DNA of 64,000 nt from Pseudohongiella sp. (GTDB taxonomy: Bacteria > Pseudomonadota > Gammaproteobacteria > Pseudomonadales > Pseudohongiellaceae), in NCBI GenBank assembly GCA_030651695.1, contig JAUSCD010000019.1, forward strand, positions 62,001 to 126,000, given 5' to 3'. The notes under the pieces are model-generated. The model was not told the origin of the DNA. It searched no databases and was given only the letters and a program-made list of their open reading frames with translations. Below are positions 1 through 64,000 of the stretch, piece by piece. Position 1 is the stretch's first letter. Every line of letters starts with the position of its first letter. Made by a program: the position numbers and the translations under genes.

Positions 1-1259
<1,259 letters not shown>

Positions 1260-1547
1260 ATGGCATTAAGTAAGAACGATGTGGAAAAAATTGCGCATCT
1301 GGCAAGGCTACAGATTAATGATGCTGATGCCTCTGAAGTTGGCCAGCGTATTTCCAATATCCTTGAGATGATCGACCAGATGCAGAACGTCGATACGTCC
1401 GAAGTAAGCCCTATGGCTCATCCTTTTGACGCAGTTCAGCGCTTGCGCCCGGACCTGGTGACTGAAAAGAACCAGCGCGACTATTACCAGAAGATTGCAC
1501 CGGCAACACAGGATGGACTGTATCTGGTACCACGCGTCATTGAATAA
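1260..1547 (+). CDS. gatC: Asp/Glu-tRNA amidotransferase subunit C
   Basis: Small subunit of the GatCAB transamidosome, which converts mischarged Glu-tRNA(Gln) or Asp-tRNA(Asn) to the correct aminoacyl-tRNA; GatC stabilises the GatA-GatB interface. The 95-residue product has the typical GatC length and pattern: [12 protein letters not shown] at the start, a helix [11 protein letters not shown] and the belt [19 protein letters not shown] sequence precedes the ATG. It is first in gatC-gatA-gatB, with 83 bp before gatA. Identification is secure from sequence and context. Confidence 0.97.
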
Positions 1548-1630
1548 TCAGGGCGTATAAAGGCTGAATCAGAGTTTTTTGAGTCACTCTCACAGATCCG
1601 GATTACGGATCAGCAAGGAACACACCGCTT

Positions 1631-3109
1631 ATGTTGAGCAAAACCGTTGCTGAGTTGGCGACCGCGCTGTCTCAGAAAGAGATCTCTGCCAGGGAACTGA
1701 CACAGGCTTATCTGGATCGTATCGGCCGATTGAATCCTGCGTTAAACGCCTATGTGACCATTACAGCTGACAAGGCACTGGCCCAGGCAGATCTTGCTGA
1801 TGCACGCATTTCACGCGGCGAAGCAGGACCTTTAACAGGCATCCCCATCGCACATAAAGATATTTTTTGTACCCGCGATGTACTGACCGCCTGCGGCTCG
1901 CACATGCTGCACAACTTTATTGCGCCGTACGACGCCTGCGTGGTTGAACGTCTTGAGCAGGCGGGCGCCATCATGCTCGGCAAAACCAATATGGACGAAT
2001 TCGCCATGGGTTCATCCAATGAGACCAGCTGGTTCGGCCCTGTCCGCAATCCCTGGGATCCGGAGCGCGTCCCAGGTGGCTCGTCCGGCGGATCAGCGGC
2101 AGCGGTAGCTGCCGATCTTTGCGCCATGGCAACTGGCACCGATACCGGCGGCTCAATCCGTCAGCCGGCGTCCTTTTGCGGCATCACCGGCCTTAAACCA
2201 ACCTATGGTCGGGTGTCGCGCTGGGGAATGATTGCGTTTGCATCGAGCCTTGACCAGGCCGGTCCGCTCACTAAAAGTGCTGAAGATGCTGCGCTGATGA
2301 TGAATGCCATCGCCGGCACTGATGTGCGTGACTCCACCTGCCTCGACTTACCGGCAGAAGATTTCACCGCTCAACTGAACCAGCCTTTGACTGGCGTTCG
2401 CATTGGTCTGCCACGTGAACATTTCACCAAAGATCTGAACCCCTCAGTGCAGAGTATTCTGCAGAATGCTGTTCGCAAACTGGAATCGTTGGGGGCAACT
2501 TTTAAAGAAATCAGCTTACCCAATAACTATTTGTCCGTTCCGGCCTACTATGTGATTGCACCCGCGGAAGCGTCCTCCAATCTGTCGCGTTTCGATGGTG
2601 TACGCTACGGCCATCGCTGTGCAAATCCGGCCAACCTGGAAGATCTCTACAAGCGCAGCCGGGGTGAAGGTTTTGGTGACGAGGTCAAACGTCGCATTAT
2701 GGTCGGAACCTATGCACTCTCTGCCGGCTACTACGATGCCTACTACATCAAAGCGCAAAAGATCCGCCGCCTGATCAAGGACGATTTTGACCAGGCGTTT
2801 AAAGACGTCGATTTGATACTCGGCCCGACATCACCGCACACCGCGTTCAAACTCGGTGAAAAAGTGAGCGACCCGGTCACCATGTATCTTGAAGATATTT
2901 ACACCATCGCCGTTAACCTGGCCGGTTTGCCCGGCATGTCATTACCAGCCGGCATTCTCGATGGCCTGCCCATCGGCATGCAGCTGGTTGGTCCGGCCTT
3001 GTCAGAATCACGCCTGCTGAATGTGGCACATCAGTTCCAGCTCAACACCGACTGGCACGCAAAGAGACCAGCGGCGCCCGTAGTATCAAGCCCGGAGGTA
3101 TCAGCATGA
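1631..3109 (+). CDS. gatA: Asp/Glu-tRNA amidotransferase subunit A (amidase)
   Basis: Glutaminase subunit of GatCAB; it releases ammonia from glutamine and channels it to GatB. The 492-residue protein has the amidase-signature Ser-cisSer-Lys triad: Lys76 in IAHKD, Ser151 in [10 protein letters not shown] and the probable nucleophile Ser175 in [11 protein letters not shown]. The C-terminal motif [10 protein letters not shown] is also typical. The stop overlaps the gatB start by 4 bp (ATGA), indicating translational coupling. An AAGGA-like ribosome site lies upstream of the ATG at 1631. Confidence 0.98.
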
Positions 3110-4542
3110 GCTGGGAAACTGTGATAGGACTGGAAGTACACGTCCAGCTGGCGACCAAAAGCAAATTGTTTTCTGGCAGTGCCACTGAGTTTGGCGCTGA
3201 ACCCAACACACAAGCCAGCCTTTATGATCTGGCATTGCCGGGCACACTGCCGGTCATGAACGAAGAAGTGCTGCGTATGGCAGTGAGCTTCGGCCTGGCT
3301 GTGGATGCCGAAATTGGCAAACGTTCTGTGTTTGACCGCAAAAACTATTTTTACCCTGACCTGCCCAAAGGCTACCAGATCAGTCAACTGGCGTTTCCGA
3401 CAGTAGGCCGAGGCGCGCTGAAAATAAATCTGGACGATGGCAGTGAAAAAACCATTGCCATTACCCGCGCGCACATCGAAGAAGATGCCGGCAAATCCCT
3501 GCACGAAGATTTTCAGGGCATGTCCGGCATCGACCTCAACCGTGCCGGTACACCGCTGCTGGAAATCGTGTCTGATCCGGATCTGCGAAACGCCAAAGAA
3601 GCTGTGGCTTATCTGAAGAAGCTGCACTCGATCATTCTGTACCTCGGCATTTCCGACGGCAACATGGCACAAGGCTCCATGCGTTGTGACGCCAACGTAT
3701 CTGTGCGCAAAAAAGGCGATACTGAATTTGGCACGCGTACAGAGATCAAAAACGTCAACTCATTCAAGTTCGTTGAGAAAGCGATCAACTACGAAGTGCA
3801 GCGCCAGATCGAACTGATTGAGGACGGCGGCCGTGTGATTCAGGAAACCCGCCTGTACGACTCTGACAAAGACGAAACCCGTTCCATGCGCAGCAAGGAA
3901 GTAGCCAACGACTACCGTTACTTCCCGGAACCGGATCTGTTGCCGATTGTGATTGATGAATCCTACATTGCCGCCGTCCGCGCAACTCTGCCCGAGCTGC
4001 CCGCAGCACGATGTGCACGTTTTGTGTCCGAATATGGCCTGAGTGCTTATGATGCGGATGTACTTACCAGTGACAGAGCGATGGCCGACTATTTTGAATC
4101 CGTCGTCAAACTCTGTGGTGATGCCAAACTGTCAGCCAACTGGGTAACGGTGGACCTGCTTGGCCTGCTGAACAAAAGTGATCTGTCTATTAATGAGTCA
4201 CCAATCAAACCCGGACAACTCGGCACCATGATTGCCCGCATCAAGGACAACACCATCTCCGGAAAACTTGCCAAAACCGTGTTCGAAGCACTGGCCGCAG
4301 GTGAGTCTGACGTTGATCAGATTATCGAGTCACGTGGTTTAAAGCAGGTTACTGACACCGGCGCTATCGAAAAATTGGTGGACGAAGTTATCGCATCCAA
4401 CCCGGACCAGGTTGCGCAGTACCGCGCGGGCAAAGAAGCGGTGTTCGGTTTTTTTGTTGGCCAGGCCATGAAAGTATCCAAAGGCAAAGCCAACCCGGCA
4501 CAGCTCAATGAGCTGTTGCGCAACAAATTGAAGGCAGATTAA
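3106..4542 (+). CDS. gatB: Asp/Glu-tRNA amidotransferase subunit B
   Basis: tRNA-binding and kinase subunit of GatCAB; it phosphorylates the mischarged Glu or Asp and transfers the ammonia delivered by GatA. The 478-residue length is normal. The N-terminus [13 protein letters not shown] and the segments [17 protein letters not shown] and [10 protein letters not shown] are GatB hallmarks. The C-terminal YqeY-like helical domain ends in [13 protein letters not shown]. The start overlaps gatA by 4 bp. Secure. Confidence 0.98.
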
Positions 4543-4547
4543 AGATC

Positions 4548-4874
4548 ATGAGTGACGTTAAAAAAGTTGGCAAGGAACGCACACAACCGGCAACGCTGAA
4601 TGAGGAGTGGAGTGATGAACGCGTAAAAGCGTTTTTTGCACTGATTCCACCGGAAGGCATACCAGCAGACTATCATCTGTTGCAAAAAGCCTACCGCGGC
4701 ATGCTGCCGGAGCAGTTCGAGAGGTTTGTGGCATTTTTTGTTGAAGGCGGCCATGACATTAATGTGCGGCTGGGCAATGGCACTACGTTTCTGGATCATG
4801 TGAATCAGCATCATAGTTCTGGGGCTTATCAGGATATTCTGAAACTGGCGGGGGCAGTGTCGGGCAAGAAGTGA
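4548..4874 (+). CDS. PA4642-like conserved small protein
   Basis: A 108-residue cytoplasmic protein of unknown function that follows gatB by 5 bp and is probably in its operon. Residues about 20-105 (EEWSDERVKAFFAL, AYRGMLPEQFERFVAFFVEG, GHDINVRLGNGTTFLDHV) match my recollection of the PA4642 family of gammaproteobacteria. No catalytic motif, signal peptide or membrane segment is visible. The first hairpin element begins 31 bp after the stop, so this gene's transcript would carry it. Confidence 0.75.
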   Translation: MSDVKKVGKERTQPATLNEEWSDERVKAFFALIPPEGIPADYHLLQKAYRGMLPEQFERFVAFFVEGGHDINVRLGNGTTFLDHVNQHHSSGAYQDILKLAGAVSGKK

Positions 4875-4904
4875 TTGTGTTGCAGCAAACTCATTTCGGA
4901 GAGC

Positions 4905-5087
4905 GCAACGGGAGTGGGTCGCTGTGCAGGACCGGCCGCATCCTCTGACGGTCCGACCGACGCTGCGCAACTCGCCTTCGCTCGCTACGCGGGCTCAGAG
5001 CTCAAACAGTGCTCGCGTTTTTTCGGTCGGACAGCCAGAGGATAAGCGCGGCCTGATTGGTCCTGCACAGCGACCCACTCCCATTGC
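4905..5087 (+). repeat. Hairpin element, copy 1 (183 bp, covarying stems)
   Basis: The left arm 4905-4933 and right arm 5059-5087 are complementary at 28 of 29 positions. An inner stem at 4942-4962 pairs with about 5023-5043 at 19 of 21. Between them is an apparently unpaired ~60-bp head. Copy 2 at 5518-5698, read on the opposite strand, aligns end to end. Shared unpaired blocks are GGCCGC after the outer arm, TGCGCAACTC, AACAGTGCTC in the head and AAGCGCG before the right arm. The outer arms differ at six positions and every change is compensated. It lies just downstream of the PA4642-like gene. I do not recognise the family. Confidence 0.9.
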
Positions 5088-5113
5088 TTGTGCGCGGCGT
5101 TGTTGCAGCGTAG

Positions 5114-5458
5114 TTGAGCGGGATATACTGGCAGTTCGATCATCTGCTTGCATGGGACTTGTTGTTGTCACTGTATGGCTACGCACCCATCGACGAGCTG
5201 AACACAGCAACTGCGTGGCTTATCTACCGGGCAGACACCATTCTTGTATCCGCCGCCATGCTGTTTCACTGGATGCCCAACATCGCCTTCAGCCACATCA
5301 TAAAACCCATGTAACCCGACGCCTCAGAACAAGCATGGCAATCAGCTGCCAACGCACACATAATAATTTTGCTGATAGCCGCAGTCGCTGCTTTATATGC
5401 AGCGCACCGCAACTTGAAGAACTACGATCTGAGGACAAACGAAGCCGCAACAAAGTGA
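5114..5458 (+). pseudogene. Interrupted small membrane-protein ORF between the two hairpin elements
   Basis: A frame opens at a TTG at 5114, runs 66 codons to a TAA at 5312-5314, and stays open in the same frame for 47 more codons to a TGA at 5456-5458. The first part contains hydrophobic LLAWDLLLSLYGY and TILVSAAMLFHW. The second contains a good membrane segment, HIIILLIAAVAALYAAH, followed by basic residues (HRNLKNYDLR). A membrane helix beyond an in-frame stop suggests a gene broken by a nonsense mutation, but the region may be fortuitous. No function is proposed. Confidence 0.35.
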
Positions 5459-5517
5459 GTCAACCGACTCAAGAGATACACCAGATGCTGCGCCCACCAA
5501 ACCAGAATGCGGAGTGA

Positions 5518-5698
5518 GCAACGGGAGCGGGTCACCGCACCGGACCACTCAGGACGCGCTTATCCTTTACCGGGGCGCCCGAAAAAGCGTGAGCACTGTT
5601 CGAATCCGGAGCGGCGTAGCCGCGACGTTGAGTTGCGCAACGCCGGGCGCCCCGGTAAAGGATGCGGCCGGTCCGGTGCGGTGACCCGCTCCCGTTGC
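5518..5698 (-). repeat. Hairpin element, copy 2 (181 bp, covarying stems)
   Basis: Arms 5518-5546 and 5670-5698 are perfectly complementary over 29 bp, and inner arms 5562-5581 and 5644-5663 over 20 bp. In the minus orientation it aligns with copy 1 at 4905-5087, with the same order of single-stranded blocks between stems. The element lies 83 bp downstream of the rhlB stop in rhlB sense orientation, so each copy sits in the 3' flank of a convergent gene in the same relative orientation. It could be an RNA structure or a mobile single-strand hairpin element. Confidence 0.9.
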
Positions 5699-5744
5699 GG
5701 CTGCACTCAATTCACACAGTAACTTTGTTGCTTTCTTTTCTTTT

Positions 5745-5773
5745 CAGCTTTGCAGCTTTGCAGCTTTGCAGCT
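5745..5773. repeat. Short tandem repeat, 8-bp unit
   Basis: The unit CAGCTTTG is repeated three times and followed by a partial copy, directly downstream of the rhlB stop on the minus strand and next to a pyrimidine-rich stretch. It may be slippage-derived. No function can be assigned. Confidence 0.75.
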
Positions 5774-5781
5774 ACAAAAGT

Positions 5782-7548
5782 TTAACGACGCGGCCGGGGT
5801 TTCCCACCACCACTACGCCCCTGCCCCGGACGCGAAGAACCGCCGCTACGAGCCGGCTTCGACTCATCCTTGAAATGCGTAGCCCGACTGAACGGCGGCG
5901 GCTCCACCAACAAAGAAGCATCCGGATAAACACAAGGCAACTTCTGCCCCAGCGTCTTCTCGATATTCGGCAACAGGAACGAATCTTCCTCACATGCAAA
6001 ACTGATAGACGTGCCCACCGAGCCCGCTCGCCCGGTACGACCAATTCTATGCACATAATCATCCGCCTCTTCCGGCAGACTGTAATTGATCACATGCGTC
6101 ACATCATCGATGTGCAAACCACGGCCCGCCACATCGGTCGCAACCAAGACCTTGATCGTGCCATCACGGAACTCGTCTAATGTCCTTACACGTTTATTCT
6201 GTGCAACTTCTCCCGACAACAAACCACAACTCACACCATGGCGGTAAAGATTGTCCGCCAGTTTACGCACCTGATCCCGGCGGTTGTTAAACACAATCAC
6301 ACGATCAGCACCTTCGGCGGCAATCAGGTTATAAAGCAGCTTATACTTGTCTTCCGTTGTAACCAGATAAACCAGTTGCTCAACATTATCTGTAGCCACA
6401 CGCTCCGGCTGAATCTCGATCATGATCGGATCCATTGCCCAACGTGAAGTCAGCTCAATAATTTCAGGTGTAAAGGTCGCACTGAACAATAACGTCTGAC
6501 GACAATCCTTATGCGGAGTACGTGACACAATTGTGCGCACCTGCGGGATAAAGCCCATGTCCAGCATACGGTCAGCTTCATCGATAACCAGCAGTTCGAC
6601 CAAACCAAGATACAAATGATCCTGCTGCAGGAAGTCGATCAAGCGGCCGGGTGTTGCCACCACGATATCGACAGGACGCTTGTCTACCTGGCGCAACTGT
6701 TTCTGATAATCCTCACCACCGACCAGTGTCACCACATGCAGATCAGTGTATTTGGTCAGGTTGGCTGCATCGCTGGCAATTTGCTGCACCAGTTCACGTG
6801 TAGGCGCCAGCACAATGGCACGTGGTTCACCAATGAAGCGTGTATCCTGCATCGGATTTTTTAACAGATCATTGATGATGGTGATCAGGAACGCTGCTGT
6901 TTTACCGGTGCCTGTCTGGGCTTTGCCTGTGACATCAAAACCGCGCAAGGTATAGCGAAGACTTTGTGCCTGAATGGGCGTGCAGTATTCATAACCCAGC
7001 TCAGCAATGCCTTTTTCAAGTGCCGGCTCCAGATTGAATGTGCTGAATGGTATCTTGGTAGGCACCACTTTGATGGCGTTTTCTACAACAGGATCTACTG
7101 CCTGTTCCGTCAGGTCTGCCAGTTCTTCTTCAGCCGCATCAGCCACTTCCCCGGCGTCCGGTTCAGCGATTTCCGGCTCAGACTCTGCAGGGGTTTCCAT
7201 CGCCGGCTCTGCTTCAGGTCCGACGGCCAATTCGACTTCAGCTACTTCAGCTACATCTGCGGCTTCAGTCGTACTCTCAGAGACAGCAACATCAACCATC
7301 TCCTCAACATCTGAGGCAAGTGCTGCGTCGGCTTCAGCCTCTGCTTCTGCTTGCTGCAACTGAATAGTGTCAGTTTCCGGAAGGCTCCCGGCATCCGCCT
7401 GAATTTCAGGCACGGCAATGACTTCGGGTTTTATCAATGTTTCTGGCTTGGGATCTTCGCCGGGCAAATCTGGAGGGGACGTGGTGTCTGATGGTTCCGG
7501 GGAAGTCTCTAACGCTGCCTGGTGATCACTTTCGTCCGTCTTTTGCAT
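5782..7548 (-). CDS. rhlB: DEAD-box ATP-dependent RNA helicase RhlB-like
   Basis: ATP-dependent RNA unwinding enzyme, probably acting in RNA decay as RhlB does. The helicase core starts near residue 165: Q-motif region CTPIQAQ, Walker A AQTGTGKT at 210-217, DEAD at 323-326, SAT at 356-358, [12 protein letters not shown] about 470-481 and HRIGRTGR at 500-507. The C-terminus is Gly/Arg/Pro-rich, as in RNA-binding tails. Residues 1-160 are an unusual Ala/Glu/Asp-rich low-complexity extension, making the protein 588 residues against about 420 for E. coli RhlB. Start ATG at 7546-7548. RhlB is the closest assignment; RhlE-type is less likely. Confidence 0.85.
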
Positions 7549-7608
7549 CTAACGTAGCCTTTTACTGAATCGTCTGTTTGTTTAATCGTCTGAATTTATG
7601 CGACAGCA

Positions 7609-8415
7609 TCATAGCGCCTGAGTGTCCGGCGCATCAAGCGTAGCCGCTGCACCTCTGCTATTGGCACCAGAGTCTCTACATACCGGACAAGCCGGATCGC
7701 GCGGCAGGCGCAGCTCGCGCCAGTGGCTGCTGAATGCATCGAACAACAGCAGCTTTCCACACAAGTCCTGACCAAGACCGGTTAATACTTTTATTGCTTC
7801 CAGCGCCTGCATGCTGCCAATCACGCCGACCAACGGAGCCAAAACGCCGTTGCGCGCGCAACTCATCTGCTCATCGTCGCCGCCCCGGTACAGGCACTGG
7901 TAACAGGGGCTGTCAGCGCGACGACTGTCAAATACTGCCACCTGCCCTTCCAGTCTGATGGCAGCGCCCGAAACTAGCGGCACACGAGCATCAACGCAGG
8001 CGCGATTGATCATAAACCGGGTACTGAAGTTGTCACAGGCGTCTACAACCAGATCAACTCCGTCCGCCAACAGTGTCGTCAAACCATCCTGATCAAGTCT
8101 TTTATTTACAATCGTCAAACGGGTATCGTGGTTCAGAGCCTGCAGTGTATTGGCTGCTGATTCCACCTTGGCCACACCGATACCTTGCTCGGTATGCACA
8201 ATCTGCCGCTGCAGATTGCTCAAATCGACCTGATCATCGTCGACCAGTATCAGATGCCCGACACCGGCAGCAGCCAGATACATGGACACAGGACTACCCA
8301 GACCGCCAAGCCCTACTATTAATACAGTGGCCGCCTGCAGGCGCTGCTGGCCTTCAATATCAAAGGCCGGCAGCATGATCTGGCGACTGTAGCGCAACAG
8401 CTGTTCGTCATTCAT
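7609..8415 (-). CDS. moeB: MoeB/ThiF/HesA-family adenylyltransferase
   Basis: E1-like enzyme that adenylates the C-terminal glycine of a sulfur-carrier protein (MoaD or ThiS). The 268-residue product has the dinucleotide loop VLIVGLGGLGSP near residue 35, QRQIVHT, the VDACDNFSTR segment, and two CxxC pairs (CYQC, CPVC) that should bind zinc. I start at the ATG at 8413-8415 (MNDEQLLRYSRQ), which overlaps the prmC stop by 8 bp and matches family N-termini; an upstream in-frame start would lie deep in prmC. MoeB and ThiF cannot be separated here. The gene sits with prmC as in many gammaproteobacteria. Confidence 0.88.
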   Translation of the reverse strand: MNDEQLLRYSRQIMLPAFDIEGQQRLQAATVLIVGLGGLGSPVSMYLAAAGVGHLILVDDDQVDLSNLQRQIVHTEQGIGVAKVESAANTLQALNHDTRLTIVNKRLDQDGLTTLLADGVDLVVDACDNFSTRFMINRACVDARVPLVSGAAIRLEGQVAVFDSRRADSPCYQCLYRGGDDEQMSCARNGVLAPLVGVIGSMQALEAIKVLTGLGQDLCGKLLLFDAFSSHWRELRLPRDPACPVCRDSGANSRGAAATLDAPDTQAL

Positions 8416-9295
8416 TGTCCGCATCCTCGCTTGCAGCCGGAACCCGACGCCCCAGTGTGACACGTTCCTGTCCGCCAAGGTCACGTTGGGTACTGATCTG
8501 TTTAAAACCGTGACCTGCCATCAACTCCCGCACCGCTGCGCCCTGATCATAACCGTGCTCAAACAACAACCAGCCGCCGGGCTTAAGCCTTGAAACCGAC
8601 TGCTCTGTCAGCACCGCCAGATCACGCACCCCCCCGTCCTGTGCAGCCAGGGCAGATATCGGCTCAAAACGCAGATCACCCTGCAGCAAGTGCGGATCGC
8701 CTGGTTCTATATAAGGAGGATTACTGACCAGAACATCCAGTAGAAGGGAGTCAGGCAGGGCCTGACACCAGTCACCCTGATAAAACTCCACCCCGGACAG
8801 ATTATTCAAATATGCGTTTTGTTTTGCAACAGCCAGTGCGGCAGCGCTGGCGTCAGCAGCCAGCACTCGCCAGGCGGGACGCTCACTCGCCACTGCCAAG
8901 GCAATAGCGCCACTGCCGGTCCCCATATCAGCCAGAGTCAGAGCTTGTGAGTTATCTGCCAGCGCCAGCACCTGCTCGACCAGCAATTCGGTATCGGCAC
9001 GGGGAATTAACACATCAGGCGTAACCAGCAGATCCAGCGACCAGAACCCGCGGGTTCCGGTGATATAGGCGACTGGCTCGCCAGTCTGGCGACGCTTGAT
9101 AAGGCGCTGGAAAATCTGCCACTGCTGTTCTGTCAGTGCCTCATCCGGGTGGGTGATCAGGCGGGAGCGTGAACACTGCAACACATGTGTCAATAGCCAT
9201 TCAGCGTCCACACGCGGGGTCACATCCTGCAAACCCCCGAGCTCCTGCAACTGCACAAGTGCCCACTCAAATGCCTGCTGCAGGTTTGTTGTCAT
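8408..9295 (-). CDS. prmC: Release factor glutamine N5-methyltransferase
   Basis: SAM-dependent enzyme that methylates the Gln of the GGQ loop in release factors RF1 and RF2. The 295-residue protein has the SAM loop ADMGTGSGAIA at 122-132 and the catalytic NPPY at 192-195, with an N-terminal helical substrate-recognition domain. It lies 4 bp downstream of prfA, its substrate's gene, and overlaps the moeB-like gene by 8 bp. Secure by motif and context. Confidence 0.97.
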   Translation of the reverse strand: MTTNLQQAFEWALVQLQELGGLQDVTPRVDAEWLLTHVLQCSRSRLITHPDEALTEQQWQIFQRLIKRRQTGEPVAYITGTRGFWSLDLLVTPDVLIPRADTELLVEQVLALADNSQALTLADMGTGSGAIALAVASERPAWRVLAADASAAALAVAKQNAYLNNLSGVEFYQGDWCQALPDSLLLDVLVSNPPYIEPGDPHLLQGDLRFEPISALAAQDGGVRDLAVLTEQSVSRLKPGGWLLFEHGYDQGAAVRELMAGHGFKQISTQRDLGGQERVTLGRRVPAASEDADNE

Positions 9296-9299
9296 GGCT

Positions 9300-10382
9300 T
9301 CAAGCCGCCAGTTCCGCCAGCTGGTCGGCCTGGTATTCCTGAATCAGCGGCTGAATGACAGAGTCCAGATCGCCTTGCATGACCTCATCCAATTTGTAGA
9401 TGGTCAGATTGATACGGTGGTCTGTAACGCGGCCCTGAGGGTAATTATAGGTGCGTATACGCTCTGAGCGGTCACCGGAACCCACCAGTAAACGCCGCGC
9501 ATCAGATTGCTGTTTATCCGCAGCGGCCTGCTGCATGTCATTCAGGCGCGCATGCAGCAAGGACATGGCACGTGCCCGGTTTTTGTGTTGGGACCGTTCA
9601 TCCTGACACTCGACCACCATGCCACTTGGAATATGCACAATACGAATCGCAGAATCGGTTTTGTTGATGTGCTGACCGCCGGCGCCGCTGGCACGGAAAG
9701 TGTCTATACGCAGATCAGCTTTGTTAATTTCGATTTCTGCCAGCTCGTCAGAGGCCGGCAGAATAGCAACTGTACAGGCCGAGGTATGAATACGTCCCTG
9801 GGTTTCAGTATCAGGCACACGCTGGACCCGGTGGGCACCGGACTCAAACTTGAGCATACCAAATACGTTTTTGCCTTCCACGCGGGTAATGATTTCCTTG
9901 AAACCGCCGTGTTCACCAGGGCGTTCGCTTAAAACTTCAAGACGCCAGCCTTGTCGCTCGGCATAACGTGAATACATACGAAACAGATCGCCGGCGAAAA
10001 TCGCGGCTTCGTCACCACCGGTGCCGGCGCGGATCTCCAGAAACACATTCATACTGTCTTTTTCGTCTTTGGGCAGCAGAAGTTTCTGCAAGGACAGTTC
10101 CAGTATTTCCAGTTGTTCTTTCAATGAGCGGTTTTCTTCTTCCGCCATTTCCCGCATATCAGGATCAGCATCGCGTAACATTTCCTGCGTCAGCGCCAGG
10201 TCCTCTGTAGCGGTCAGATAGCGCTTGAACTCCATCACGATAGGCTCAAGATCAGAGAACTCACGCGACAGATTGCGGAAGCGTTCCTGATCGGAGATGG
10301 TTTCCGCATCACTTAGCAAGGCTTCGAGTTCCTGGCAACGATCCGCCAACAGTTCCAGTTTTTGATGTATCGACGCTTTCAT
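9300..10382 (-). CDS. prfA: Peptide chain release factor 1
   Basis: Terminates translation at UAA and UAG. The 360-residue length equals that of E. coli RF1. The peptidyl-hydrolysis loop GAGGQH has GGQ at 235-237, and the codon-recognition PxT tripeptide appears as Pro190-Asp-Thr192, which fits RF1 rather than RF2 (SPF). The start overlaps the hemA stop by 1 bp (10382), and prmC follows 4 bp later, giving the classic hemA-prfA-prmC operon. Confidence 0.98.
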
Positions 10383-11728
10383 TATTTTTTATCCAGTTCA
10401 AACAATTCCTGTGTCAGTTGGACCAGCTCATCGCGGCCCTCGGCACTGGCCTTTTTCATTTGCACACTCGGTGTATGTATCAATTTATTGGTAATGCCAC
10501 GCGCCAGCGCTTCCAGAACCTTGTCGGCCGGCACACCTTTGTCCAGCGCCCTTACTGCCTTGTCGAGCTCCGTCTGACGGATTGCATCCGCTTTCTCGCG
10601 GAACGCACGCAAGGTTCCCACTGCACTCAGTGCCCGCAGTTGTTTAAGATATTCTTCAACGCCGCGCTCGATAATTGTGCTGGCCTGCTCGGCGGCCTGA
10701 GCACGGCTTTTTACGTTATCTTCGATAACATCGCGGATATCATCGACGCTGTATAAATACGCGTCACTTATCTCGCCGACCTCTGGTTCGATATCCCGCG
10801 GGACAGCCAGATCCACCAGCAGCATGGGTTTATGTTTGCGCTTTTTGATAGCGCTCTCAACGGCACCTTTGCCCAACAGGGGTAACTGGCTGTTAGTGGA
10901 TGACACTACTATATCTGCGCGTATCAGTTCCTCGGGTATATCGGATAACAGCACTCCGCGGGCACCAAATTTTTCGCCAAGTTTCACCGCGTTCTGCAGC
11001 GTACGGTTGGCGACCACAATACTTTTGACACCCTTGTCGGTGAGGTGGCGCGCTACCAATTCAATGGTGTGGCCAGCGCCGATCAACAGCGCATGCAGGG
11101 ACCCGAGATTTGAAAATATCTGCTCAGCCAAAGTAACCGCGGCATAAGCCACCGACACCGGGTTTTCACCAATCGCAGTATCAGTCCGCACTTCCTTGGC
11201 TATCGAGAACGCTTCCTGAAACGCGCGGCCCAGCTGCGCACGGGCAGCACCCTGCTCTTTGGCAACGGCATAAGCGGATTTGATCTGGCCCAGTATCTGA
11301 GGCTCGCCCAGCACCATGGAGTCCAGCCCGCAAGCCACCCGCATCAGATGACGTATGACATCTTCGTGCCAATGGAAGTAGCTGCACGTGCTCAGTTCGG
11401 CCGCGCTCACGCCATGGTATGCACTCAGCCAGTTCAACAGCTTTTGTTGTTCCGCTTGTAGCAGTGACGGGTCAAAGGCGGTATCGGTATTGTCCTGAGG
11501 CGGATTGTTGGATTCATTATCCGCTGACTGATTGCGCCCACCCGACAGATCCACATCAATATAGAGTTCTGTGCGATTACAGGTAGATACAATCACAGCC
11601 TCTCGCACATGCGCCAGCGAGATCACCTTTTGCATGGCATCCGCCATGCGCTCCGGCGGGAATGCAACCTGCTCGCGCAGCGCCACATTTGCCGTATTGT
11701 GATTGATACCAAGCAGAACCAGCGCCAT
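10382..11728 (-). CDS. hemA: Glutamyl-tRNA reductase
   Basis: NADPH-dependent reduction of Glu-tRNA to glutamate-1-semialdehyde, the first step of C5 haem synthesis. The catalytic Cys50 is in STCNRTELY, and the NADPH-binding segment near [12 protein letters not shown] is present. At 448 residues it is slightly longer than E. coli HemA (418): an Asn/Ser/Asp-rich insert follows residue 60 ([20 protein letters not shown]). It is first in hemA-prfA-prmC-moeB and diverges from the TPR lipoprotein gene. Confidence 0.97.
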
Positions 11729-11988
11729 GAACAGAGCCTTGAAACCTAACCTGATGTGCAGGCCTCCGGAGAGGCGTTGTATGAAAAGTGCGCTATCTTA
11801 CTAAAAACCGGAGGCGCGCGCCCGCACTTATATCGGGAACTTACCGTCAGGGACAACCGCAGTGCACGTATTATGCGGCGGCTCCGGTCACAATTGTAGT
11901 GTTGCTTCAGAACTGTTGTTACAATCCGGCGGTGCCGAAACAGGTGCCTGATGTTGGCATCCGACACGGACACCCATAACTGGAATTT

Positions 11989-13785
11989 ATGAAAACTCTG
12001 CCTATTCGCCTGTTGCTCCTTGTTTCCCCGCTACTGGTGGCGTGCGCCGGTATTTCAGCGCCGCAAGACGATAGCTCCCTGCCTGATTTACCACCATCTG
12101 AATCAGAAGTAGCCGCACTCGAAGTGGCAGCACTCAAGGAAGAAATCGAATACGGCAATTTTACGCGCGAGCAACTGGAAATAGCCTTGCTCAGCGAGTT
12201 TGGCGGTATGCGTGGATATCTGCCGCAGGCCGCTGAGGGTTATTACGAACTGGCCCTGGAAACCCGCGATCTGAGCATCATCAAGCGCGCGGTAGAGTTT
12301 GTCTCTGCCACCGCCAATACAGAAGCCCTGGCCGAACTGGCATCACTCTGGCTTGAAAAAGAGCCTGACGCCCTGCAGCCTCACCTTGTGTTGGGTTATC
12401 AGTTGATGGAACAAGGACTTTATATCCGCGCCCTGCCCCATCTGAACACTGTCATGGATCAGGGCGGCCAAGTCGATTTCACAGCGTTGTCGGCGCGCAC
12501 CTTTGCGCTGGAAAACCGGCAACGCGAAGTGTTGATCACGGAGCTTGAGGGCATACTCGACCGACACCCGGAAGAACCCACACTTTATTACGCCCTGTCT
12601 CAGATGAACGACCAAAGTGGTCAGAGCGAAAGCGCTGCTGAGTGGCTACAGATTGCACGCGCCCGCTTCGGGGATAACTCGCGCACCTATCTGATTGAGG
12701 CCCAGCTGCTTCAGAACATGGGCAGGGCAGAGGACGCAGAAGTCGTGCTGGCCAATGCTGTACAGCAATATCAGAACAATCGCCTTCTGCGTTACAGCTA
12801 TGCACAGTTGTTGGTACAGAACGGCAAACTTGCAGAAGCAGCGGCTGAATTCGAGATGCTGATAGCGCGCGAACCACAGGATATGGAAACACTGTATTCG
12901 CTGGTCCTGATCAATCTGGAACTGGAGGACTACAGCAAGGCCGAGCCACAGCTCAGGGCGCTCATAAATGCACGTCATCGACTCAATGAAGCCCATTATT
13001 ATCTGGCCATTATCCTGGAAAGTCGCAATGACCTGGCTGAAGCCCTGACCCATTACCAGCAGATCAGCCGCCAGTCCAACGCCTTTCTGGCATCGCAGCG
13101 TCAAATCATGAGGATCATGGTTCAACTGCAACAGTTTGATGAAGCTGGTGAGTGGTCTCAACAACTGGCAGCCAGCGATCAACGGCTGGCACCCATCATA
13201 CCGGCGCTGGAGGCTGAAGCACTGGTCAACCAGGGGCTTGAAGAGCGCGCTAGTATAGTGCTGGACAGGGCGCTGACACAGTTCCCGGACAACATCGACC
13301 TGCTGTTTGCCCGTGCGCTGCTTAGTGAACGCCTTGATAATCTGGAAATGCTTGAGCGGGATCTGCGCCAGATCATTGCGTTGTCCCCGGAAGATGCACG
13401 CGCGCTTAATCACCTGGGTTATGCGCTGACGATCCGCACAAACCGCTATCAGGAAGCACTGGACCTGATTGAACGCGCCATTGCCATCTCACCCGACGAC
13501 CCGGCGATCATAGACAGTCTGGGCTGGGTGCAATACAAACTAGGCATGCTTGAGCAGTCCATCGTGAATTTGCGCCGGGCATACGCTGCGTTCCCCGATC
13601 ATGAAGTGGCTGCGCATCTGGGCGAAGTATTGTGGGTCAATGGCCAGCAAGCTGAAGCGCTGCAAGTCTGGCAATCCGCTCTGGAGAGCTTCCCAGATAG
13701 TGAAATTGTGACTGAAGCCATGGAGCGGCTGATGCCGCAGGCTGGAGATCAACGCGCCGTTTCAATCAGAGATATCCGCCAGTGA
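11989..13785 (+). CDS. Tetratricopeptide-repeat outer-membrane lipoprotein
   Basis: The 598-residue protein starts with a lipoprotein signal peptide ending in LLVAC at residue 19, then tandem TPR-like helical pairs over most of its length (for example LNEAHYYLAIILESRNDLAEAL and ALNHLGYALTIRTNRYQEAL). It resembles the PA4667-type TPR protein found next to lolB in pseudomonads. No enzymatic motif is present; a scaffold role in envelope biogenesis is inferred. It overlaps lolB by 4 bp (GTGA), so the two are probably co-translated. Confidence 0.85.
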   Translation: MKTLPIRLLLLVSPLLVACAGISAPQDDSSLPDLPPSESEVAALEVAALKEEIEYGNFTREQLEIALLSEFGGMRGYLPQAAEGYYELALETRDLSIIKRAVEFVSATANTEALAELASLWLEKEPDALQPHLVLGYQLMEQGLYIRALPHLNTVMDQGGQVDFTALSARTFALENRQREVLITELEGILDRHPEEPTLYYALSQMNDQSGQSESAAEWLQIARARFGDNSRTYLIEAQLLQNMGRAEDAEVVLANAVQQYQNNRLLRYSYAQLLVQNGKLAEAAAEFEMLIAREPQDMETLYSLVLINLELEDYSKAEPQLRALINARHRLNEAHYYLAIILESRNDLAEALTHYQQISRQSNAFLASQRQIMRIMVQLQQFDEAGEWSQQLAASDQRLAPIIPALEAEALVNQGLEERASIVLDRALTQFPDNIDLLFARALLSERLDNLEMLERDLRQIIALSPEDARALNHLGYALTIRTNRYQEALDLIERAIAISPDDPAIIDSLGWVQYKLGMLEQSIVNLRRAYAAFPDHEVAAHLGEVLWVNGQQAEALQVWQSALESFPDSEIVTEAMERLMPQAGDQRAVSIRDIRQ

Positions 13786-14384
13786 AACAGCTGACAATTC
13801 TCGTTTTGACCATGGCGCTGGCTGCGTGCGCAGGTACGCCCCGTATGGACGCGCCGGTTAACACAGAATGGGAGGCCCGTCGTCAGTTGCTCGAATCGCT
13901 GTCACAGTGGGAATTCACTGGCAGTATTAATGTACGCGACGCCAATGAAGCGCAATCGTCAAGAATCCGCTGGCGACAACAGGACGAGGCTTACCGCATC
14001 AACCTGTGGGGTACATTTAATGTCGGCGCCACTGAAATCAACGGCCGCCCGGGTGAAGTGCGCATCGAACAACAGGGCGAAGAGCCGATCATCACCGAAT
14101 CACCGGAAGAAATGCTATATCAACAGATTGGTTATGAGCTGCCGGTTACCGAACTTAATTACTGGATCAAGGGCATACCTGCACCTGGTGCCAGCCACGC
14201 GTTGAATTTTGCCGACAATCAGCAACTGCTCAGCTTCGAACAGGATGGCTGGCGCATCGACTATCTGGGATATACCAATTTTGGCCAGGAAACCCTGCCT
14301 ACCCGCATTCGCATCCAGAAAGACCCATTGCGACTTGACCTGATTCGACTGAGCTGGACTTTACCTGCAGCGCAAATCGAATAA
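13782..14384 (+). CDS. lolB: Outer-membrane lipoprotein LolB
   Basis: Receives lipoproteins from the periplasmic chaperone LolA and inserts them into the outer membrane. The 200-residue protein starts at a GTG that overlaps the TPR gene stop. It has a lipobox LAAC at about residues 13-16, and the LolB pattern of [26 protein letters not shown] and [17 protein letters not shown]. ispE follows 17 bp later. Order and sequence both support LolB. Confidence 0.95.
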
Positions 14385-14401
14385 GCAGGATTTACAGGAC
14401 T

Positions 14402-15274
14402 ATGCTTACCAACACTCCGTCTGCTCACTCGCTCACACTGTTGGCTCCGGCCAAACTCAATCTCTTTTTGCACATCACTGGCCGTCGCCCCGATGGCTAC
14501 CATCTGCTGCAGACTGTTTTCCAGTTGCTGGATTACGGCGACGAACTCAGCTTCAGCTTGCGTGATGACGACCAGATTCGTTTGCACTGCGACAGCCCTG
14601 AACTGTCTGGCGAGGATAATCTGGTACTGCGCGCGGCACGTCTGCTTCGCGAACACTGCGATTGCAATCAAGGTATAAATATTGAACTGGTCAAACGCAT
14701 ACCTGCAGGGGCCGGGCTCGGTGGAGGCAGCTCCGATGCAGCGACAACGCTCGTGGCGTTAAACCAGCTCTGGCATTGCGGTCTGACCAAGGAGCAACTT
14801 GCTGCCATGGGCCTGAGCCTTGGCGCAGATGTACCGGTATTTGTGAAGGCCCGCTCAGCGTGGGCCGAAGGCGTTGGCGAGCATCTCACCCCAATGCTTC
14901 TGCCTGCTATTTATTACCTTGTTTTAACGCCTGCCTGCCATGTTTCAACATCTGTGATTTTTTCACATCAGGAGTTGACACGGGACACTCACCCCATCAA
15001 AATGGCCGCCTTTCTGGCAGGGCAGTCCCGAAATGACTGTGAAATGCTGGTCCGAATGCTGTATCCCGAAGTAAATGCTGCGCTTGAATGGCTCAGTCAG
15101 TTTGCTCCGGTAAGGATGACAGGAACAGGATCCAGTGTATTTGCAGGCTTTCAAGATGAAGCCTCTGCCAGAGCAGTGCTGGAGCAGTTGCCGTCCGACG
15201 CTCAAGGTCCACTGAAGAACATCAGTGGTTTTGTAGCCAGGGCAGTCAACGAGTCTGTGTTAACAGGCTTTTAA
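14402..15274 (+). CDS. ispE: 4-diphosphocytidyl-2-C-methyl-D-erythritol kinase
   Basis: GHMP kinase of the MEP isoprenoid pathway that phosphorylates CDP-methylerythritol. The 290-residue protein has [20 protein letters not shown] near the N-terminus and the ATP-binding glycine-serine loop [16 protein letters not shown] around residues 100-115. It is placed between lolB and tRNA-Gln/prs as in pseudomonads. It works with dxs and ispA found later in the window. Confidence 0.97.
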
Positions 15275-15394
15275 TTTGAAGCTGCGGGGCGTGTAGTTAG
15301 AAACTGCGCAGCGGACAAGCAACAGTAATGCAGCGTGAACTGACAATATCTACTGCCGCAAATTCGCAGGTAGGCAAATCAGCGCACAATAGCT

Positions 15395-15400
15395 TAGAAT
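15395..15400 (+). promoter_or_regulatory. Possible -10 box of tRNA-Gln promoter
   Basis: TAGAAT lies 12 bp before the tRNA 5' end and is followed by a GC-rich discriminator (AGCGACG), as in stringently controlled stable-RNA promoters. No good -35 is visible at the right distance, so this is weak. Confidence 0.35.
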
Positions 15401-15412
15401 AGCGACGTTTTT

Positions 15413-15488
15413 TGGGGTGTCGCCAAGTTGGTAAGGCATCAGATTTTGATTCTGACATGCGTTGGTTCGAGTCCAGCCACCCCAGCCA
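15413..15488 (+). tRNA. tRNA-Gln (anticodon TTG)
   Basis: Cloverleaf read by eye: acceptor TGGGGTG (15413-15419) pairs with CACCCCA (15478-15484), followed by discriminator G and an encoded CCA (15486-15488). The anticodon arm TCAGA/TCTGA encloses the loop TTTTGAT, giving anticodon TTG. The T-arm contains GGTTCGAGTCC. It lies between ispE and prs, matching the pseudomonad order. Confidence 0.96.
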
Positions 15489-15680
15489 AATTCTCGGTTT
15501 CCCGGGTTAAGTTGTCCATACTTGTGTGTCAAGAACAGGCAACCTTCATTCAGTCAACACCAGTGACCTAAACGAATGACCCGGACGGGCAAGACCATCA
15601 AACAATTACAGCAAAAGAAAAAATCCACACAGGGCAAACGCTGGACCTCTCCCGCGAGCAAGTCTGAAGGTAACAATCCC

Positions 15681-16637
15681 ATGGCTAACAATCTGATGGT
15701 TTTCACCGGCAACGCTAACCCTTTGCTGGCTGAGAAAATTGCACGTTACATCGGCATTCCGCTGGGTGATGCGCAGATCGGCAAGTTCAGTGATGGTGAA
15801 ATAGCTGTTGAGATCAGAGAGAACGTGCGCGGCAAGGACGTGTTTATTATTCAGTCCACTTGCGCGCCCACCAATGACAGCCTGATGGAATTGCTGTTGA
15901 CCGCCGATGCCATGCACCGCGCATCAGCTAACCGCATCACTGCAGTTATCCCCTACTTTGGTTATGCCCGCCAGGATCGTCGTGTACGTTCTGCGCGTGT
16001 GGCTATCAGTGCCAAAGTGGTGGCAGACATGATTTCCGCTGTCGGTGTTAACCGTGTATTGACAGTTGACCTGCACGCTGAACAGATTCAAGGCTTTTTC
16101 AGCATCCCGGTGGACAACGTTTACGGCTCGCCAGTATTGACCGAAGACATCGAAAGACAGAATTACGAAAACCTGACCGTGGTATCTCCGGATATCGGCG
16201 GCGTGGTCCGGGCCCGTGCAGTTGCCAAACAACTCAACGTTGATCTGGCGATTATCGACAAACGTCGCCCGCAGGCAAATGAAGCGCAAGTGATGCACAT
16301 CATAGGTGAAGTGAAAGGCCGTACCTGCCTTATCGTAGACGATATGGTTGATACTGCCGGCACACTGTGTAAAGCCGCTGCCGCGCTTAAAGAACACGGC
16401 GCCACTAAAGTGATCGCCTACTGCACGCACCCCGTTTTATCCGGCAATGCAGCTCATAATATTGCCAATTCAGAGCTGGATTCCCTGGTTGTTACCGACA
16501 CAATTCCACTGAGCGATGCAATCAGGAATTGCTCAAAAGTGCGTCAACTGAGCATGGCAAGACTGCTGGCTGAATCTATTCGCCGCGTCAGCAATGAAGA
16601 ATCAATCAGTGCCATGTTCGAAGGTTCAGGCGTCTGA
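15681..16637 (+). CDS. prs: Ribose-phosphate pyrophosphokinase
   Basis: Makes PRPP from ribose-5-phosphate and ATP for nucleotide, His, Trp and NAD synthesis. I start at the ATG at 15681 ([13 protein letters not shown]), giving 318 residues against 315 in E. coli; a longer in-frame ORF from 15576 has no family support. Motifs include [32 protein letters not shown] and the PRPP loop [16 protein letters not shown] precedes the start. A clear terminator follows the stop. Confidence 0.97.
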
Positions 16638-16648
16638 TTTTTACCAGA

Positions 16649-16676
16649 GATGATCAAATTTTTGATCATCTTTTTT
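16649..16676 (+). terminator. Rho-independent terminator after prs
   Basis: Arms GATGATCAAA (16649-16658) and TTTGATCATC (16661-16670) form a 10-bp stem, immediately followed by six T residues. It lies 12 bp after the prs stop. Confidence 0.9.
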
Positions 16677-16735
16677 ACCACACGTTTACATGACCGGTCG
16701 CAAGTCAGTAAACGTTTTGAAACCGGAGAGACATT

Positions 16736-17350
16736 ATGTCCAATGAGTTTGAACTGAATTGCAGTGCCAGAAACGACCTGGGGAAAGGTGCGAGCCGCCG
16801 CCTGCGTCGTCTGGCTGATCTTGTTCCTGCCATTATTTATGGCGGCACAGCAGCCCCGGAATCGATTTCGATTCCGCATAAAGACATCCTTAAAGCGACG
16901 ACTAACGAAGCTTTCTTCTCTCACATCATCACTCTGGTGGTTGATGGCAAGAAGCAACAGGTTGTTATCAAGGCCATGCAGCGTCACCCGGCCAAACCAC
17001 GCATCATGCACGCTGATTTTCAGCGCGTTGACAAGACCCACACTATCCACGTGAAAGTGCCGGTCCACCTGATCAACGAAGATAAGTGCAAAGGCGTTAA
17101 GGTTGGCGGTGGCAGCATCCTGAAGACCATGTCAGAGCTTGAAATTGTATGTCTGCCGCAGGACCTGCCTGAGTACCTGGAAATTGATATGGCAGATCTG
17201 GGTGTTGGCGAATCCATCCACATTTCCCAGATCAAGCTGCCAAAAGGCGTCAGCAGTGTCGACCTGGCTCACGGCCACGACTCCGATCACGCTGTAGTGA
17301 CCGTCCAGGCTCCACGTGGCGGTGCTGTTGCTGAAGGCGAAGAAGCCTGA
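16736..17350 (+). CDS. rplY: 50S ribosomal protein L25 (long, CTC-type)
   Basis: Binds 5S rRNA in the large subunit. The 204-residue protein has the N-terminal L25 domain (RNDLGKGASRRLRRLADLVPAI, split across residues about 12-33) and the C-terminal CTC/TL5 beta domain ending in an acidic tail. The short E. coli L25 lacks the second domain. A GGAGA sequence precedes the ATG. It starts the rplY-pth-ychF operon. Confidence 0.96.
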   Translation: MSNEFELNCSARNDLGKGASRRLRRLADLVPAIIYGGTAAPESISIPHKDILKATTNEAFFSHIITLVVDGKKQQVVIKAMQRHPAKPRIMHADFQRVDKTHTIHVKVPVHLINEDKCKGVKVGGGSILKTMSELEIVCLPQDLPEYLEIDMADLGVGESIHISQIKLPKGVSSVDLAHGHDSDHAVVTVQAPRGGAVAEGEEA

Positions 17351-17362
17351 TCCTGAACGGGC

Positions 17363-17986
17363 ATGAGCAACCATAAGCTCAAGCTGATTGTGGGCCTGGG
17401 AAATCCGGGCCCGCAATATCGTTACAACCGACACAACGTCGGCGTCTGGTTTGTGGACGCAATCTGTCGCCAGTATGGCGGTGAATTGCGCGCCGAGCCG
17501 CGTTTCCACGGTAACTGTGGTCGCGTCGTTATTGACGGACAGGACATCCGCCTGCTATTTCCCACCACTTTCATGAACCGTAGCGGCCAGTCCGTTGCTG
17601 CACTATGTCACTATTTCGACATTGAGCCCGAGCAGATGCTGGTGGCTTATGATGAGATTGATTTCCCGGTGGGTACTACAAAATTAAAAGCTGGCGGCGG
17701 TCATGGGGGCCATAATGGTACGCGTGACATCATCAGTGCTTTGGGTGGCGCCAACAATTTTTACCGTCTGCGCATAGGCGTAGGTCACCCCGGCGACAAA
17801 AACAAAGTCGCAGATTATGTGCTGAGCGATCCCGGCAAGGACGACAGCATTTCAATAGAACACGATATCGGGCAGGCCATGAAAGTGCTGCCACTGATGG
17901 TCAACGGTCAATGGAGTCAGGCTATGCTGCAGTTGCATAGTCACACAGCACCTGACAAACCGACCGCTGACAAAAAACAGTCTTAA
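17363..17986 (+). CDS. pth: Peptidyl-tRNA hydrolase
   Basis: Cleaves peptidyl-tRNA released from stalled ribosomes and recycles the tRNA. The 207-residue protein contains [17 protein letters not shown] with the catalytic His (about residue 25), FMNRSGQSV and [12 protein letters not shown], all signature Pth segments. It lies 12 bp after rplY and 16 bp before ychF. Confidence 0.97.
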
Positions 17987-18002
17987 AACAGGAAATTCAG
18001 TC

Positions 18003-19103
18003 ATGGGTTTTAAATGCGGCATCGTTGGCCTGCCCAACGTCGGTAAGTCCACTCTGTTCAATGCCTTGACCAAGGCCGGTATTGCCGCGGAGAACTTCCC
18101 GTTCTGCACCATCGAGCCGAATTCCGGCATTGTGCCCATGCCTGATCCACGCCTTGATGCGTTGGCGGACATTGTCAAACCTGAACGCGTTGTGCCCACT
18201 ACCATGGAATTCGTCGATATTGCCGGTCTGGTGGCAGGCGCGTCAAAAGGCGAAGGCCTGGGCAACAAATTCCTGGCCAACATCCGCGAGACGGACGCCA
18301 TCGCACACGTGGTGCGCTGTTTTGAAGACGACAACGTCATCCACGTTGCCAACAGCGTCAACCCCAAGCGTGATATCGAGATCATCGACCTTGAACTGAT
18401 CATGGCCGACCTCGACAGCTGTGAGAAACAGTTGCAGCGTGTAGCACGTACTGCCAAGGGCGGAGACAAGGATTCTGTCGCTCAGAAAGCGCTACTGGAA
18501 AAATTCATCCCGCATCTCACCGAAGGCAAACCAGCACGCAGCCTGCTGAAAGATCTGTCTGACGACGAGAAGCGTCTGGCAAAGATGTTCCATTTGCTGA
18601 CCACCAAACCGGTAATGTACATCGCCAACGTGGCCGAAGACGGCTTCGAGAACAACCCGCTGCTCGACGTGGTGCAAACCCTCGCCGATGCAGAAGGCGC
18701 CATCGTCGTGCCGGTATGCAACAAAATTGAAGCCGAAATCGCCGAACTGGATGATCCGGAAGAAATGCAGATGTTCCTTGAGAGCATGGGCATGACCGAA
18801 CCCGGCCTGAACCGAGTGATCCGCGCCGGTTATTCGCTGCTCAACCTGCAGACCTACTTCACTGCGGGGGTGAAAGAAGTACGCGCATGGACCGTCAAGG
18901 TTGGCGCCACAGCCCCACAATCTGCCGCCGCGATACATACTGATTTTGAGAAAGGCTTTATCCGCGCTGAAGTCATCGCCTATGACGACTATATTCAGTA
19001 CAAAGGCGAAGCCGGTACCAAGGACGCTGGAAAATGGCGTTTGGAAGGCAAAGAGTACATCGTTAAGGATGGCGATGTGATGCACTTCCGGTTTAATGTT
19101 TAA
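18003..19103 (+). CDS. ychF: Redox-responsive ATPase YchF (OLA1 family)
   Basis: Obg-family P-loop protein that binds ribosomes and prefers ATP to GTP. The 366-residue protein starts with [18 protein letters not shown] (G1), then [18 protein letters not shown] and a C-terminal TGS domain ending [12 protein letters not shown]. It is last gene of rplY-pth-ychF; a hairpin terminator follows. Confidence 0.97.
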
Positions 19104-19146
19104 TTTATTAAATACAGCCTGTTACGCCTGCTTAACAAGCTTTCCG

Positions 19147-19204
19147 TTTTCAATTGGACGGCGCTCCGTTTACACATAGACGGAGCTTTGTTTTCAATTG
19201 GACG
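19147..19204 (+). terminator. Hairpin terminator flanked by a 14-bp direct repeat
   Basis: GCTCCGT at 19163-19169 pairs with ACGGAGC at 19180-19186, followed by TTTGTTTT. The hairpin is bracketed by two identical 14-bp copies of TTTTCAATTGGACG at 19147-19160 and 19191-19204. It ends the ychF transcript. Confidence 0.7.
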
Positions 19205-19301
19205 ATACCCTGCCAAGATTCAGGCGGGGCAACTTCAGGCAGCGGGACCTCCAAAATCTTGACAAGTCCTGCTCAGTTAGACAGAATGCGCGCCTTGCGA
19301 T

Positions 19302-19378
19302 GGCTACGTAGCTCAGTTGGTTAGAGCACAGCACTCATAATGCTGGGGTCAGTGGTTCAAATCCACTCGTAGCTACCA
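19302..19378 (+). tRNA. tRNA-Met (elongator, anticodon CAT)
   Basis: Acceptor GGCTACG (19302-19308) pairs with CGTAGCT (19368-19374, one G-U pair). Discriminator A and an encoded CCA end at 19378. The anticodon loop CTCATAA gives CAT, and the sequence closely resembles E. coli elongator tRNA-Met. It lies downstream of ychF as in pseudomonads. Confidence 0.97.
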
Positions 19379-19408
19379 CCCCTTTTTAATCTGGACCAGG
19401 CCCCCAAC

Positions 19409-20188
19409 ATGACCCAGGGTACAGATAGCAGTAAAACCCCGGATAATGCAGCATCGCCTGCAAATCCCTCTGTAGAAACCCCCAAAAAGCCAGAGCCCAC
19501 CAAAAAAGCCCCCGGCGGATTTCTCGGCAATCTGGCGTTTAACATCATTATCCCGGTTGTTATCCTCAGCCGCTTCAGTGGCGACGAAAGCCTTGGCCCG
19601 GCATGGGCAATTGTAGTGGCCTTGGCGTTTCCGGTTGGTTACGGCCTCTGGGACCTGAAAGCCACCGGCAAGATCAACCCGTTTTCCATTCTGGGCATTA
19701 TCAGCGTAATGCTCACCGGCGGCATGAGTCTGCTGCAGCTCGATCCGCAGTATATTGCCATCAAAGAAGCAGCGATTCCCGGCATCATCGGATTGGCTGT
19801 GCTGGGCAGCCAGTACACAAAGTTCCCGCTGGTGAAAACCCTGATCCTTAATGGTCAGATGATTCGTGTGGAGGATCTGTATGCGGCGCTTGCAGCGCGT
19901 GGCAATACCGCCGCATTCAGCCGGCGCATGGCGCAGGCTTCTTATATTGTTGCCGCTTCGTTTTTCCTGTCCTCGGCACTGAATTACATCCTCGCCCGCA
20001 TTATTCTGGTCAGCCCTCCCGGCACGGCCGAATTTAATGCCGAGCTCGGCCGGATGACAGCTCTGAGCTACCCTGTCATCGCCATCCCCAGCATGATTGT
20101 GCTGATGATCGCCATCTGGTTTGTATTTTCCAGCATCAAGCGCCTGACAGGCCACGGGCTGGAAACCTTTCTCGTTGATCAAGGCTGA
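19409..20188 (+). CDS. VC0807-like polytopic membrane protein
   Basis: A 259-residue inner-membrane protein with a Pro/Lys-rich cytoplasmic N-terminus (residues 1-38) followed by about six hydrophobic segments (for example NIIIPVVILSRF, IVVALAFPVGYGLW, FSILGIISVMLTGGM, YIVAASFFLSSALNYIL and IPSMIVLMIAIWFVF). The layout and the motif GYGLWDLKATGKINPFSILG fit the VC0807 family of unknown function. It starts 31 bp after tRNA-Met and is probably transcribed alone. Confidence 0.7.
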   Translation: MTQGTDSSKTPDNAASPANPSVETPKKPEPTKKAPGGFLGNLAFNIIIPVVILSRFSGDESLGPAWAIVVALAFPVGYGLWDLKATGKINPFSILGIISVMLTGGMSLLQLDPQYIAIKEAAIPGIIGLAVLGSQYTKFPLVKTLILNGQMIRVEDLYAALAARGNTAAFSRRMAQASYIVAASFFLSSALNYILARIILVSPPGTAEFNAELGRMTALSYPVIAIPSMIVLMIAIWFVFSSIKRLTGHGLETFLVDQG

Positions 20189-20304
20189 AACTCCCGCCTG
20201 ATACGCCATTGATCTGAATCAAAACGACTGTTCAACAAGCTGCCTACACTCAATACCCGTAAGAAGTACAGGGTTACTCAGGCTTGTCAGCTTCAGGAGT
20301 TTTT

Positions 20305-20706
20305 ATGAGAAAAATCATCAGTACATTACTCACAACCGGCTTTTTGGCTGCAGCATTGCCAGTTCAGGCACAAACCATGATTGAGGGCGTTTATCTGTCT
20401 CCTTCCGGAGAAAACGGACGTGGCGGCTGCACTCTGGAAATCCGCAGTCTCGGCAAATCTCCCAAATACGGTGACGAACTGTATGCGCTGATTTCCAGCG
20501 GTGAAGGGGCTTGTGAATGGACCGCAGTTGGTCTGGCAAAAAACTTCGCCATTACTGCCGGCATGGTCAGTAGCGGTGGTCACTCTGGTTTTGTCAATGC
20601 CAAGTGGCCATTTGGGCCGGGCGGCGGCCGCGTGGAAATTGCATCATTTGATGCAGATGGCACCACCCGTAACAGTCTGACGTTTAGCAAAGCCGACAGC
20701 AAATAA
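20305..20706 (+). CDS. Small exported protein of unknown function
   Basis: A 133-residue product starting at the ATG at 20305 with AGGAG at 20295-20299; an upstream in-frame TTG has no such site. Residues 1-22 (RKIISTLLTTGFLAAALPVQA) form a signal peptide with an AQA-type cleavage site. The mature part has two cysteines (GGCTLEI and GACEW) that could form a periplasmic disulfide, and many glycines. I do not recognise the family. It converges with the fbpC gene 4 bp away. Confidence 0.7.
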   Translation: MRKIISTLLTTGFLAAALPVQAQTMIEGVYLSPSGENGRGGCTLEIRSLGKSPKYGDELYALISSGEGACEWTAVGLAKNFAITAGMVSSGGHSGFVNAKWPFGPGGGRVEIASFDADGTTRNSLTFSKADSK

Positions 20707-20710
20707 GCGC

Positions 20711-21772
20711 TTAGCCTGCAGTGGAAGCATCAAGGGGAAATACCACCAGGTGGTCCATTTCCACCTTGATGCCGATCTGTGTGTGTTTGCCGTGCGCGTG
20801 GTGACTGGGCACCAGACTCAGAATGCGGGCGCCACTCTCTAACTCAAGGGTGTACAGGAACTGGGAACCACGGAAAGCCTTATCTACCACTTTTGCGGTT
20901 GCCGCACTGTCATCGTCATGGATGACGTCATCAGGGCGAATAAGCACTGAGATACGCGTGCCGGCAGAAAAGCTCAGCACCTGATCCGTTCCCAGCAGTC
21001 CTAACTCGGTCTGCACATGCAAGGCATCAACCACTGTTCCCGGCAGAAACACGCCCTCGCCTACAAAATCGGCCACGTACGCATTCGCCGGTTCATGGTA
21101 CAGCTCAAATGCCGGACTCCACTGCTGCAGCACACCAGCGCGCATCACGCCGATTTCATCTGCCATGGCAAAAGCCTCAAACTGGTTGTGGCTCACCAGA
21201 ATAGTAGTGATGCCGTCACTTTTAAGGACTGTGCGGATTTCACGCGCAATCTCTTCACGCAGTTCCACATCCAGACTGGCAAAAGGTTCATCCAGCAACA
21301 GGATGCGTGGTTTGGGTGCCATTGCGCGCGCAATGGCCACACGCTGTTGCTGGCCGCCGGAAAGACGATGCGGCCAGGCGTCCAGCAGTTCTGTGATACG
21401 CAGCATCACCGCGAGCTCCTCAACCCGACGCTGACGCTGTGCACTTTTAAAGGCCCGCAATCCAAATGCAATGTTGTCTCGCACATTCATATGCGGGAAC
21501 AAGGCGTAGTCCTGAAACACCATACCCACATGACGTTTCTCAACCGGCAGTTGCCAACCGGCCTGGCTGACTTTTTCGCCCGAGATCAATATCTGGCCCG
21601 AGCTTACTGGTTCAAATCCGGCGATAGCACGCAACAAAGTGGTTTTCCCGCAACCGCTTGGCCCAAGCAGACAGGCGATATCACCTTGTTTCAAGGTCAG
21701 ATCGATCTGATGGACAATGGGAGTCGTCTCCAGAGCAACAGAGACTTTTTTGAGTTCAAGCGCGTTTGTCAT
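20711..21772 (-). CDS. fbpC: Ferric iron ABC transporter, ATP-binding subunit
   Basis: Energises Fe(III) import. The 353-residue protein has Walker A GPSGCGKTT at 37-45, the signature LSGGQQQRVAIARA near 137, Walker B RILLLDEPFASLD and a C-terminal TOBE-like regulatory domain (about 230-345). The start overlaps fbpB by 17 bp. Its place after permease and binding-protein genes makes FbpC/AfuC the best call, although spermidine/sulfate-type CUT1 ATPases look alike. Confidence 0.9.
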   Translation of the reverse strand: MTNALELKKVSVALETTPIVHQIDLTLKQGDIACLLGPSGCGKTTLLRAIAGFEPVSSGQILISGEKVSQAGWQLPVEKRHVGMVFQDYALFPHMNVRDNIAFGLRAFKSAQRQRRVEELAVMLRITELLDAWPHRLSGGQQQRVAIARAMAPKPRILLLDEPFASLDVELREEIAREIRTVLKSDGITTILVSHNQFEAFAMADEIGVMRAGVLQQWSPAFELYHEPANAYVADFVGEGVFLPGTVVDALHVQTELGLLGTDQVLSFSAGTRISVLIRPDDVIHDDDSAATAKVVDKAFRGSQFLYTLELESGARILSLVPSHHAHGKHTQIGIKVEMDHLVVFPLDASTAG

Positions 21773-23441
21773 GGCCGGGCCGCGAAGCTGAAATGGAAAG
21801 GCTGATGATGATAACAGGAATGATGCCGGCCAGAACGATCATCAGGGCAGAGGCAGCAGCCTCGGTCAAACGCTCCTGATTGGCCAGTTCGTAGGTGCGA
21901 ATTGCCAGCGTATTAAAATTAAACGGGCGCAGAATCAGCGTGGCCGGCAGCTCTTTGAGCACATCAACAAAAACCAACAGTGCCGCTGTTAACAAACTGC
22001 CGCGCAACATCGGAATATGTATCCGGCGCAGAATCTGCCATGGACCCAGGCCCATAGAGCGCCCGGCGTCATCCATACTGGGTTTGATTTTCCCCAGACC
22101 TGCATCAACAGTATTCATGGCCACCGGCAAAAAGCGCACGATATAAGCAAATACCACAGCAATCAGCGTGCCGCTGAGTAACAATCCCGTTGCGATTCCA
22201 AATTGATCCCGCATCCAGCTGTCAAAGGTATTGTCCAGCCAGGCAAACGGAATCAACACACCGACGGCGATCACCGTGCCCGGCACTGCATATCCCAGCC
22301 CCAGCACACGCACTGACGTTCGCATCGGCATGCCGGGTTGCAGACGTTTGGCATAACTGATACACATACCTAACACCAGAGCAATCAGTGCCGCAGTAAA
22401 CGCAAGCCGCAAGCTGTTAAACACCAACGTCCCAAAGACACTGAAATCAACCAGGTGACGGGTATCCCAAGCCCACCATGCCAACTGTAAAAATGGCACC
22501 AGAAAACCAAAGACAACCGGCGCCATACAAAACAGCATGGCAGCAATTTTGCGCCCGCCTTTTAATTCAATCTGGGGAAGCCGCGAGTATCGTGTGCTGG
22601 TGTGGTGATAGCGGGCACGGTTACGCGACCACTGTTCTGCAAGCACCAGAGCAAGAATAAACAACATCAGCACAGCAGATAGTTGAGCGGCAGCGGCAGC
22701 ACTGCCCATTCCAAACCAGGTGCGGAAAATTCCTGTAGTGAATGTGGAAAGACCAAAATACTGCACAGTTCCGTAGTCAGCCAGGGTTTCCATCAGGACC
22801 AATGCAAGACCGGCAATAATTGCGGGGCGCGCCAGCGGCACGGCAACACGACTGAATGCACGCCACGGACTTGCACCCAGGGTCCGGGACACCTCAAGCA
22901 CACAAACCGATTGCTCAAGAAACGCCATGCGCGACAGCAGATATACGTAGGGGTACAACACCAGCGAGAGCATGGTTATCGCGCCACCCATCGAGCGGAT
23001 TTGCGGAAACCAGTAATCGCCAAAACGAAGATCAAACGTGGTGCGTATAAAACCCTGAACCGGGCCTGTCACATCCAGCATACCGGTGTAGGTATAAGCA
23101 ATAATGTAAGCAGGTATGGCTAATGGCAGCACCAGTGCCCACTCCAGCCAGCGGCTCCCGGGGAAGCGCGTCATGGTAACCAGCCACGCCGGTATCACGC
23201 CGAGCAACAACACCATCACACCCACACCCAACATCAGTTGCAGCGACTGTCCGATGTATGTCCACAACAGCGTGTCTACCAGATGCTGCCAGACACCATC
23301 GCTGCTATTGGAAATTGATGCAAAAACCGTAAGGACCGGCACACTTAACAGCAGGCATAAAACAATAATGGCGAGCAGCGGGCCATGTCGGCCTGCGCGC
23401 GCCATTATTGATTGACCATTTAAACGAGCTTGTTCTGTCAA
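21756..23441 (-). CDS. fbpB: Ferric iron ABC transporter, fused permease
   Basis: The 561-residue inner-membrane protein consists of two tandem permease domains, about 12 hydrophobic segments in all, each with an EAA-like loop: SRTLGASPWRAFSRVAVPLA near residue 185 and GRSMGLGPWQILRRIHIPM near 465. This duplicated layout is typical of FbpB. It overlaps fbpC by 17 bp and follows fbpA after 27 bp. Confidence 0.93.
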   Translation of the reverse strand: MTEQARLNGQSIMARAGRHGPLLAIIVLCLLLSVPVLTVFASISNSSDGVWQHLVDTLLWTYIGQSLQLMLGVGVMVLLLGVIPAWLVTMTRFPGSRWLEWALVLPLAIPAYIIAYTYTGMLDVTGPVQGFIRTTFDLRFGDYWFPQIRSMGGAITMLSLVLYPYVYLLSRMAFLEQSVCVLEVSRTLGASPWRAFSRVAVPLARPAIIAGLALVLMETLADYGTVQYFGLSTFTTGIFRTWFGMGSAAAAAQLSAVLMLFILALVLAEQWSRNRARYHHTSTRYSRLPQIELKGGRKIAAMLFCMAPVVFGFLVPFLQLAWWAWDTRHLVDFSVFGTLVFNSLRLAFTAALIALVLGMCISYAKRLQPGMPMRTSVRVLGLGYAVPGTVIAVGVLIPFAWLDNTFDSWMRDQFGIATGLLLSGTLIAVVFAYIVRFLPVAMNTVDAGLGKIKPSMDDAGRSMGLGPWQILRRIHIPMLRGSLLTAALLVFVDVLKELPATLILRPFNFNTLAIRTYELANQERLTEAAASALMIVLAGIIPVIIISLSISASRPGHDKRA

Positions 23442-23468
23442 CGGGTGTCCTTCGTAAACCTGCCTGCT

Positions 23469-24512
23469 TTAACGCCAGCCTGCCCTGTCCATCAGACGGA
23501 CAGCCTCGGCATTATGGATACCGAGTTGTTCAAGCGCAAGCGAGTCGGCCTTGAATTCACCCCATGACTGCAGGGTTTTGCTGACCGGCACGCCCGGGCG
23601 AACCGGATACTCATTGTTGGCTTCGGCATACCAGGTCTGAGCTTCATTGCTGACCAGGAATTCCATCAGTTGCACAGCCTCGGCTTTGTTAGGAGCATTT
23701 CTGCTCAGTGCCGCACCACTGATATTGATGTGGGCGCCACGACCCTCAAGACCTTCGCCCTGCTGGTTGGGCCAGAACACTGCAACTGCGGCAGCCTGTG
23801 CGCGTTGATCAGCGCTGGTGGCATTGATCATGCCCGCCAGATAGTAGGTATTCACAATCGCAAGCTCACACTGCCCAATAGCAACCGCTGCGATCTGATC
23901 ACGGTCACCACCCTGGGGCTGACGCGCAAAGTTTGCGACAAGGCCACGAGCCCATTGTTCAGTCGCTGCAACACCGTGATGGCTGACCATCGCGGAAGAC
24001 AGGGACTGGTTATAAATATTAGAGGATGAACGCACGCATATCTTGCCCTTCCATTTCGGATCTGCAAGATCTTCGTAAGTAGACAACTGCGCAGGATTCA
24101 CACGGGCGCGATCATAAACTACAACACGTGCCCGCAGTGACACGCCAAACCAGTGGCCCTCGGAATCACGGTACTGCGCAGGAATCTGGCTTTCCAGAAC
24201 ATCAGACTGAACTGGCTGCAGCAAACCCATCTCCTGGGCACGCAGCAATCGGCCGACATCGACAGTCAGCAGCAGATCAGCAGGAGAGTTGATACCTTCG
24301 AGCTCCATACGTGTGGTGAGCTCATCAGCACCGGCAGTAATCAGATTGACCTTGATACCGGTTTGAGCGGAAAACTGATCAAGAACAGGCTTGATCAGAT
24401 TCTCTTCACGCGCAGAGTAGACATTGACTTCCGCCGCCAGGGCAGAAAAAGAAACAGCCGAACCGGCTGTCAAAGCAGTGACTGCAAACATAGCCAAGAA
24501 CAATTTTTTCAT
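23469..24512 (-). CDS. fbpA: Ferric iron ABC transporter, periplasmic binding protein
   Basis: Captures Fe(III) in the periplasm. The 347-residue protein has a signal peptide to about residue 26 (SALAA before EVNVYSAREENL). The mature N-terminus NVYSAREENLIKPVLDQF and the adjacent tyrosines in IVNTYYLAGM, which coordinate iron in FbpA/FutA-type proteins, support the assignment. It is the first gene of fbpABC, behind a Fur-like box. Confidence 0.94.
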   Translation of the reverse strand: MKKLFLAMFAVTALTAGSAVSFSALAAEVNVYSAREENLIKPVLDQFSAQTGIKVNLITAGADELTTRMELEGINSPADLLLTVDVGRLLRAQEMGLLQPVQSDVLESQIPAQYRDSEGHWFGVSLRARVVVYDRARVNPAQLSTYEDLADPKWKGKICVRSSSNIYNQSLSSAMVSHHGVAATEQWARGLVANFARQPQGGDRDQIAAVAIGQCELAIVNTYYLAGMINATSADQRAQAAAVAVFWPNQQGEGLEGRGAHINISGAALSRNAPNKAEAVQLMEFLVSNEAQTWYAEANNEYPVRPGVPVSKTLQSWGEFKADSLALEQLGIHNAEAVRLMDRAGWR

Positions 24513-24550
24513 ACCATACTCCGGTTCAGACAGATTCTGAAAACGGGGTA

Positions 24551-24579
24551 ATGATAATTGCTCTCATTTAGGTTTGCAA
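24551..24579 (-). promoter_or_regulatory. fbpA promoter overlapped by a Fur-like box
   Basis: On the minus strand, TTGCAA (24574-24579) and TATCAT (24551-24556) are separated by exactly 17 bp. The spacer and -10 contain TGAGAGCAATTATCA (24552-24566), which fits the Fur 7-1-7 inverted repeat at 11 of 14 positions, with a perfect ATTATCA half. Fur-Fe(II) bound here would block the promoter, which fits an iron-import operon 40 bp downstream. Confidence 0.75.
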
Positions 24580-24600
24580 TCTGTATTTCGTCTGCGCTGC

Positions 24601-25635
24601 TTATTGTCCTGCCATATCAGCCTCTGCCCGCCGCTCACCCGCCAAGATACCAGGCAAGCCATAATTACCCTCGTGGCAGGCATATTCGTAAATTCGGGAA
24701 TCACTGCTGTTGAAGCTCATCTCACCGCGCCAGATTTCACTGTAGTAGACAGGGTCATTCACCTCAAATTCATAAAATATCTGATTGTCGGAGTATCGGG
24801 TGAAACGCTCTGTGACCTTACCTTGACCGGATAAAGGTATCTGGCCTCCGCCTGCCTGTTGTGGATGCAAGCTCACTGTTTCCACAACAAGTGTGTCGCC
24901 CTCCCATCGACCAACTGAGTCGCCCAGCCACTGCTGCAATTCCGGCCGGCGATGTTTGCCATGAAAAGGGATAATGCGTGCGTCCTGATTCATCTCAACC
25001 ATGATCATCAGGTAGTCTTCGGTTTGCACAAACTGGTAATTGTTGTTGTACAGAACATTCAGCATTGGCGGGCCACCGGTACCGCCGAAGCCTATCAGAC
25101 AGCGCTCTCCCAGAGCGCGACCCTCCGGCCCGTCATTGCTGCTGAATTTTTCACGATATTGCTGCCGCAGAGCCTGCCCCTGCTCAGAATAGGGTATTCG
25201 GCCATTTTCAGGATAAACCACCCAGGACGTTCGGTATTCACCTCTCACCAGTCCAAACGTTGTGCCCGGATCTATCCAGAAAGCGTTATATCCGCGCCCC
25301 ATGCCCAGATCAGAACCATCCAGAAGCTCGCCCTGCTGTAAATTATCGTCGGTGGCCAGTCGGACATTCTGGGGATGAGCTGCCGTTACGCTTGCCAGCT
25401 CCTCTGGCGGAATTACCAGCGAGCTGTAGCGTGGCGAGCGCTGAAGATCGGTGATCGACGCATTGCTCCAGTTGCCCTGAAAATCCGGCCGGCCCTGCGG
25501 TGTGCGGGGAGGCTCGTAGGTACTGGTCTGGGCAGAAACCTGAGATACCAAACCGGCACATGTCGCCAGCAGCGCATATCTGATTAGCAGGTTTGCCCGC
25601 GCTGGTGTGCAGCGCAATGCAGATTCTGAAGTCAT
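24601..25635 (-). CDS. Exported TPxGxPD-type protein, paralogue of the 28188-29114 gene
   Basis: A 344-residue protein with a signal peptide (LIRYALLATCAGLVSQVSAQ, residues about 17-36). The mature part begins RTPQGRPDFQGNWSNASITD and has GDSVGRWEGDTLVVET near 240 and KVTERFTRYSDNQIFYEF near 275. It shares these blocks with the second protein at 28188-29114. The family is widespread in environmental bacteria and of unknown function as far as I know. It lies downstream of the fbp start region, transcribed in the same direction, with no clear coupling. Confidence 0.75.
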   Translation of the reverse strand: MTSESALRCTPARANLLIRYALLATCAGLVSQVSAQTSTYEPPRTPQGRPDFQGNWSNASITDLQRSPRYSSLVIPPEELASVTAAHPQNVRLATDDNLQQGELLDGSDLGMGRGYNAFWIDPGTTFGLVRGEYRTSWVVYPENGRIPYSEQGQALRQQYREKFSSNDGPEGRALGERCLIGFGGTGGPPMLNVLYNNNYQFVQTEDYLMIMVEMNQDARIIPFHGKHRRPELQQWLGDSVGRWEGDTLVVETVSLHPQQAGGGQIPLSGQGKVTERFTRYSDNQIFYEFEVNDPVYYSEIWRGEMSFNSSDSRIYEYACHEGNYGLPGILAGERRAEADMAGQ

Positions 25636-25867
25636 GATCCTGTTTCCTCTTTTGCAGTTCTGTTTTTATTCTGATTTTTGTTTTGTTTTTTTGATGAACC
25701 TGTGTGAACGCTAAACCAGGACGCGTGCAGAATCAAGTCACGAGCCATCGTTCTGGAAAAGCGACAAAGCGTCGCAGTTACAGGCACGAACGGCGGTTGA
25801 TGGCTCCCTGCTCATACGCGTATCATGCTGCTCGGCATCACGCTTAATCCAGACGGGAATACTGATC

Positions 25868-26383
25868 ATGCAATTGACCTCAAAAACGCTGCGAAACATC
25901 TTCTTTGCAACTGCTGCGTCCTTTGTGGTCATGGCCTGTTCGCAGGAATCCGATACCGGCGCATCCTCAACATCATCAGGTTCTGCTGCTTCCTACAACC
26001 TGACTCTGGATATGACCGAGTTTATGGCACATGTCGTTGAACCGATTGCTGACACCCTTTGGAAATCCGCTGGCTGGATCCTTGACGAGAATGAAGGTTA
26101 TTACGAACTCTACCCGACCGACGATGCCGGCTGGGAGAACGTACATAATCACGGCGCCATGATCGTTGAAGCTGGCAATCTGATGATGCTTCCCGGCCGT
26201 GCCGTGGATGGTGCCTGGATGACCTATTCCGAAGCGATCAGCACGGTAGGCGGGAGAATAATGACCGCCGCTGACGCGCAGAATAAGGAAGACCTGTTTC
26301 AGGCCGGGGCGCAACTCTACAGCGTGTGCTCAGCTTGCCATCAGGCATATAACCCGGAAATCATGTCACGATTCCAGCCCTAG
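25868..26383 (+). CDS. Small c-type cytochrome lipoprotein
   Basis: A 171-residue protein with a lipoprotein signal peptide (FVVMAC, Cys at about residue 24) and one C-terminal haem motif, CSACH near residue 155. The body aligns with the protein at 26977-27405: shared VVxPxxD, PxxDxxW, a Glu-x-Ala/Gly-Asn-Leu block, PG and KDLF before the haem site. A C-terminal haem after a helical body suggests a cytochrome c'/c556-like fold. A membrane-tethered periplasmic electron carrier is inferred. Confidence 0.75.
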   Translation: MQLTSKTLRNIFFATAASFVVMACSQESDTGASSTSSGSAASYNLTLDMTEFMAHVVEPIADTLWKSAGWILDENEGYYELYPTDDAGWENVHNHGAMIVEAGNLMMLPGRAVDGAWMTYSEAISTVGGRIMTAADAQNKEDLFQAGAQLYSVCSACHQAYNPEIMSRFQP

Positions 26384-26473
26384 CGCGCGGTGCCACAAAT
26401 ACTTCTTCCCAAACCATAAAGCGCCTGACAATACATTCGGTAGTCAGATTACACTGCCGGATCGGGTACAACC

Positions 26474-26974
26474 ATGACTGATAACACGTCATCTGAAAAT
26501 ACACGTACTGTCGCAGTCGCTGTCAGCCTGGTATCTGCAGCGGGACTTGGGCTGCTTCTTTGGTTTGTGTTACCGCCTGAACCTGAATCCGGGCCGTTCA
26601 CGCCTCAGTACGAGTATCATAAAACAGATGAGCTTGAATTTATTCTTGAGCCCTTCCAATCGCTGGAATACAAGTATTTGATGGATCGTGGCAGCACTAT
26701 GGTGTTCAGCTGGCGTGCCGATGGTGACCTGTACTTCGACATGCATGCCGAGAACACCACTGTCAGGGACCAGGAGGAAAGCTACGCACAAGGTATGGGC
26801 AGCCAACAAATGGGCGCTTACAAGGCTGCCTTTAATGGTATGCATGGCTGGTTCTGGGAAAACCGGGGTTTTGAGGAAATCACCTTGCGGCTAAAAACCT
26901 CAGGTTTCTATGTCAACGCAACAGAATACCGGGGTGGCGGCAGCAGCGACCGCTCAGCCTCATCTGTCTTCTGA
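26474..26974 (+). CDS. Membrane-anchored periplasmic protein
   Basis: A 166-residue protein with one N-terminal membrane segment (VAVAVSLVSAAGLGLLLWFV, residues 12-31) and a periplasmic beta-rich domain containing LEYKYLMDRGSTMVFSW, FDMHAEN and FNGMHGWFWENR. This pattern resembles proteins often annotated as transmembrane anchor protein in marine gammaproteobacteria; function unknown. It lies 90 bp after the first cytochrome gene in the same direction and converges with the second cytochrome gene, 2 bp away. Confidence 0.65.
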   Translation: MTDNTSSENTRTVAVAVSLVSAAGLGLLLWFVLPPEPESGPFTPQYEYHKTDELEFILEPFQSLEYKYLMDRGSTMVFSWRADGDLYFDMHAENTTVRDQEESYAQGMGSQQMGAYKAAFNGMHGWFWENRGFEEITLRLKTSGFYVNATEYRGGGSSDRSASSVF

Positions 26975-26976
26975 AC

Positions 26977-27405
26977 TTAGCGCGTGGCGTTGTGGCAGCT
27001 TTCGCAGGACTCATACAAAGCGCCGTTCAGATCTTCCAGAGCAAACAGATCTTTGTTTTTGGATGCCGCGTAAGCTGCGACCGCAGCATCGCGCATTAAC
27101 AAACTGTCTGTGGTCCACTGCTCCTGTTCGCGCACATAGCCAGGAATCAGCAACAGATTTGCCGATTCGGCCAGCATCAATGTCTGGTTTTCCAGGCGCC
27201 GCCAGTCTTCATCGGTTGCCGGAGGAGTGCGGGATACATAGAACACCGCATCTGAAGTGGGCTGCACCACCCTTGTCATCAGCTCTGACATTGATGTGGT
27301 TGCCTGCAACGCAGCAGAGTCTGCCGCCGATACAACCCACAGACTGCTGGCTACCCCAAGCACCAGGACCAAGGTAGTACACACCGAAACAGTTGTCTTT
27401 TTCAT
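26977..27405 (-). CDS. Small periplasmic c-type cytochrome, paralogue of the 25868-26383 gene
   Basis: A 142-residue protein with a signal peptide (residues 1-28, ending SAADS) and a C-terminal haem-binding CESCH at about 135-139. It aligns with the cytochrome at 25868-26383 through MTRVVQPTSDAV, the DEDW block, LAESANLLLIPG and KDLF. Unlike its paralogue it has no lipobox Cys, so it is probably soluble. Transcribed separately from the DUF6152-like gene, whose terminator lies just upstream. Confidence 0.75.
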   Translation of the reverse strand: MKKTTVSVCTTLVLVLGVASSLWVVSAADSAALQATTSMSELMTRVVQPTSDAVFYVSRTPPATDEDWRRLENQTLMLAESANLLLIPGYVREQEQWTTDSLLMRDAAVAAYAASKNKDLFALEDLNGALYESCESCHNATR

Positions 27406-27460
27406 GCTTTCTGCCCTATTCCAATCAATCGAAACTTCTTCATATAAAAATTAGCACATA

Positions 27461-27501
27461 AAAAAAGCGCCTGATTGAGCGATATCAATCAGGCGCTTTT
27501 T
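27461..27501 (-). terminator. Bidirectional terminator after the DUF6152-like gene
   Basis: Arms 27461-27477 and 27486-27501 form a near-perfect A-rich/GCGCCTGATTG stem with an 8-9-base loop. A runs on one side and T runs on the other allow termination on both strands. It lies 47 bp after the stop of the minus-strand gene at 27548. Confidence 0.9.
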
Positions 27502-27547
27502 ATAGTTCATTCAGCAGATCAGCCCAAAGCCTGGACCGGATCTATCC

Positions 27548-27997
27548 TTAATCAGTTCCCGGATCCGCACCGTCTTCCGGCGCACCGATACCTGAGGAGC
27601 CCATAAACAGCTTACGACCATCAGGGAAAGTGATGTCACGGCCGTTTGCGCGGCAAGCCGGAGTACACAGACGATCTTTTGACTGATAACCGGTTACAAC
27701 AATTTCTGTGCCAAGAACCAGTGAGCCACGGTTGATGCCGCGACGCAGCAGAGTGTTTGGAGTACCACCCTCCGCCATCCACGCTTGCTCGGTACCATCT
27801 TCGTTGGTATGACGCAGGTGAATCCAGGAGTGCGGGTTGATCCACTCAACGCGAGTGATCGGGCCGCGCAGTGCAACAGGCAGATTGGCATCAAATTCAG
27901 CAGAGAACGCGTGGTGCGCGGTTGCTGGTGATTGCATGCCAATGGCAGCTATGCCACCTACTACTGCAACAGCAGCTACAAGCAATTTCATTTTCAT
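27548..27997 (-). CDS. DUF6152-like exported protein
   Basis: A 149-residue periplasmic protein with a signal peptide to about residue 27 (cleavage near ATAHH). The mature N-terminus HHAFSAEFD, followed by RVEWINPHSWIHLR and a Cys pair CTPAC, fits the DUF6152 family. In environmental genomes such genes, as I recall, often accompany TPDGKPD-type exported proteins, and here one lies immediately upstream at 28188-29114. Function unknown. Confidence 0.75.
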   Translation of the reverse strand: MKMKLLVAAVAVVGGIAAIGMQSPATAHHAFSAEFDANLPVALRGPITRVEWINPHSWIHLRHTNEDGTEQAWMAEGGTPNTLLRRGINRGSLVLGTEIVVTGYQSKDRLCTPACRANGRDITFPDGRKLFMGSSGIGAPEDGADPGTD

Positions 27998-28141
27998 ACA
28001 AGTTTCCCCTATTCATTAAGCTGAGCTGAGAACAATGTTACATCAGGTCGCTAGCCGCATCCATCAGGATTTGGTCTGCCTGGCGACTGTTACCGGTATC
28101 TTGTCTCATTATCCGGTATCAGCATTAACATTAACTTAACG

Positions 28142-28167
28142 GATCCCGTTGCCCGGGCAGCGGGATC
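28142..28167 (-). terminator. GC-rich palindrome after the 28188 gene, possible terminator
   Basis: A 26-bp near-perfect palindrome centred on CCCGGG lies 20 bp after the stop of the minus-strand gene at 28188. The following minus-strand sequence is T-rich but not a proper run, so termination is possible rather than sure. Confidence 0.5.
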
Positions 28168-28187
28168 ACCCATTATCAGAGCGTCCG

Positions 28188-29114
28188 TCAGAACGGCATT
28201 GTCATGCCTTCAATCGGACGACCTTTACGGAAGCGGCCGAACAACAACTCTTCCACAAATTCCACACACTTGAATTGAGGCAGCTCAAAGTCTTGCTCAA
28301 GCCGGCGATACAGCGGCATGCTGATGGTCCAGGGCTCAGTATAAAGCTGCGGATCAGTGATGGTGGCGGTGTACTCAATGGTGTTTTTATCAATCATTGT
28401 GTAGCGCTCGGTCACTGTCGATTCCCAGGAACGGTAGTTGCCGGCACGGTCGTACCAGGTCTGATCTATCAGGCCGGTGACGTCTACTACGAAGGTATCA
28501 CCGTCCCAACGGCCGTATGATTGGCCCATCCATGAATCAATGGGTGCTTCGCCCGGATCTTCAAGATAAACATTGCGCACTGCCCCGGCAAAGGAATAGG
28601 CAATAAAAAATGCGCTATTGCTCTGGAATATCTGGAACGGATGCGGCAGGTAAGTCGCGCGTGGAACACCCGGCATAAAACACTTGATCTCAGGATCGCG
28701 TTCCAGCCAGGATTCACGGTTTGCGTCGCGTTGTGCCAACGCTTCAGGCTTATACGGGATGTAGCCGTTGTTGGTGGTGATAACACCCTGACTTGCAGGC
28801 ACGGCACCTACAGCGCCAAAGGCCACCACTTCCGGTGCAGGAACTGGCACAAAATCACCCGGGACCATGGCGAATGCTGACTTGGGCGCTGCCGGTTCGA
28901 GGTTATTGTTGGCGGTAGAGAGAACCTGCCAGATACCGTTAAGATCCGGTTTCCCGTCAGGTGTACGCGGGATCGCGCCAGTTGAGGCGCTTTGTGCCTG
29001 AGCAGATGGAGCACCATTGGTGCTTGCAGGTTGATTGTTGCTGGGTGAGCAGGCCATGACGCCAAAAGCCATCATCGCAGTTATTAGTTGTAATTTTCTG
29101 AACCCGTTTAACAT
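28188..29114 (-). CDS. TPDGKPD-type lipoprotein
   Basis: A 308-residue lipoprotein. I start at the ATG at 29112-29114, preceded by GGAGG at 29126-29130; this places a lipobox (FGVMAC) at residue 21, whereas the longer ORF to 29156 buries it. Mature blocks are RTPDGKPDLNGIWQVL, IPYKPEAL, GQSYGRWDGDTFVVDV and VTERYTMIDKNTIEY. They correspond to blocks in the 24601-25635 protein. Probably anchored in an outer or inner membrane; function unknown. It heads a likely unit with the DUF6152-like gene. Confidence 0.75.
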   Translation of the reverse strand: MLNGFRKLQLITAMMAFGVMACSPSNNQPASTNGAPSAQAQSASTGAIPRTPDGKPDLNGIWQVLSTANNNLEPAAPKSAFAMVPGDFVPVPAPEVVAFGAVGAVPASQGVITTNNGYIPYKPEALAQRDANRESWLERDPEIKCFMPGVPRATYLPHPFQIFQSNSAFFIAYSFAGAVRNVYLEDPGEAPIDSWMGQSYGRWDGDTFVVDVTGLIDQTWYDRAGNYRSWESTVTERYTMIDKNTIEYTATITDPQLYTEPWTISMPLYRRLEQDFELPQFKCVEFVEELLFGRFRKGRPIEGMTMPF

Positions 29115-29238
29115 ATTATTATTAACCTCCCCTCTATGGTCACGCGATATAAACACTTCGTTTTTTAAGTGTCAAGCCCAAAGAGGCAGGGCCCCGGCAC
29201 TGTTGTTTCCGCACCGGAGCCCTGTTTGCGGAGGGTTA

Positions 29239-29592
29239 TTACTTGCGTGTACCCACAAATGTTCCCTGTCCCATATCGCCCAGGTTCAGAGTGCCCTTCA
29301 ATGTGCCGTCCGCCTGCAGTTCGCCGGCGTATTTAATCGCGCCCATTTGACTGCTCAGCGTGAATTCAAAGGCCGTGCCTTCCGCCTTGCCAGTAAAGTT
29401 TGTGTTGCCCAACTGTCCTGAATAAGTGCCTGTGATGGCTCCGTCAGCCGCCTGCTGCATGGTCACCTCAGCATTGCCCGTGCCGGCTCCGGGGATATCT
29501 ACCGCAAAACCCCAGTTCCCACTTACATCTGCAAAGGCAGTGTTGATTGTCAGTGCCGCGCCCGCTGCCAACATCATAAATTTACGAATCAT
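29239..29592 (-). CDS. Small exported beta-rich protein
   Basis: A 117-residue product starting at the ATG at 29590-29592 with GGAG upstream; an in-frame extension to 29694 lacks a site. Residues 1-22 are a signal peptide (MLAAGAALTINTAFA). The mature chain has the repeating pattern DGAITGTYSGQLG, FTGKAEG, YAGELQADGTLKGTLNLG, suggesting a small beta-barrel or sandwich. No family name can be given. Confidence 0.65.
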   Translation of the reverse strand: MIRKFMMLAAGAALTINTAFADVSGNWGFAVDIPGAGTGNAEVTMQQAADGAITGTYSGQLGNTNFTGKAEGTAFEFTLSSQMGAIKYAGELQADGTLKGTLNLGDMGQGTFVGTRK

Positions 29593-29720
29593 TGTGTAAT
29601 CTCCGTCACCGTGGTGAGCTACATTAAAAGTGGGCATAAAGGTAACAGAACTGCAGTCAACTTGATTGCGTCCGCTTGATGCTTCAGCGCACAAATCAGG
29701 CAGATTGTCGCACGTGAGTG

Positions 29721-30392
29721 TTATAGCGGAGGGTCTACCCGGTCAGCTTTGGTTCCGTTTACGCGGAACCATCCTGCAATGCTGTAGCGATCACGATTTG
29801 CAGCCGCGACTTCGTGAGGCACCTGGTCACTCAGAAAGATGGCCAACGTCCCGTACAGAGGCTGAATGCGTTGGACAGGCTCTGCACCATGCTCGTCGTA
29901 GATCACCAGCTCGCCACCGTCAGCCGATTGCCAACCAGGATTGAGATAGGCCACCAGCGACAGCACACGCCGGGCTCCGCGTTCAGTCGGACTTGGACGA
30001 AAAGCATCCAGATGTTTTTTATAGAATGCGCCCGGCGCGTAGTGCGCAAAATGAGACTCAAATGAAAACAGCCCCATAAAAAGCCTGCGATTTATATAGG
30101 TTTGCAGTCTTGAACAGAATGCCAGCCATTCCTTTTCAGCGTCATTTGCGCCTTCAATCCAGCAGATCTGATCGCGGCGGACAAAACTGTTGAGAGTATG
30201 GTCATGACTGCGGCCAACTCCTGCAGCAGCAAAGTCATCCGGCGTCATCATGCGCACCTGTGCAAACAACGCCTCGGCAAGAGCCGGCGGTAAAGCATCA
30301 GGCACCACGACCCAGGACTGCTCCGATAAAGTCTCAGTGATGCGTGCAAAACAGAACTCTTCAAACCCAACAGACTGCTCTGCGAGACTCAA
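29721..30392 (-). CDS. 2-oxoglutarate/Fe(II)-dependent oxygenase
   Basis: A 223-residue PKHD/prolyl-4-hydroxylase-type dioxygenase. The iron triad is visible as His127-Leu-Asp129 (YKKHLDAF) and His193 (QVPHEV), and Arg202 (RDRYSIAGWF) should bind 2-oxoglutarate. The jelly-roll strands RVLSLVAYLNPGW and GGELVIYDE lie between. Substrate unknown; small-protein or ribosomal-protein hydroxylation is a possibility by analogy. It follows the membrane-protein gene by 6 bp and is probably cotranscribed. Confidence 0.85.
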   Translation of the reverse strand: MSLAEQSVGFEEFCFARITETLSEQSWVVVPDALPPALAEALFAQVRMMTPDDFAAAGVGRSHDHTLNSFVRRDQICWIEGANDAEKEWLAFCSRLQTYINRRLFMGLFSFESHFAHYAPGAFYKKHLDAFRPSPTERGARRVLSLVAYLNPGWQSADGGELVIYDEHGAEPVQRIQPLYGTLAIFLSDQVPHEVAAANRDRYSIAGWFRVNGTKADRVDPPL

Positions 30393-30398
30393 CTGCGT

Positions 30399-31274
30399 TT
30401 ACTCCAGGCTGTCTTTCATTATTTGGTCAAGGTAGGTGCTGTTACGTGTCATTTCATAACGACGGAACTTGATTCGTGGATGCAGCTCACGCATGCGCGA
30501 GCTTAGCAGACCATGTGCTGAATGTAGCTGCGCGTCAGTGATAATGCCGTTAATGTCACAATCACGCGCCAGTTTGAGCAGGCGATCAAAGTTCACGATG
30601 AAGTTTTCGGTGTGCGTGGTGCGGATCTGGGTGCCGTAAAACAGTGGTAGCAACTCTTCCCCGCGTCCGGCCAGAATCAGAAACCGACGGGAAAAAATCT
30701 CAAAGTCCCCGGTTGCAAACTGATGCCACATTTCAGCAAATTCAGTCTCCGATATGGTGCCATCGCCCTGAGCACCTTTGCTGGATAACAGCAGCAAACC
30801 GGTAATACCACCAAGCTGGCGGCGGGTGTTGTCGGCAATTTTGAAAAACGTTTCCTGACGGGCGTTGCGTTCGTTAGCAGAGAGTGCCTCGGCCTGGCGG
30901 GACGACACGATGTTACTGTGATACAGCTCGCGGTTATTCTGCGCCAGAATTGTCTGCTGGATAAACAGCCCTATTACCAGCCAGAGAAAGGCCAGCGGTG
31001 CAAACGCGCCCTCCAGAAAATTACCCATCTGATCGATGGGCAACACAGTAAAATCCCGCCAGCCAACCGTGCCGGCTATGTACAGTGTCCCTGCCAGCAA
31101 CCAGAGCAAGGTAACAACCAACCCGAACTGTATCCGCCAGTCCTGCCGGTAAAAATCCTTCAGCTCAAGTTTTCGTGGCATGTACATATCGAGGTCATGA
31201 TCGCGGCTACTGATATGATCGTACTGCCGTGAAGTGCTTTGCTCTGATTTGCCTGTTTTTACTTTATTATCCAT
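30399..31274 (-). CDS. Membrane protein of unknown function, two TM segments
   Basis: A 291-residue protein with a hydrophilic N-terminus, two membrane segments (about 49-70 and 88-110) and a long cytoplasmic helical region with basic and aromatic residues (for example NERNARQETFFKIADNTRRQ). No motif is recognised. It shares an operon with the 2OG-Fe(II) oxygenase 6 bp downstream and diverges from xseB. The two-TM-plus-helical-tail layout suggests a signalling or defence-like accessory protein, but nothing proves this. Confidence 0.6.
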   Translation of the reverse strand: MDNKVKTGKSEQSTSRQYDHISSRDHDLDMYMPRKLELKDFYRQDWRIQFGLVVTLLWLLAGTLYIAGTVGWRDFTVLPIDQMGNFLEGAFAPLAFLWLVIGLFIQQTILAQNNRELYHSNIVSSRQAEALSANERNARQETFFKIADNTRRQLGGITGLLLLSSKGAQGDGTISETEFAEMWHQFATGDFEIFSRRFLILAGRGEELLPLFYGTQIRTTHTENFIVNFDRLLKLARDCDINGIITDAQLHSAHGLLSSRMRELHPRIKFRRYEMTRNSTYLDQIMKDSLE

Positions 31275-31425
31275 CTGCTACTCCGCAAGAGGCGCCAGCA
31301 TACTGCGCCGCTCCGAGGGTGGTCAACGACACACCGGTTATTGATACCGCGCTCTGCGATGGTTTGAATTGCCATGCCGCACCGAACAGCCGATAATTCA
31401 CGCCTGATTTCAGAGGTAACCGCGA

Positions 31426-31677
31426 ATGCCTGATAAAACACTTCCCGCCGCGTTTGAAGAGACGCTTGCCAGCCTTGAAAACCTGGTCTCCCGCATGGAA
31501 GACGGCCAAATGAGTCTGGAAGAAGCATTGTCTGCTTTTGAGACTGGTGTGCGGCTGACCCGTGAATGTCAGCAGGCATTGCAGGAAGCGGAATTACGGG
31601 TGCAAATGCTCAGTCGCCCGGATGGTGATCCGGAGCCATTTCCGACCGACAAAACCGGTTCCGCGAGCGGGGAGTAA
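31426..31677 (+). CDS. xseB: Exodeoxyribonuclease VII small subunit
   Basis: Subunit of ExoVII, which degrades single-stranded DNA. The 83-residue protein has the XseB core FEETLASLENLVSRMEDG and SLEEALSAFETGVRLTREC. It is followed 2 bp later by ispA and then dxs, the conserved gammaproteobacterial order xseB-ispA-dxs. Confidence 0.95.
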   Translation: MPDKTLPAAFEETLASLENLVSRMEDGQMSLEEALSAFETGVRLTRECQQALQEAELRVQMLSRPDGDPEPFPTDKTGSASGE

Positions 31678-31679
31678 GC

Positions 31680-32579
31680 ATGCCCTCTGCCATTCTGACG
31701 CTTGAGGACTTCCTCGGCAGCAGCCGTTTGCGCTCTGAATCACAGATGCAGCAAAGCCTGTCGGCGCTGCATGTCATGCCTGAGCGACTCGTTGAGGCTA
31801 TGCGCTACAGCACGCTGCTGGGCGGTAAACGCATCCGGCCGTGTCTGGTCTACGCCAGCGCCGCTGCGCTAGGCGCACCACAGGAGCAGGCAGATGCTGC
31901 CGCAACCGCGGTAGAGTTTATACATTGCTACTCCCTTATTCATGATGACCTGCCCGCGCTGGATAACGATGACCTGCGACGCGGCAAACCCACGCTGCAC
32001 CGCGCATTTGATGAAGCCACAGCCATTCTCGCCGGTGACGCTTTGCAAAGCCTGGCGTTTCAGCTGCTGGCAGAAGCATCCTGTGTACAGAGCGATATTC
32101 GTCTCAAAATGGTGACCTTGCTGGCTCGCGCCAGTGGCTGTGACGGCATGATTGCCGGACAAAGCATAGATATGGCGGCCGTTGGCAAACAGCTGACGCT
32201 GGCCGAGCTGGAAATCATGCATCAGCTGAAAACCGGCGCTTTGATCAGCGCGAGTGTCGAGCTGGGTGCACTCAGCGCCAACTGCCGGGACGAAAGCATT
32301 TTCAGCGCCCTGCGCGAATATGCCCGCTGCACCGGGCTCGCCTTTCAGGTGCAGGATGACATTCTGGACGTAGTGGGCGAAACCAGCGTGCTGGGCAAAA
32401 CCCAGGGCGCCGATATTGCACGTAACAAACCCACTTATGTCAGCCTTTTGGGGCTGGACGGGGCGCGCCGCAAAGCCCATGATCTGGTTGAACAGGCCGG
32501 AGCAGCCTTATCGCTGATTCCGTCAGATACCAGCATGCTGCGTGCAATCGCCCAATACATCACATCGCGGCAGCATTGA
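31680..32579 (+). CDS. ispA: Polyprenyl (farnesyl) diphosphate synthase
   Basis: Condenses IPP with DMAPP and GPP to make FPP. The 299-residue protein has both Asp-rich motifs: [12 protein letters not shown] at about 88-99 and [10 protein letters not shown] near 227. GGKRIRP is at 48-54. It is coupled tightly to xseB and lies 13 bp before dxs. Chain length (C15) is inferred from family and context. Confidence 0.95.
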
Positions 32580-32592
32580 GGGAACGAACTAC

Positions 32593-34512
32593 ATGCTCAA
32601 TGAAATTCCACTGACCCGGCCAGAGACCCCCCTGCTGGATCAGATCAACAGTCCGGCAGACCTGCGCGCACTCGATCCCGCGGTGTTTACGGACCTTGCG
32701 CGCGAGCTGCGCAACTTCCTGCTTTATTCGGTAGGACAGACGGGTGGTCACTTCGGTGCAGGATTAGGCGTAGTTGAACTGACCATTGCACTGCATTACG
32801 TGTTCAACACCCCGGACGACAAACTGGTTTGGGACGTAGGCCACCAAACCTACCCACACAAAATACTGACTGGCAGACGCGAGCAGATGCTGACCATGCG
32901 TCAACCTGACGGTCTGGCGGCTTTCCCATGCAGAACAGAAAGTGAATACGACAGTTTTGGAGTGGGCCATTCCAGCACATCGATCAGCGCTGCCCTTGGC
33001 ATGATGGTGGCTGCGCGCCAGCAGCAAAAGGATCGCCATGTGGTCGCCATTATTGGTGATGGCGCCATGACAGCAGGCATGGCGTTCGAGGCACTGAATC
33101 ACGCCGGCGAGCTGGACGACAATGTCCTGGTCATCCTCAACGACAACAATATGTCCATCTCTCGCAATGTTGGCGGGTTATCGAGTTATTTTGCCCGTAT
33201 GTGGGCCAGCAAACCGTATAACTTCATTCGTTCCGGCAGCAAAAAAATGTTGTCTATTATTCCGCCGGCATTAAAAGCTGCGCACCGCGCCGAAGAATAC
33301 ATGAAGGGAATGGTGTCACCCGGCACCTTGTTTGAAGAAATCGGATTCAACTATATTGGCCTGGTAGACGGCCACGACATCAATCGCCTGATTGAAGTGC
33401 TTGCCAATATCCGCGAATTGCGTGGCCCGCAATTGCTGCATATCGTCACTCAGAAAGGTAAAGGTTATACCGCCTCTGAAAATGATCCGTTTGGCATGCA
33501 TGCGCTGACCAAAATAGAAGTGAAACCACGCAAACCTCAGCAGCTGAAACCCGACACACCCACCTACTCCAGAGTTTTTGGTGACTGGCTGTGTGATATG
33601 GCCACTCAGGATGACCGCCTGGTTGCGATCACGCCAGCCATGAGCGCCGGCTCAGGCATGGACGGTTTTGCGGAGCTGTTCCCGGAACGTTTTTATGATG
33701 TGGCCATCGCCGAACAACATGCGGTGACATTCGCGGCCGGCATGGCCTGCGATGGCGTCAAACCGGTTGTAGCCATATACTCCACATTCCTGCAGCGCGC
33801 TTATGATCAGTTGATTCACGATGTCGCCCTGCAAAATCTCGATGTGCTGTTTGCCATCGACCGTGCCGGCCTGGTGGGCGAAGATGGCCCCACACACGCC
33901 GGCAGTTTCGATCTCAGTTTCCTGCGCTGTATTCCAAATATGCTGATCATGGCGCCCAGCGACGAGAACGAGTGTCGCCAGATGTTGTACACCGGGCATC
34001 AGCACAACGGACCTGCAGCCGTGCGTTATCCACGTGGCAAAGGCCCGGGCGCCACAATTTCAAAAGAAATGCAGGCGCTGGAAATCGGCCGCGGAGTTTT
34101 GCTGAGAAAAGGCCACACTGTTGCCATTCTTGGTTTTGGCAGTCTGGTGCACACCGCTTTGGCAGCTGGCGAGGTGCTCGATGCAACCGTCGCAGATATG
34201 CGTTTTATCAAACCTCTGGATCACGCCCTGATTCAGCAGCTGGCCAGCCAGCACGAACTGCTGGTCACCATCGAAGAAAATACCGTCTCTGGCGGCGCCG
34301 GCTCGTCAGTTAACGAATGGCTACTGGAAAATGATTTCCGGATTTCCGTGCTCAATCTCGGTTTGCCTGACACTTTTATGGCCCACGGCCGGGTCGCTGA
34401 CATGCTCTCGAGTATCGGGCTGGACAAAGACGGTGTGGTCAAGTCCATCAGGACAAAATTATCACGCAGCAAACTCAGCACACGCGCCGGCAGCTTCCCG
34501 GCCGGCATCTAA
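32593..34512 (+). CDS. dxs: 1-deoxy-D-xylulose-5-phosphate synthase
   Basis: TPP-dependent first enzyme of the MEP pathway, making DXP from pyruvate and glyceraldehyde-3-phosphate. I start at the ATG at 32593 ([10 protein letters not shown]), giving 639 residues; the in-frame extension would overlap ispA. Motifs include [13 protein letters not shown], the TPP fold [26 protein letters not shown] and [15 protein letters not shown]. It works upstream of ispE and ispA in the same window. Confidence 0.97.
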
Positions 34513-34529
34513 ACGTAAGAGACTCTCGC

Positions 34530-35138
34530 ATGGAAACTCCTGAACAGCGCAATGCACGTCACAAAAAAGCCATGCAGCGAAAAAAAGAACATGTTGACCA
34601 ACGTATCGCTGCCGCTGTGATCGACAAAGGACTGTTGCTGGTGCTCACCGGCAATGGCAAAGGTAAAAGCTCATCGGCGTTTGGCATGTTGGCGCGCAGT
34701 GTCGGCCACGGCCTGAGATGTGGTGTAGTGCAATTTATCAAGGGTCAGTGGGAATGTGGAGAGCATCTGTTGTTTGCGTCCCATCCGCTGGTTGAGTTTT
34801 ACGTGATGAACACAGGGTTCACGTGGGAGACTCAGGATCGCGATGCTGACATTGCGGCAGCAGAAAAAACCTGGGTGTATGCTGAAGCCTTGCTGAAAAA
34901 CCCGGATATCAAAGTTGTGGTGCTTGACGAACTGACTTACATGCTGACCTATGGCTACCTGAACCCTGATCGCGTGTTTGACGCATTGACCGGGCGCCCG
35001 TCGGATCAGCATGTGATTGTGACCGGCCGCAATGCAAATGATCGACTGATACAACTGGCTGACACTGTCAGCGAGATCAACGATATCAAACACGCATTTA
35101 ATGCCGGTATCCGGGTACAAAAAGGTATCGATTACTGA
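34530..35138 (+). CDS. cobO: Cob(I)yrinic acid a,c-diamide adenosyltransferase
   Basis: Transfers the adenosyl group of ATP to the cobalt of corrinoids (CobO/BtuR). The 202-residue protein has the P-loop variant LTGNGKGKSSSAFG and VVVLDELTYML, plus the basic N-terminus of the family. It lies 17 bp after dxs and 7 bp before btuF. With btuF it suggests corrinoid salvage; no synthesis genes are in the window. Confidence 0.95.
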   Translation: METPEQRNARHKKAMQRKKEHVDQRIAAAVIDKGLLLVLTGNGKGKSSSAFGMLARSVGHGLRCGVVQFIKGQWECGEHLLFASHPLVEFYVMNTGFTWETQDRDADIAAAEKTWVYAEALLKNPDIKVVVLDELTYMLTYGYLNPDRVFDALTGRPSDQHVIVTGRNANDRLIQLADTVSEINDIKHAFNAGIRVQKGIDY

Positions 35139-35145
35139 ACTGCTT

Positions 35146-36036
35146 ATGACACTTGAAACCATCTACAAACATTTGTTGTGTGTCTGCGTACTGACGTCAG
35201 CTTTTTCCGGCGTCACTATGGCTCAGAGCATTTCTGTCGTCGACGATGATGGCCACAGTGTCAGCCTTAAGCAGCCGGCCCAACGTATTATCAGCCTGGC
35301 ACCTTCCATGACAGAGCTGCTGTTCAGCCTCGGCGCTGGCGATCGAGTGGTCGGCGTGATGGATTTCAGCGACTACCCTCCCGAAGCACGTCAACGGCCT
35401 GTCGTCGGTCGATTTGACATGCTGGATATGGAAACCATCCTGGTGCTGCAACCTGATCTGATTGTGGCATGGCGCAGCGGCAATCCGCGCAATTCAATTC
35501 AGCGGCTGAAGGATCTTGGTTTTGCCGTTTACATTGCCGAACCTGACTCACTTGCCAGCATTGCGGGACATCTGTCCCGTCTGGGGGTGCTGACCGGGCA
35601 GACCGGAGAAGCAGAACTGCTGCAGCAGCATTTTGACACAGAGCTCGATACGCTACAGACAATTTACAGCGATCGCGCAGCTGTAAACGTCTTTTACCAA
35701 GTGTGGCATTCCCCGATCATCAGCGTCGGTGGCGGCGAGTTGATCAACGATATGATCAGACTGTGTGGCGGCCGCAATATATTTGCTGAGCTGCCGGTTG
35801 GCCCGAAAGTGAATCTGGAAGATGTGCTGGTGCGTGATCCCCAGATTATCATTGCCAGTGGCTCAAATGATGATACCCCCGAGTGGCTCAAGGACTGGCT
35901 GAAGTGGCCGCAGCTGCAGGCAGTAAAAAACCAGCACCTGTATTCAATTGCACCGGATCTGGTGCAGCGCCACAGCTTGAGAGCGCTGCAGGGTGCAGCA
36001 TCGATGTGTGAGCATATAGACCAGGTCCGCAATTGA
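35146..36036 (+). CDS. btuF: Cobalamin-binding periplasmic protein (BtuF-like)
   Basis: Substrate-binding protein of a B12 importer. I start at the ATG at 35146, which gives 296 residues and a proper signal peptide (HLLCVCVLTSAFSGVTMAQS). The mature protein has the helical-backbone binding-protein pattern: QRIISLAPSMTELLFSLGAGDRVVG (split over residues about 45-70), LQPDLIVAW and SVGGGELINDMI. It follows cobO by 7 bp. The btuCD permease genes are not in the window. Confidence 0.88.
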   Translation: MTLETIYKHLLCVCVLTSAFSGVTMAQSISVVDDDGHSVSLKQPAQRIISLAPSMTELLFSLGAGDRVVGVMDFSDYPPEARQRPVVGRFDMLDMETILVLQPDLIVAWRSGNPRNSIQRLKDLGFAVYIAEPDSLASIAGHLSRLGVLTGQTGEAELLQQHFDTELDTLQTIYSDRAAVNVFYQVWHSPIISVGGGELINDMIRLCGGRNIFAELPVGPKVNLEDVLVRDPQIIIASGSNDDTPEWLKDWLKWPQLQAVKNQHLYSIAPDLVQRHSLRALQGAASMCEHIDQVRN

Positions 36037-36069
36037 CAGAGTCGCCGCAAAAATAATAGCGGCACCAGC

Positions 36070-36660
36070 TCAGCGTTTGAACAGGTGCCCCATCTTGTTC
36101 ATCTTCACACTCAGATACTCTTCGTTGTGGCTGTTCAGACCCGTCTCGATTTGCACACGTTCTACAACCTCTATTCCCTGCGAGCGTAATGCTTCCACCT
36201 TAAGTGGATTATTGGTCATCAAACTCACACGGCTGACACCAAAGTGATCGAGAATCGGTTTGCAGACATCGTACTCGCGTCCGTCAGCAGCAAACCCCAG
36301 TTGCTCATTGGCTTCGACTGTATCCGCGCCCTGATCCTGCAATGAGTAGGCACGAATTTTGTTCAACAAGCCAATGCCGCGACCTTCCTGACGCAGATAC
36401 AGAATCATGCCACGCCCTTCGTCAGCAATTTTCTGCATGGCAAACTGAAGCTGAGGCCCGCAGTCGCAGCGCATGCTGAACAGCGCATCACCGGTCAGAC
36501 ATTCTGAGTGTACACGGCAAAGAACAGGCTCATCAGTGCTGATGTCACCCATACTGAGCACCACATGTTCCTTACCTGTAGCAGCGTCTTCAAAACCACT
36601 GATAACAAAATCACCCAGCTCAGTCGGAAGACTGGCTTTGGCAACAAACTTTACTCTCAC
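36070..36660 (-). CDS. ribA: GTP cyclohydrolase II
   Basis: Opens GTP to start riboflavin synthesis. I start at the GTG at 36658-36660 ([18 protein letters not shown]), preceded by AAGAGG; this gives 196 residues, as in E. coli RibA. The zinc cysteines lie in [17 protein letters not shown], and the catalytic segment [17 protein letters not shown] is intact. It complements the RibBA-like protein at 39316-40437, whose cyclohydrolase half lacks these cysteines. Confidence 0.96.
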
Positions 36661-36750
36661 GTAGTGAACCTCTTGCGAAACCTTCAAGCAAACTGACTCA
36701 ATAAACCGGATGCCGCAGTGCCTTTGAACCAATGGCGCTGGAAGCCTGTA

Positions 36751-37227
36751 TCACAAAACAAAAGCGGCAATCACCTGCAAACATATCAGGGCCATCAGCC
36801 CCGCCAATACGTCGTCGAACATGATGCCAAATCCGCCGTGTACATGTTTATCGAACCAGCGAATAGGCCAGGGTTTAACAATGTCAAACAGCCTGAACAG
36901 CAAAAATCCCGACACCAGCCAGATCAGACCAGGTGGCGCCAGAAACATCGTCAGCCAGAAGCCAACAAACTCATCCCAGACAATACCTCCATGGTCGTGC
37001 ACGCCGATATCGCTGGCGGTTTTTCCACACAACCAGACACCAACCAGAAAGCTCAGCAATAAAAATATCAGATAGACCACGTTGCCCATATCCGGCAATA
37101 GCAGATACAACCCCACTGCGGCCAATGTGCCAAAGGTACCGGGCGCAACAGGCACTGCGCCGCTTCCCAGACCAAAGGCCAGAAAGTGCACTGGATTACG
37201 CCAGACCGATGAAGGCGTAGCCGCCAT
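36751..37227 (-). CDS. pgpA: Phosphatidylglycerophosphatase A
   Basis: Inner-membrane phosphatase that makes phosphatidylglycerol. The ATG at 37225-37227 lies behind a strong G-rich site and 4 bp after the thiL stop, giving 158 residues. The motif GSGAVPVAPGTFGTLAA is at about 19-35, with DEFVGFW and several hydrophobic segments (for example LIFLLLSFLVGVWLC). It sits in nusB-thiL-pgpA, a conserved order. Confidence 0.94.
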   Translation of the reverse strand: MAATPSSVWRNPVHFLAFGLGSGAVPVAPGTFGTLAAVGLYLLLPDMGNVVYLIFLLLSFLVGVWLCGKTASDIGVHDHGGIVWDEFVGFWLTMFLAPPGLIWLVSGFLLFRLFDIVKPWPIRWFDKHVHGGFGIMFDDVLAGLMALICLQVIAAFVL

Positions 37228-37231
37228 CTGA

Positions 37232-38260
37232 TTACCCCCCTTGAACAAAATGAGTGTATCCCTGCCAGTCCAGCGCTTTTATAGCCCCTTCAGCGTCGAC
37301 CAACTGAATTCCAGCCTGATCGATACCAACGCAATCAACAACGGTGCCAACACGGGTAAACCGGATACCCAATACAGCCATGGCAGCGCGCGCGTCCGTT
37401 TCTCTGGACGCTGGCACACAAACACATAACTCGTAATCATCACCACCACTGAGCGCCAGTTTGATCTGTTCCTGCTCTGGCACCATCGTTCTGAAAATAT
37501 CTGACAATGGCAATAACCGACTGTCGAGCACGGCACCCAGGCTATTGGTATCAGTCGAGCTGGCTCTTAAAATATGCCGCAGATCTGACGCCAGTCCGTC
37601 TGAAATATCCAGCATTGCAGATGCACAGTCACGCAGCGCAACGCCTGCATTAATTCGTGCATCGGGTTGATAAAACGCCTGATTCAAAACTTGTTCAGAA
37701 GGCCTGCTGAGTGCGCGTTGATTCAGACGCGTATCTGACATCAGCCACCACAACGCCGCCGCGGCATCACCAAGTTCACCTGTCACATAAATGGCGTCGC
37801 CGGATTTGGCGCCCGAACGTAGCAGAGCCTTGCCCGCAGGCACCAGCCCGTGCACCTGAATACACACAGACATGGGGCCGCGCGTGGTGTCACCCCCAAT
37901 CAAGGGACATTGGTAAGCATTCGCTACAACAGCCAGCCCCTGGCTGAATGCTTCCAGCCAGTTTTCGTCAGGCTCCGGCAGGCTGATGGAGAGCGTAAAA
38001 GCCAGTGGTTCAGCAGCCATTGCGGCAAGATCGCTGAGGTTGACCAGCAGACATCTTTGCGCAAGCAGAAATGGATCCGCATCGGCAGGAAAGTGCACAG
38101 ATTCGTTCAGGGTATCCATGGACACAACCAGCTGCTTGCCGGCAGGAATGGACAAAATTGCGGCGTCGTCACCCGGGCCCAGCAGCACTGACGCTTTTTT
38201 GAAGTTCAGTGCAGGCTGTGCAAAATAACGCCTGATCAGATTAAATTCGCCCTGTGCCAC
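37232..38260 (-). CDS. thiL: Thiamine-monophosphate kinase
   Basis: Phosphorylates thiamine phosphate to thiamine diphosphate. The 342-residue protein starts GEFNLIRRYF and has LGPGDDAAIL, VNLSDLAAMAAEP and GGDTTRGP, the Mg/ATP-binding segments of the PurM-like fold. The start overlaps nusB by 20 bp, which is plausible because the family N-terminus begins at this position. pgpA follows. Confidence 0.96.
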   Translation of the reverse strand: MAQGEFNLIRRYFAQPALNFKKASVLLGPGDDAAILSIPAGKQLVVSMDTLNESVHFPADADPFLLAQRCLLVNLSDLAAMAAEPLAFTLSISLPEPDENWLEAFSQGLAVVANAYQCPLIGGDTTRGPMSVCIQVHGLVPAGKALLRSGAKSGDAIYVTGELGDAAAALWWLMSDTRLNQRALSRPSEQVLNQAFYQPDARINAGVALRDCASAMLDISDGLASDLRHILRASSTDTNSLGAVLDSRLLPLSDIFRTMVPEQEQIKLALSGGDDYELCVCVPASRETDARAAMAVLGIRFTRVGTVVDCVGIDQAGIQLVDAEGAIKALDWQGYTHFVQGG

Positions 38261-38780
38261 GCTGCTCCAGCGCCCTCAAGTCTTTGGATGCCCGGTCCAG
38301 CACACCATTGATGTACTTGTGACTATCGGTTGCACCAAATACTTTTGCAAGCTCAACCGCTTCGTTTATGACAACCTTGAAAGGAATGTCAATTCTGTGC
38401 GCCAGCTCATACATTCCCAGACGCAGCAGTGACAGCTCGATTGGATCGAGCGCCGTCAATTCCCGGTCCAGCCATGGCGCCATCTGCTGATCCAGTGCAG
38501 GAGCATGAGCGACCACCTGAGGAAACACTTCCTTGAAGAAATCGCGGTCGATCTTGCCCTGATAATAAACCAGAAACTCAGCCAGAATTTCATTCACCGG
38601 CGCACGGGCCATTTCCCACTGATAAAGCGCCTGCAACAGCATACGCCGCGCCTTCTGGCGCTCACTCAGCTTTTTCTTTTTGCCTTCATCGTCTGTTTCC
38701 CTGTCCAGCGCCTTGCTGATTTTGTCAGCTGACTTTTTGTCGGACGAGGATTCTGATTTGGCACCGGTAAAATCAATCAC
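38241..38780 (-). CDS. nusB: Transcription antitermination factor NusB
   Basis: Binds boxA RNA with NusE during rRNA antitermination. The 179-residue protein has a charged N-terminal extension of about 40 residues (Ser/Lys/Asp-rich) before the NusB core RQKARRMLLQALYQWEMA; E. coli NusB is 139. The C-terminal FVNAV-like segment reads VVINEAVELAKVFG and the end KYINGVLDRASKDLR is typical. It follows ribH by 4 bp and overlaps thiL by 20 bp. Confidence 0.95.
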   Translation of the reverse strand: MIDFTGAKSESSSDKKSADKISKALDRETDDEGKKKKLSERQKARRMLLQALYQWEMARAPVNEILAEFLVYYQGKIDRDFFKEVFPQVVAHAPALDQQMAPWLDRELTALDPIELSLLRLGMYELAHRIDIPFKVVINEAVELAKVFGATDSHKYINGVLDRASKDLRALEQRGTGRI

Positions 38781-38784
38781 GCAG

Positions 38785-39261
38785 TTACGCTCCCAGCTTG
38801 TTGATCACGCTGACCATTTCCAGCGCACCCATGGCAGCTTCCGCGCCTTTGTTACCGGCTTTGGTGCCTGCGCGCTCAATAGCCTGCTCGATAGAGTCTA
38901 CCGTAAGCACGCCAAATGCTACCGGCACACCCGTGTCCAGACTGACGTGTGCCAGCCCTTTGACACATTCACCGGCTACATATTCAAAGTGCGGAGTGCC
39001 ACCACGAATGACTGCACCCAGTGCAATCACTGCGTCACAAGCATGTTTGGCCAGCACTCGCTTGGTCAGCACCGGCAACTCATAAGCGCCAGGTGCCATC
39101 ACAATGGTGATATTGCTTTCTGGTACGCCATGGCGTATCAGGGTGTCCAGCGCGCCATCAATCAGTTTTTCGACAATAAAACTGTTAAATCGTGATGCCA
39201 CAATAACAAAGCGACCATTACCGGAAACAAAATCCCCTTCAATTCTGCGAACTGCGCTCAT
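38785..39261 (-). CDS. ribH: 6,7-dimethyl-8-ribityllumazine synthase
   Basis: Penultimate enzyme of riboflavin synthesis. The 158-residue protein has [29 protein letters not shown] and [16 protein letters not shown], the last containing the catalytic His. It lies 54 bp after the RibBA-like gene and 4 bp before nusB. Confidence 0.97.
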
Positions 39262-39315
39262 GCTGTTTTCCTCTGCCTCGATACTTTAATAACTTGAAAC
39301 GAAAACTGAAAATAA

Positions 39316-40437
39316 TCAGACCGGCACGTCGAACTGTACAAACTCGACAACTTCCAGGTCAAAACCCGTAACCGCATTAAACCTGGCCGGATAACTCAGC
39401 AGGCGCATTTTGCCTACTCCCAGCTCTCTCAGAATTTGTGAACCGGTGCCGATAGTGACGTCGCTGCCGGCATGACGATGGCGGCGCGGAATAGTTTTTC
39501 TGGCGCCCAGCACTCCGGCAATACTTTCGTTGATATCTTCATCATAATCATCGCCACTCAATAACACGGCAACACCTTTACCTTCTTTGGCAATACGCTC
39601 AAGCGCGCGGCTGAATGACCAACTGGTGCCACCGGGGACAATAACATTACAGACGTCACGCAACGTGCTGGAGATATGCACGCGCACAAGCGTCGGATCG
39701 TCTTTACTGATATCACCCAAGGTAAACGCGATATGTGTACCACCGGAAATGGTGTCTTCAAAAGCATGCAAATTGAATTCGCCATACTCGGTGGTCACCA
39801 CATTGCTGCTCTTTTTCACTACTGTATGCTCATTGGCAATACGGTAGTGAATCAGGTCCACAATGGTGCCGATCTTCAATCCGTGCTTCTCTGCAAACAA
39901 CTCCAGATCAGGGCGGCGCGCCATGGTGCCGTCTTCGTTCATGATCTCGACAATGGCGGCGGCCGGGGTGTAACCCGCAAGTCTTGCCAGATCACAACCG
40001 GCTTCGGTGTGACCGGCACGCCGAAGTACGCCACCAGGCTGTGCCATGATCGGGAAGATATGACCTGGCTGAACAATGTCTTCCGGCTTGGCATCACGCG
40101 CTACTGCAACCTGAATGGTGCGCGCACGGTCCGCCGCAGAAATCCCTGTTGTCACGCCGGTAGCCGCTTCAATAGACACTGTAAAATTGGTGTTGTAAGG
40201 CGTGTTGTTTTTGTTGACCATCAGGCCCAGTTCCAACTGTTCACAGCGCTGACGCGTGAGAGTCAGGCAGACCAGCCCGCGCGCATACTTGGCCATGAAG
40301 TTGACGTCTTCGGCACTTACACGCTCGGCAGCAATAATCAGATCGCCTTCGTTTTCACGATCCTCGTCATCCATCAGAATAACCATTTTGCCCTGACGGA
40401 TATCTTCTACCAGCTCTTCGATCGTATTCAGTTTCAT
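39316..40437 (-). CDS. ribBA: RibBA-type 3,4-dihydroxy-2-butanone-4-phosphate synthase with degenerate GCHII domain
   Basis: Makes the four-carbon precursor of lumazine. Residues 1 to about 205 are the DHBP synthase domain (DDEDRENEGDLIIAAE, MAQPGGVLRRAGHTEAGCDL). Residues about 210-370 resemble GTP cyclohydrolase II, but the zinc-cysteine block is replaced by HISSTLRDVCNVI and the catalytic loop is altered (VAVLLSGDDYDEDIN). That half is therefore probably inactive, consistent with the separate intact ribA at 36070. Confidence 0.94.
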   Translation of the reverse strand: MKLNTIEELVEDIRQGKMVILMDDEDRENEGDLIIAAERVSAEDVNFMAKYARGLVCLTLTRQRCEQLELGLMVNKNNTPYNTNFTVSIEAATGVTTGISAADRARTIQVAVARDAKPEDIVQPGHIFPIMAQPGGVLRRAGHTEAGCDLARLAGYTPAAAIVEIMNEDGTMARRPDLELFAEKHGLKIGTIVDLIHYRIANEHTVVKKSSNVVTTEYGEFNLHAFEDTISGGTHIAFTLGDISKDDPTLVRVHISSTLRDVCNVIVPGGTSWSFSRALERIAKEGKGVAVLLSGDDYDEDINESIAGVLGARKTIPRRHRHAGSDVTIGTGSQILRELGVGKMRLLSYPARFNAVTGFDLEVVEFVQFDVPV

Positions 40438-40503
40438 AACGCCTGCTTGTTGACTTGCTGCTATTTAAATAAGGTTTTAACGGTCAGTGGATCGGTGGCG
40501 CGA

Positions 40504-41175
40504 TCAGGTAAATCCATGTTCGGCCAGAAACGCCGGCGTCAGCCCTGAGGCAGAAGATGGTTGTGCCGCCCTGTCGCCGAGCACCAGCCGTTCCAGATAA
40601 CGACTGATCAGATCCACTTCAATATTGACCTTATGACCGACCTTATAGGTGTGAATAATGGTCGCCTGCTGCGTGTGGGGGATGATATTAACACCGAACA
40701 CCGCACCCGACACAGCGTTCACCGTCAGGCTGGTGCCGTCGATACAGACAGAGCCTTTCTGTGCGATATACTTCGCAAGCCCGTCCGGCACGCGCACTTC
40801 GATACGCCAGCTCCCGCCATCATCAGCAAGACTGATGATTTCACCGACGCCGTCAACGTGGCCGCTGACCAGGTGGCCGCCCAGACGGGTCTGAGGCGTC
40901 AGTGCTTTTTCGAGGTTCACTTTGGCACCTGGCTTCAGATACTGAAACGTTGTCAGACCAATGGACTCGTTGGAGACGTCCGCACAAAAACCCGCTTTAT
41001 CCCCGAGCTTGTTAAAGTCAGTAACCGTCAGACAGCAACCATTCACAGCAATGCTGTCGCCCAGTTTCACGTCACTGAAATCCAGCGCCGGACAGCTGAT
41101 GCGAAGCCGCCACTCTTTTTCGCGCAATACAAACTCATTCACCTGACCGAGCGCTTCTATGATACCGGTAAACAT
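40504..41175 (-). CDS. ribE: Riboflavin synthase, alpha chain
   Basis: Dismutates two lumazines to riboflavin. The 223-residue protein carries two tandem lumazine-binding repeats, each with a GDSIAVNG/GSVCIDG-type segment and a CLTV or SLTV motif; MFTGIIEALGQV is the standard N-terminus. It lies 2 bp after ribD, within the ribD-ribE-ribBA-ribH-nusB cluster. Confidence 0.96.
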   Translation of the reverse strand: MFTGIIEALGQVNEFVLREKEWRLRISCPALDFSDVKLGDSIAVNGCCLTVTDFNKLGDKAGFCADVSNESIGLTTFQYLKPGAKVNLEKALTPQTRLGGHLVSGHVDGVGEIISLADDGGSWRIEVRVPDGLAKYIAQKGSVCIDGTSLTVNAVSGAVFGVNIIPHTQQATIIHTYKVGHKVNIEVDLISRYLERLVLGDRAAQPSSASGLTPAFLAEHGFT

Positions 41176-41177
41176 GT

Positions 41178-42371
41178 TTACACCTTTGCCTTGTTAAACG
41201 GGGTCACTATCGGGCGAGCTGTGAGACGGATATCATCCCCCATCTGTTCCATGCCGGTAATCCGCAATTCAATCTGATCCTGCATACGGTTCAGACCAGC
41301 CAGTTTGAACAAGGGCAGCGCATCACTGCCGAGCAGTTTTGCTCCTATGTAGATAATCAGCTCATCCACCAGCCCGGCCTGCACCATAGCACCGCTGAGC
41401 GTAGGGCCGGCTTCCAGCAGCACATCGTTACATTCATAGTCCAGCGCCAGACTCTGAAGCGCTGCGCGCAGATCAGGCCGTCCGTCAGAACCCGATGCCA
41501 GCGCCTGCACCCGCACGTGTTCTCCGGAATAAGTCTGTGAATTTTCAGCAGCTGCGCCTGTTAACAACAGCACCTTGCCCGGCTGACGCAGAATCGCAGC
41601 ATCAGTGGGCGTTCGCAGCGTAGAATCCAGTATTACCCGCAGCGGCTGGCGTCCTGCGAGATGCTGAGCACGTGCATCGTTGAGCTGTTCCGGCCTCACA
41701 TTCAGCGATGGGTTGTCGCTTAATACCGTATTGATTCCTGTAATAATTGCGCAACTGGTCGCACGCAGGCGTTGCACATCTGCACGTGCAACCGGCCCTG
41801 TAATCCATTTGCTTTCGCCCGACGCCATCGCAGTGCGACCATCCAGACTCATGGCCATTTTGCAGCGTACAAAGGGCAAGCCGTATTTCATACGCTTGAT
41901 AAATCCCGGGTTGAGAGCGTCAGCCTGCTCAGGCAATGTCGGGCCAGTCACCTTGATTCCGGCTTCTCGCATCCGCGTGAGACCCCGCCCACACACCTTT
42001 GGATTGGGATCCGCCCCTGCGAAAATCACCTCCGCCACACCAGCATGAACCAGCGCCTCAGAACAAGGTGGCGTGCGGCCGGTGTGTGAACATGGCTCAA
42101 GAGACACATAGACACTGGCACCGCGCGCCAGCTCACCGGCCTGACTCAGGGCATTTGCCTCGGCGTGCGGATCACCTGCGCGGGCATGAAAACCCTCTCC
42201 AACAACAACTCCATCGCGCACAATCACACAACCAACCCGCGGATTTGGTCCGGCAGTCAGCACAGAGCCTGCAAGAGCTAGCGCTCTTTGCATAGCCTGC
42301 TCAGGCGTGGCCCGTCTGGGCGTCGCCTGTTGCTGTGCTACCTGTGCTGGTATCGGTTGATCAGCAATCAC
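41178..42371 (-). CDS. ribD: Bifunctional riboflavin deaminase/reductase
   Basis: Deaminates and then reduces the pyrimidine intermediate of riboflavin synthesis. The N-terminal deaminase domain (about 20-165) has HAEANALSQAG and EPCSHTGRTPPCSEALV, which bind zinc. The C-terminal reductase domain (about 170-390) has KMAMSLDGRTA and EAGPTLSGAMV. A Gln/Ala/Thr-rich leader of about 20 residues precedes the deaminase; an internal start is possible. Confidence 0.95.
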   Translation of the reverse strand: MIADQPIPAQVAQQQATPRRATPEQAMQRALALAGSVLTAGPNPRVGCVIVRDGVVVGEGFHARAGDPHAEANALSQAGELARGASVYVSLEPCSHTGRTPPCSEALVHAGVAEVIFAGADPNPKVCGRGLTRMREAGIKVTGPTLPEQADALNPGFIKRMKYGLPFVRCKMAMSLDGRTAMASGESKWITGPVARADVQRLRATSCAIITGINTVLSDNPSLNVRPEQLNDARAQHLAGRQPLRVILDSTLRTPTDAAILRQPGKVLLLTGAAAENSQTYSGEHVRVQALASGSDGRPDLRAALQSLALDYECNDVLLEAGPTLSGAMVQAGLVDELIIYIGAKLLGSDALPLFKLAGLNRMQDQIELRITGMEQMGDDIRLTARPIVTPFNKAKV

Positions 42372-42391
42372 TGAGTCAGGACTCCGGTAAG

Positions 42392-42880
42392 TCAGGGTTT
42401 TCCAGAAGCAGGATGATCGGTTGCCTGATCATCATTTGAGAGTCGGTCGATTTCAGCGCGGAATTCATTCAGATCCTTGAAGCTGCGGTACACGGAGGCA
42501 AAGCGCACAAAAGCCACTTCGTCCAACTGACGCAGCTCACGCATCACCTGTTCGCCAACCAGACCCGATGGCACTTCACGCTCGCCGGTCGCCCGAATGT
42601 GATGTTTGATACGGTTAACGGCAGATTCCACCGCCTCTACACTCACCGGCCGTTTTTCCAGGGCTTTGTTCAGACCGGAATACAGTTTGCCTTCGTCAAA
42701 AGGTTCACGGTTGCCGTTCTGTTTGATGATACGCGGCATGACCAGCTCGGCCGTTTCGTACGTTGTGAAACGTTCCTCGCAAGTAATACATTCACGACGA
42801 CGTCGCACCTGGTCGCCTTCAGCGACCAGCCGCGAGTCAATCACCTTGGTATCCAGCGCGCCACAAAAGGGACAATGCAT
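42392..42880 (-). CDS. nrdR: Transcriptional repressor NrdR
   Basis: Represses ribonucleotide reductase genes when dATP is high. The 162-residue protein has an N-terminal zinc ribbon (CPFCG and [12 protein letters not shown]) and an ATP-cone (about 46-136). It lies 20 bp upstream of ribD and 25 bp downstream of glyA, the usual gammaproteobacterial order. Confidence 0.97.
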
Positions 42881-42905
42881 GGTCAGGCGTCTCGGATGCG
42901 CTTAC

Positions 42906-44165
42906 TTACGCGCTTTTGTACACAGGAAAGCGCGCACATAGCGCTTTGACTTTTTCACGTACGCTATCAATAACAGACTCGTTATTGATGTCGTCCAGAA
43001 TATCGCACATCCATTCGGTCAGCTGCGCCACTTCGGTTTCTTTAAAACCACGACGCGTGACCGCTGGTGAACCAATACGCAGACCGCTGGTCACAAATGG
43101 CGGGCGCGGATCGTTGGGAACGGCGTTTTTGTTCACAGTGATATAGGCGCGGCCAAGCGCTGCATCCGCGTCTTTGCCGGTTATTTCCTGTTTGACCAGG
43201 CTCAGCAGGAACAGATGATCGTCAGTGCCGCCAGACACCACTTCGAAACCACGTTTGATAAAACCTTCAGCCATCACGCGGGCATTTTTAACCACCTGCT
43301 GCTGATAAGTTTTGAATTCTGCGCTCATGGCTTCTTTGAAGCACACTGCTTTGGCAGCAATGATGTGCATCAGCGGACCGCCCTGGCTCTCAGGGAACAC
43401 AGCAAAGTTCAGTTTCTTCTCGAGCTCCGGGTTGGCCTTGGCCAGAATGATGCCGCCACGTGGGCCGCCCAGAGTTTTGTGAGTAGTCGATGTGGTGACA
43501 TCAGCGATCTTCACCGGGCTCGGGTATTCGCCAGCGGCTACCAGTCCGGCGACATGCGCCATGTCTACCAACAGGTATGCACCGACTTTGTCAGCGATAT
43601 CACGGAATTTTTGCCAATCGATAATGCGTGAGTATGCCGAGAAACCGGCCACGATCATCTTGGGCTTGTGCTCTACGGCCAGTGCTTCAACCTCAGCATA
43701 GTCAATTTCACCGGTCTGGTCGTTGATACCGTACTGAACAGCGTTGTAGATGCGACCCGAGAAACTGACGCTGGCACCGTGAGTCAGGTGTCCGCCATGG
43801 GCCAGGCTCATGCCCAGCACAGTATCGCCCGGCTTCAGCAGCGCAAAATACACCGCAGCATTGGCCTGCGAACCAGAGTGCGGCTGCACGTTGGCGTAAT
43901 CTGCACCAAACAGCTGTTTTGCACGCTCGATAGCCAGCGTCTCAACCACGTCAACGTATTCGCAGCCGCCGTAGTATCGTTTGCCGGGGTAACCTTCCGC
44001 GTATTTGTTGGTCAGCACGCTACCCTGCGCTTCCATCACACGTGGGCTGGTGTAGTTTTCCGAGGCGATCAGCTCGATATGCTCTTCCTGACGCTGACGC
44101 TCGCCTTCAATAGCTGCAAAAAGGTCTGGATCAAAGTCTTTGATAGTCATGCTGGTAGTAAACAT
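42906..44165 (-). CDS. glyA: Serine hydroxymethyltransferase
   Basis: PLP enzyme interconverting serine and glycine and supplying one-carbon units. I start at the ATG at 44163-44165 behind GGGGA, giving 419 residues (E. coli 417); the longer ORF to 44255 runs through a structured leader. The PLP lysine is in [15 protein letters not shown], and [14 protein letters not shown] and [11 protein letters not shown] are typical. nrdR follows 25 bp later. Confidence 0.97.
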
Positions 44166-44237
44166 GCAAGTCCCCGCTAAGTGGTAAGTCAGAAGCTGGT
44201 TTGGCTGGAGCGCTAGTGGCTGGAGCCTGAAGTGCGC

Positions 44238-44278
44238 GGGCCAAAGACCCGTCACTTCCCGGGTCTTGATTGAGGCCC
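44238..44278 (-). promoter_or_regulatory. Nested hairpin in the glyA leader
   Basis: Inner arms AAGACCCG (44244-44251) and CGGGTCTT (44260-44267) and outer arms GGGCC (44238-44242) and GGCCC (44274-44278) form a nested stem about 75 bp upstream of glyA. It lacks a T run. It could be a leader structure or a weak terminator for the FkbM gene; I see no known glycine-riboswitch core. Confidence 0.45.
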
Positions 44279-44348
44279 GTCATTCGATGGAGCGGCATTT
44301 TACATGATGTGGGGGTTCAGAGCATCCGGTAATTGAGCGCGAGCGCCT

Positions 44349-45203
44349 TCATGCAGGGTATGACTGGCGATAGATGGTATTCATGCGAGTCTGCAGCGCG
44401 ACTTCGTAGCCTCGGGCCATGATTGCAGCGCCCAAATCCTGTTTCCAGCGCTTCTCCGAGTTCTCGATCAGCAGGTGGCCGGGTAGCAGAGAATCAGGAG
44501 CGTTGGCAAAAAACGGACAGAGCGCGATATCCTCCGCCCCTTCAATATCAATCTTCAACACATCTATATGATTTATAGAGAGTTCTGACAGAATGTCCAG
44601 TAACGGTTTACAGTGCACAAGAATGGTGTCATCTGAGCCGCTGCCGCTGTCGGCTATGATGCTGTTTTCCCCCAGATTATCCGGGTTCAGACGCAGTTCA
44701 AATTCCATGTCGGTATCAGCCACACCGATAGGCAGCAAAGTAACCTCAGGCCACGCCGTGCGTCCATTTCGTGTTGCCTGCATGTTGAAACACAGCCGGT
44801 CGTGCACAGGGGGATAAGGCTCCAGCGCCACCACCCGGCCGCAAGAGTTCATATGGGTAGCGGCGAACAGCGCGTAAACGCCGATATTCGCACCAATGTC
44901 GACAAACACCCCATCGACAGGCAGTACGCTGAGAATTGTACGGCGTTCCTGCACATCAAAACGCCAGGGCATAAACACCAGCTTGCGCTCGGTATAGTTG
45001 TCCCAGAGATAACATCTGAGTTTTAAACCATCCACCTCAATATCCAGCGGGGGCTTCGCACGGGCCCTGACTGCATTCCGCATCAGTTTTGCAAACTGCC
45101 GTCCTATAAAATTGGCAGGCGCGTTCTGGGAAAGGCTGATCATGGTCGTCACCCTGGAATCCGGGCGGTAGTGACCAAAGGCAGATGCTGTGTCTGGCTG
45201 CAT
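44349..45203 (-). CDS. FkbM-family methyltransferase
   Basis: A 284-residue SAM-dependent methyltransferase. The SAM loop is VFVDIGANIGVYALFA near residues 100-115, followed by VVALEPYPPVHDRL and the family-typical KIDIEGAEDIALCPF near 215. The target is unknown; FkbM-type enzymes often methylate sugars or secondary metabolites. No partner genes adjoin it. The start codon is uncertain because an ATG lies about 20 codons inside. Confidence 0.85.
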   Translation of the reverse strand: MQPDTASAFGHYRPDSRVTTMISLSQNAPANFIGRQFAKLMRNAVRARAKPPLDIEVDGLKLRCYLWDNYTERKLVFMPWRFDVQERRTILSVLPVDGVFVDIGANIGVYALFAATHMNSCGRVVALEPYPPVHDRLCFNMQATRNGRTAWPEVTLLPIGVADTDMEFELRLNPDNLGENSIIADSGSGSDDTILVHCKPLLDILSELSINHIDVLKIDIEGAEDIALCPFFANAPDSLLPGHLLIENSEKRWKQDLGAAIMARGYEVALQTRMNTIYRQSYPA

Positions 45204-45321
45204 AGATCTGATGTTCCTGTTGCCGGGGTCAGTCGATCAGGCGCAACCAAAGTATGCTTTAAAAACACATAAAAGCGAAATACAGCTTTGCGTACATGAT
45301 CAGCTTCGCATCAGCACAATT

Positions 45322-45933
45322 TTATTCGCGATACCGCTCAATATTCGCGGAGGAAATGCTATAGGCTGAACTGCCGGTACGATTGCTGGTGGCTGAGATC
45401 GTGAGCTGACCTTCAACCCAGTACGGCTGTTGCAGGTTGTCCACACGAATGCCGGAACCATGCTCCAGGTAGATAATCTGATTGGGCGGCGGTGGCGGCA
45501 AGTGAAGGCAGGCGCCAAAGTATGGAACCAGAAAAAACTCGATTACATTTCTGTTGTCATCAAAAGCCAGCGGCACAATAAACCCGGGCAGACGTACCAA
45601 TTGTCCGTGCATTTCTGGCCTGACCTCTGCTGATCGCAGCGCCTGCATGAACCGGGCATCAGACTCACTGAGCTCACGCTCGGCTGACAGGAATTCCAGA
45701 TCGTCTTCCTCCGATCCGTCCTCGATCTCCAGCATCCACGCAGGTGGATTCATCAACGCCTGCAGGTCTTCTTCCGGCATCAGATCAACCCAGTCGATCT
45801 CTCTGTAAGTCTTTGTTTTGTCATCCTCACTGCCATCTGCAATGGCAAAAGAAATCAGCAACAGAACCTGCAGAGCAATCACCCCTACAGAACGGGCAAG
45901 ATATCGGCCGAAGCCCAAAGTGGCGACTTTCAT
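45322..45933 (-). CDS. DUF3299 exported protein of the putative zinc island
   Basis: A 203-residue protein starting at the ATG at 45931-45933 with GGAG 5 bp upstream. A signal/anchor segment (VGVIALQVLLLISFAIA) precedes an acidic region and the DUF3299 core VRLPGFIVPLAFDD..EFFLVPYFGACLHLPPPPPNQ. The conserved Cys-x-His in GACLHLPPPPPN is typical. It diverges from the ABC transporter across a 96-bp gap with a Zur-like box. In P. aeruginosa a DUF3299 gene of this kind is, from memory, in a zinc-responsive cluster (PA4063-PA4066). Confidence 0.8.
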   Translation of the reverse strand: MKVATLGFGRYLARSVGVIALQVLLLISFAIADGSEDDKTKTYREIDWVDLMPEEDLQALMNPPAWMLEIEDGSEEDDLEFLSAERELSESDARFMQALRSAEVRPEMHGQLVRLPGFIVPLAFDDNRNVIEFFLVPYFGACLHLPPPPPNQIIYLEHGSGIRVDNLQQPYWVEGQLTISATSNRTGSSAYSISSANIERYRE

Positions 45934-45965
45934 AACAACTCCAACTGCATTCCTGCTGGAATACA

Positions 45966-45988
45966 AAAAAGATATAACATAGCATTAC
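45966..45988 (-). promoter_or_regulatory. Zur-like operator, site A
   Basis: The minus-strand 23-mer from 45988 down to 45966 contains GTAATGCTATGTTATATC. It matches the E. coli-type Zur box (AATGTTATA/TATAACATT pattern, consensus from memory) at 16 of 23 positions and matches site B at 16 of 23. It lies between the divergent DUF3299 gene and ABC transporter operon and could control both. Confidence 0.6.
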
Positions 45989-46029
45989 ACGACTTCAGCA
46001 GAATCACCAACAGGCAAACCGCAAACAAT

Positions 46030-46764
46030 ATGACAGCGTCCATCAGCATACGGAACCTGAGTTACTCCCCGCCGATAAAGCGGACCGGAAGTGGTTCAGT
46101 CACTTCCCGGATATTGTATATACCTGAATGGGATGTGCAGCCGGGCGAACGCGTTTTTCTGTACGGCCCGTCCGGGTCAGGTAAAACCAGTCTGCTTAAT
46201 CTTGTTTGTGGCATCGCCAACGCCGACAGCGGCCAGATCATCGTGAACGGCACTGACCTGTGCACACTGAGCGCAAGAGCCAAGGACCGGTTCCGCATGC
46301 AAACCACCGGTGTCATTTTTCAGCAATTTAATCTTTTGCCTTATCTCAGTGTTAACGACAACATCAAGCTGGGCTATGCGTTCAGTGGCGCTGGCAGCAC
46401 CACAGCCGTACCTGTTGATACGCTGGTCAAGCAACTCATGGACAGACTGAAGTTGCCGCGCACCTGCCTGCACCAGAAAGCCGCGTGTTTAAGCTTCGGT
46501 CAACAGCAGCGTGTGGCGATTGCACGCGCACTCATCAAGTCGCCGCCCCTGATTGTCGCCGACGAACCAACCTCTGCTCTCGATGCAGAGACACGTGATG
46601 ATTTTATCAGCACATTGCTTGAGTGCTCGGCCAGCAGCAACAGCACCGTTTTGTTTGTCAGCCACGAACATTCTCTGGGCGCACATTTTGATCGCTTGGT
46701 TGACCTGCGCAGCATAAACAAAGTGTCGCACTCTGTGCATGGAGGCAACAGCCATGTTTGTTAA
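46030..46764 (+). CDS. ABC transporter ATP-binding protein, LolD/MacB type
   Basis: A 244-residue ATPase with Walker A GPSGSGKTS near 44-52, a Q-loop at GVIFQQFNLLPYLS, a modified signature LSFGQQQRVAIARAL near 155 and Walker B PLIVADEPTSALDAE near 178. It pairs with the FtsX-type permease that overlaps its end by 11 bp. Such pairs act on envelope lipoproteins or periplasmic partners rather than simple import. Context suggests a zinc-starvation role, comparable to PA4064. Confidence 0.87.
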   Translation: MTASISIRNLSYSPPIKRTGSGSVTSRILYIPEWDVQPGERVFLYGPSGSGKTSLLNLVCGIANADSGQIIVNGTDLCTLSARAKDRFRMQTTGVIFQQFNLLPYLSVNDNIKLGYAFSGAGSTTAVPVDTLVKQLMDRLKLPRTCLHQKAACLSFGQQQRVAIARALIKSPPLIVADEPTSALDAETRDDFISTLLECSASSNSTVLFVSHEHSLGAHFDRLVDLRSINKVSHSVHGGNSHVC

Positions 46765-47995
46765 ATTGGCTGTCAGCAGCCTGGTTCATCGCCGGCTGGC
46801 GGTGATACTGACCGTGTTTTCCATCATGTTCAGCACCTTTGTGGTACTGGGGGCGGAGCATATCCGGCATGAAACCCGCAACAGCTTCAGCAAGACGGTG
46901 TCGGGTGCCGACCTGATTGTGGGAGCCAGAACCAGCCAGGTAAATCTGCTGCTTTATAGTATTTTTCGTATTGGTAATGCCACCAACAATATATCCTGGA
47001 GCAGTTATCAGCAGATCGTAAGTACACCAGGCATAGCATGGAGCATCCCTTTGTCGCTGGGGGATTCTCATCGTGGTTATCGTGTCATGGGCACCACAAG
47101 TGACTATTTCACGCACTTCCGATATGGCAACAACCAGGCCCTGCAGATCATTGACGGCGTGGAATTCAGCGATCATCCGTCACATCATGCGGGCGCCGAC
47201 TCACACGCCGGTCATGACCATGCAGGGCTGTCCGCCGTACTTGGTGCTGATGTCGCTGCCCGCCTCGGCTATCATACTGGCCGCGACTTCACGCTCGCTC
47301 ACGGGCTGGCCTCGATCAGTTTCAGTCATCACGACGACCATCCTTTTACCGTTGTTGGCATTCTTGCGCCAACAGGGACTCCTGTAGATCAGACCATTCA
47401 TGTCAGCCTTGAAAGTCTTGAAGCCGTGCATCATGGCGGACCGACACCCGAAGCTATCACTGCGTTTTTGATAGGCCTGGAGTCCAGACAAGATACCTTT
47501 GGAGTACAGCGCGAAATCAATGAATATCGCCCGGAGCCATTGCTGGCCATCATGCCCGGCGTCGCACTCACTGAGCTATGGCAGATGATGGGACTACTGG
47601 AGCGTGTGCTGGCGCTGATCGCCGGATTGGTGCTGGTATGTGCCTTGCTCGGCATGACCACCATGCTGCTGTCGACGCTGCAGCAACGTGAACGGGAAAT
47701 CGCGGTGCTGCGTGCATTGGGAGCACGGCCACTATTCCTGTTTGCATTGATTCAGGCCGAGGCTTTTTTGATGACTGCCGCTGGCCTCGCCTTGGGCCTG
47801 ATGTTGCTTGCCGTTGCCATTATGCTTGGAAATGACTGGATCAGCGCGGAATATGGACTCTTTCTGTCAGCGAATGTTCTGAATGAGCATACCTTTCCCT
47901 ATCTGACAGCCGTTCTTGTGCTGACAGCAATGTTGGCCTGTCTGCCAGCCGCAATGACTTACCGGAGATCTTTGGCGTTGCGTCTGGGCAATTAA
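46754..47995 (+). CDS. FtsX/MacB-type ABC permease with His-rich periplasmic loop
   Basis: A 413-residue permease from the ATG at 46754 (GGAGG at 46741-46745). It has one N-terminal membrane segment (about 14-34), a large periplasmic MacB-like domain, and three C-terminal membrane segments (about 285-310, 330-355, 380-400), the FtsX layout. Residues 141-157 (HPSHHAGADSHAGHDHA) and SHHDDH at 191-196 form a His-rich loop, likely metal-binding. It resembles PA4065. The COG0523 gene follows after 86 bp. Confidence 0.85.
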   Translation: MFVKLAVSSLVHRRLAVILTVFSIMFSTFVVLGAEHIRHETRNSFSKTVSGADLIVGARTSQVNLLLYSIFRIGNATNNISWSSYQQIVSTPGIAWSIPLSLGDSHRGYRVMGTTSDYFTHFRYGNNQALQIIDGVEFSDHPSHHAGADSHAGHDHAGLSAVLGADVAARLGYHTGRDFTLAHGLASISFSHHDDHPFTVVGILAPTGTPVDQTIHVSLESLEAVHHGGPTPEAITAFLIGLESRQDTFGVQREINEYRPEPLLAIMPGVALTELWQMMGLLERVLALIAGLVLVCALLGMTTMLLSTLQQREREIAVLRALGARPLFLFALIQAEAFLMTAAGLALGLMLLAVAIMLGNDWISAEYGLFLSANVLNEHTFPYLTAVLVLTAMLACLPAAMTYRRSLALRLGN

Positions 47996-48033
47996 CGCAT
48001 CAGACGCAGGCCGGGCTTTACAGCTCTCAATCA

Positions 48034-48056
48034 CAAATGATACGTTATATCATCTC
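48034..48056 (+). promoter_or_regulatory. Zur-like operator, site B
   Basis: The palindrome ATGATA-CGTTA-TATCAT occupies 48037-48053. In the same 23-bp register as site A it matches the E. coli-type Zur box at 16 of 23 positions. It lies 26 bp before the COG0523 start at 48082; an in-frame ATG at 48037 lies inside the box and is therefore unlikely to be the start. Confidence 0.65.
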
Positions 48057-48081
48057 TAGAAACTCCCAACCGGAACCAACC

Positions 48082-49311
48082 ATGATCGCTGCCCCACCCG
48101 CCAAACCTGATGCTACCCGCACTCTGCCCGTTACTGTGTTATCCGGATTCCTGGGTGCCGGCAAAACCACTGTGCTCAATCACATCTTGCACAACCGGGC
48201 AGGGTTAAAAGTCGCCGTCATTGTGAATGACATGAGTGAAATCAATATCGATGCCCAAACTGTCAACTACGACGTTGCACTCAATCGCACGGAGGAGAAA
48301 TTGGTTGAAATGAGCAATGGTTGCATCTGCTGCACACTACGCGAGGACCTGCTGACAGAAATTACAGCGCTCGCTGCGCAGAACAAATTTGATTACCTGC
48401 TGATTGAAGCCACGGGCATTTCAGAACCTTTGCCGATCGCTGAAACTTTTACGTTCGAAGACGAACACGGCGTCAGCCTCGCCAATGTTGCAAAACTGGA
48501 CACTCTGGTCACTGTTGTCGACGCTGCCAATTTTCTGAACGACTACGAAGATGCATTCTCGCTGCAGGAAACAGGCGAAAGTCTGGGTGACGATGACGAT
48601 CGCAGTGTCTCTGATCTGCTCGTTGACCAAATCGAGTTTTGCAACATTGTACTGATCAGCAAAACTGATCTGGTAGATGCGGCCCAGCTGGAGAAAGTCA
48701 AAGCCGTTATCCGAAGTCTGAATCCTGAGGCAGAAATTGTCCCTATCTCGGCAGGACAAGTACCCCTCGACAAAGTGATCGGCACCGGCCGTTTCAATTT
48801 TGAACAGGCGCAGCAAGCGCCGGGCTGGTTACGCGAACTGCGCGGCGAGCATGTCCCTGAAACAGAAGAATATGGCATCAGCAGTTTTACCTACCGTGCG
48901 CGGCGCCCATTCCACCCAGCGCGTTTTTATGATTTTTTGCATCAGGACTGGCCAGCTGGCCGGCTGATTCGCTCCAAAGGATTTTTCTGGCTGGCGAGTC
49001 ATCCGACATTGATCGGCCAATGGAATCAGGCTGGCGGTATCGCCAGACACGGTTTTGCAGGCACCTTCTGGAGCGCTCTTCCAAGAGACCAATGGCCGAC
49101 GGATGCAGAAGCACTGGATTATATCGAAGAAGTCTGGGAAGAGCCTTTTGGCGACATGCGCCAGGAGCTGGTTTTTATCGGACAGTCTCTGAATCAGCAA
49201 CAGGTATGTGCTCAGTTGGATGCATGTTTGCTGACCGATGAAGAACTGTTTGCCGGAAAAGCCCACTGGCTGACGCTGGAAAATCCATTTGTTGCACTCG
49301 AGGACGCATGA
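48082..49311 (+). CDS. COG0523 (CobW/ZigA-type) metal-binding GTPase
   Basis: G3E-family GTPase that probably delivers zinc to proteins when zinc is scarce. The 409-residue product has Walker A GFLGAGKTT at 22-30, the metal motif Cys81-x-Cys83-Cys84 in SNGCICCTLRED, and a C-terminal CobW_C domain with RRPFHPARF. I prefer the ATG at 48082 because the upstream ATG sits in the Zur-like box. It overlaps the DUF1826 gene by 4 bp and is followed by zur. Confidence 0.9.
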   Translation: MIAAPPAKPDATRTLPVTVLSGFLGAGKTTVLNHILHNRAGLKVAVIVNDMSEINIDAQTVNYDVALNRTEEKLVEMSNGCICCTLREDLLTEITALAAQNKFDYLLIEATGISEPLPIAETFTFEDEHGVSLANVAKLDTLVTVVDAANFLNDYEDAFSLQETGESLGDDDDRSVSDLLVDQIEFCNIVLISKTDLVDAAQLEKVKAVIRSLNPEAEIVPISAGQVPLDKVIGTGRFNFEQAQQAPGWLRELRGEHVPETEEYGISSFTYRARRPFHPARFYDFLHQDWPAGRLIRSKGFFWLASHPTLIGQWNQAGGIARHGFAGTFWSALPRDQWPTDAEALDYIEEVWEEPFGDMRQELVFIGQSLNQQQVCAQLDACLLTDEELFAGKAHWLTLENPFVALEDA

Positions 49312-49940
49312 TGCTCAGAAGTGCTTTTTCTCCTGATGGTCTGTCGGCGATCTATAGCGATCATGTCAACCTGGCGGAATGGCGAAGAGATGTGCCATTG
49401 CCCGTTCGACAATACGCCAGTGAGCTTACGCAGCAGCTTCCGGGATATACGTTGCGCCAATCACTGCCAGCCTCTGTAGATGAGTACATGCTGCTTGATC
49501 AGTTACCAATACTTGACAAAACCAGTGACGGCAACCGACAGACTTTTGCACGGGATCTGGTGCAGCTTTGCGATATGTATGCCTGTCTTTTTGATCTGGA
49601 GTTAATTGGTCTCAGGCTGAGTGTATTGAATAAGGCGATGTGCCCGCGGTTTCACGTAGATCATGTTGTATGCCGCCTGATCTGTACCTATGTCGGAGAC
49701 GGCACTGAATGGCTGCCTGAGGATTCTGTCAACCGTCACGCACTTGGAAGAATGGCTGATGTTGATACGTCCCTTCAGCATCACAACGAGACAAAAATAC
49801 AAAAACTGATGGAAGGCAGCGTCGCCTTGTTAAAAGGCGAAAAATGGCCCGGAAACGAAGGCCGCGGCCTGGTTCACAGATCACCGGTCGTTTCCAGCGG
49901 GCAGTCCAGGCTGGTCGTGACACTTGACCCGGTTGCATAA
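49308..49940 (+). CDS. DUF1826 protein
   Basis: A 210-residue cytoplasmic protein that overlaps the COG0523 gene by 4 bp (ATGA) and ends 4 bp before zur. It has a Cys-His-rich central stretch (CDMYACLFDLELIG, CPRFHVDHVVCRLICTY) and a C-terminal LLKGEKWPGNEGRGLVHRSP, typical of DUF1826. From memory this family is often found beside COG0523 GTPases and Zur. The conserved Cys/His residues suggest metal handling; the precise role is unknown. Confidence 0.83.
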   Translation: MMLRSAFSPDGLSAIYSDHVNLAEWRRDVPLPVRQYASELTQQLPGYTLRQSLPASVDEYMLLDQLPILDKTSDGNRQTFARDLVQLCDMYACLFDLELIGLRLSVLNKAMCPRFHVDHVVCRLICTYVGDGTEWLPEDSVNRHALGRMADVDTSLQHHNETKIQKLMEGSVALLKGEKWPGNEGRGLVHRSPVVSSGQSRLVVTLDPVA

Positions 49941-49944
49941 CAAC

Positions 49945-50463
49945 ATGACAACTGAAAACACAGAATCTTTACTCATTTCGGCAACATCTGCCTGTCTTCA
50001 ACAGGGTGGCCGCCTGACTGAAAAAAGAAAGCGGGTCCTGTCTATCCTGCTGAAATCTCAACAACCACTATCGGCCTACCAAATTTGCGACTGTTACAGC
50101 ACCGTTTATGCCAAAAGTATCTCTATCATGTCAGTCTATCGCATGCTTAAATTTCTGCAGGACATGCACCTTGCACATCGCCTCGACACTACAAACCAGT
50201 ATGTACCCTGCTCTCACATCAATATGCAGGAATTCCATGACGCCAGCCACGTTTCACCTCAGTTCCTGATCTGCGATCAATGCAACCATGTCAATGAGGT
50301 CTGTCTTGGCGAGAACACCTTGAATATCCTCAACAGGGAGCTTGAGCGCTGCGGATTCTCCATGCAGGAGAATCAGCTAGAGATACATGGGACCTGCCGC
50401 CAATGTTCACCGCCAATTGACAACTCATCTGTTTTGGGAAGTTCAGATACCGCCCCTCCATAG
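49945..50463 (+). CDS. zur: Zur-type Fur-family regulator
   Basis: Zinc-sensing repressor. The 172-residue protein (ATG at 49945; an upstream TTG at 49924 lies in the DUF1826 end) has the winged-helix region LTEKRKRVLSILLKSQQPLSAYQI and ISIMSVYRMLKFL. Structural-zinc cysteine pairs are C110-x2-C113 and C151-x2-C154, with His-rich sensing residues around 91-102. Position after COG0523 and DUF1826 favours Zur over Fur, as do the Zur-like boxes in this window. Confidence 0.88.
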   Translation: MTTENTESLLISATSACLQQGGRLTEKRKRVLSILLKSQQPLSAYQICDCYSTVYAKSISIMSVYRMLKFLQDMHLAHRLDTTNQYVPCSHINMQEFHDASHVSPQFLICDQCNHVNEVCLGENTLNILNRELERCGFSMQENQLEIHGTCRQCSPPIDNSSVLGSSDTAPP

Positions 50464-50540
50464 ACAGATTGAGTATCGCAACAGCTATCGTAAAAAATCC
50501 GACTACAACGACATAAACACAGGACGCAGAACGCAGAACC

Positions 50541-50720
50541 ATGGCAGATGTGCTTCGGGCAGAATCACTCAGCAAGACATTCGGTAAAGAAACCGCACTT
50601 GATGCACTGACTCTGGGCGTCAGCAGCGGGCAACCTGTATGGTTTGCCCGACACCAACAGTCTTTTTTATCAATAACTTACCTGTCATGCCCAATAACAT
50701 GCGTGGGTAGCCGCACATAG
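50541..50720 (+). pseudogene. Truncated ABC-transporter ATPase remnant
   Basis: A 59-codon frame begins MADVLRAESLSKTFGKETAL and continues DALTLGVSSGQ, which reads like the first 33 residues of an ABC ATPase (the A-loop strand before Walker A). The expected Gly-rich P-loop never appears: the sequence becomes unrelated and stops at 50718-50720. I interpret it as the 5' end of an ABC ATPase gene whose remainder has been deleted. It lies 77 bp after zur. Confidence 0.6.
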
Positions 50721-50910
50721 TGGAGGCTGTTTTAAGCACTTCAGTAAGGTCGGACACTGTTCAGGCGCCCGTACTCACAGGCTGTAATACTGTTGGCATG
50801 AAAACTGCTTTAAACTACTTGCAGTAAGAATGATAACTGTTAGCATCGCTATACATGCACTACTGATTTTTGGCAGGAGCCAGAACACCTACGGGACGGA
50901 GGAGATCACA

Positions 50911-51681
50911 ATGCTACATAGAGCAGTTCCAATACCAGATGGAGCCGGGGACAATCACTTGTTGACGGCGTTTCCAGTCGAAGTCAGTCAACGAGTTGCC
51001 CCCCAATTGGAGTCAGTCTACCTACGCCCGGGAGATGTCATTCAGGAGCGTTGTGGCAACTTGCATCATGCCTATTTCCCCACCTCCACAATCTTCTCCT
51101 GGATGTATATGGCGGAAGACGGGACCACAACCGAAGTGGCAAGCGTAGGTAACGATGGCATGCTGGGTGTTGCGCTCTTCATGGGTGGCGAAACCATGCT
51201 GAATCAGGCAGTTGTGCAACGCGAAGGCCATGCCTACCGACTGTCTGCGCAAGTGCTTAGAAATGAATTCGGCCGTGACGAACAAGTTAAAAATCTACTG
51301 TTGCGTTACGTACAATTCCTGTCGATCCAGATGGCCCAGCTTGCAGTCTGCTATCGTCACCATTCCGTGCAGCAGCATCTGTGTCGCTGGATACTGATGA
51401 ATCTGGATCGCTCAACCGGCAATGAACTGAACGTCACTCAGGAGGCCATAGCCGGCATGCTTGGTGTCCGCCGGGAAAGTGTCTCCGGGGCAGCCTTCAA
51501 ACTGCAGAGTAACGGATGGATCATGATTGGTCGCGGTCGCATCACGGTACTTGACCGCGAAGGGCTTGAAAGCGCAGTTTGCGAATGTTACGGCGTCGCC
51601 CATGGCGAATATCTGCGCCTCATGCCGGGCCTGGTGACCCGGAGTTATGTGCGGCCAGCCAGAGTCAGTAACGGAAGATAG
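50911..51681 (+). CDS. Crp/Fnr-family transcriptional regulator
   Basis: A 256-residue regulator starting at the ATG at 50911 behind GGAGGAG. The N-terminal cNMP-binding-like domain (about 20-140) lacks clear cAMP residues. The C-terminal HTH_Crp is visible as LNVTQEAIAGMLGVRRESVSG near 190. No FNR-type N-terminal cysteine cluster is present. It converges with the baeRF-like gene and their 3' ends overlap by 17 bp. Regulon unknown. Confidence 0.87.
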   Translation: MLHRAVPIPDGAGDNHLLTAFPVEVSQRVAPQLESVYLRPGDVIQERCGNLHHAYFPTSTIFSWMYMAEDGTTTEVASVGNDGMLGVALFMGGETMLNQAVVQREGHAYRLSAQVLRNEFGRDEQVKNLLLRYVQFLSIQMAQLAVCYRHHSVQQHLCRWILMNLDRSTGNELNVTQEAIAGMLGVRRESVSGAAFKLQSNGWIMIGRGRITVLDREGLESAVCECYGVAHGEYLRLMPGLVTRSYVRPARVSNGR

Positions 51682-52819
51682 CGGCTACCCCGGTGTCCGT
51701 CGGCATACGCTCCGCCGGCACAATTACGACCTCACCGCCGCTGCGTAAAGCCAATTCCGCAAGATCATCGAGTACATCGTCCATATCAGGGTCTGACAGC
51801 TCGCCGGAATGGATCCGGCGCTCAGTCCTGTCGATTCTTCCGGGAATCTGCTTGTCGGCATCGATAAGCAGCACTTCGATTCTGCCATCCAACGCTGCCA
51901 ATGCTGCTTCTTCCGGAGTTTTTGCTCCGAGCTGGTTGGCGCGGGCATTGTGATAACGCTCCGTCAACGTGGCAAGTCTCTGCAGATACAGCGGTTCCAA
52001 TTTCTCCCAGGCCTTCGCGCGCAGCTCGTCCAGAGTCAACAGACCAGTATTCATCATCAATCCCTCATCCAGCAGATTGGCATTATGACTGACGGACCTG
52101 AAGACAGCATGATGCTCGGTGAGCGCGGCCAGCAGCAGCGGCAACCCCGAGGGCTTCGAATAATGTTCAGCTATCGCTCGGTCAACAGTGCGGAAAAAGC
52201 GCTCGGTGTCTCCTTTTACCTCATCTGTGCGTGAGCCCTGCCCATGGAACATGGCCTTGTCACCCGCACCACTGCCACGCATGCCATACGAAGCAACTGT
52301 CAGATGAGGATCTGTCACTTGCTCGCCCAATGCCTCAGTCAGTGTGCTGGGCACATCACGCAGTTCTACTTGATCCAACGTATCACGGGTACCTTCGTAA
52401 AGACGTGCCTCTTCCCTGTTGATACACAGAATATGATAACGATCTGCCGACTGCAGCACTCTCAGAAGCGGTTTGATATGAAAACTGTCCGCGGCAATGC
52501 CAAGTTCCGGCACCGGTCTTTGCAGGTCAAACACACGGAACAACGCTGGCGACGCCAGAATCGCCAGCCCCTCGGTACGATAGTTCCAGAATTCTTTATC
52601 ATCGCCAAGTTGCGAAAGTTTTTCCAGCAGGGGTCGCGTCTTCTCGGCCGGGTATTTTTCCGCCAGCGAGGTCTCGAGCGATTTCAGAATATTTTTGTAG
52701 ACCAGCGGATCGCGCTGATTTTCAGGGTGTGAACGGTGCGTTGGTATGTAAAGCGAAACACAGGGTGCGTCATATACGCCGAGCAATTCTGTCAGGTGAT
52801 CGGGTGTCAGTTGTCGCAT
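51665..52819 (-). CDS. Bacterial archaeo-eukaryotic release-factor-like (baeRF) protein
   Basis: A 384-residue protein resembling the baeRF3 group related to eRF1/Dom34 domains. Supporting segments are DAPCVSLYIPTHRSHPENQRD at the N-terminus (residues about 17-37), NREEARLYEG, DRAIAEHYSKPSGLPLLLA and the C-terminal GGEVVIVPAERMPTDTGVAAIFRY region. No GGQ is seen. Role unknown; stress-related translation has been suggested for the family. It overlaps the Crp/Fnr gene tail to tail. Confidence 0.7.
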   Translation of the reverse strand: MRQLTPDHLTELLGVYDAPCVSLYIPTHRSHPENQRDPLVYKNILKSLETSLAEKYPAEKTRPLLEKLSQLGDDKEFWNYRTEGLAILASPALFRVFDLQRPVPELGIAADSFHIKPLLRVLQSADRYHILCINREEARLYEGTRDTLDQVELRDVPSTLTEALGEQVTDPHLTVASYGMRGSGAGDKAMFHGQGSRTDEVKGDTERFFRTVDRAIAEHYSKPSGLPLLLAALTEHHAVFRSVSHNANLLDEGLMMNTGLLTLDELRAKAWEKLEPLYLQRLATLTERYHNARANQLGAKTPEEAALAALDGRIEVLLIDADKQIPGRIDRTERRIHSGELSDPDMDDVLDDLAELALRSGGEVVIVPAERMPTDTGVAAIFRY

Positions 52820-53050
52820 GTTGCCTCCTTAGTCCATGTCTGAGGGACATCTCCAACTCTGCATTCGACTTGAATTACTGGACGTCGGGCTGAGCCCTGA
52901 GGTCAGTGAGCCGATACAGAGTGCATGTCAACACCCTACACAATACAGCCACAGTTAGATATAAGGTATTCCCTGTGATATCGAACCGGGTCGACACCAA
53001 GACAAATATTCCCTATAGTCGGGTCTCGATTGGCAAGTAAAGGCTCACGT

Positions 53051-53704
53051 ATGAGTTCCATCAGGGTGAGGCACACCCATCCGCAAGATATACCCTCACT
53101 TATCGCTCTGCAAAAACAGATCTATCCCACCATCCCGCCCTGGAGCGAAGCCCGGCTGCTGGAGCAGCTTGAAGCATTTCCCCAAGGTCAGTTTGTCGCC
53201 GAGAGTGAAGAGGGCCTGCTGGGCTGCTCCAGCTCCATCACTGTGGTATGGGACGACTGGATGGACTCGCACAGTTGGAAAGAAATCACCAGTGCGGGCA
53301 CGTTTGAACACCACAACCCTGCAGGGCGTACATTGTACGGTGTTGAGGTGTTTGTTGATCCCGAATCGCAGGGACAGGGTGTCGGTCATAGGCTGTATGA
53401 GGCGCGTCGAAATCTGTGCCGGCAGATGAATCTCAAGCGCGTGATTGCCTGTGGCCGCCTGCCCGGATATCACCGCCACGCAAAAGACATGAGCGCGGAA
53501 CTTTACGCGCAAAAAGTTATCTGGGGAGATTTGACAGACCCTGTACTCAGTTTTCAGATCAGGGAAGGCTTTAGCTACTGCGGAGTCATGGATAACTATA
53601 TACCCGAAGACAACGAGTCCTGCGGTTATGCCTCACTCATCGTATGGCTAAACCCGGACTATCAGGCTGATAAGCCGCTGAATACTCCAAAGGATATTTT
53701 ATGA
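53051..53704 (+). CDS. GNAT-family N-acetyltransferase
   Basis: A 217-residue acetyltransferase starting at the ATG at 53051 (MSSIRVRHTHPQDIPSLI). The acetyl-CoA loop VFVDPESQGQGVGHRLYEARR is near residues 105-125. It overlaps the nitrilase-family gene by 4 bp (ATGA). In many bacteria these two domains are fused in one protein (as in B. subtilis YhcX); here they are separate but coupled. Substrate unknown. Confidence 0.88.
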   Translation: MSSIRVRHTHPQDIPSLIALQKQIYPTIPPWSEARLLEQLEAFPQGQFVAESEEGLLGCSSSITVVWDDWMDSHSWKEITSAGTFEHHNPAGRTLYGVEVFVDPESQGQGVGHRLYEARRNLCRQMNLKRVIACGRLPGYHRHAKDMSAELYAQKVIWGDLTDPVLSFQIREGFSYCGVMDNYIPEDNESCGYASLIVWLNPDYQADKPLNTPKDIL

Positions 53705-54576
53705 TCGTTCGTATCGCTGCAGTGCAGTATCTATTACGCCAGATAAACGACTGGTCAGGCTTTGAAAACCAGGTACGTTTTATCATGCAGGCAGCCGGCG
53801 ACTACAAACCGCAATTTGTTCTGCTGCCTGAGATTCTGACGACACAACTATTGTCGTTTATGGATACGTCCGATCTGCGCACCTCGGTGCGCAACATGAA
53901 CGACTATACGCGCCGATACAAAGATCTGATGCAAGAGCTGGCCGCACAGTGGAACGTGCATCTGATAGGTGGCACACATCCCACGTTGAAGGAAGACGGC
54001 CGCTTGCTGAATACCGCCTACTATTTCACCCCGGGCGGTGAAATATTTGAACAGGATAAAATTCACCGTACACGCTGGGAACGTGAAAAATGGGGCACGG
54101 ACGCCGGGGAAAAACTGCAGCTTTTTGACACGCCGTTTGGCAAGATCGCCATTCTGATCTGTTACGACATCGAGTTCCCTGAGCTCTCTCGAATGGTGTG
54201 TGAAGCGGGTGCGGATATTCTGATGGTGCCTTCCTGCACAGATGACCGCCAGGGCTTTCTGCGCGTGCGCTATTGTTGCCATGCCCGCGCTATCGAGAAT
54301 CAGGTGTTTGTGGTTATGACCAGCACCGTAGGCAACCTGGCAGTGGAAGGTTTAGGTATGCACTACGGCCAGGCCAGCATTATCACGCCCTCAGATTTTT
54401 CTTTTGCCCGTGATGGCATTGCCGCTGAAGGCACTCCGAATATCGAGCAGATTGTGGTGGCCGATGTGGACTTGCAGGATCTGGTAACCAACCGCCTTAG
54501 CGGAACGACCATTCCCCTATATGACAAGCGCAAGAATATCTATGAACGGCCGGTGGAGATAGTCAAGGTGAGTTGA
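53701..54576 (+). CDS. Carbon-nitrogen hydrolase (nitrilase superfamily)
   Basis: A 291-residue amidase-type enzyme. The Glu-Lys-Cys triad is visible: Glu in LLPEILTTQ (about residue 43), Lys in DKIHRTRWE (about 119) and Cys in ILICYDIEFPEL (about 155). Ends PVEIVKVS. It overlaps the GNAT gene by 4 bp, so the two products probably act together. Its 3' end overlaps egtD tail to tail by 14 bp. Confidence 0.9.
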   Translation: MIVRIAAVQYLLRQINDWSGFENQVRFIMQAAGDYKPQFVLLPEILTTQLLSFMDTSDLRTSVRNMNDYTRRYKDLMQELAAQWNVHLIGGTHPTLKEDGRLLNTAYYFTPGGEIFEQDKIHRTRWEREKWGTDAGEKLQLFDTPFGKIAILICYDIEFPELSRMVCEAGADILMVPSCTDDRQGFLRVRYCCHARAIENQVFVVMTSTVGNLAVEGLGMHYGQASIITPSDFSFARDGIAAEGTPNIEQIVVADVDLQDLVTNRLSGTTIPLYDKRKNIYERPVEIVKVS

Positions 54577-55633
54577 CCAGATACTGCACACAAAACCGGT
54601 TTTGCGGGTCCGTCCAGTACGCATCCATACGCAAACCGGCGGCAGCAGCCAGTTCAGCAAAATCCTGCATGGAATACTTACAGCTTATTTCGACAAGCAT
54701 CTCCTCCCCGCTCTCAAAATGCACACTCTCTCCGGCAATTGCCACATGCTGGTCACGCTGGCTGATGATATGGGTCTCGATACATCCGGGATCGTGACGG
54801 TACTTTGCACTGTGCTGAAAATTGCTCAGATCAAAGTCCGCACACAGTTCACGATTGAGCCGTTGCAACAGATTTAAAGTAAACGCCGCGGTGTAACCCG
54901 CTTCATCGTTATAGGCGCGCTCGATCAGACCGAAGGCTTTCTTCAGATCGAAACCTATCAGTGCGCCGCCTGTGCTGCCCATCTGAAGACGAATCTGCCG
55001 CAACAGCCGCACCGCTTCTGTTGCCGCGAAGTTGCCAATGGTGGATCCGGGAAAATACACCACTGTCCGTCTTGCGTGGTCGGGTTGCGTTAACGCGTGA
55101 GCCGGTTTCCGTAAAGCGCATGGTAAAGCGCCAAAGGGCTGGGTGAAATCCGCGCACAGTGGATTTACCGTCAGATCAGGAAACTCACAGCGCAGCGACG
55201 CCACGCTTGCCGACAAGGCTGAGCTTGAGATATCCACCGGGACATACACTGCCGGGTGTTCCAGTGCATTCAGCAATAAACGGGTTTTCAGGCTGCTGCC
55301 GCTGCCGTATTCCATCAGCATGATGTCAGGTCCCAAAGCAGACGCCATTTCGCTGCTGAAGGTTTGCATGATTTGCAGCTCGGTACGGGTCAGGTAGTAT
55401 TCAGGCTGCTCGCAAATCTTTTCAAACAGCTCAGATCCGCGCTCGTCGTACAGGAGTTTGCAGGGCAACCGCTTAGGTTTGTGTAACAAGCCGCTGAGAA
55501 CGATACTCTGCAGCTCCTCATTTGCACGATTGGGCGCAAGACAGGGCGTACGATCAGGCGCGTGGGCAGGCGCATCGCTTCGGGTTGTTCGCGGCTGTGT
55601 CAGCGGTTCGGAACGTGGCGTCCGGTACATCAC
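54563..55633 (-). CDS. egtD: L-histidine N-alpha-methyltransferase
   Basis: Trimethylates histidine to hercynine, first step of ergothioneine synthesis. The 356-residue protein has LPCKLLYDERGSELFEKIC, MEYGSGSSLKTRLLLNAL and TVVYFPGSTIGNF, hallmarks of EgtD, and ends in the YWTDPQNRFCVQYLV region. A Pro/Arg/Thr-rich leader of about 30 residues precedes the domain. It overlaps egtB by 4 bp. Confidence 0.94.
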   Translation of the reverse strand: MMYRTPRSEPLTQPRTTRSDAPAHAPDRTPCLAPNRANEELQSIVLSGLLHKPKRLPCKLLYDERGSELFEKICEQPEYYLTRTELQIMQTFSSEMASALGPDIMLMEYGSGSSLKTRLLLNALEHPAVYVPVDISSSALSASVASLRCEFPDLTVNPLCADFTQPFGALPCALRKPAHALTQPDHARRTVVYFPGSTIGNFAATEAVRLLRQIRLQMGSTGGALIGFDLKKAFGLIERAYNDEAGYTAAFTLNLLQRLNRELCADFDLSNFQHSAKYRHDPGCIETHIISQRDQHVAIAGESVHFESGEEMLVEISCKYSMQDFAELAAAAGLRMDAYWTDPQNRFCVQYLVNSP

Positions 55634-56913
55634 AGGTCCCTCGCCAGTCGCACACCGCTGAACTGCCAGCGCGCTGTGGGTGGAAAATAATTACGATAAG
55701 TCGCGCGCATTTGTTGCGCTGGAGTGACGCAGGAACCGCCTCGCAAGACCCACTGGCCATTCATGAACTTGCCGTTGTACTCACCCGCAGCACCTGGCAA
55801 TGGCTTGAATCCGGGATAACGTACATAGGGACTCGCCGTCCATTCCCAGACATCGCCGAACATTTGATACAGAGCATCGCGATGGGCGGAGTGGCCCGGC
55901 GCCTGCGGACTCAGAATGCCGGATTCAACGAAGTTGCCCAGGTGCGCCGGTTGTCCTGCAGCTGATGCCTCCCATTCAGCTTCGGTTGGCAGCCTGGCTT
56001 GCGCCCATCGGGCGTAAGCATCGGCCTCGAAAAAGCTCAGGTGAGTAACCGGAGCCAGAGGATCGATATCCTGACGTCCGCGCAACGTGAACGCGCTGTC
56101 GAGATCCTGTGACCAGTACAAGGGTCGCTGCCAGTTCTCCCGCTGGACGATATTCCACCCGTCGGCCATCCATAAACGCGCATCACGGTATCCACCATCT
56201 TCGATAAATGACCGATACTCGGCATTGTTTACCGGCCGGTTTGCCAACGCATGAAGCGCCAGAATTACGCGGTGTCGTGGACGTTCATTATCGTACGAGA
56301 AACCTTCTTCGTTGCGATCGGTTTCGTCACAACCCATCATGACAATCCCGCTTCGACCCTCCACAAAAATCATGGGCGTAGCGATACCTCTTGCGAAGTC
56401 CGGCTGACCATCGCTGTACGTTGGTTCGAGCGGATTAAGAGAAAACAAATGCTTGACGTCGGTGAGCAGCAATTCCTGGTGCTGTCGCTCATGATGCAGA
56501 CCGAGCTGAAGGATATGCAGCATCGCTTCCACCGCACCTGTTTCAATCATTTCCAACACCTGATCGTCAATCCGTTTGCGATAGTCCATCACTTCCGCGA
56601 GCGACGGGCGTGTCAGTATCCCACGCTGATCACGGCTGAACTGCGGCCCCATCGACTGATAGTAGGAGTTGAACAACTGTGCCCATCTGGCATCGCCTTG
56701 ACGCTGCTGCAGCACAAACTGCTCGAAGAACCAGGTGGTATGTGCCAGGTGCCATTTTACCGGACTGGCATCGGGCATGGACTGAGCGACGGTATCCTCA
56801 GGATGCAGACGGGCAGCCAGTTGCACAGTAGCGCTGCGAACCCGCACGAAGTCTTCGGTAATACCAGATGTATCATTGGCGCCAGAAACGCCGGTCAGTA
56901 GCGATGATTCCAC
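55630..56913 (-). CDS. egtB: Ergothioneine biosynthesis iron sulfoxide synthase
   Basis: Non-haem iron enzyme joining hercynine to cysteine or gamma-glutamylcysteine. The 427-residue protein has an N-terminal DinB-like domain with HLAHTTWFFEQF (His55/His58) and HHERQHQE (His141, His145) as likely iron ligands. The C-terminal FGE-sulfatase domain contains MFGDVWEWTASPYV and WVLRGGSCVTP. It overlaps egtD by 4 bp; no egtA, egtC or egtE is nearby. Confidence 0.94.
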   Translation of the reverse strand: MESSLLTGVSGANDTSGITEDFVRVRSATVQLAARLHPEDTVAQSMPDASPVKWHLAHTTWFFEQFVLQQRQGDARWAQLFNSYYQSMGPQFSRDQRGILTRPSLAEVMDYRKRIDDQVLEMIETGAVEAMLHILQLGLHHERQHQELLLTDVKHLFSLNPLEPTYSDGQPDFARGIATPMIFVEGRSGIVMMGCDETDRNEEGFSYDNERPRHRVILALHALANRPVNNAEYRSFIEDGGYRDARLWMADGWNIVQRENWQRPLYWSQDLDSAFTLRGRQDIDPLAPVTHLSFFEADAYARWAQARLPTEAEWEASAAGQPAHLGNFVESGILSPQAPGHSAHRDALYQMFGDVWEWTASPYVRYPGFKPLPGAAGEYNGKFMNGQWVLRGGSCVTPAQQMRATYRNYFPPTARWQFSGVRLARDL

Positions 56914-57203
56914 GGGGGTCTGCCTCCGAATCGCGAATGCCGTACTTTGTCACCGTAGTGAGGTCACTAAAGAGGTCATCATAAAGTGCATGCCTGCGCC
57001 TATCTGTGCGCTCCCTAACCTATAGGACAGATGGGCAGGACCTGACAGATCGGGACAGAGCCGTTGTGGTAACCCTATGTTAGCCACCGCATAGAACAGC
57101 ATTTCCCTGTTAACTAAAAATGATTGCAAACCAGAGTCTGGCTGTCGAAACGTATGTGCAGTCGGGCACCCCCGATGCTGACAATCTGTAAGGGAGACAT
57201 ACA

Positions 57204-57683
57204 ATGAATAACCAACACGTTTTCGACTGGCTGCGCGACGCTCACTCGATGGAAGAACAGGCGGAAAAACTTTTCTCCGGGCAGGCCGAACGCTTGAGCG
57301 ACTACAAAGAGTTGTCCGCCAGACTCAAAGAAGAAGTAAATTCCATTGAAGAAAATAAAGCTTTGTTGTCAAAAGGATTGAAGCAAAGGGGCGGCAACAC
57401 GTCGCTCGCAAAAGACTCCTTTGCAAAAATAATGGGTTTTGAGCAAAACATGGCGGGCAAAATGGTGAGCGATGAGCCAGTGAAGGGTGTTCTCGCGCTT
57501 TATTCATTTACACAAATGGCTGTTGGCTCCTACAGGATTCTGGTGGCCGCTGCCGACGCCACAAGTGATACGGATCTTAAATCTGTCTGCCAGACCTTAT
57601 TGTCATCGTCAGAACGACGGGCAGCCTGGATAGAAAAAGAACTGGAGCCTGTCACCCGGACCTTTCTGAATGCTGAGAACTGA
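57204..57683 (+). CDS. DUF892/YciF-like ferritin-fold protein
   Basis: A 159-residue all-helical protein beginning VFDWLRDAHSMEEQAEKL, followed by long amphipathic helices with Glu residues spaced as in ferritin-like bundles. The pattern fits the YciE/YciF (DUF892) group of stress proteins, though weakly. AAGGGAGA lies just before the ATG. Transcribed alone between egtB (divergent) and the aldolase gene. Confidence 0.65.
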   Translation: MNNQHVFDWLRDAHSMEEQAEKLFSGQAERLSDYKELSARLKEEVNSIEENKALLSKGLKQRGGNTSLAKDSFAKIMGFEQNMAGKMVSDEPVKGVLALYSFTQMAVGSYRILVAAADATSDTDLKSVCQTLLSSSERRAAWIEKELEPVTRTFLNAEN

Positions 57684-57919
57684 ATTACCCGGGCCGGGTA
57701 ACAATGGCAAAAACCGATCGACGCTCGGCAACCAATGACGGTTTCCCTGTTTCCGGAGCACTGACGGTAGCCTTGCCAACAGAGATACTCCGTGCCCCGG
57801 AACGCTTTTTAGTCAAACCATGCCGTCGAAAGAGGCAACTTCCGCATGCACAAGCATCTCTGCTGTGGTATTTATATGAACGAAATTTCATTTTAAACCA
57901 ACAATAAAGGGATTCACTC

Positions 57920-58858
57920 ATGTTCCAACCACTTCGCCAGATTCTGTCTGGTTCCGCACTTCTATCAGCCAGCATCGCAGCAGCCTTGCTGACGGCGGCT
58001 CCGGCAGCGCTTGCCCAGCAAACCATTGATGTAACAGGCTGGGGAACCGGTGCAGTCCAGGCTGTGCCAATTCATGAAGGCCGCCCCTGGGGTTGGGCGG
58101 TGAGGGACTACATGGAGAAACCAGATCGCACGCTCTATAACACGGCCAAAGCCAAGTTATTAGCCGGCGAGCAGATTTTCAGCCACTCGATCTCCACTTT
58201 TGACATTGAGCGCTACTGCAGAGAGGCACCGGACTACGACTACACGTGGTTCGAGATGCAGCACAGCATGCTGAGTTATGATGAAGTTGCCAAGATGTTC
58301 GCGGCCTGCCCGAATGTCGGCGCCACACCTATCCTGCGCGTACCGGATGCACTGGAAGGCAGCGTACAGAAGGCCATGGACATGGGCATGCTTGGCATCA
58401 TTGTGCCGACGGTGAATGACGCCATTCAGGCACGCGAAGCAGCTCGTTACGCACGTTACCCACCGATTGCCCGCCGCAGCGCCGGTGGTGGCCAGGGGCC
58501 AGGCCTGTGGGCACCCTTCGTGCCAGAAGGTGAAACCTTCCGTAACAGCGCCAATGACAACATGCTGGTAGTGGTGATGATCGAGACCGTGGAAGGCGTT
58601 AATAACGCTCACGAAATCGCATCAGTACCCGGTGTGGATGTAGTGCTGCTGGGCAATGCGGATCTGGCTGGTTTCTCCGGTTTCGCGCAGAACTCTCCCG
58701 AATATCGCGATCTGCAGATCAAGACCCGCAACGCTACTTATCGCGCCGGCAAGATCTGGGCAAATGCTTCTACTCAGATGGCAGAAGGCACTCCGCTGTC
58801 ACAAGAGTCGCTGATGTACCTGTTGGGCCCAAGCATTTCAGAGCGGGCCGCGCGTTAA
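57920..58858 (+). CDS. HpcH/HpaI-family aldolase with signal peptide
   Basis: A 312-residue protein whose residues 33-312 form an HpcH/HpaI aldolase fold. Candidate catalytic residues are His115 (EMQHSMLSYDE), Arg140 (PILRVPD), and the metal ligands Glu222 (MIETVEG) and Asp248 (GNADLAGFSG), all conserved. Unusually, residues 1-32 form a clear Sec signal peptide ending in ALAQQ, so the enzyme should be periplasmic. A strong terminator follows. Substrate unknown. Confidence 0.85.
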   Translation: MFQPLRQILSGSALLSASIAAALLTAAPAALAQQTIDVTGWGTGAVQAVPIHEGRPWGWAVRDYMEKPDRTLYNTAKAKLLAGEQIFSHSISTFDIERYCREAPDYDYTWFEMQHSMLSYDEVAKMFAACPNVGATPILRVPDALEGSVQKAMDMGMLGIIVPTVNDAIQAREAARYARYPPIARRSAGGGQGPGLWAPFVPEGETFRNSANDNMLVVVMIETVEGVNNAHEIASVPGVDVVLLGNADLAGFSGFAQNSPEYRDLQIKTRNATYRAGKIWANASTQMAEGTPLSQESLMYLLGPSISERAAR

Positions 58859-58892
58859 CAGTAAACAGAAATTTTGAGTACTGCGACGCTGC

Positions 58893-58948
58893 AAAGCAGC
58901 CAAAAAAAACCGCGACCAGAAATGGTCGCGGTTTTTTTTGGCTGCTTT
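58893..58948. terminator. Strong bidirectional terminator, 26-bp perfect stem
   Basis: Arms 58893-58918 and 58923-58948 are perfectly complementary, with a GAAA loop. The stem includes GCGACCA pairs and flanking A and T runs of eight, so it terminates in both directions: after the aldolase (plus) and after the DUF2149 gene (minus). Confidence 0.95.
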
Positions 58949-59002
58949 GACCGAGTAATCTATTCCGCTACCGAAGCTATCTCCGACAGCAGCTTGATCA
59001 AT

Positions 59003-59314
59003 TCACTCTGGCACATAAACAAACGACCCATCAGGCAATCGGTAAGTAACGCCTGCTCTCACGCCCTGACCCTCACCAATTTCATCCGATGATTCATAAC
59101 GGGTCAGCTCACTGCCCTCCTTGATGGTCATCGTCATATTGTCTTCGCCGGGATTTGTCACCACCACGACCCGTTCCTCGCTGAACGGGTTCAGCGGGTT
59201 TGACGCGACAATAATCAGCAATATGGCAATGAGCACAAGGAACACATCAATCACGTTTACAACTGAGAGCATCGGATCATCATCTTCTTCCAAATCCAGA
59301 AAACGGTGACTCAT
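59003..59314 (-). CDS. DUF2149 protein
   Basis: A 103-residue protein with one membrane segment (VVNVIDVFLVLIAILLIIVA, residues about 18-37) after an acidic N-terminus, and a periplasmic C-terminal domain (NMTMTIKEGSELTRY, GVTYRLPDGSFVYVPE). It is ExbD/TolR-like in size and topology and fits DUF2149. Such genes normally sit with MotA/TolQ/ExbB and CobN-like genes; here those are absent and a 50-codon scar ORF lies 18 bp upstream. Confidence 0.8.
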   Translation of the reverse strand: MSHRFLDLEEDDDPMLSVVNVIDVFLVLIAILLIIVASNPLNPFSEERVVVVTNPGEDNMTMTIKEGSELTRYESSDEIGEGQGVRAGVTYRLPDGSFVYVPE

Positions 59315-59332
59315 GATGCCAATCCCATCTGT

Positions 59333-59485
59333 TCAATTTGATGGAGCGATCCGAGCAACCAACGTCTTTTCACTGACAATATAAAAAACGTGATGGAAGC
59401 GGCGATCGGCAAAGGTGTACGAAGTAAAACAGGCGGCGGCAACAGCCAGACCAATGGCGGTTAGCCTTGAAGGGTTTCGGGACAT
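59333..59485 (-). pseudogene. Deletion-scar ORF: signal peptide joined to a short tail
   Basis: A 50-codon frame starts at an ATG at 59483-59485 with a good GGAG. Residues 1-26 (SRNPSRLTAIGLAVAAACFTSY then TFAD) are a complete signal peptide. Only about 24 residues follow (RRFHHVFYIVSEKTLVARIAPSN) before the stop 18 bp ahead of DUF2149. I read this as the start of an exported gene fused by deletion to the end or start of another, with the intervening operon genes lost. It could be a genuine micro-protein, but this seems less likely. Confidence 0.5.
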
Positions 59486-59550
59486 TTGTATTCTCCGGTT
59501 GTGGTGGCCCGCGTCGTGGCCTTTTAAAGATCCTGAGTCATTCCGCTCAA

Positions 59551-59573
59551 GTTATGATACAGCATATCATTTG
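59551..59573 (-). promoter_or_regulatory. Zur-like operator, site C
   Basis: The palindrome ATGATA-CAGCA-TATCAT occupies 59554-59570. Its 6-bp arms are identical to those of site B (48037-48053), with the same 5-bp spacing. In the same register it matches the E. coli-type Zur box at 15 of 23 positions. It lies 66 bp upstream of the scar ORF, in position to control the former DUF2149 operon. Confidence 0.6.
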
Positions 59574-59776
59574 TGGCTTATGGAGCGTCAACTACTTTGT
59601 TATGGTCACGTGCGCCAAGCCAGTAACCAACTGCCACCGGCGCTACAAAAAGATTGCTTCAGATGTTTGATTTGCTGCGGCATATTGAAGATGATGCCGG
59701 ATAACAAAGCAGCCGCTGCGGTGGAACAAGCCGGTTGATAACAGAACAGATACGCCCGTTACGGAACAGCAGCTTC

Positions 59777-60937
59777 ATGGCCTTGCAACTTGATATTGCC
59801 ACCCTGGTATTGATGTTCATCACACTAGCGCTCACAGCGTTTATTGTGATGTTGCTTATCTGGCGCATCAACCGCGATATGCCGGGTGTGTTGTACTGGA
59901 TGGTGGCCACCCTGCTCAACACCGCTTCAGCACTGGCTACGCTGCTGCAGGCACTTTCCGGCGGAGATGAGACATGGGGGCCGGTTCTGAGCAACAGCAT
60001 CAGCATGGCTGCCAATATCCTGGTGCTGGAAGGCGCATTACTGTTTCGAGGGTATGAATCCAGGCGTCGCTGGCAGTTTTTCCTGTTGCTGATTCCTGCC
60101 CTCACGATCATTACCTGGACCTACCGGCTGGACCCGGCTATCCGCGATACGCTTCACCACTCCTTCATCATAGTGTCCCAACTCCTGGCGGGTGGAGTAT
60201 TGCTCTGGCGCACAGCCAACCGCGGTGAGCTGCTGGCCAATTCACTGGCAGGCATTTCCAGCATATCGATAGCTCTGCTGGTCGGCTGGAGGTTAGTGTT
60301 GTCGCTGAACGGTGATGAGTCCACGGCGCAGGGAACAGATTCGCAGATTACCCAGTGGTATCTTTTTGCCGCCGCCAATCTGCATATCGCCTGGATCTTT
60401 GGCTTGAGCGTGGCCTGCTACTTCCGTTCGCGACAACAGGTGATGTCTTTGGCACGCGAGGATTCGCTTACCACATTGCCCAACCGGCGCTGGATTGATG
60501 AAAAACTTGCCCAGACCCTGCTGGAGACACAGCGCAGCGGAGAGCAGTTCGCCGTAATCATGCTCGACATCAATAACTTCAAGCACGTGAACGACAAGTA
60601 TGGTCATAGCGCGGGAGACAAGGTACTGATCGAGCTTGCAAAACGTCTGAAACAGGCTGTACGCGAGTCCGACTTCGCCGGACGACTGGGCGGTGATGAG
60701 TTCATTATTCTGGCGCGCAATATTGAGAACGATATTCTGGTTGAGCAAATGATAGAACGCATGCGCCTGCAGCTTAACGGGAAAATGCCACTTGCCGGAG
60801 ACGAGGTTGATATCCGGGTCAGTATTGGCAGCGCAGTGTTCCCGGAAGATGGGCACAATCCCGATATGCTTTTGGGAGCGGCCGATTCGCATATGTATCG
60901 TGACAAGAAGAAGCAAAAAATGAGTTCACCTGATTAG
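59777..60937 (+). CDS. Membrane diguanylate cyclase (GGDEF)
   Basis: Makes c-di-GMP. The 386-residue protein (ATG at 59777; an upstream TTG at 59735 is possible) has about seven hydrophobic N-terminal segments forming a membrane sensor, then a cyclase domain with DSLTTLPNRRW and the active site RLGGDEFII. An inhibitory I-site RESD (RxxD) lies five residues before GGDEF. A second cyclase gene follows in the same direction. Confidence 0.92.
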   Translation: MALQLDIATLVLMFITLALTAFIVMLLIWRINRDMPGVLYWMVATLLNTASALATLLQALSGGDETWGPVLSNSISMAANILVLEGALLFRGYESRRRWQFFLLLIPALTIITWTYRLDPAIRDTLHHSFIIVSQLLAGGVLLWRTANRGELLANSLAGISSISIALLVGWRLVLSLNGDESTAQGTDSQITQWYLFAAANLHIAWIFGLSVACYFRSRQQVMSLAREDSLTTLPNRRWIDEKLAQTLLETQRSGEQFAVIMLDINNFKHVNDKYGHSAGDKVLIELAKRLKQAVRESDFAGRLGGDEFIILARNIENDILVEQMIERMRLQLNGKMPLAGDEVDIRVSIGSAVFPEDGHNPDMLLGAADSHMYRDKKKQKMSSPD

Positions 60938-61009
60938 AGGGAATGCTTGCCAGCAGCTTTTATTCCAGCCATCATCCCTTGTCTCTCCACGACAAACAGG
61001 TCTGTTGTA

Positions 61010-62056
61010 ATGCCTCACTGGCTCCACAAAGAACCTGTTACGCCCTTCACCGGCCCCTTGCGCCACCAGGCGCGACTGGTCTACGTCATCCTCACTCTGA
61101 TGGCCGCTTATTTCGCGGTGATCGGCACCATAAACGTATTTGTGTTTGCCTCCTATACCATTGCCGCGCTGGACTACGCCGGCATGCTTGGGATGCTGGC
61201 TGTGCTGTACTACTTTCATTACAGCCGCAGGTTAATGCACACGTCCTGGCTGGTAGTGATGCTACTGATCGGGGTGATTCTGGTCTTTATTCATATGGCA
61301 GAGGGACGCTCCTACTCCCTGATCTGGGTCACCCTGCTGCCGCCAGTGACATTTTTCCTGCTCGGCCGTCGTGCCGGTGCATGGGTATGTGGCGCAGTGT
61401 TTGTTTATGTCGCAATCTATGTCTACATCAATATGCCACGCTGGGAACCTGCTGAATTCACGCTGGGCACTTTTCTCAATATTGTTGAGGTGCTGGCAGC
61501 GCATTGGTTGTTGTTCCGGCTCTATGAACGCTCGCGCGCCGAGGCCTTTGCCGAACTGGAGCTTCTGTCAGAAACTGACAAGCTGACCGGACTTTACAAT
61601 CGCAGCCGGCTGGACAGCTTCCTGCTGCATGAGATCGAGCGTCACCATCGGGACAACCGCCCGCTGACACTTATTCTGAGCGATATCGATCACTTCAAAC
61701 GCATCAATGATCAACACGGCCATCTGAGTGGTGATCGGGCATTAAAAGTGGTTGCCGATCTGTTGGTCAACCACACCCGTAGCAGTGATATCTGTGGTCG
61801 CTGGGGCGGCGAGGAATTTCTTTTCATCTGCCCTGACACCTCCTCCGCTGCCGCCAGCCATATCATTGGGAAAATCCAGCAAGCACTGAGTGTGGCGGAA
61901 TTACCGCATCGCACCGCCGTAACACTGAGTTTCGGGGTTGCCTCCCTTGGCCCTGACGACACCGCCGAGCACGTGTTGCGCCGGGCCGATGATGCGCTTT
62001 ATCAGGCCAAGCGCGAGGGGCGTAATACAGTTGTAACGGCTGCTGATCGGACTTGA
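61010..62056 (+). CDS. Membrane diguanylate cyclase (GGEEF)
   Basis: A 348-residue protein from the ATG at 61010, with about six membrane segments (for example VYVILTLMAAYFAVIG and TSWLVVMLLIGVILVFI), a short linker, and a cyclase domain with DKLTGLYNRSRLD and the active site RWGGEEFLF. An I-site RSSD is present before GGEEF. It lies 72 bp after the first cyclase gene and converges with the GH15 gene. Confidence 0.93.
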   Translation: MPHWLHKEPVTPFTGPLRHQARLVYVILTLMAAYFAVIGTINVFVFASYTIAALDYAGMLGMLAVLYYFHYSRRLMHTSWLVVMLLIGVILVFIHMAEGRSYSLIWVTLLPPVTFFLLGRRAGAWVCGAVFVYVAIYVYINMPRWEPAEFTLGTFLNIVEVLAAHWLLFRLYERSRAEAFAELELLSETDKLTGLYNRSRLDSFLLHEIERHHRDNRPLTLILSDIDHFKRINDQHGHLSGDRALKVVADLLVNHTRSSDICGRWGGEEFLFICPDTSSAAASHIIGKIQQALSVAELPHRTAVTLSFGVASLGPDDTAEHVLRRADDALYQAKREGRNTVVTAADRT

Positions 62057-62093
62057 ACACACGATACGAGCGGGCTGACCTCGATTATTCCTC

Positions 62094-63938
62094 TCAGGCT
62101 AGCCCGCCGTGCTCGACCTTCTCATGCCCCCCAATAAGTCTGGCACTGTTGATCAGTTCCAGGTGACTGAAACTCTGCGGGAAATTGCCAAGGAAGTGAC
62201 GTCGATCAGGCTCATATTCCTCAGACAGCAAGCCCACTTCATTACATAGCCCCAGCAGCTTCTCAAACAGCTCCCTGGCTTTGGGTTCGTCGCCGGCCAG
62301 CATGTAACAATTGGCCAGCCAGAAGCTGCAGGCCAGAAACACCCCTTCGCCGCGCGTGTCATCACCCACCGGATTACGGTAGACAAATCCTTGCGGGGAG
62401 CAAAAATGTGTTTCGATCTGCTTGATTGTTGCCAGCACTCTGCTGTCATCACCGGGCAGAAAACCCACCAGGGGAATAAGCAGCAGGCTGACATCCACTT
62501 CGCTGTCGCCATAGGAGCGAACAAAGTGACCCTGCTCGTGCAATCCGCGCTGCAAAATATCTTCGCGCATCTCGTCGCGCAGGCGAGACCACCGCTCCAG
62601 CGGCGCCTGCAGGTTATGCGTTTTGGCATCGTGCAATGAGCGATCCATCGCCACCCATGCCCAAACCTTGGAATGTACATAATGGCGGGGATCTGAGCGC
62701 GATTCCCAGATGCCGGCATCGGGCTCCCTCCAGTGCTTTTCTACCTGCCCGACGATATCGTGTTGCAACTGCCACACGCGATCATCCAGCGGCAGGCCGC
62801 ATTCACGGGCTTCGTGCAGACACTCTACAACCTGACCCAGCAGATCCAGCTGAAATTGGCCACGCGCGCCATTCCCTATGCGGACCGGGGACGCCCCGCG
62901 ATAGCCGGGCAACCAGTCCAGGGTTTTTTCCGGCTGTCTGATCAGTTCGCCATCGATGGTGTAAATACTGTGCAGGTGTCCTTTGGAATGCCCCATCGCC
63001 TTCAACAACCAGTTTTCCCAATCTTCGGCTTCCTGACTGAAACCACAGCCCAGCAGTACGTCCAACACCAGCGCGGCATCGCGAGGCCAGGTAAAGCGAT
63101 AGTCCCAGTTCGCCGAGCCTCCCGGCACTTCCGGCAATGAGGTCGTGGGCGCCGCCACAACAGCTCCGGTGGGTGCATAGGTCATCGCCTTCAATGTGAT
63201 CAACGAACGCACTACCGCTTCGCGCCAGGGCCCGCGGTAATCGCATTCAGAAACCCAGTCGTGCCACCATTGCCCGCACGCGTCTGCAGGATTATCAGCC
63301 AATGCCGGTGGAGCCTCACCATCGGCGCAGTGAGACAATACAAAACGCCTGCACTCACCTTCAGCCAGCGTGAACTCTGCCACGACTCGCCCTTCGCTCT
63401 TGTCTTGAGATGACACAGTAAGCGCTACAGCGGCTGACAAAATCAGCTTGTTGTCCTTGTTGTTTGGGGCACGGAAACAAACGCTGTTGTCATCGCCACG
63501 ACCGGTCTTTTCCTGAGGTCCGATTTCGGCGCGGTGATAGCCATAACCAAAGCGCGGCTGGCAGACCATACGCATATCCACACTGCCACTCAATCCGCGA
63601 ACTTCCCTGATCAAGTGGCAACCACCAGATTGGTGAGCAGAATGCGGGGGCATATAGTCGATGATTTCTACTACGCCCTGCTTTGTAGTGAACACGCTGC
63701 GCAACACCAATGTTTCAGCCAGGTAGTTACGCTCAGCGCTGCCGCCTTCGGCCGGCGCCAGCAGCCAATAACCATGCTCCAATGTCCCCACCAGCGCCGC
63801 AAAACATGCCTCACTGTCAAAGCGGCCGGGACAGAACCAGTCGATCATGCCGGTGGTGGACACCAGCGCCGCTGTGCGCAAATTGCCAATCACAGCATGA
63901 TGCTCAATGCAGGGGATTTGCCCGTCTACTGTGGACAT
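62094..63938 (-). CDS. GH15 glucoamylase/trehalase-type glycosidase
   Basis: A 614-residue cytoplasmic enzyme. The N-terminal beta domain contains NLRTAALVSTTGMIDWFCPG, and the catalytic (alpha/alpha)6 barrel has GGSANWDYRFTWPRDAALVL near 265-285 and SKVWAWVAMDRSL near 430. No signal peptide is present. Members of this group include trehalases and glucoamylase-like enzymes, so the exact substrate is open. GGAGG lies before the ATG at 63936-63938. It is transcribed from beyond the right edge. Confidence 0.9.
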   Translation of the reverse strand: MSTVDGQIPCIEHHAVIGNLRTAALVSTTGMIDWFCPGRFDSEACFAALVGTLEHGYWLLAPAEGGSAERNYLAETLVLRSVFTTKQGVVEIIDYMPPHSAHQSGGCHLIREVRGLSGSVDMRMVCQPRFGYGYHRAEIGPQEKTGRGDDNSVCFRAPNNKDNKLILSAAVALTVSSQDKSEGRVVAEFTLAEGECRRFVLSHCADGEAPPALADNPADACGQWWHDWVSECDYRGPWREAVVRSLITLKAMTYAPTGAVVAAPTTSLPEVPGGSANWDYRFTWPRDAALVLDVLLGCGFSQEAEDWENWLLKAMGHSKGHLHSIYTIDGELIRQPEKTLDWLPGYRGASPVRIGNGARGQFQLDLLGQVVECLHEARECGLPLDDRVWQLQHDIVGQVEKHWREPDAGIWESRSDPRHYVHSKVWAWVAMDRSLHDAKTHNLQAPLERWSRLRDEMREDILQRGLHEQGHFVRSYGDSEVDVSLLLIPLVGFLPGDDSRVLATIKQIETHFCSPQGFVYRNPVGDDTRGEGVFLACSFWLANCYMLAGDEPKARELFEKLLGLCNEVGLLSEEYEPDRRHFLGNFPQSFSHLELINSARLIGGHEKVEHGGLA

Positions 63939-64000
63939 ATAAACCTCCGTGTCAGGAGAAATCGTTTCTCACATCCATACCAATGCGGCCAGTGCTGCCA

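Follow-up and report, generated by a model that had tools for sequence, protein, structure and literature searches.

The two hairpins studied here are members of a chromosomal, non-coding family of REP-like palindromic repeats, which we call capped palindromes and in which a long two-part stem, variable in sequence between copies yet almost fully Watson-Crick paired, carries a conserved cap and one-sided bulges. The family is multi-copy and patchily distributed across bacteria, and its inner module is found inverted or exchanged between orthologous sites. The reading that best accounts for these observations, and to which we give about an even chance, is that the repeat is a non-autonomous REP-like element recognised as a folded single strand (the P strand, defined below), its arms being kept matched by exchange and strand switching.

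The two hairpins and neighbouring genes

The window, that is, the whole stretch of 64,000 nucleotides that was analysed (G000:C6:62001-126000), comes from a genome of 3.86 Mb in 35 contigs. A first-pass annotation made from the letters alone had described two related hairpins on opposite strands of it, and both their coordinates and their structure were correct (Table 1). Each hairpin has outer arms of 29 nt, with one mismatch in the 29 pairs of copy 1 and none in copy 2, and inner arms of about 20 nt. The minimum free energies of 201-nt stretches were −128.1 kcal/mol for copy 1 and −142.7 kcal/mol for copy 2 (folding z of −11.4 and −13.0, respectively), and none of 200 shuffles folded as well for either copy. 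Six differences between the left outer arms had been reported as matched on the right; all six are, and the right arms carry one further, unmatched difference. The blocks described as conserved and unpaired are conserved, but one of them, GGCCGC, is predicted to pair with GCGGCC in the right-hand block.

Table 1. Positions of the two capped palindromes, their parts and the adjacent genes in the window.
Feature	Position	Strand	Remarks
Copy 1, whole hairpin	4905..5087	+	Profile match 164.5 bits; model R1 match 152.2 bits
Copy 1, outer left arm	4905..4933	+	Inverted repeat I4
Copy 1, outer right arm	5059..5087	+	Inverted repeat I4, 97% complementary
Copy 1, inner left arm	4940..4960	+	Inverted repeat I6
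Copy 1, inner right arm	5023..5043	+	Inverted repeat I6, 90% complementary
Copy 1, conserved cap	4964..5014	-	Complement of TGCGCAACTC ... AACAGTGCTC, the genus form of AGGACTG ... GAGTTCCGCA
Copy 1, TGATT bulge	5054..5058	+	One-sided extrahelical bases; AATCA on the opposite strand
Copy 2, whole hairpin	5518..5698	-	Profile match 157.3 bits; model R1 match 165.7 bits
Copy 2, outer arm	5518..5546	-	Inverted repeat I3
Copy 2, second outer arm	5670..5698	-	Inverted repeat I3, 100% complementary
Copy 2, inner arm	5562..5581	-	Inverted repeat I5
Copy 2, second inner arm	5644..5663	-	Inverted repeat I5, 100% complementary
Copy 2, conserved cap	5591..5639	+	GAGCACTGT ... GAGTTGCGCA
Small ORF upstream of copy 1	4548..4874	+	108 aa, no Pfam match
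CAAX-protease-like (Rce1-like) gene remnant between the copies	5194..5443	+	Stop and deletion; tblastn E 4e-16
DEAD-box helicase gene upstream of copy 2	5782..7548	-	

Each copy had also been placed in the 3' flank of a gene in sense orientation, and this holds: copy 1 starts 30 bp after the small ORF, which was used for its gene context instead of an overlapping antisense frame, and copy 2 lies 83 bp after the helicase gene. The interval between the copies includes a decayed CAAX-protease-like gene that the annotation had missed. At the same site, the relative G005 retains copy 1 and, after it, a CAAX-protease-like frame that ends in a stop (Rce1-like, E 4e-14); the remnant in the window is shorter than this frame and contains a stop. 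Orthologues of copy 2 were found in G001 and G002. The gap between the two hairpins holds other genes in some relatives, and four 8-bp tandem units (CTTTGCAG-like) lie at 5740-5771, in the spacer that separates copy 2 from the stop codon of the helicase gene.

Copies in the genome and in the genus

An iterated profile recovered 30 places in the fetched regions of the same genome, 23 of them full length. As the annotation had suggested, a covariance model was then used: R1, a model of the core built from the 23 full-length copies. With 150 of 1737 first-look candidates scored, R1 found 23 full-length matches at 136-170 bits in the whole genome, followed by fragments and by weak reverse-strand echoes, which appear because the element is itself palindromic. 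Across 56 genomes, R1, whose filters lose some weak matches, was positive in 19, namely all 15 of the genus (this one included), 3 of the 20 other family members, and 1 of the 21 remaining genomes of the order. A lack of further copies and of covariation would have refuted the annotation; instead, the pair in the window has many counterparts in its genome and genus, with strong covariation among them.

Several copies lie at contig ends. One of them, at the end of G000:C23 (L031 13305-13481), is a hairpin between 60-nt inverted copies of one sequence, and these flanks reflect either a turn-back in the assembly or a palindrome that strand switching has lengthened. One further copy has an inverted flank piece.

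The position of the copies relative to genes was assessed with ORFs of at least 90 aa, leaving out 2 of the 30 places that are at contig ends. By eye, 24 of the 28 assessable copies lie in sense orientation 3' of a gene, roughly 10-220 bp after it, and the other 4 do not. Opposed pairs occur where convergent genes each have their own copy. This arrangement supports the chief rival of our reading, a 3'-end RNA element transcribed with the upstream gene and serving as a strong terminator, an exonuclease barrier, or a stop for convergent transcription, which we regard as possible but unlikely. The strongly kept pairing and the retention of sites within the genus also speak for it. A Rho-independent terminator has a U-run after a G+C hairpin, whereas no conserved T-run was seen by eye after the stem of the capped palindromes; neither window copy appeared in a terminator scan, which weighs little since the scan was limited to loops of 3-8. 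The hairpins could also have taken on a 3'-end RNA role secondarily.

Covariation between the arms

In the alignment of the 23 copies (A2), 96.8% of cells were paired, compared to 79.5% in shuffles, and 43 of 69 pairs showed changes on both sides. A total of 253 cells were changed on both sides versus 6 on one side only, cells counting related copies and not independent events. None of 500 shuffles reached the observed covariation values, and structures slid along the same alignment gave 25-41 both-sided cells. One covarying pair lies inside the cap (columns 73-117).

Slow RNA compensation alone would be expected, on general grounds, to leave more one-sided intermediates than were seen. Matched changes in two paralogues, taken by the annotation as the hallmark of selection on a folded molecule, are insufficient proof of RNA selection because inner stems were swapped or inverted between species, and we rejected that argument given the block exchange described below. 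The near absence of one-sided changes fits, in addition, a by-product of sequence mechanics, in which inverted repeats are made and kept perfect by template switching during replication and by recombination, with no selected function. The flipping of inner modules, the copy with mutually inverted flanks at a contig end and the copy with an inverted flank piece point the same way; this explanation leaves the conservation of the cap across phyla and the multi-copy spread unaccounted for, and we give it only a slim chance.

Strand polarity of mismatches

In the divergent copies L088-L091, the best-kept part is found on the strand opposite to that read in the annotation and consists of AGGACTGTYTGAG, a small hairpin and CGAGTTCCGCAG. 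The strand whose tip reads in this way is termed the P strand. Arms were aligned and stem mismatches scored as G.T or A.C on the P strand. The ratio of G.T to A.C was 104:27 in 77 genus copies (from 100 full-length matches, 86 with a located tip, the rest being duplicates or having an unmatched tip) and 101:45 in 128 wider copies (from 141, the rest dropped for short flanks, as duplicates or under a stricter pattern). Formal p-values for these ratios overstate the case because copies share ancestry.

With further loci added, 160 copies in all gene contexts gave 121:63. The excess was found where P is antisense to tandem genes (30:11), between convergent genes (23:10), between divergent genes (20:11), and in three one-sided classes (7:2, 6:2, and 10:2). 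With P as the sense strand of tandem genes it was weak (22:17), and 8 copies without a left gene showed the reverse (3:8). These mismatches favour the strand opposite to that read in the annotation, which counts against the 3'-end RNA element. A G.T mismatch is tolerated in single-stranded DNA as well as in RNA; the excess thus names a strand and not a molecule.

The same excess would suit a small RNA read from the P strand, or an RNA intermediate such as that of a SINE-like element copied by reverse transcriptase. The covarying pair inside the cap is consistent with this view, as are a weak promoter-like match (9/12) at 5335-5364 (+) pointing towards the P strand of copy 2 and, in copies of several taxa, a second stem-loop on the 3' side of the P strand. 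However, the scan gave two promoter-like sites against 0.5 expected, with none towards the P strand of copy 1, and in this genome P mostly runs antisense to the gene next upstream. No recurrent neighbour resembling a reverse transcriptase was seen among the ORF clusters, which were judged by eye, and, tRNAs aside, the window had no Rfam match at the gathering threshold. We consider a P-strand RNA improbable.

Exchange and inversion at single sites

For 27 of 29 of the genome's own copies, the flanks have a hairpin no more than 1.5 kb away in one or more of the fetched relatives, a loose test, since the regions of the relatives had been chosen around hairpins and neighbouring copies can share one hairpin. 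Ten sites were aligned between species. Site L033:6127 was nearly unchanged, whereas at L033:7419 the inner stem and cap differ from those in G005 with the outer arms kept, and at L031:9892 and L031:11520 the core is inverted relative to several species. Because the inner stem and cap differ at some sites with the outer arms kept, covariation between paralogues may stem from block exchange in addition to selection on pairing. At the genome's own site L040, other long hairpins are present in several relatives (12 relatives compared by eye, one stretch being N), some with a second cap type; four of these replacement hairpins were folded. At the window site, both flanks lie about 90-215 bp apart with no copy in 7 of the 15 genus genomes.

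The annotation had taken the sense orientation to favour an RNA role, and this argument is weakened by the mismatch bias towards the opposite strand, by the core flips, and by the differences in inner stem and cap between species. Its broader claim of a folded RNA or single-stranded DNA fares better: a folded single strand is supported, a sense-strand RNA only in part. The 3'-end RNA view can draw on the other long hairpins at L040, as different hairpins could replace one another there if a strong fold is all that is required; it does not account for orientation that flips between orthologues.

Occurrence of the cap in other bacteria

The pattern AGGACTGTYTGAGN{5,35}CGAGTTCCGCAG occurs in at least 120 stretches in genome_contigs, from several phyla, where by our own arithmetic about 0.03 chance matches are expected. 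Among the matches listed were Gamma- and Betaproteobacteria, Nitrospira, Lachnospiraceae, Coriobacteria, Barnesiella and Bacteroidaceae, Patescibacteria, Myxococcota, and Omnitrophica. The records among them are mainly metagenome assemblies, so some cross-phylum assignments may be binning errors; isolates include Dechloromonas hankyongensis and Niveibacterium. Folding was applied to 36 of 141 cap matches; judged by eye, the majority of those folded, but not all, are capped long stems. A cap conserved across phyla would be needless for a generic terminator, a further point against the 3'-end RNA element.

Forty-one genomes, the sources of 42 of the 120 loci and thus chosen for having the cap, were searched for its left half, CGAGGACTGTYTGAG, which was present 1-27 times per genome and more than once in 40 of them; a reversed control pattern occurred once in total in the same genomes. 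At E<=0.01, R1 detected the family in 14 of 36 loci from other taxa and in all of 9 additional loci chosen by the pattern, mostly gammaproteobacterial. The exact cap pattern matched none of 299 sampled Pseudomonadota genomes, so the exact form is uncommon and its occurrence patchy; the window's own genome also has no match to it. A single betaproteobacterial copy as query gave one partial match in 72,556 plasmid records (20% of the query, outside the cap) and no match in 50,697 phage records. In viral contigs, the full pattern was present in one stretch and the left half in 13.

In this wider set of 141 copies, 36 lie between convergent, 55 between tandem, and 12 between divergent ORFs, and 38 have no ORF on one side. 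Copies from Barnesiella, Nitrospira, and Betaproteobacteria carry the second stem-loop on the 3' side of the P strand; none was seen in the 60-nt flanks of the 23 copies of the window's genome. Most of the Barnesiella copies shown are near-identical within the element and differ in their right flanks. Further short repeats (GAGGAGAGGGGTT... and CACCTCCCCTATATTTTGC...) surround the capped palindromes in the Barnesiella loci L390-L394.

Search for a partner enzyme or a known RNA

A tyrosine transposase of the RAYT kind was considered as partner. A recognised cap (at most two substitutions per half) was found within about 1.5 kb of the Y1 transposase in none of 60 fetched loci; this pattern would miss some forms found in the genus, for which R1 served in 30 of the 60 loci, and R1 had no match in 40 sources, 30 of them Y1 loci. 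A Y1_Tnp match is absent from 16 of the 41 cap-bearing genomes, some of which have many copies, and Y1 genes are also present in many cap-free relatives. On the count of capped loci and of genomes without Y1_Tnp, this partner was rejected as a general answer. Separately, 14 of the 15 genus genomes have a Y1-transposase-like frame of 326-345 aa (119 aa in G004; G000:C17:38454-38762 in the window's genome), and this gene looks conserved rather than mobile.

When 937 ORFs from cap-pattern loci were clustered, the largest cluster (41 ORFs in 32 loci) consisted mostly of frames over the repeat itself, 35 overlapping the cap and 3 more lying within 250 bases of it. The next (12 ORFs in 11 loci) lay mostly elsewhere, with 1 overlapping the cap and 2 within 250 bases. 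The remaining clusters looked by eye like ordinary families, and no plausible recurrent neighbour protein was seen among the clustered ORFs.

At the gathering threshold, Rfam 15 reported only two tRNAs in the window; at E-values up to 1 nothing credible was added, the matches around the copies being of miRNA or snoRNA type and far below gathering. Core strings retrieved only unrelated papers, as judged by title and start of abstract, from a literature that mostly excludes subscription journals, so that a prior description is possible.

Comparison with known repeats

Integron attC sites are single-strand hairpins with one-sided extrahelical bases, a variable stem sequence, and the boxes RYYYAAC and GTTRRRY. 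Capped palindromes resemble them in the foldable hairpin, the one-sided extrahelical bases, and the variable stem. Their consensus CGCAAC / GTTGCTC does not fit these boxes by eye, and they are scattered singly or in opposed pairs beside ordinary genes, whereas attC sites stand in cassette arrays next to an integron integrase.

As described in PMC3733652, REP and BIME palindromes, with GTAG or CGTC tags, lie mostly downstream of genes, between unidirectional or convergent genes and often in opposed pairs; their stems have alternative complementary residues, and CGTC repeats have no known dedicated transposase. Capped palindromes share the position 3' of genes and between convergent genes, the opposed pairs, the alternative complementary stem residues, and, with the CGTC repeats, the lack of a known dedicated transposase (PMC3733652). 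REP-like palindromes are the nearest known kind. Capped palindromes differ in length (about 183 bp against 20-40 bp), in their long two-part stem with a conserved cap, and in having one cap pattern across phyla; by eye, their consensus ends, CGCAACGGG and CCCGTTGCTCACTCCGGATT, are neither the GTAG nor the CGTC tag, and, unlike for REP with RAYT, no copy was recognised near the tyrosine transposase in the 60 Y1 loci (PMC3733652). We did not file the family as REP because size, end tags, and transposase link differ from the account given there.

Two other kinds in the same text come close. TIRtrons and the TIR repeats of tyrosine transposases are likewise longer, partly self-complementary, and moderately abundant, but TIR repeats flank a transposase gene and no flanked transposase was found for capped palindromes (PMC3733652). 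MITEs such as ERIC, YPAL, and NEMIS share a length of 70-300 bp, the non-coding nature, the position beside genes, and strong folds; in contrast, terminal repeats of a known insertion sequence were not recognised in capped palindromes, no autonomous element was found, and their arms make up the whole element (PMC3733652).

A proposed mechanism

In the reading that we favour, the strand with AGGACTGTYTGAG...CGAGTTCCGCAG would act as a folded single strand, more probably DNA than RNA. A trans-acting recombinase or transposase would read the cap and bulges and spread the family, new copies settling at tolerated 3' intergenic sites. Exchange between copies and strand switching between arms would keep the arms matched, and between converging genes the hairpin may have a second use, as a 3'-end structure that works in both directions. 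We infer the mobility step, the enzyme, and the preference for single-stranded DNA over RNA.

This explanation rests on the copy number, the genus-wide presence, and the covariation (253 versus 6 cells, none of 500 shuffles); on the cap pattern across phyla, the multi-copy left half, and the R1 matches in other taxa; on the P-strand G.T excess, the core inversion, and the replacement of inner modules between species; and on the near-identical Barnesiella copies with differing right flanks and the copy-free window site in seven genus genomes. The mobile element that the annotation had kept as its main alternative is the better overall fit, although the mobilising enzyme was not found. Counting against it are also the lack of a plausible recurrent neighbour protein, of any clear target duplication and of a proven transposition event, and the weak or reversed polarity in two gene-context classes. 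Most genus sites are, moreover, common to several species, which suits retention for function.

More tentatively, capped palindromes may form a bacterial class spread over many phyla, whose tip and one-sided bulges would be the recognition code of a single-strand recombination system that keeps exchanging, inverting, and re-copying the free stem, with at least two cap types replacing each other at the same sites in the window's genus. Were a protein to recognise the cap, the repeats would offer an easy handle on a single-strand recombination or RNA-binding system of distant bacteria. They also illustrate clearly how block exchange and inversion can account for part of a near-perfect covariation between paralogues, which is a warning to RNA discovery pipelines in which covariation is taken to prove RNA structure.

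A second cap type

A search for the second cap type gave 10 places, with long paired arms in 8. These hairpins have a conserved tip, GGGTCTCAGAACG ... CTGATTGTTCTTCGACG, and variable long arms, and were found at L411-L413, L292, L304, L307, L308, and L329, and more weakly at L416 and L035. This second family has the TGATT bulge in common with the first and can occupy a site that holds the first family in another species.
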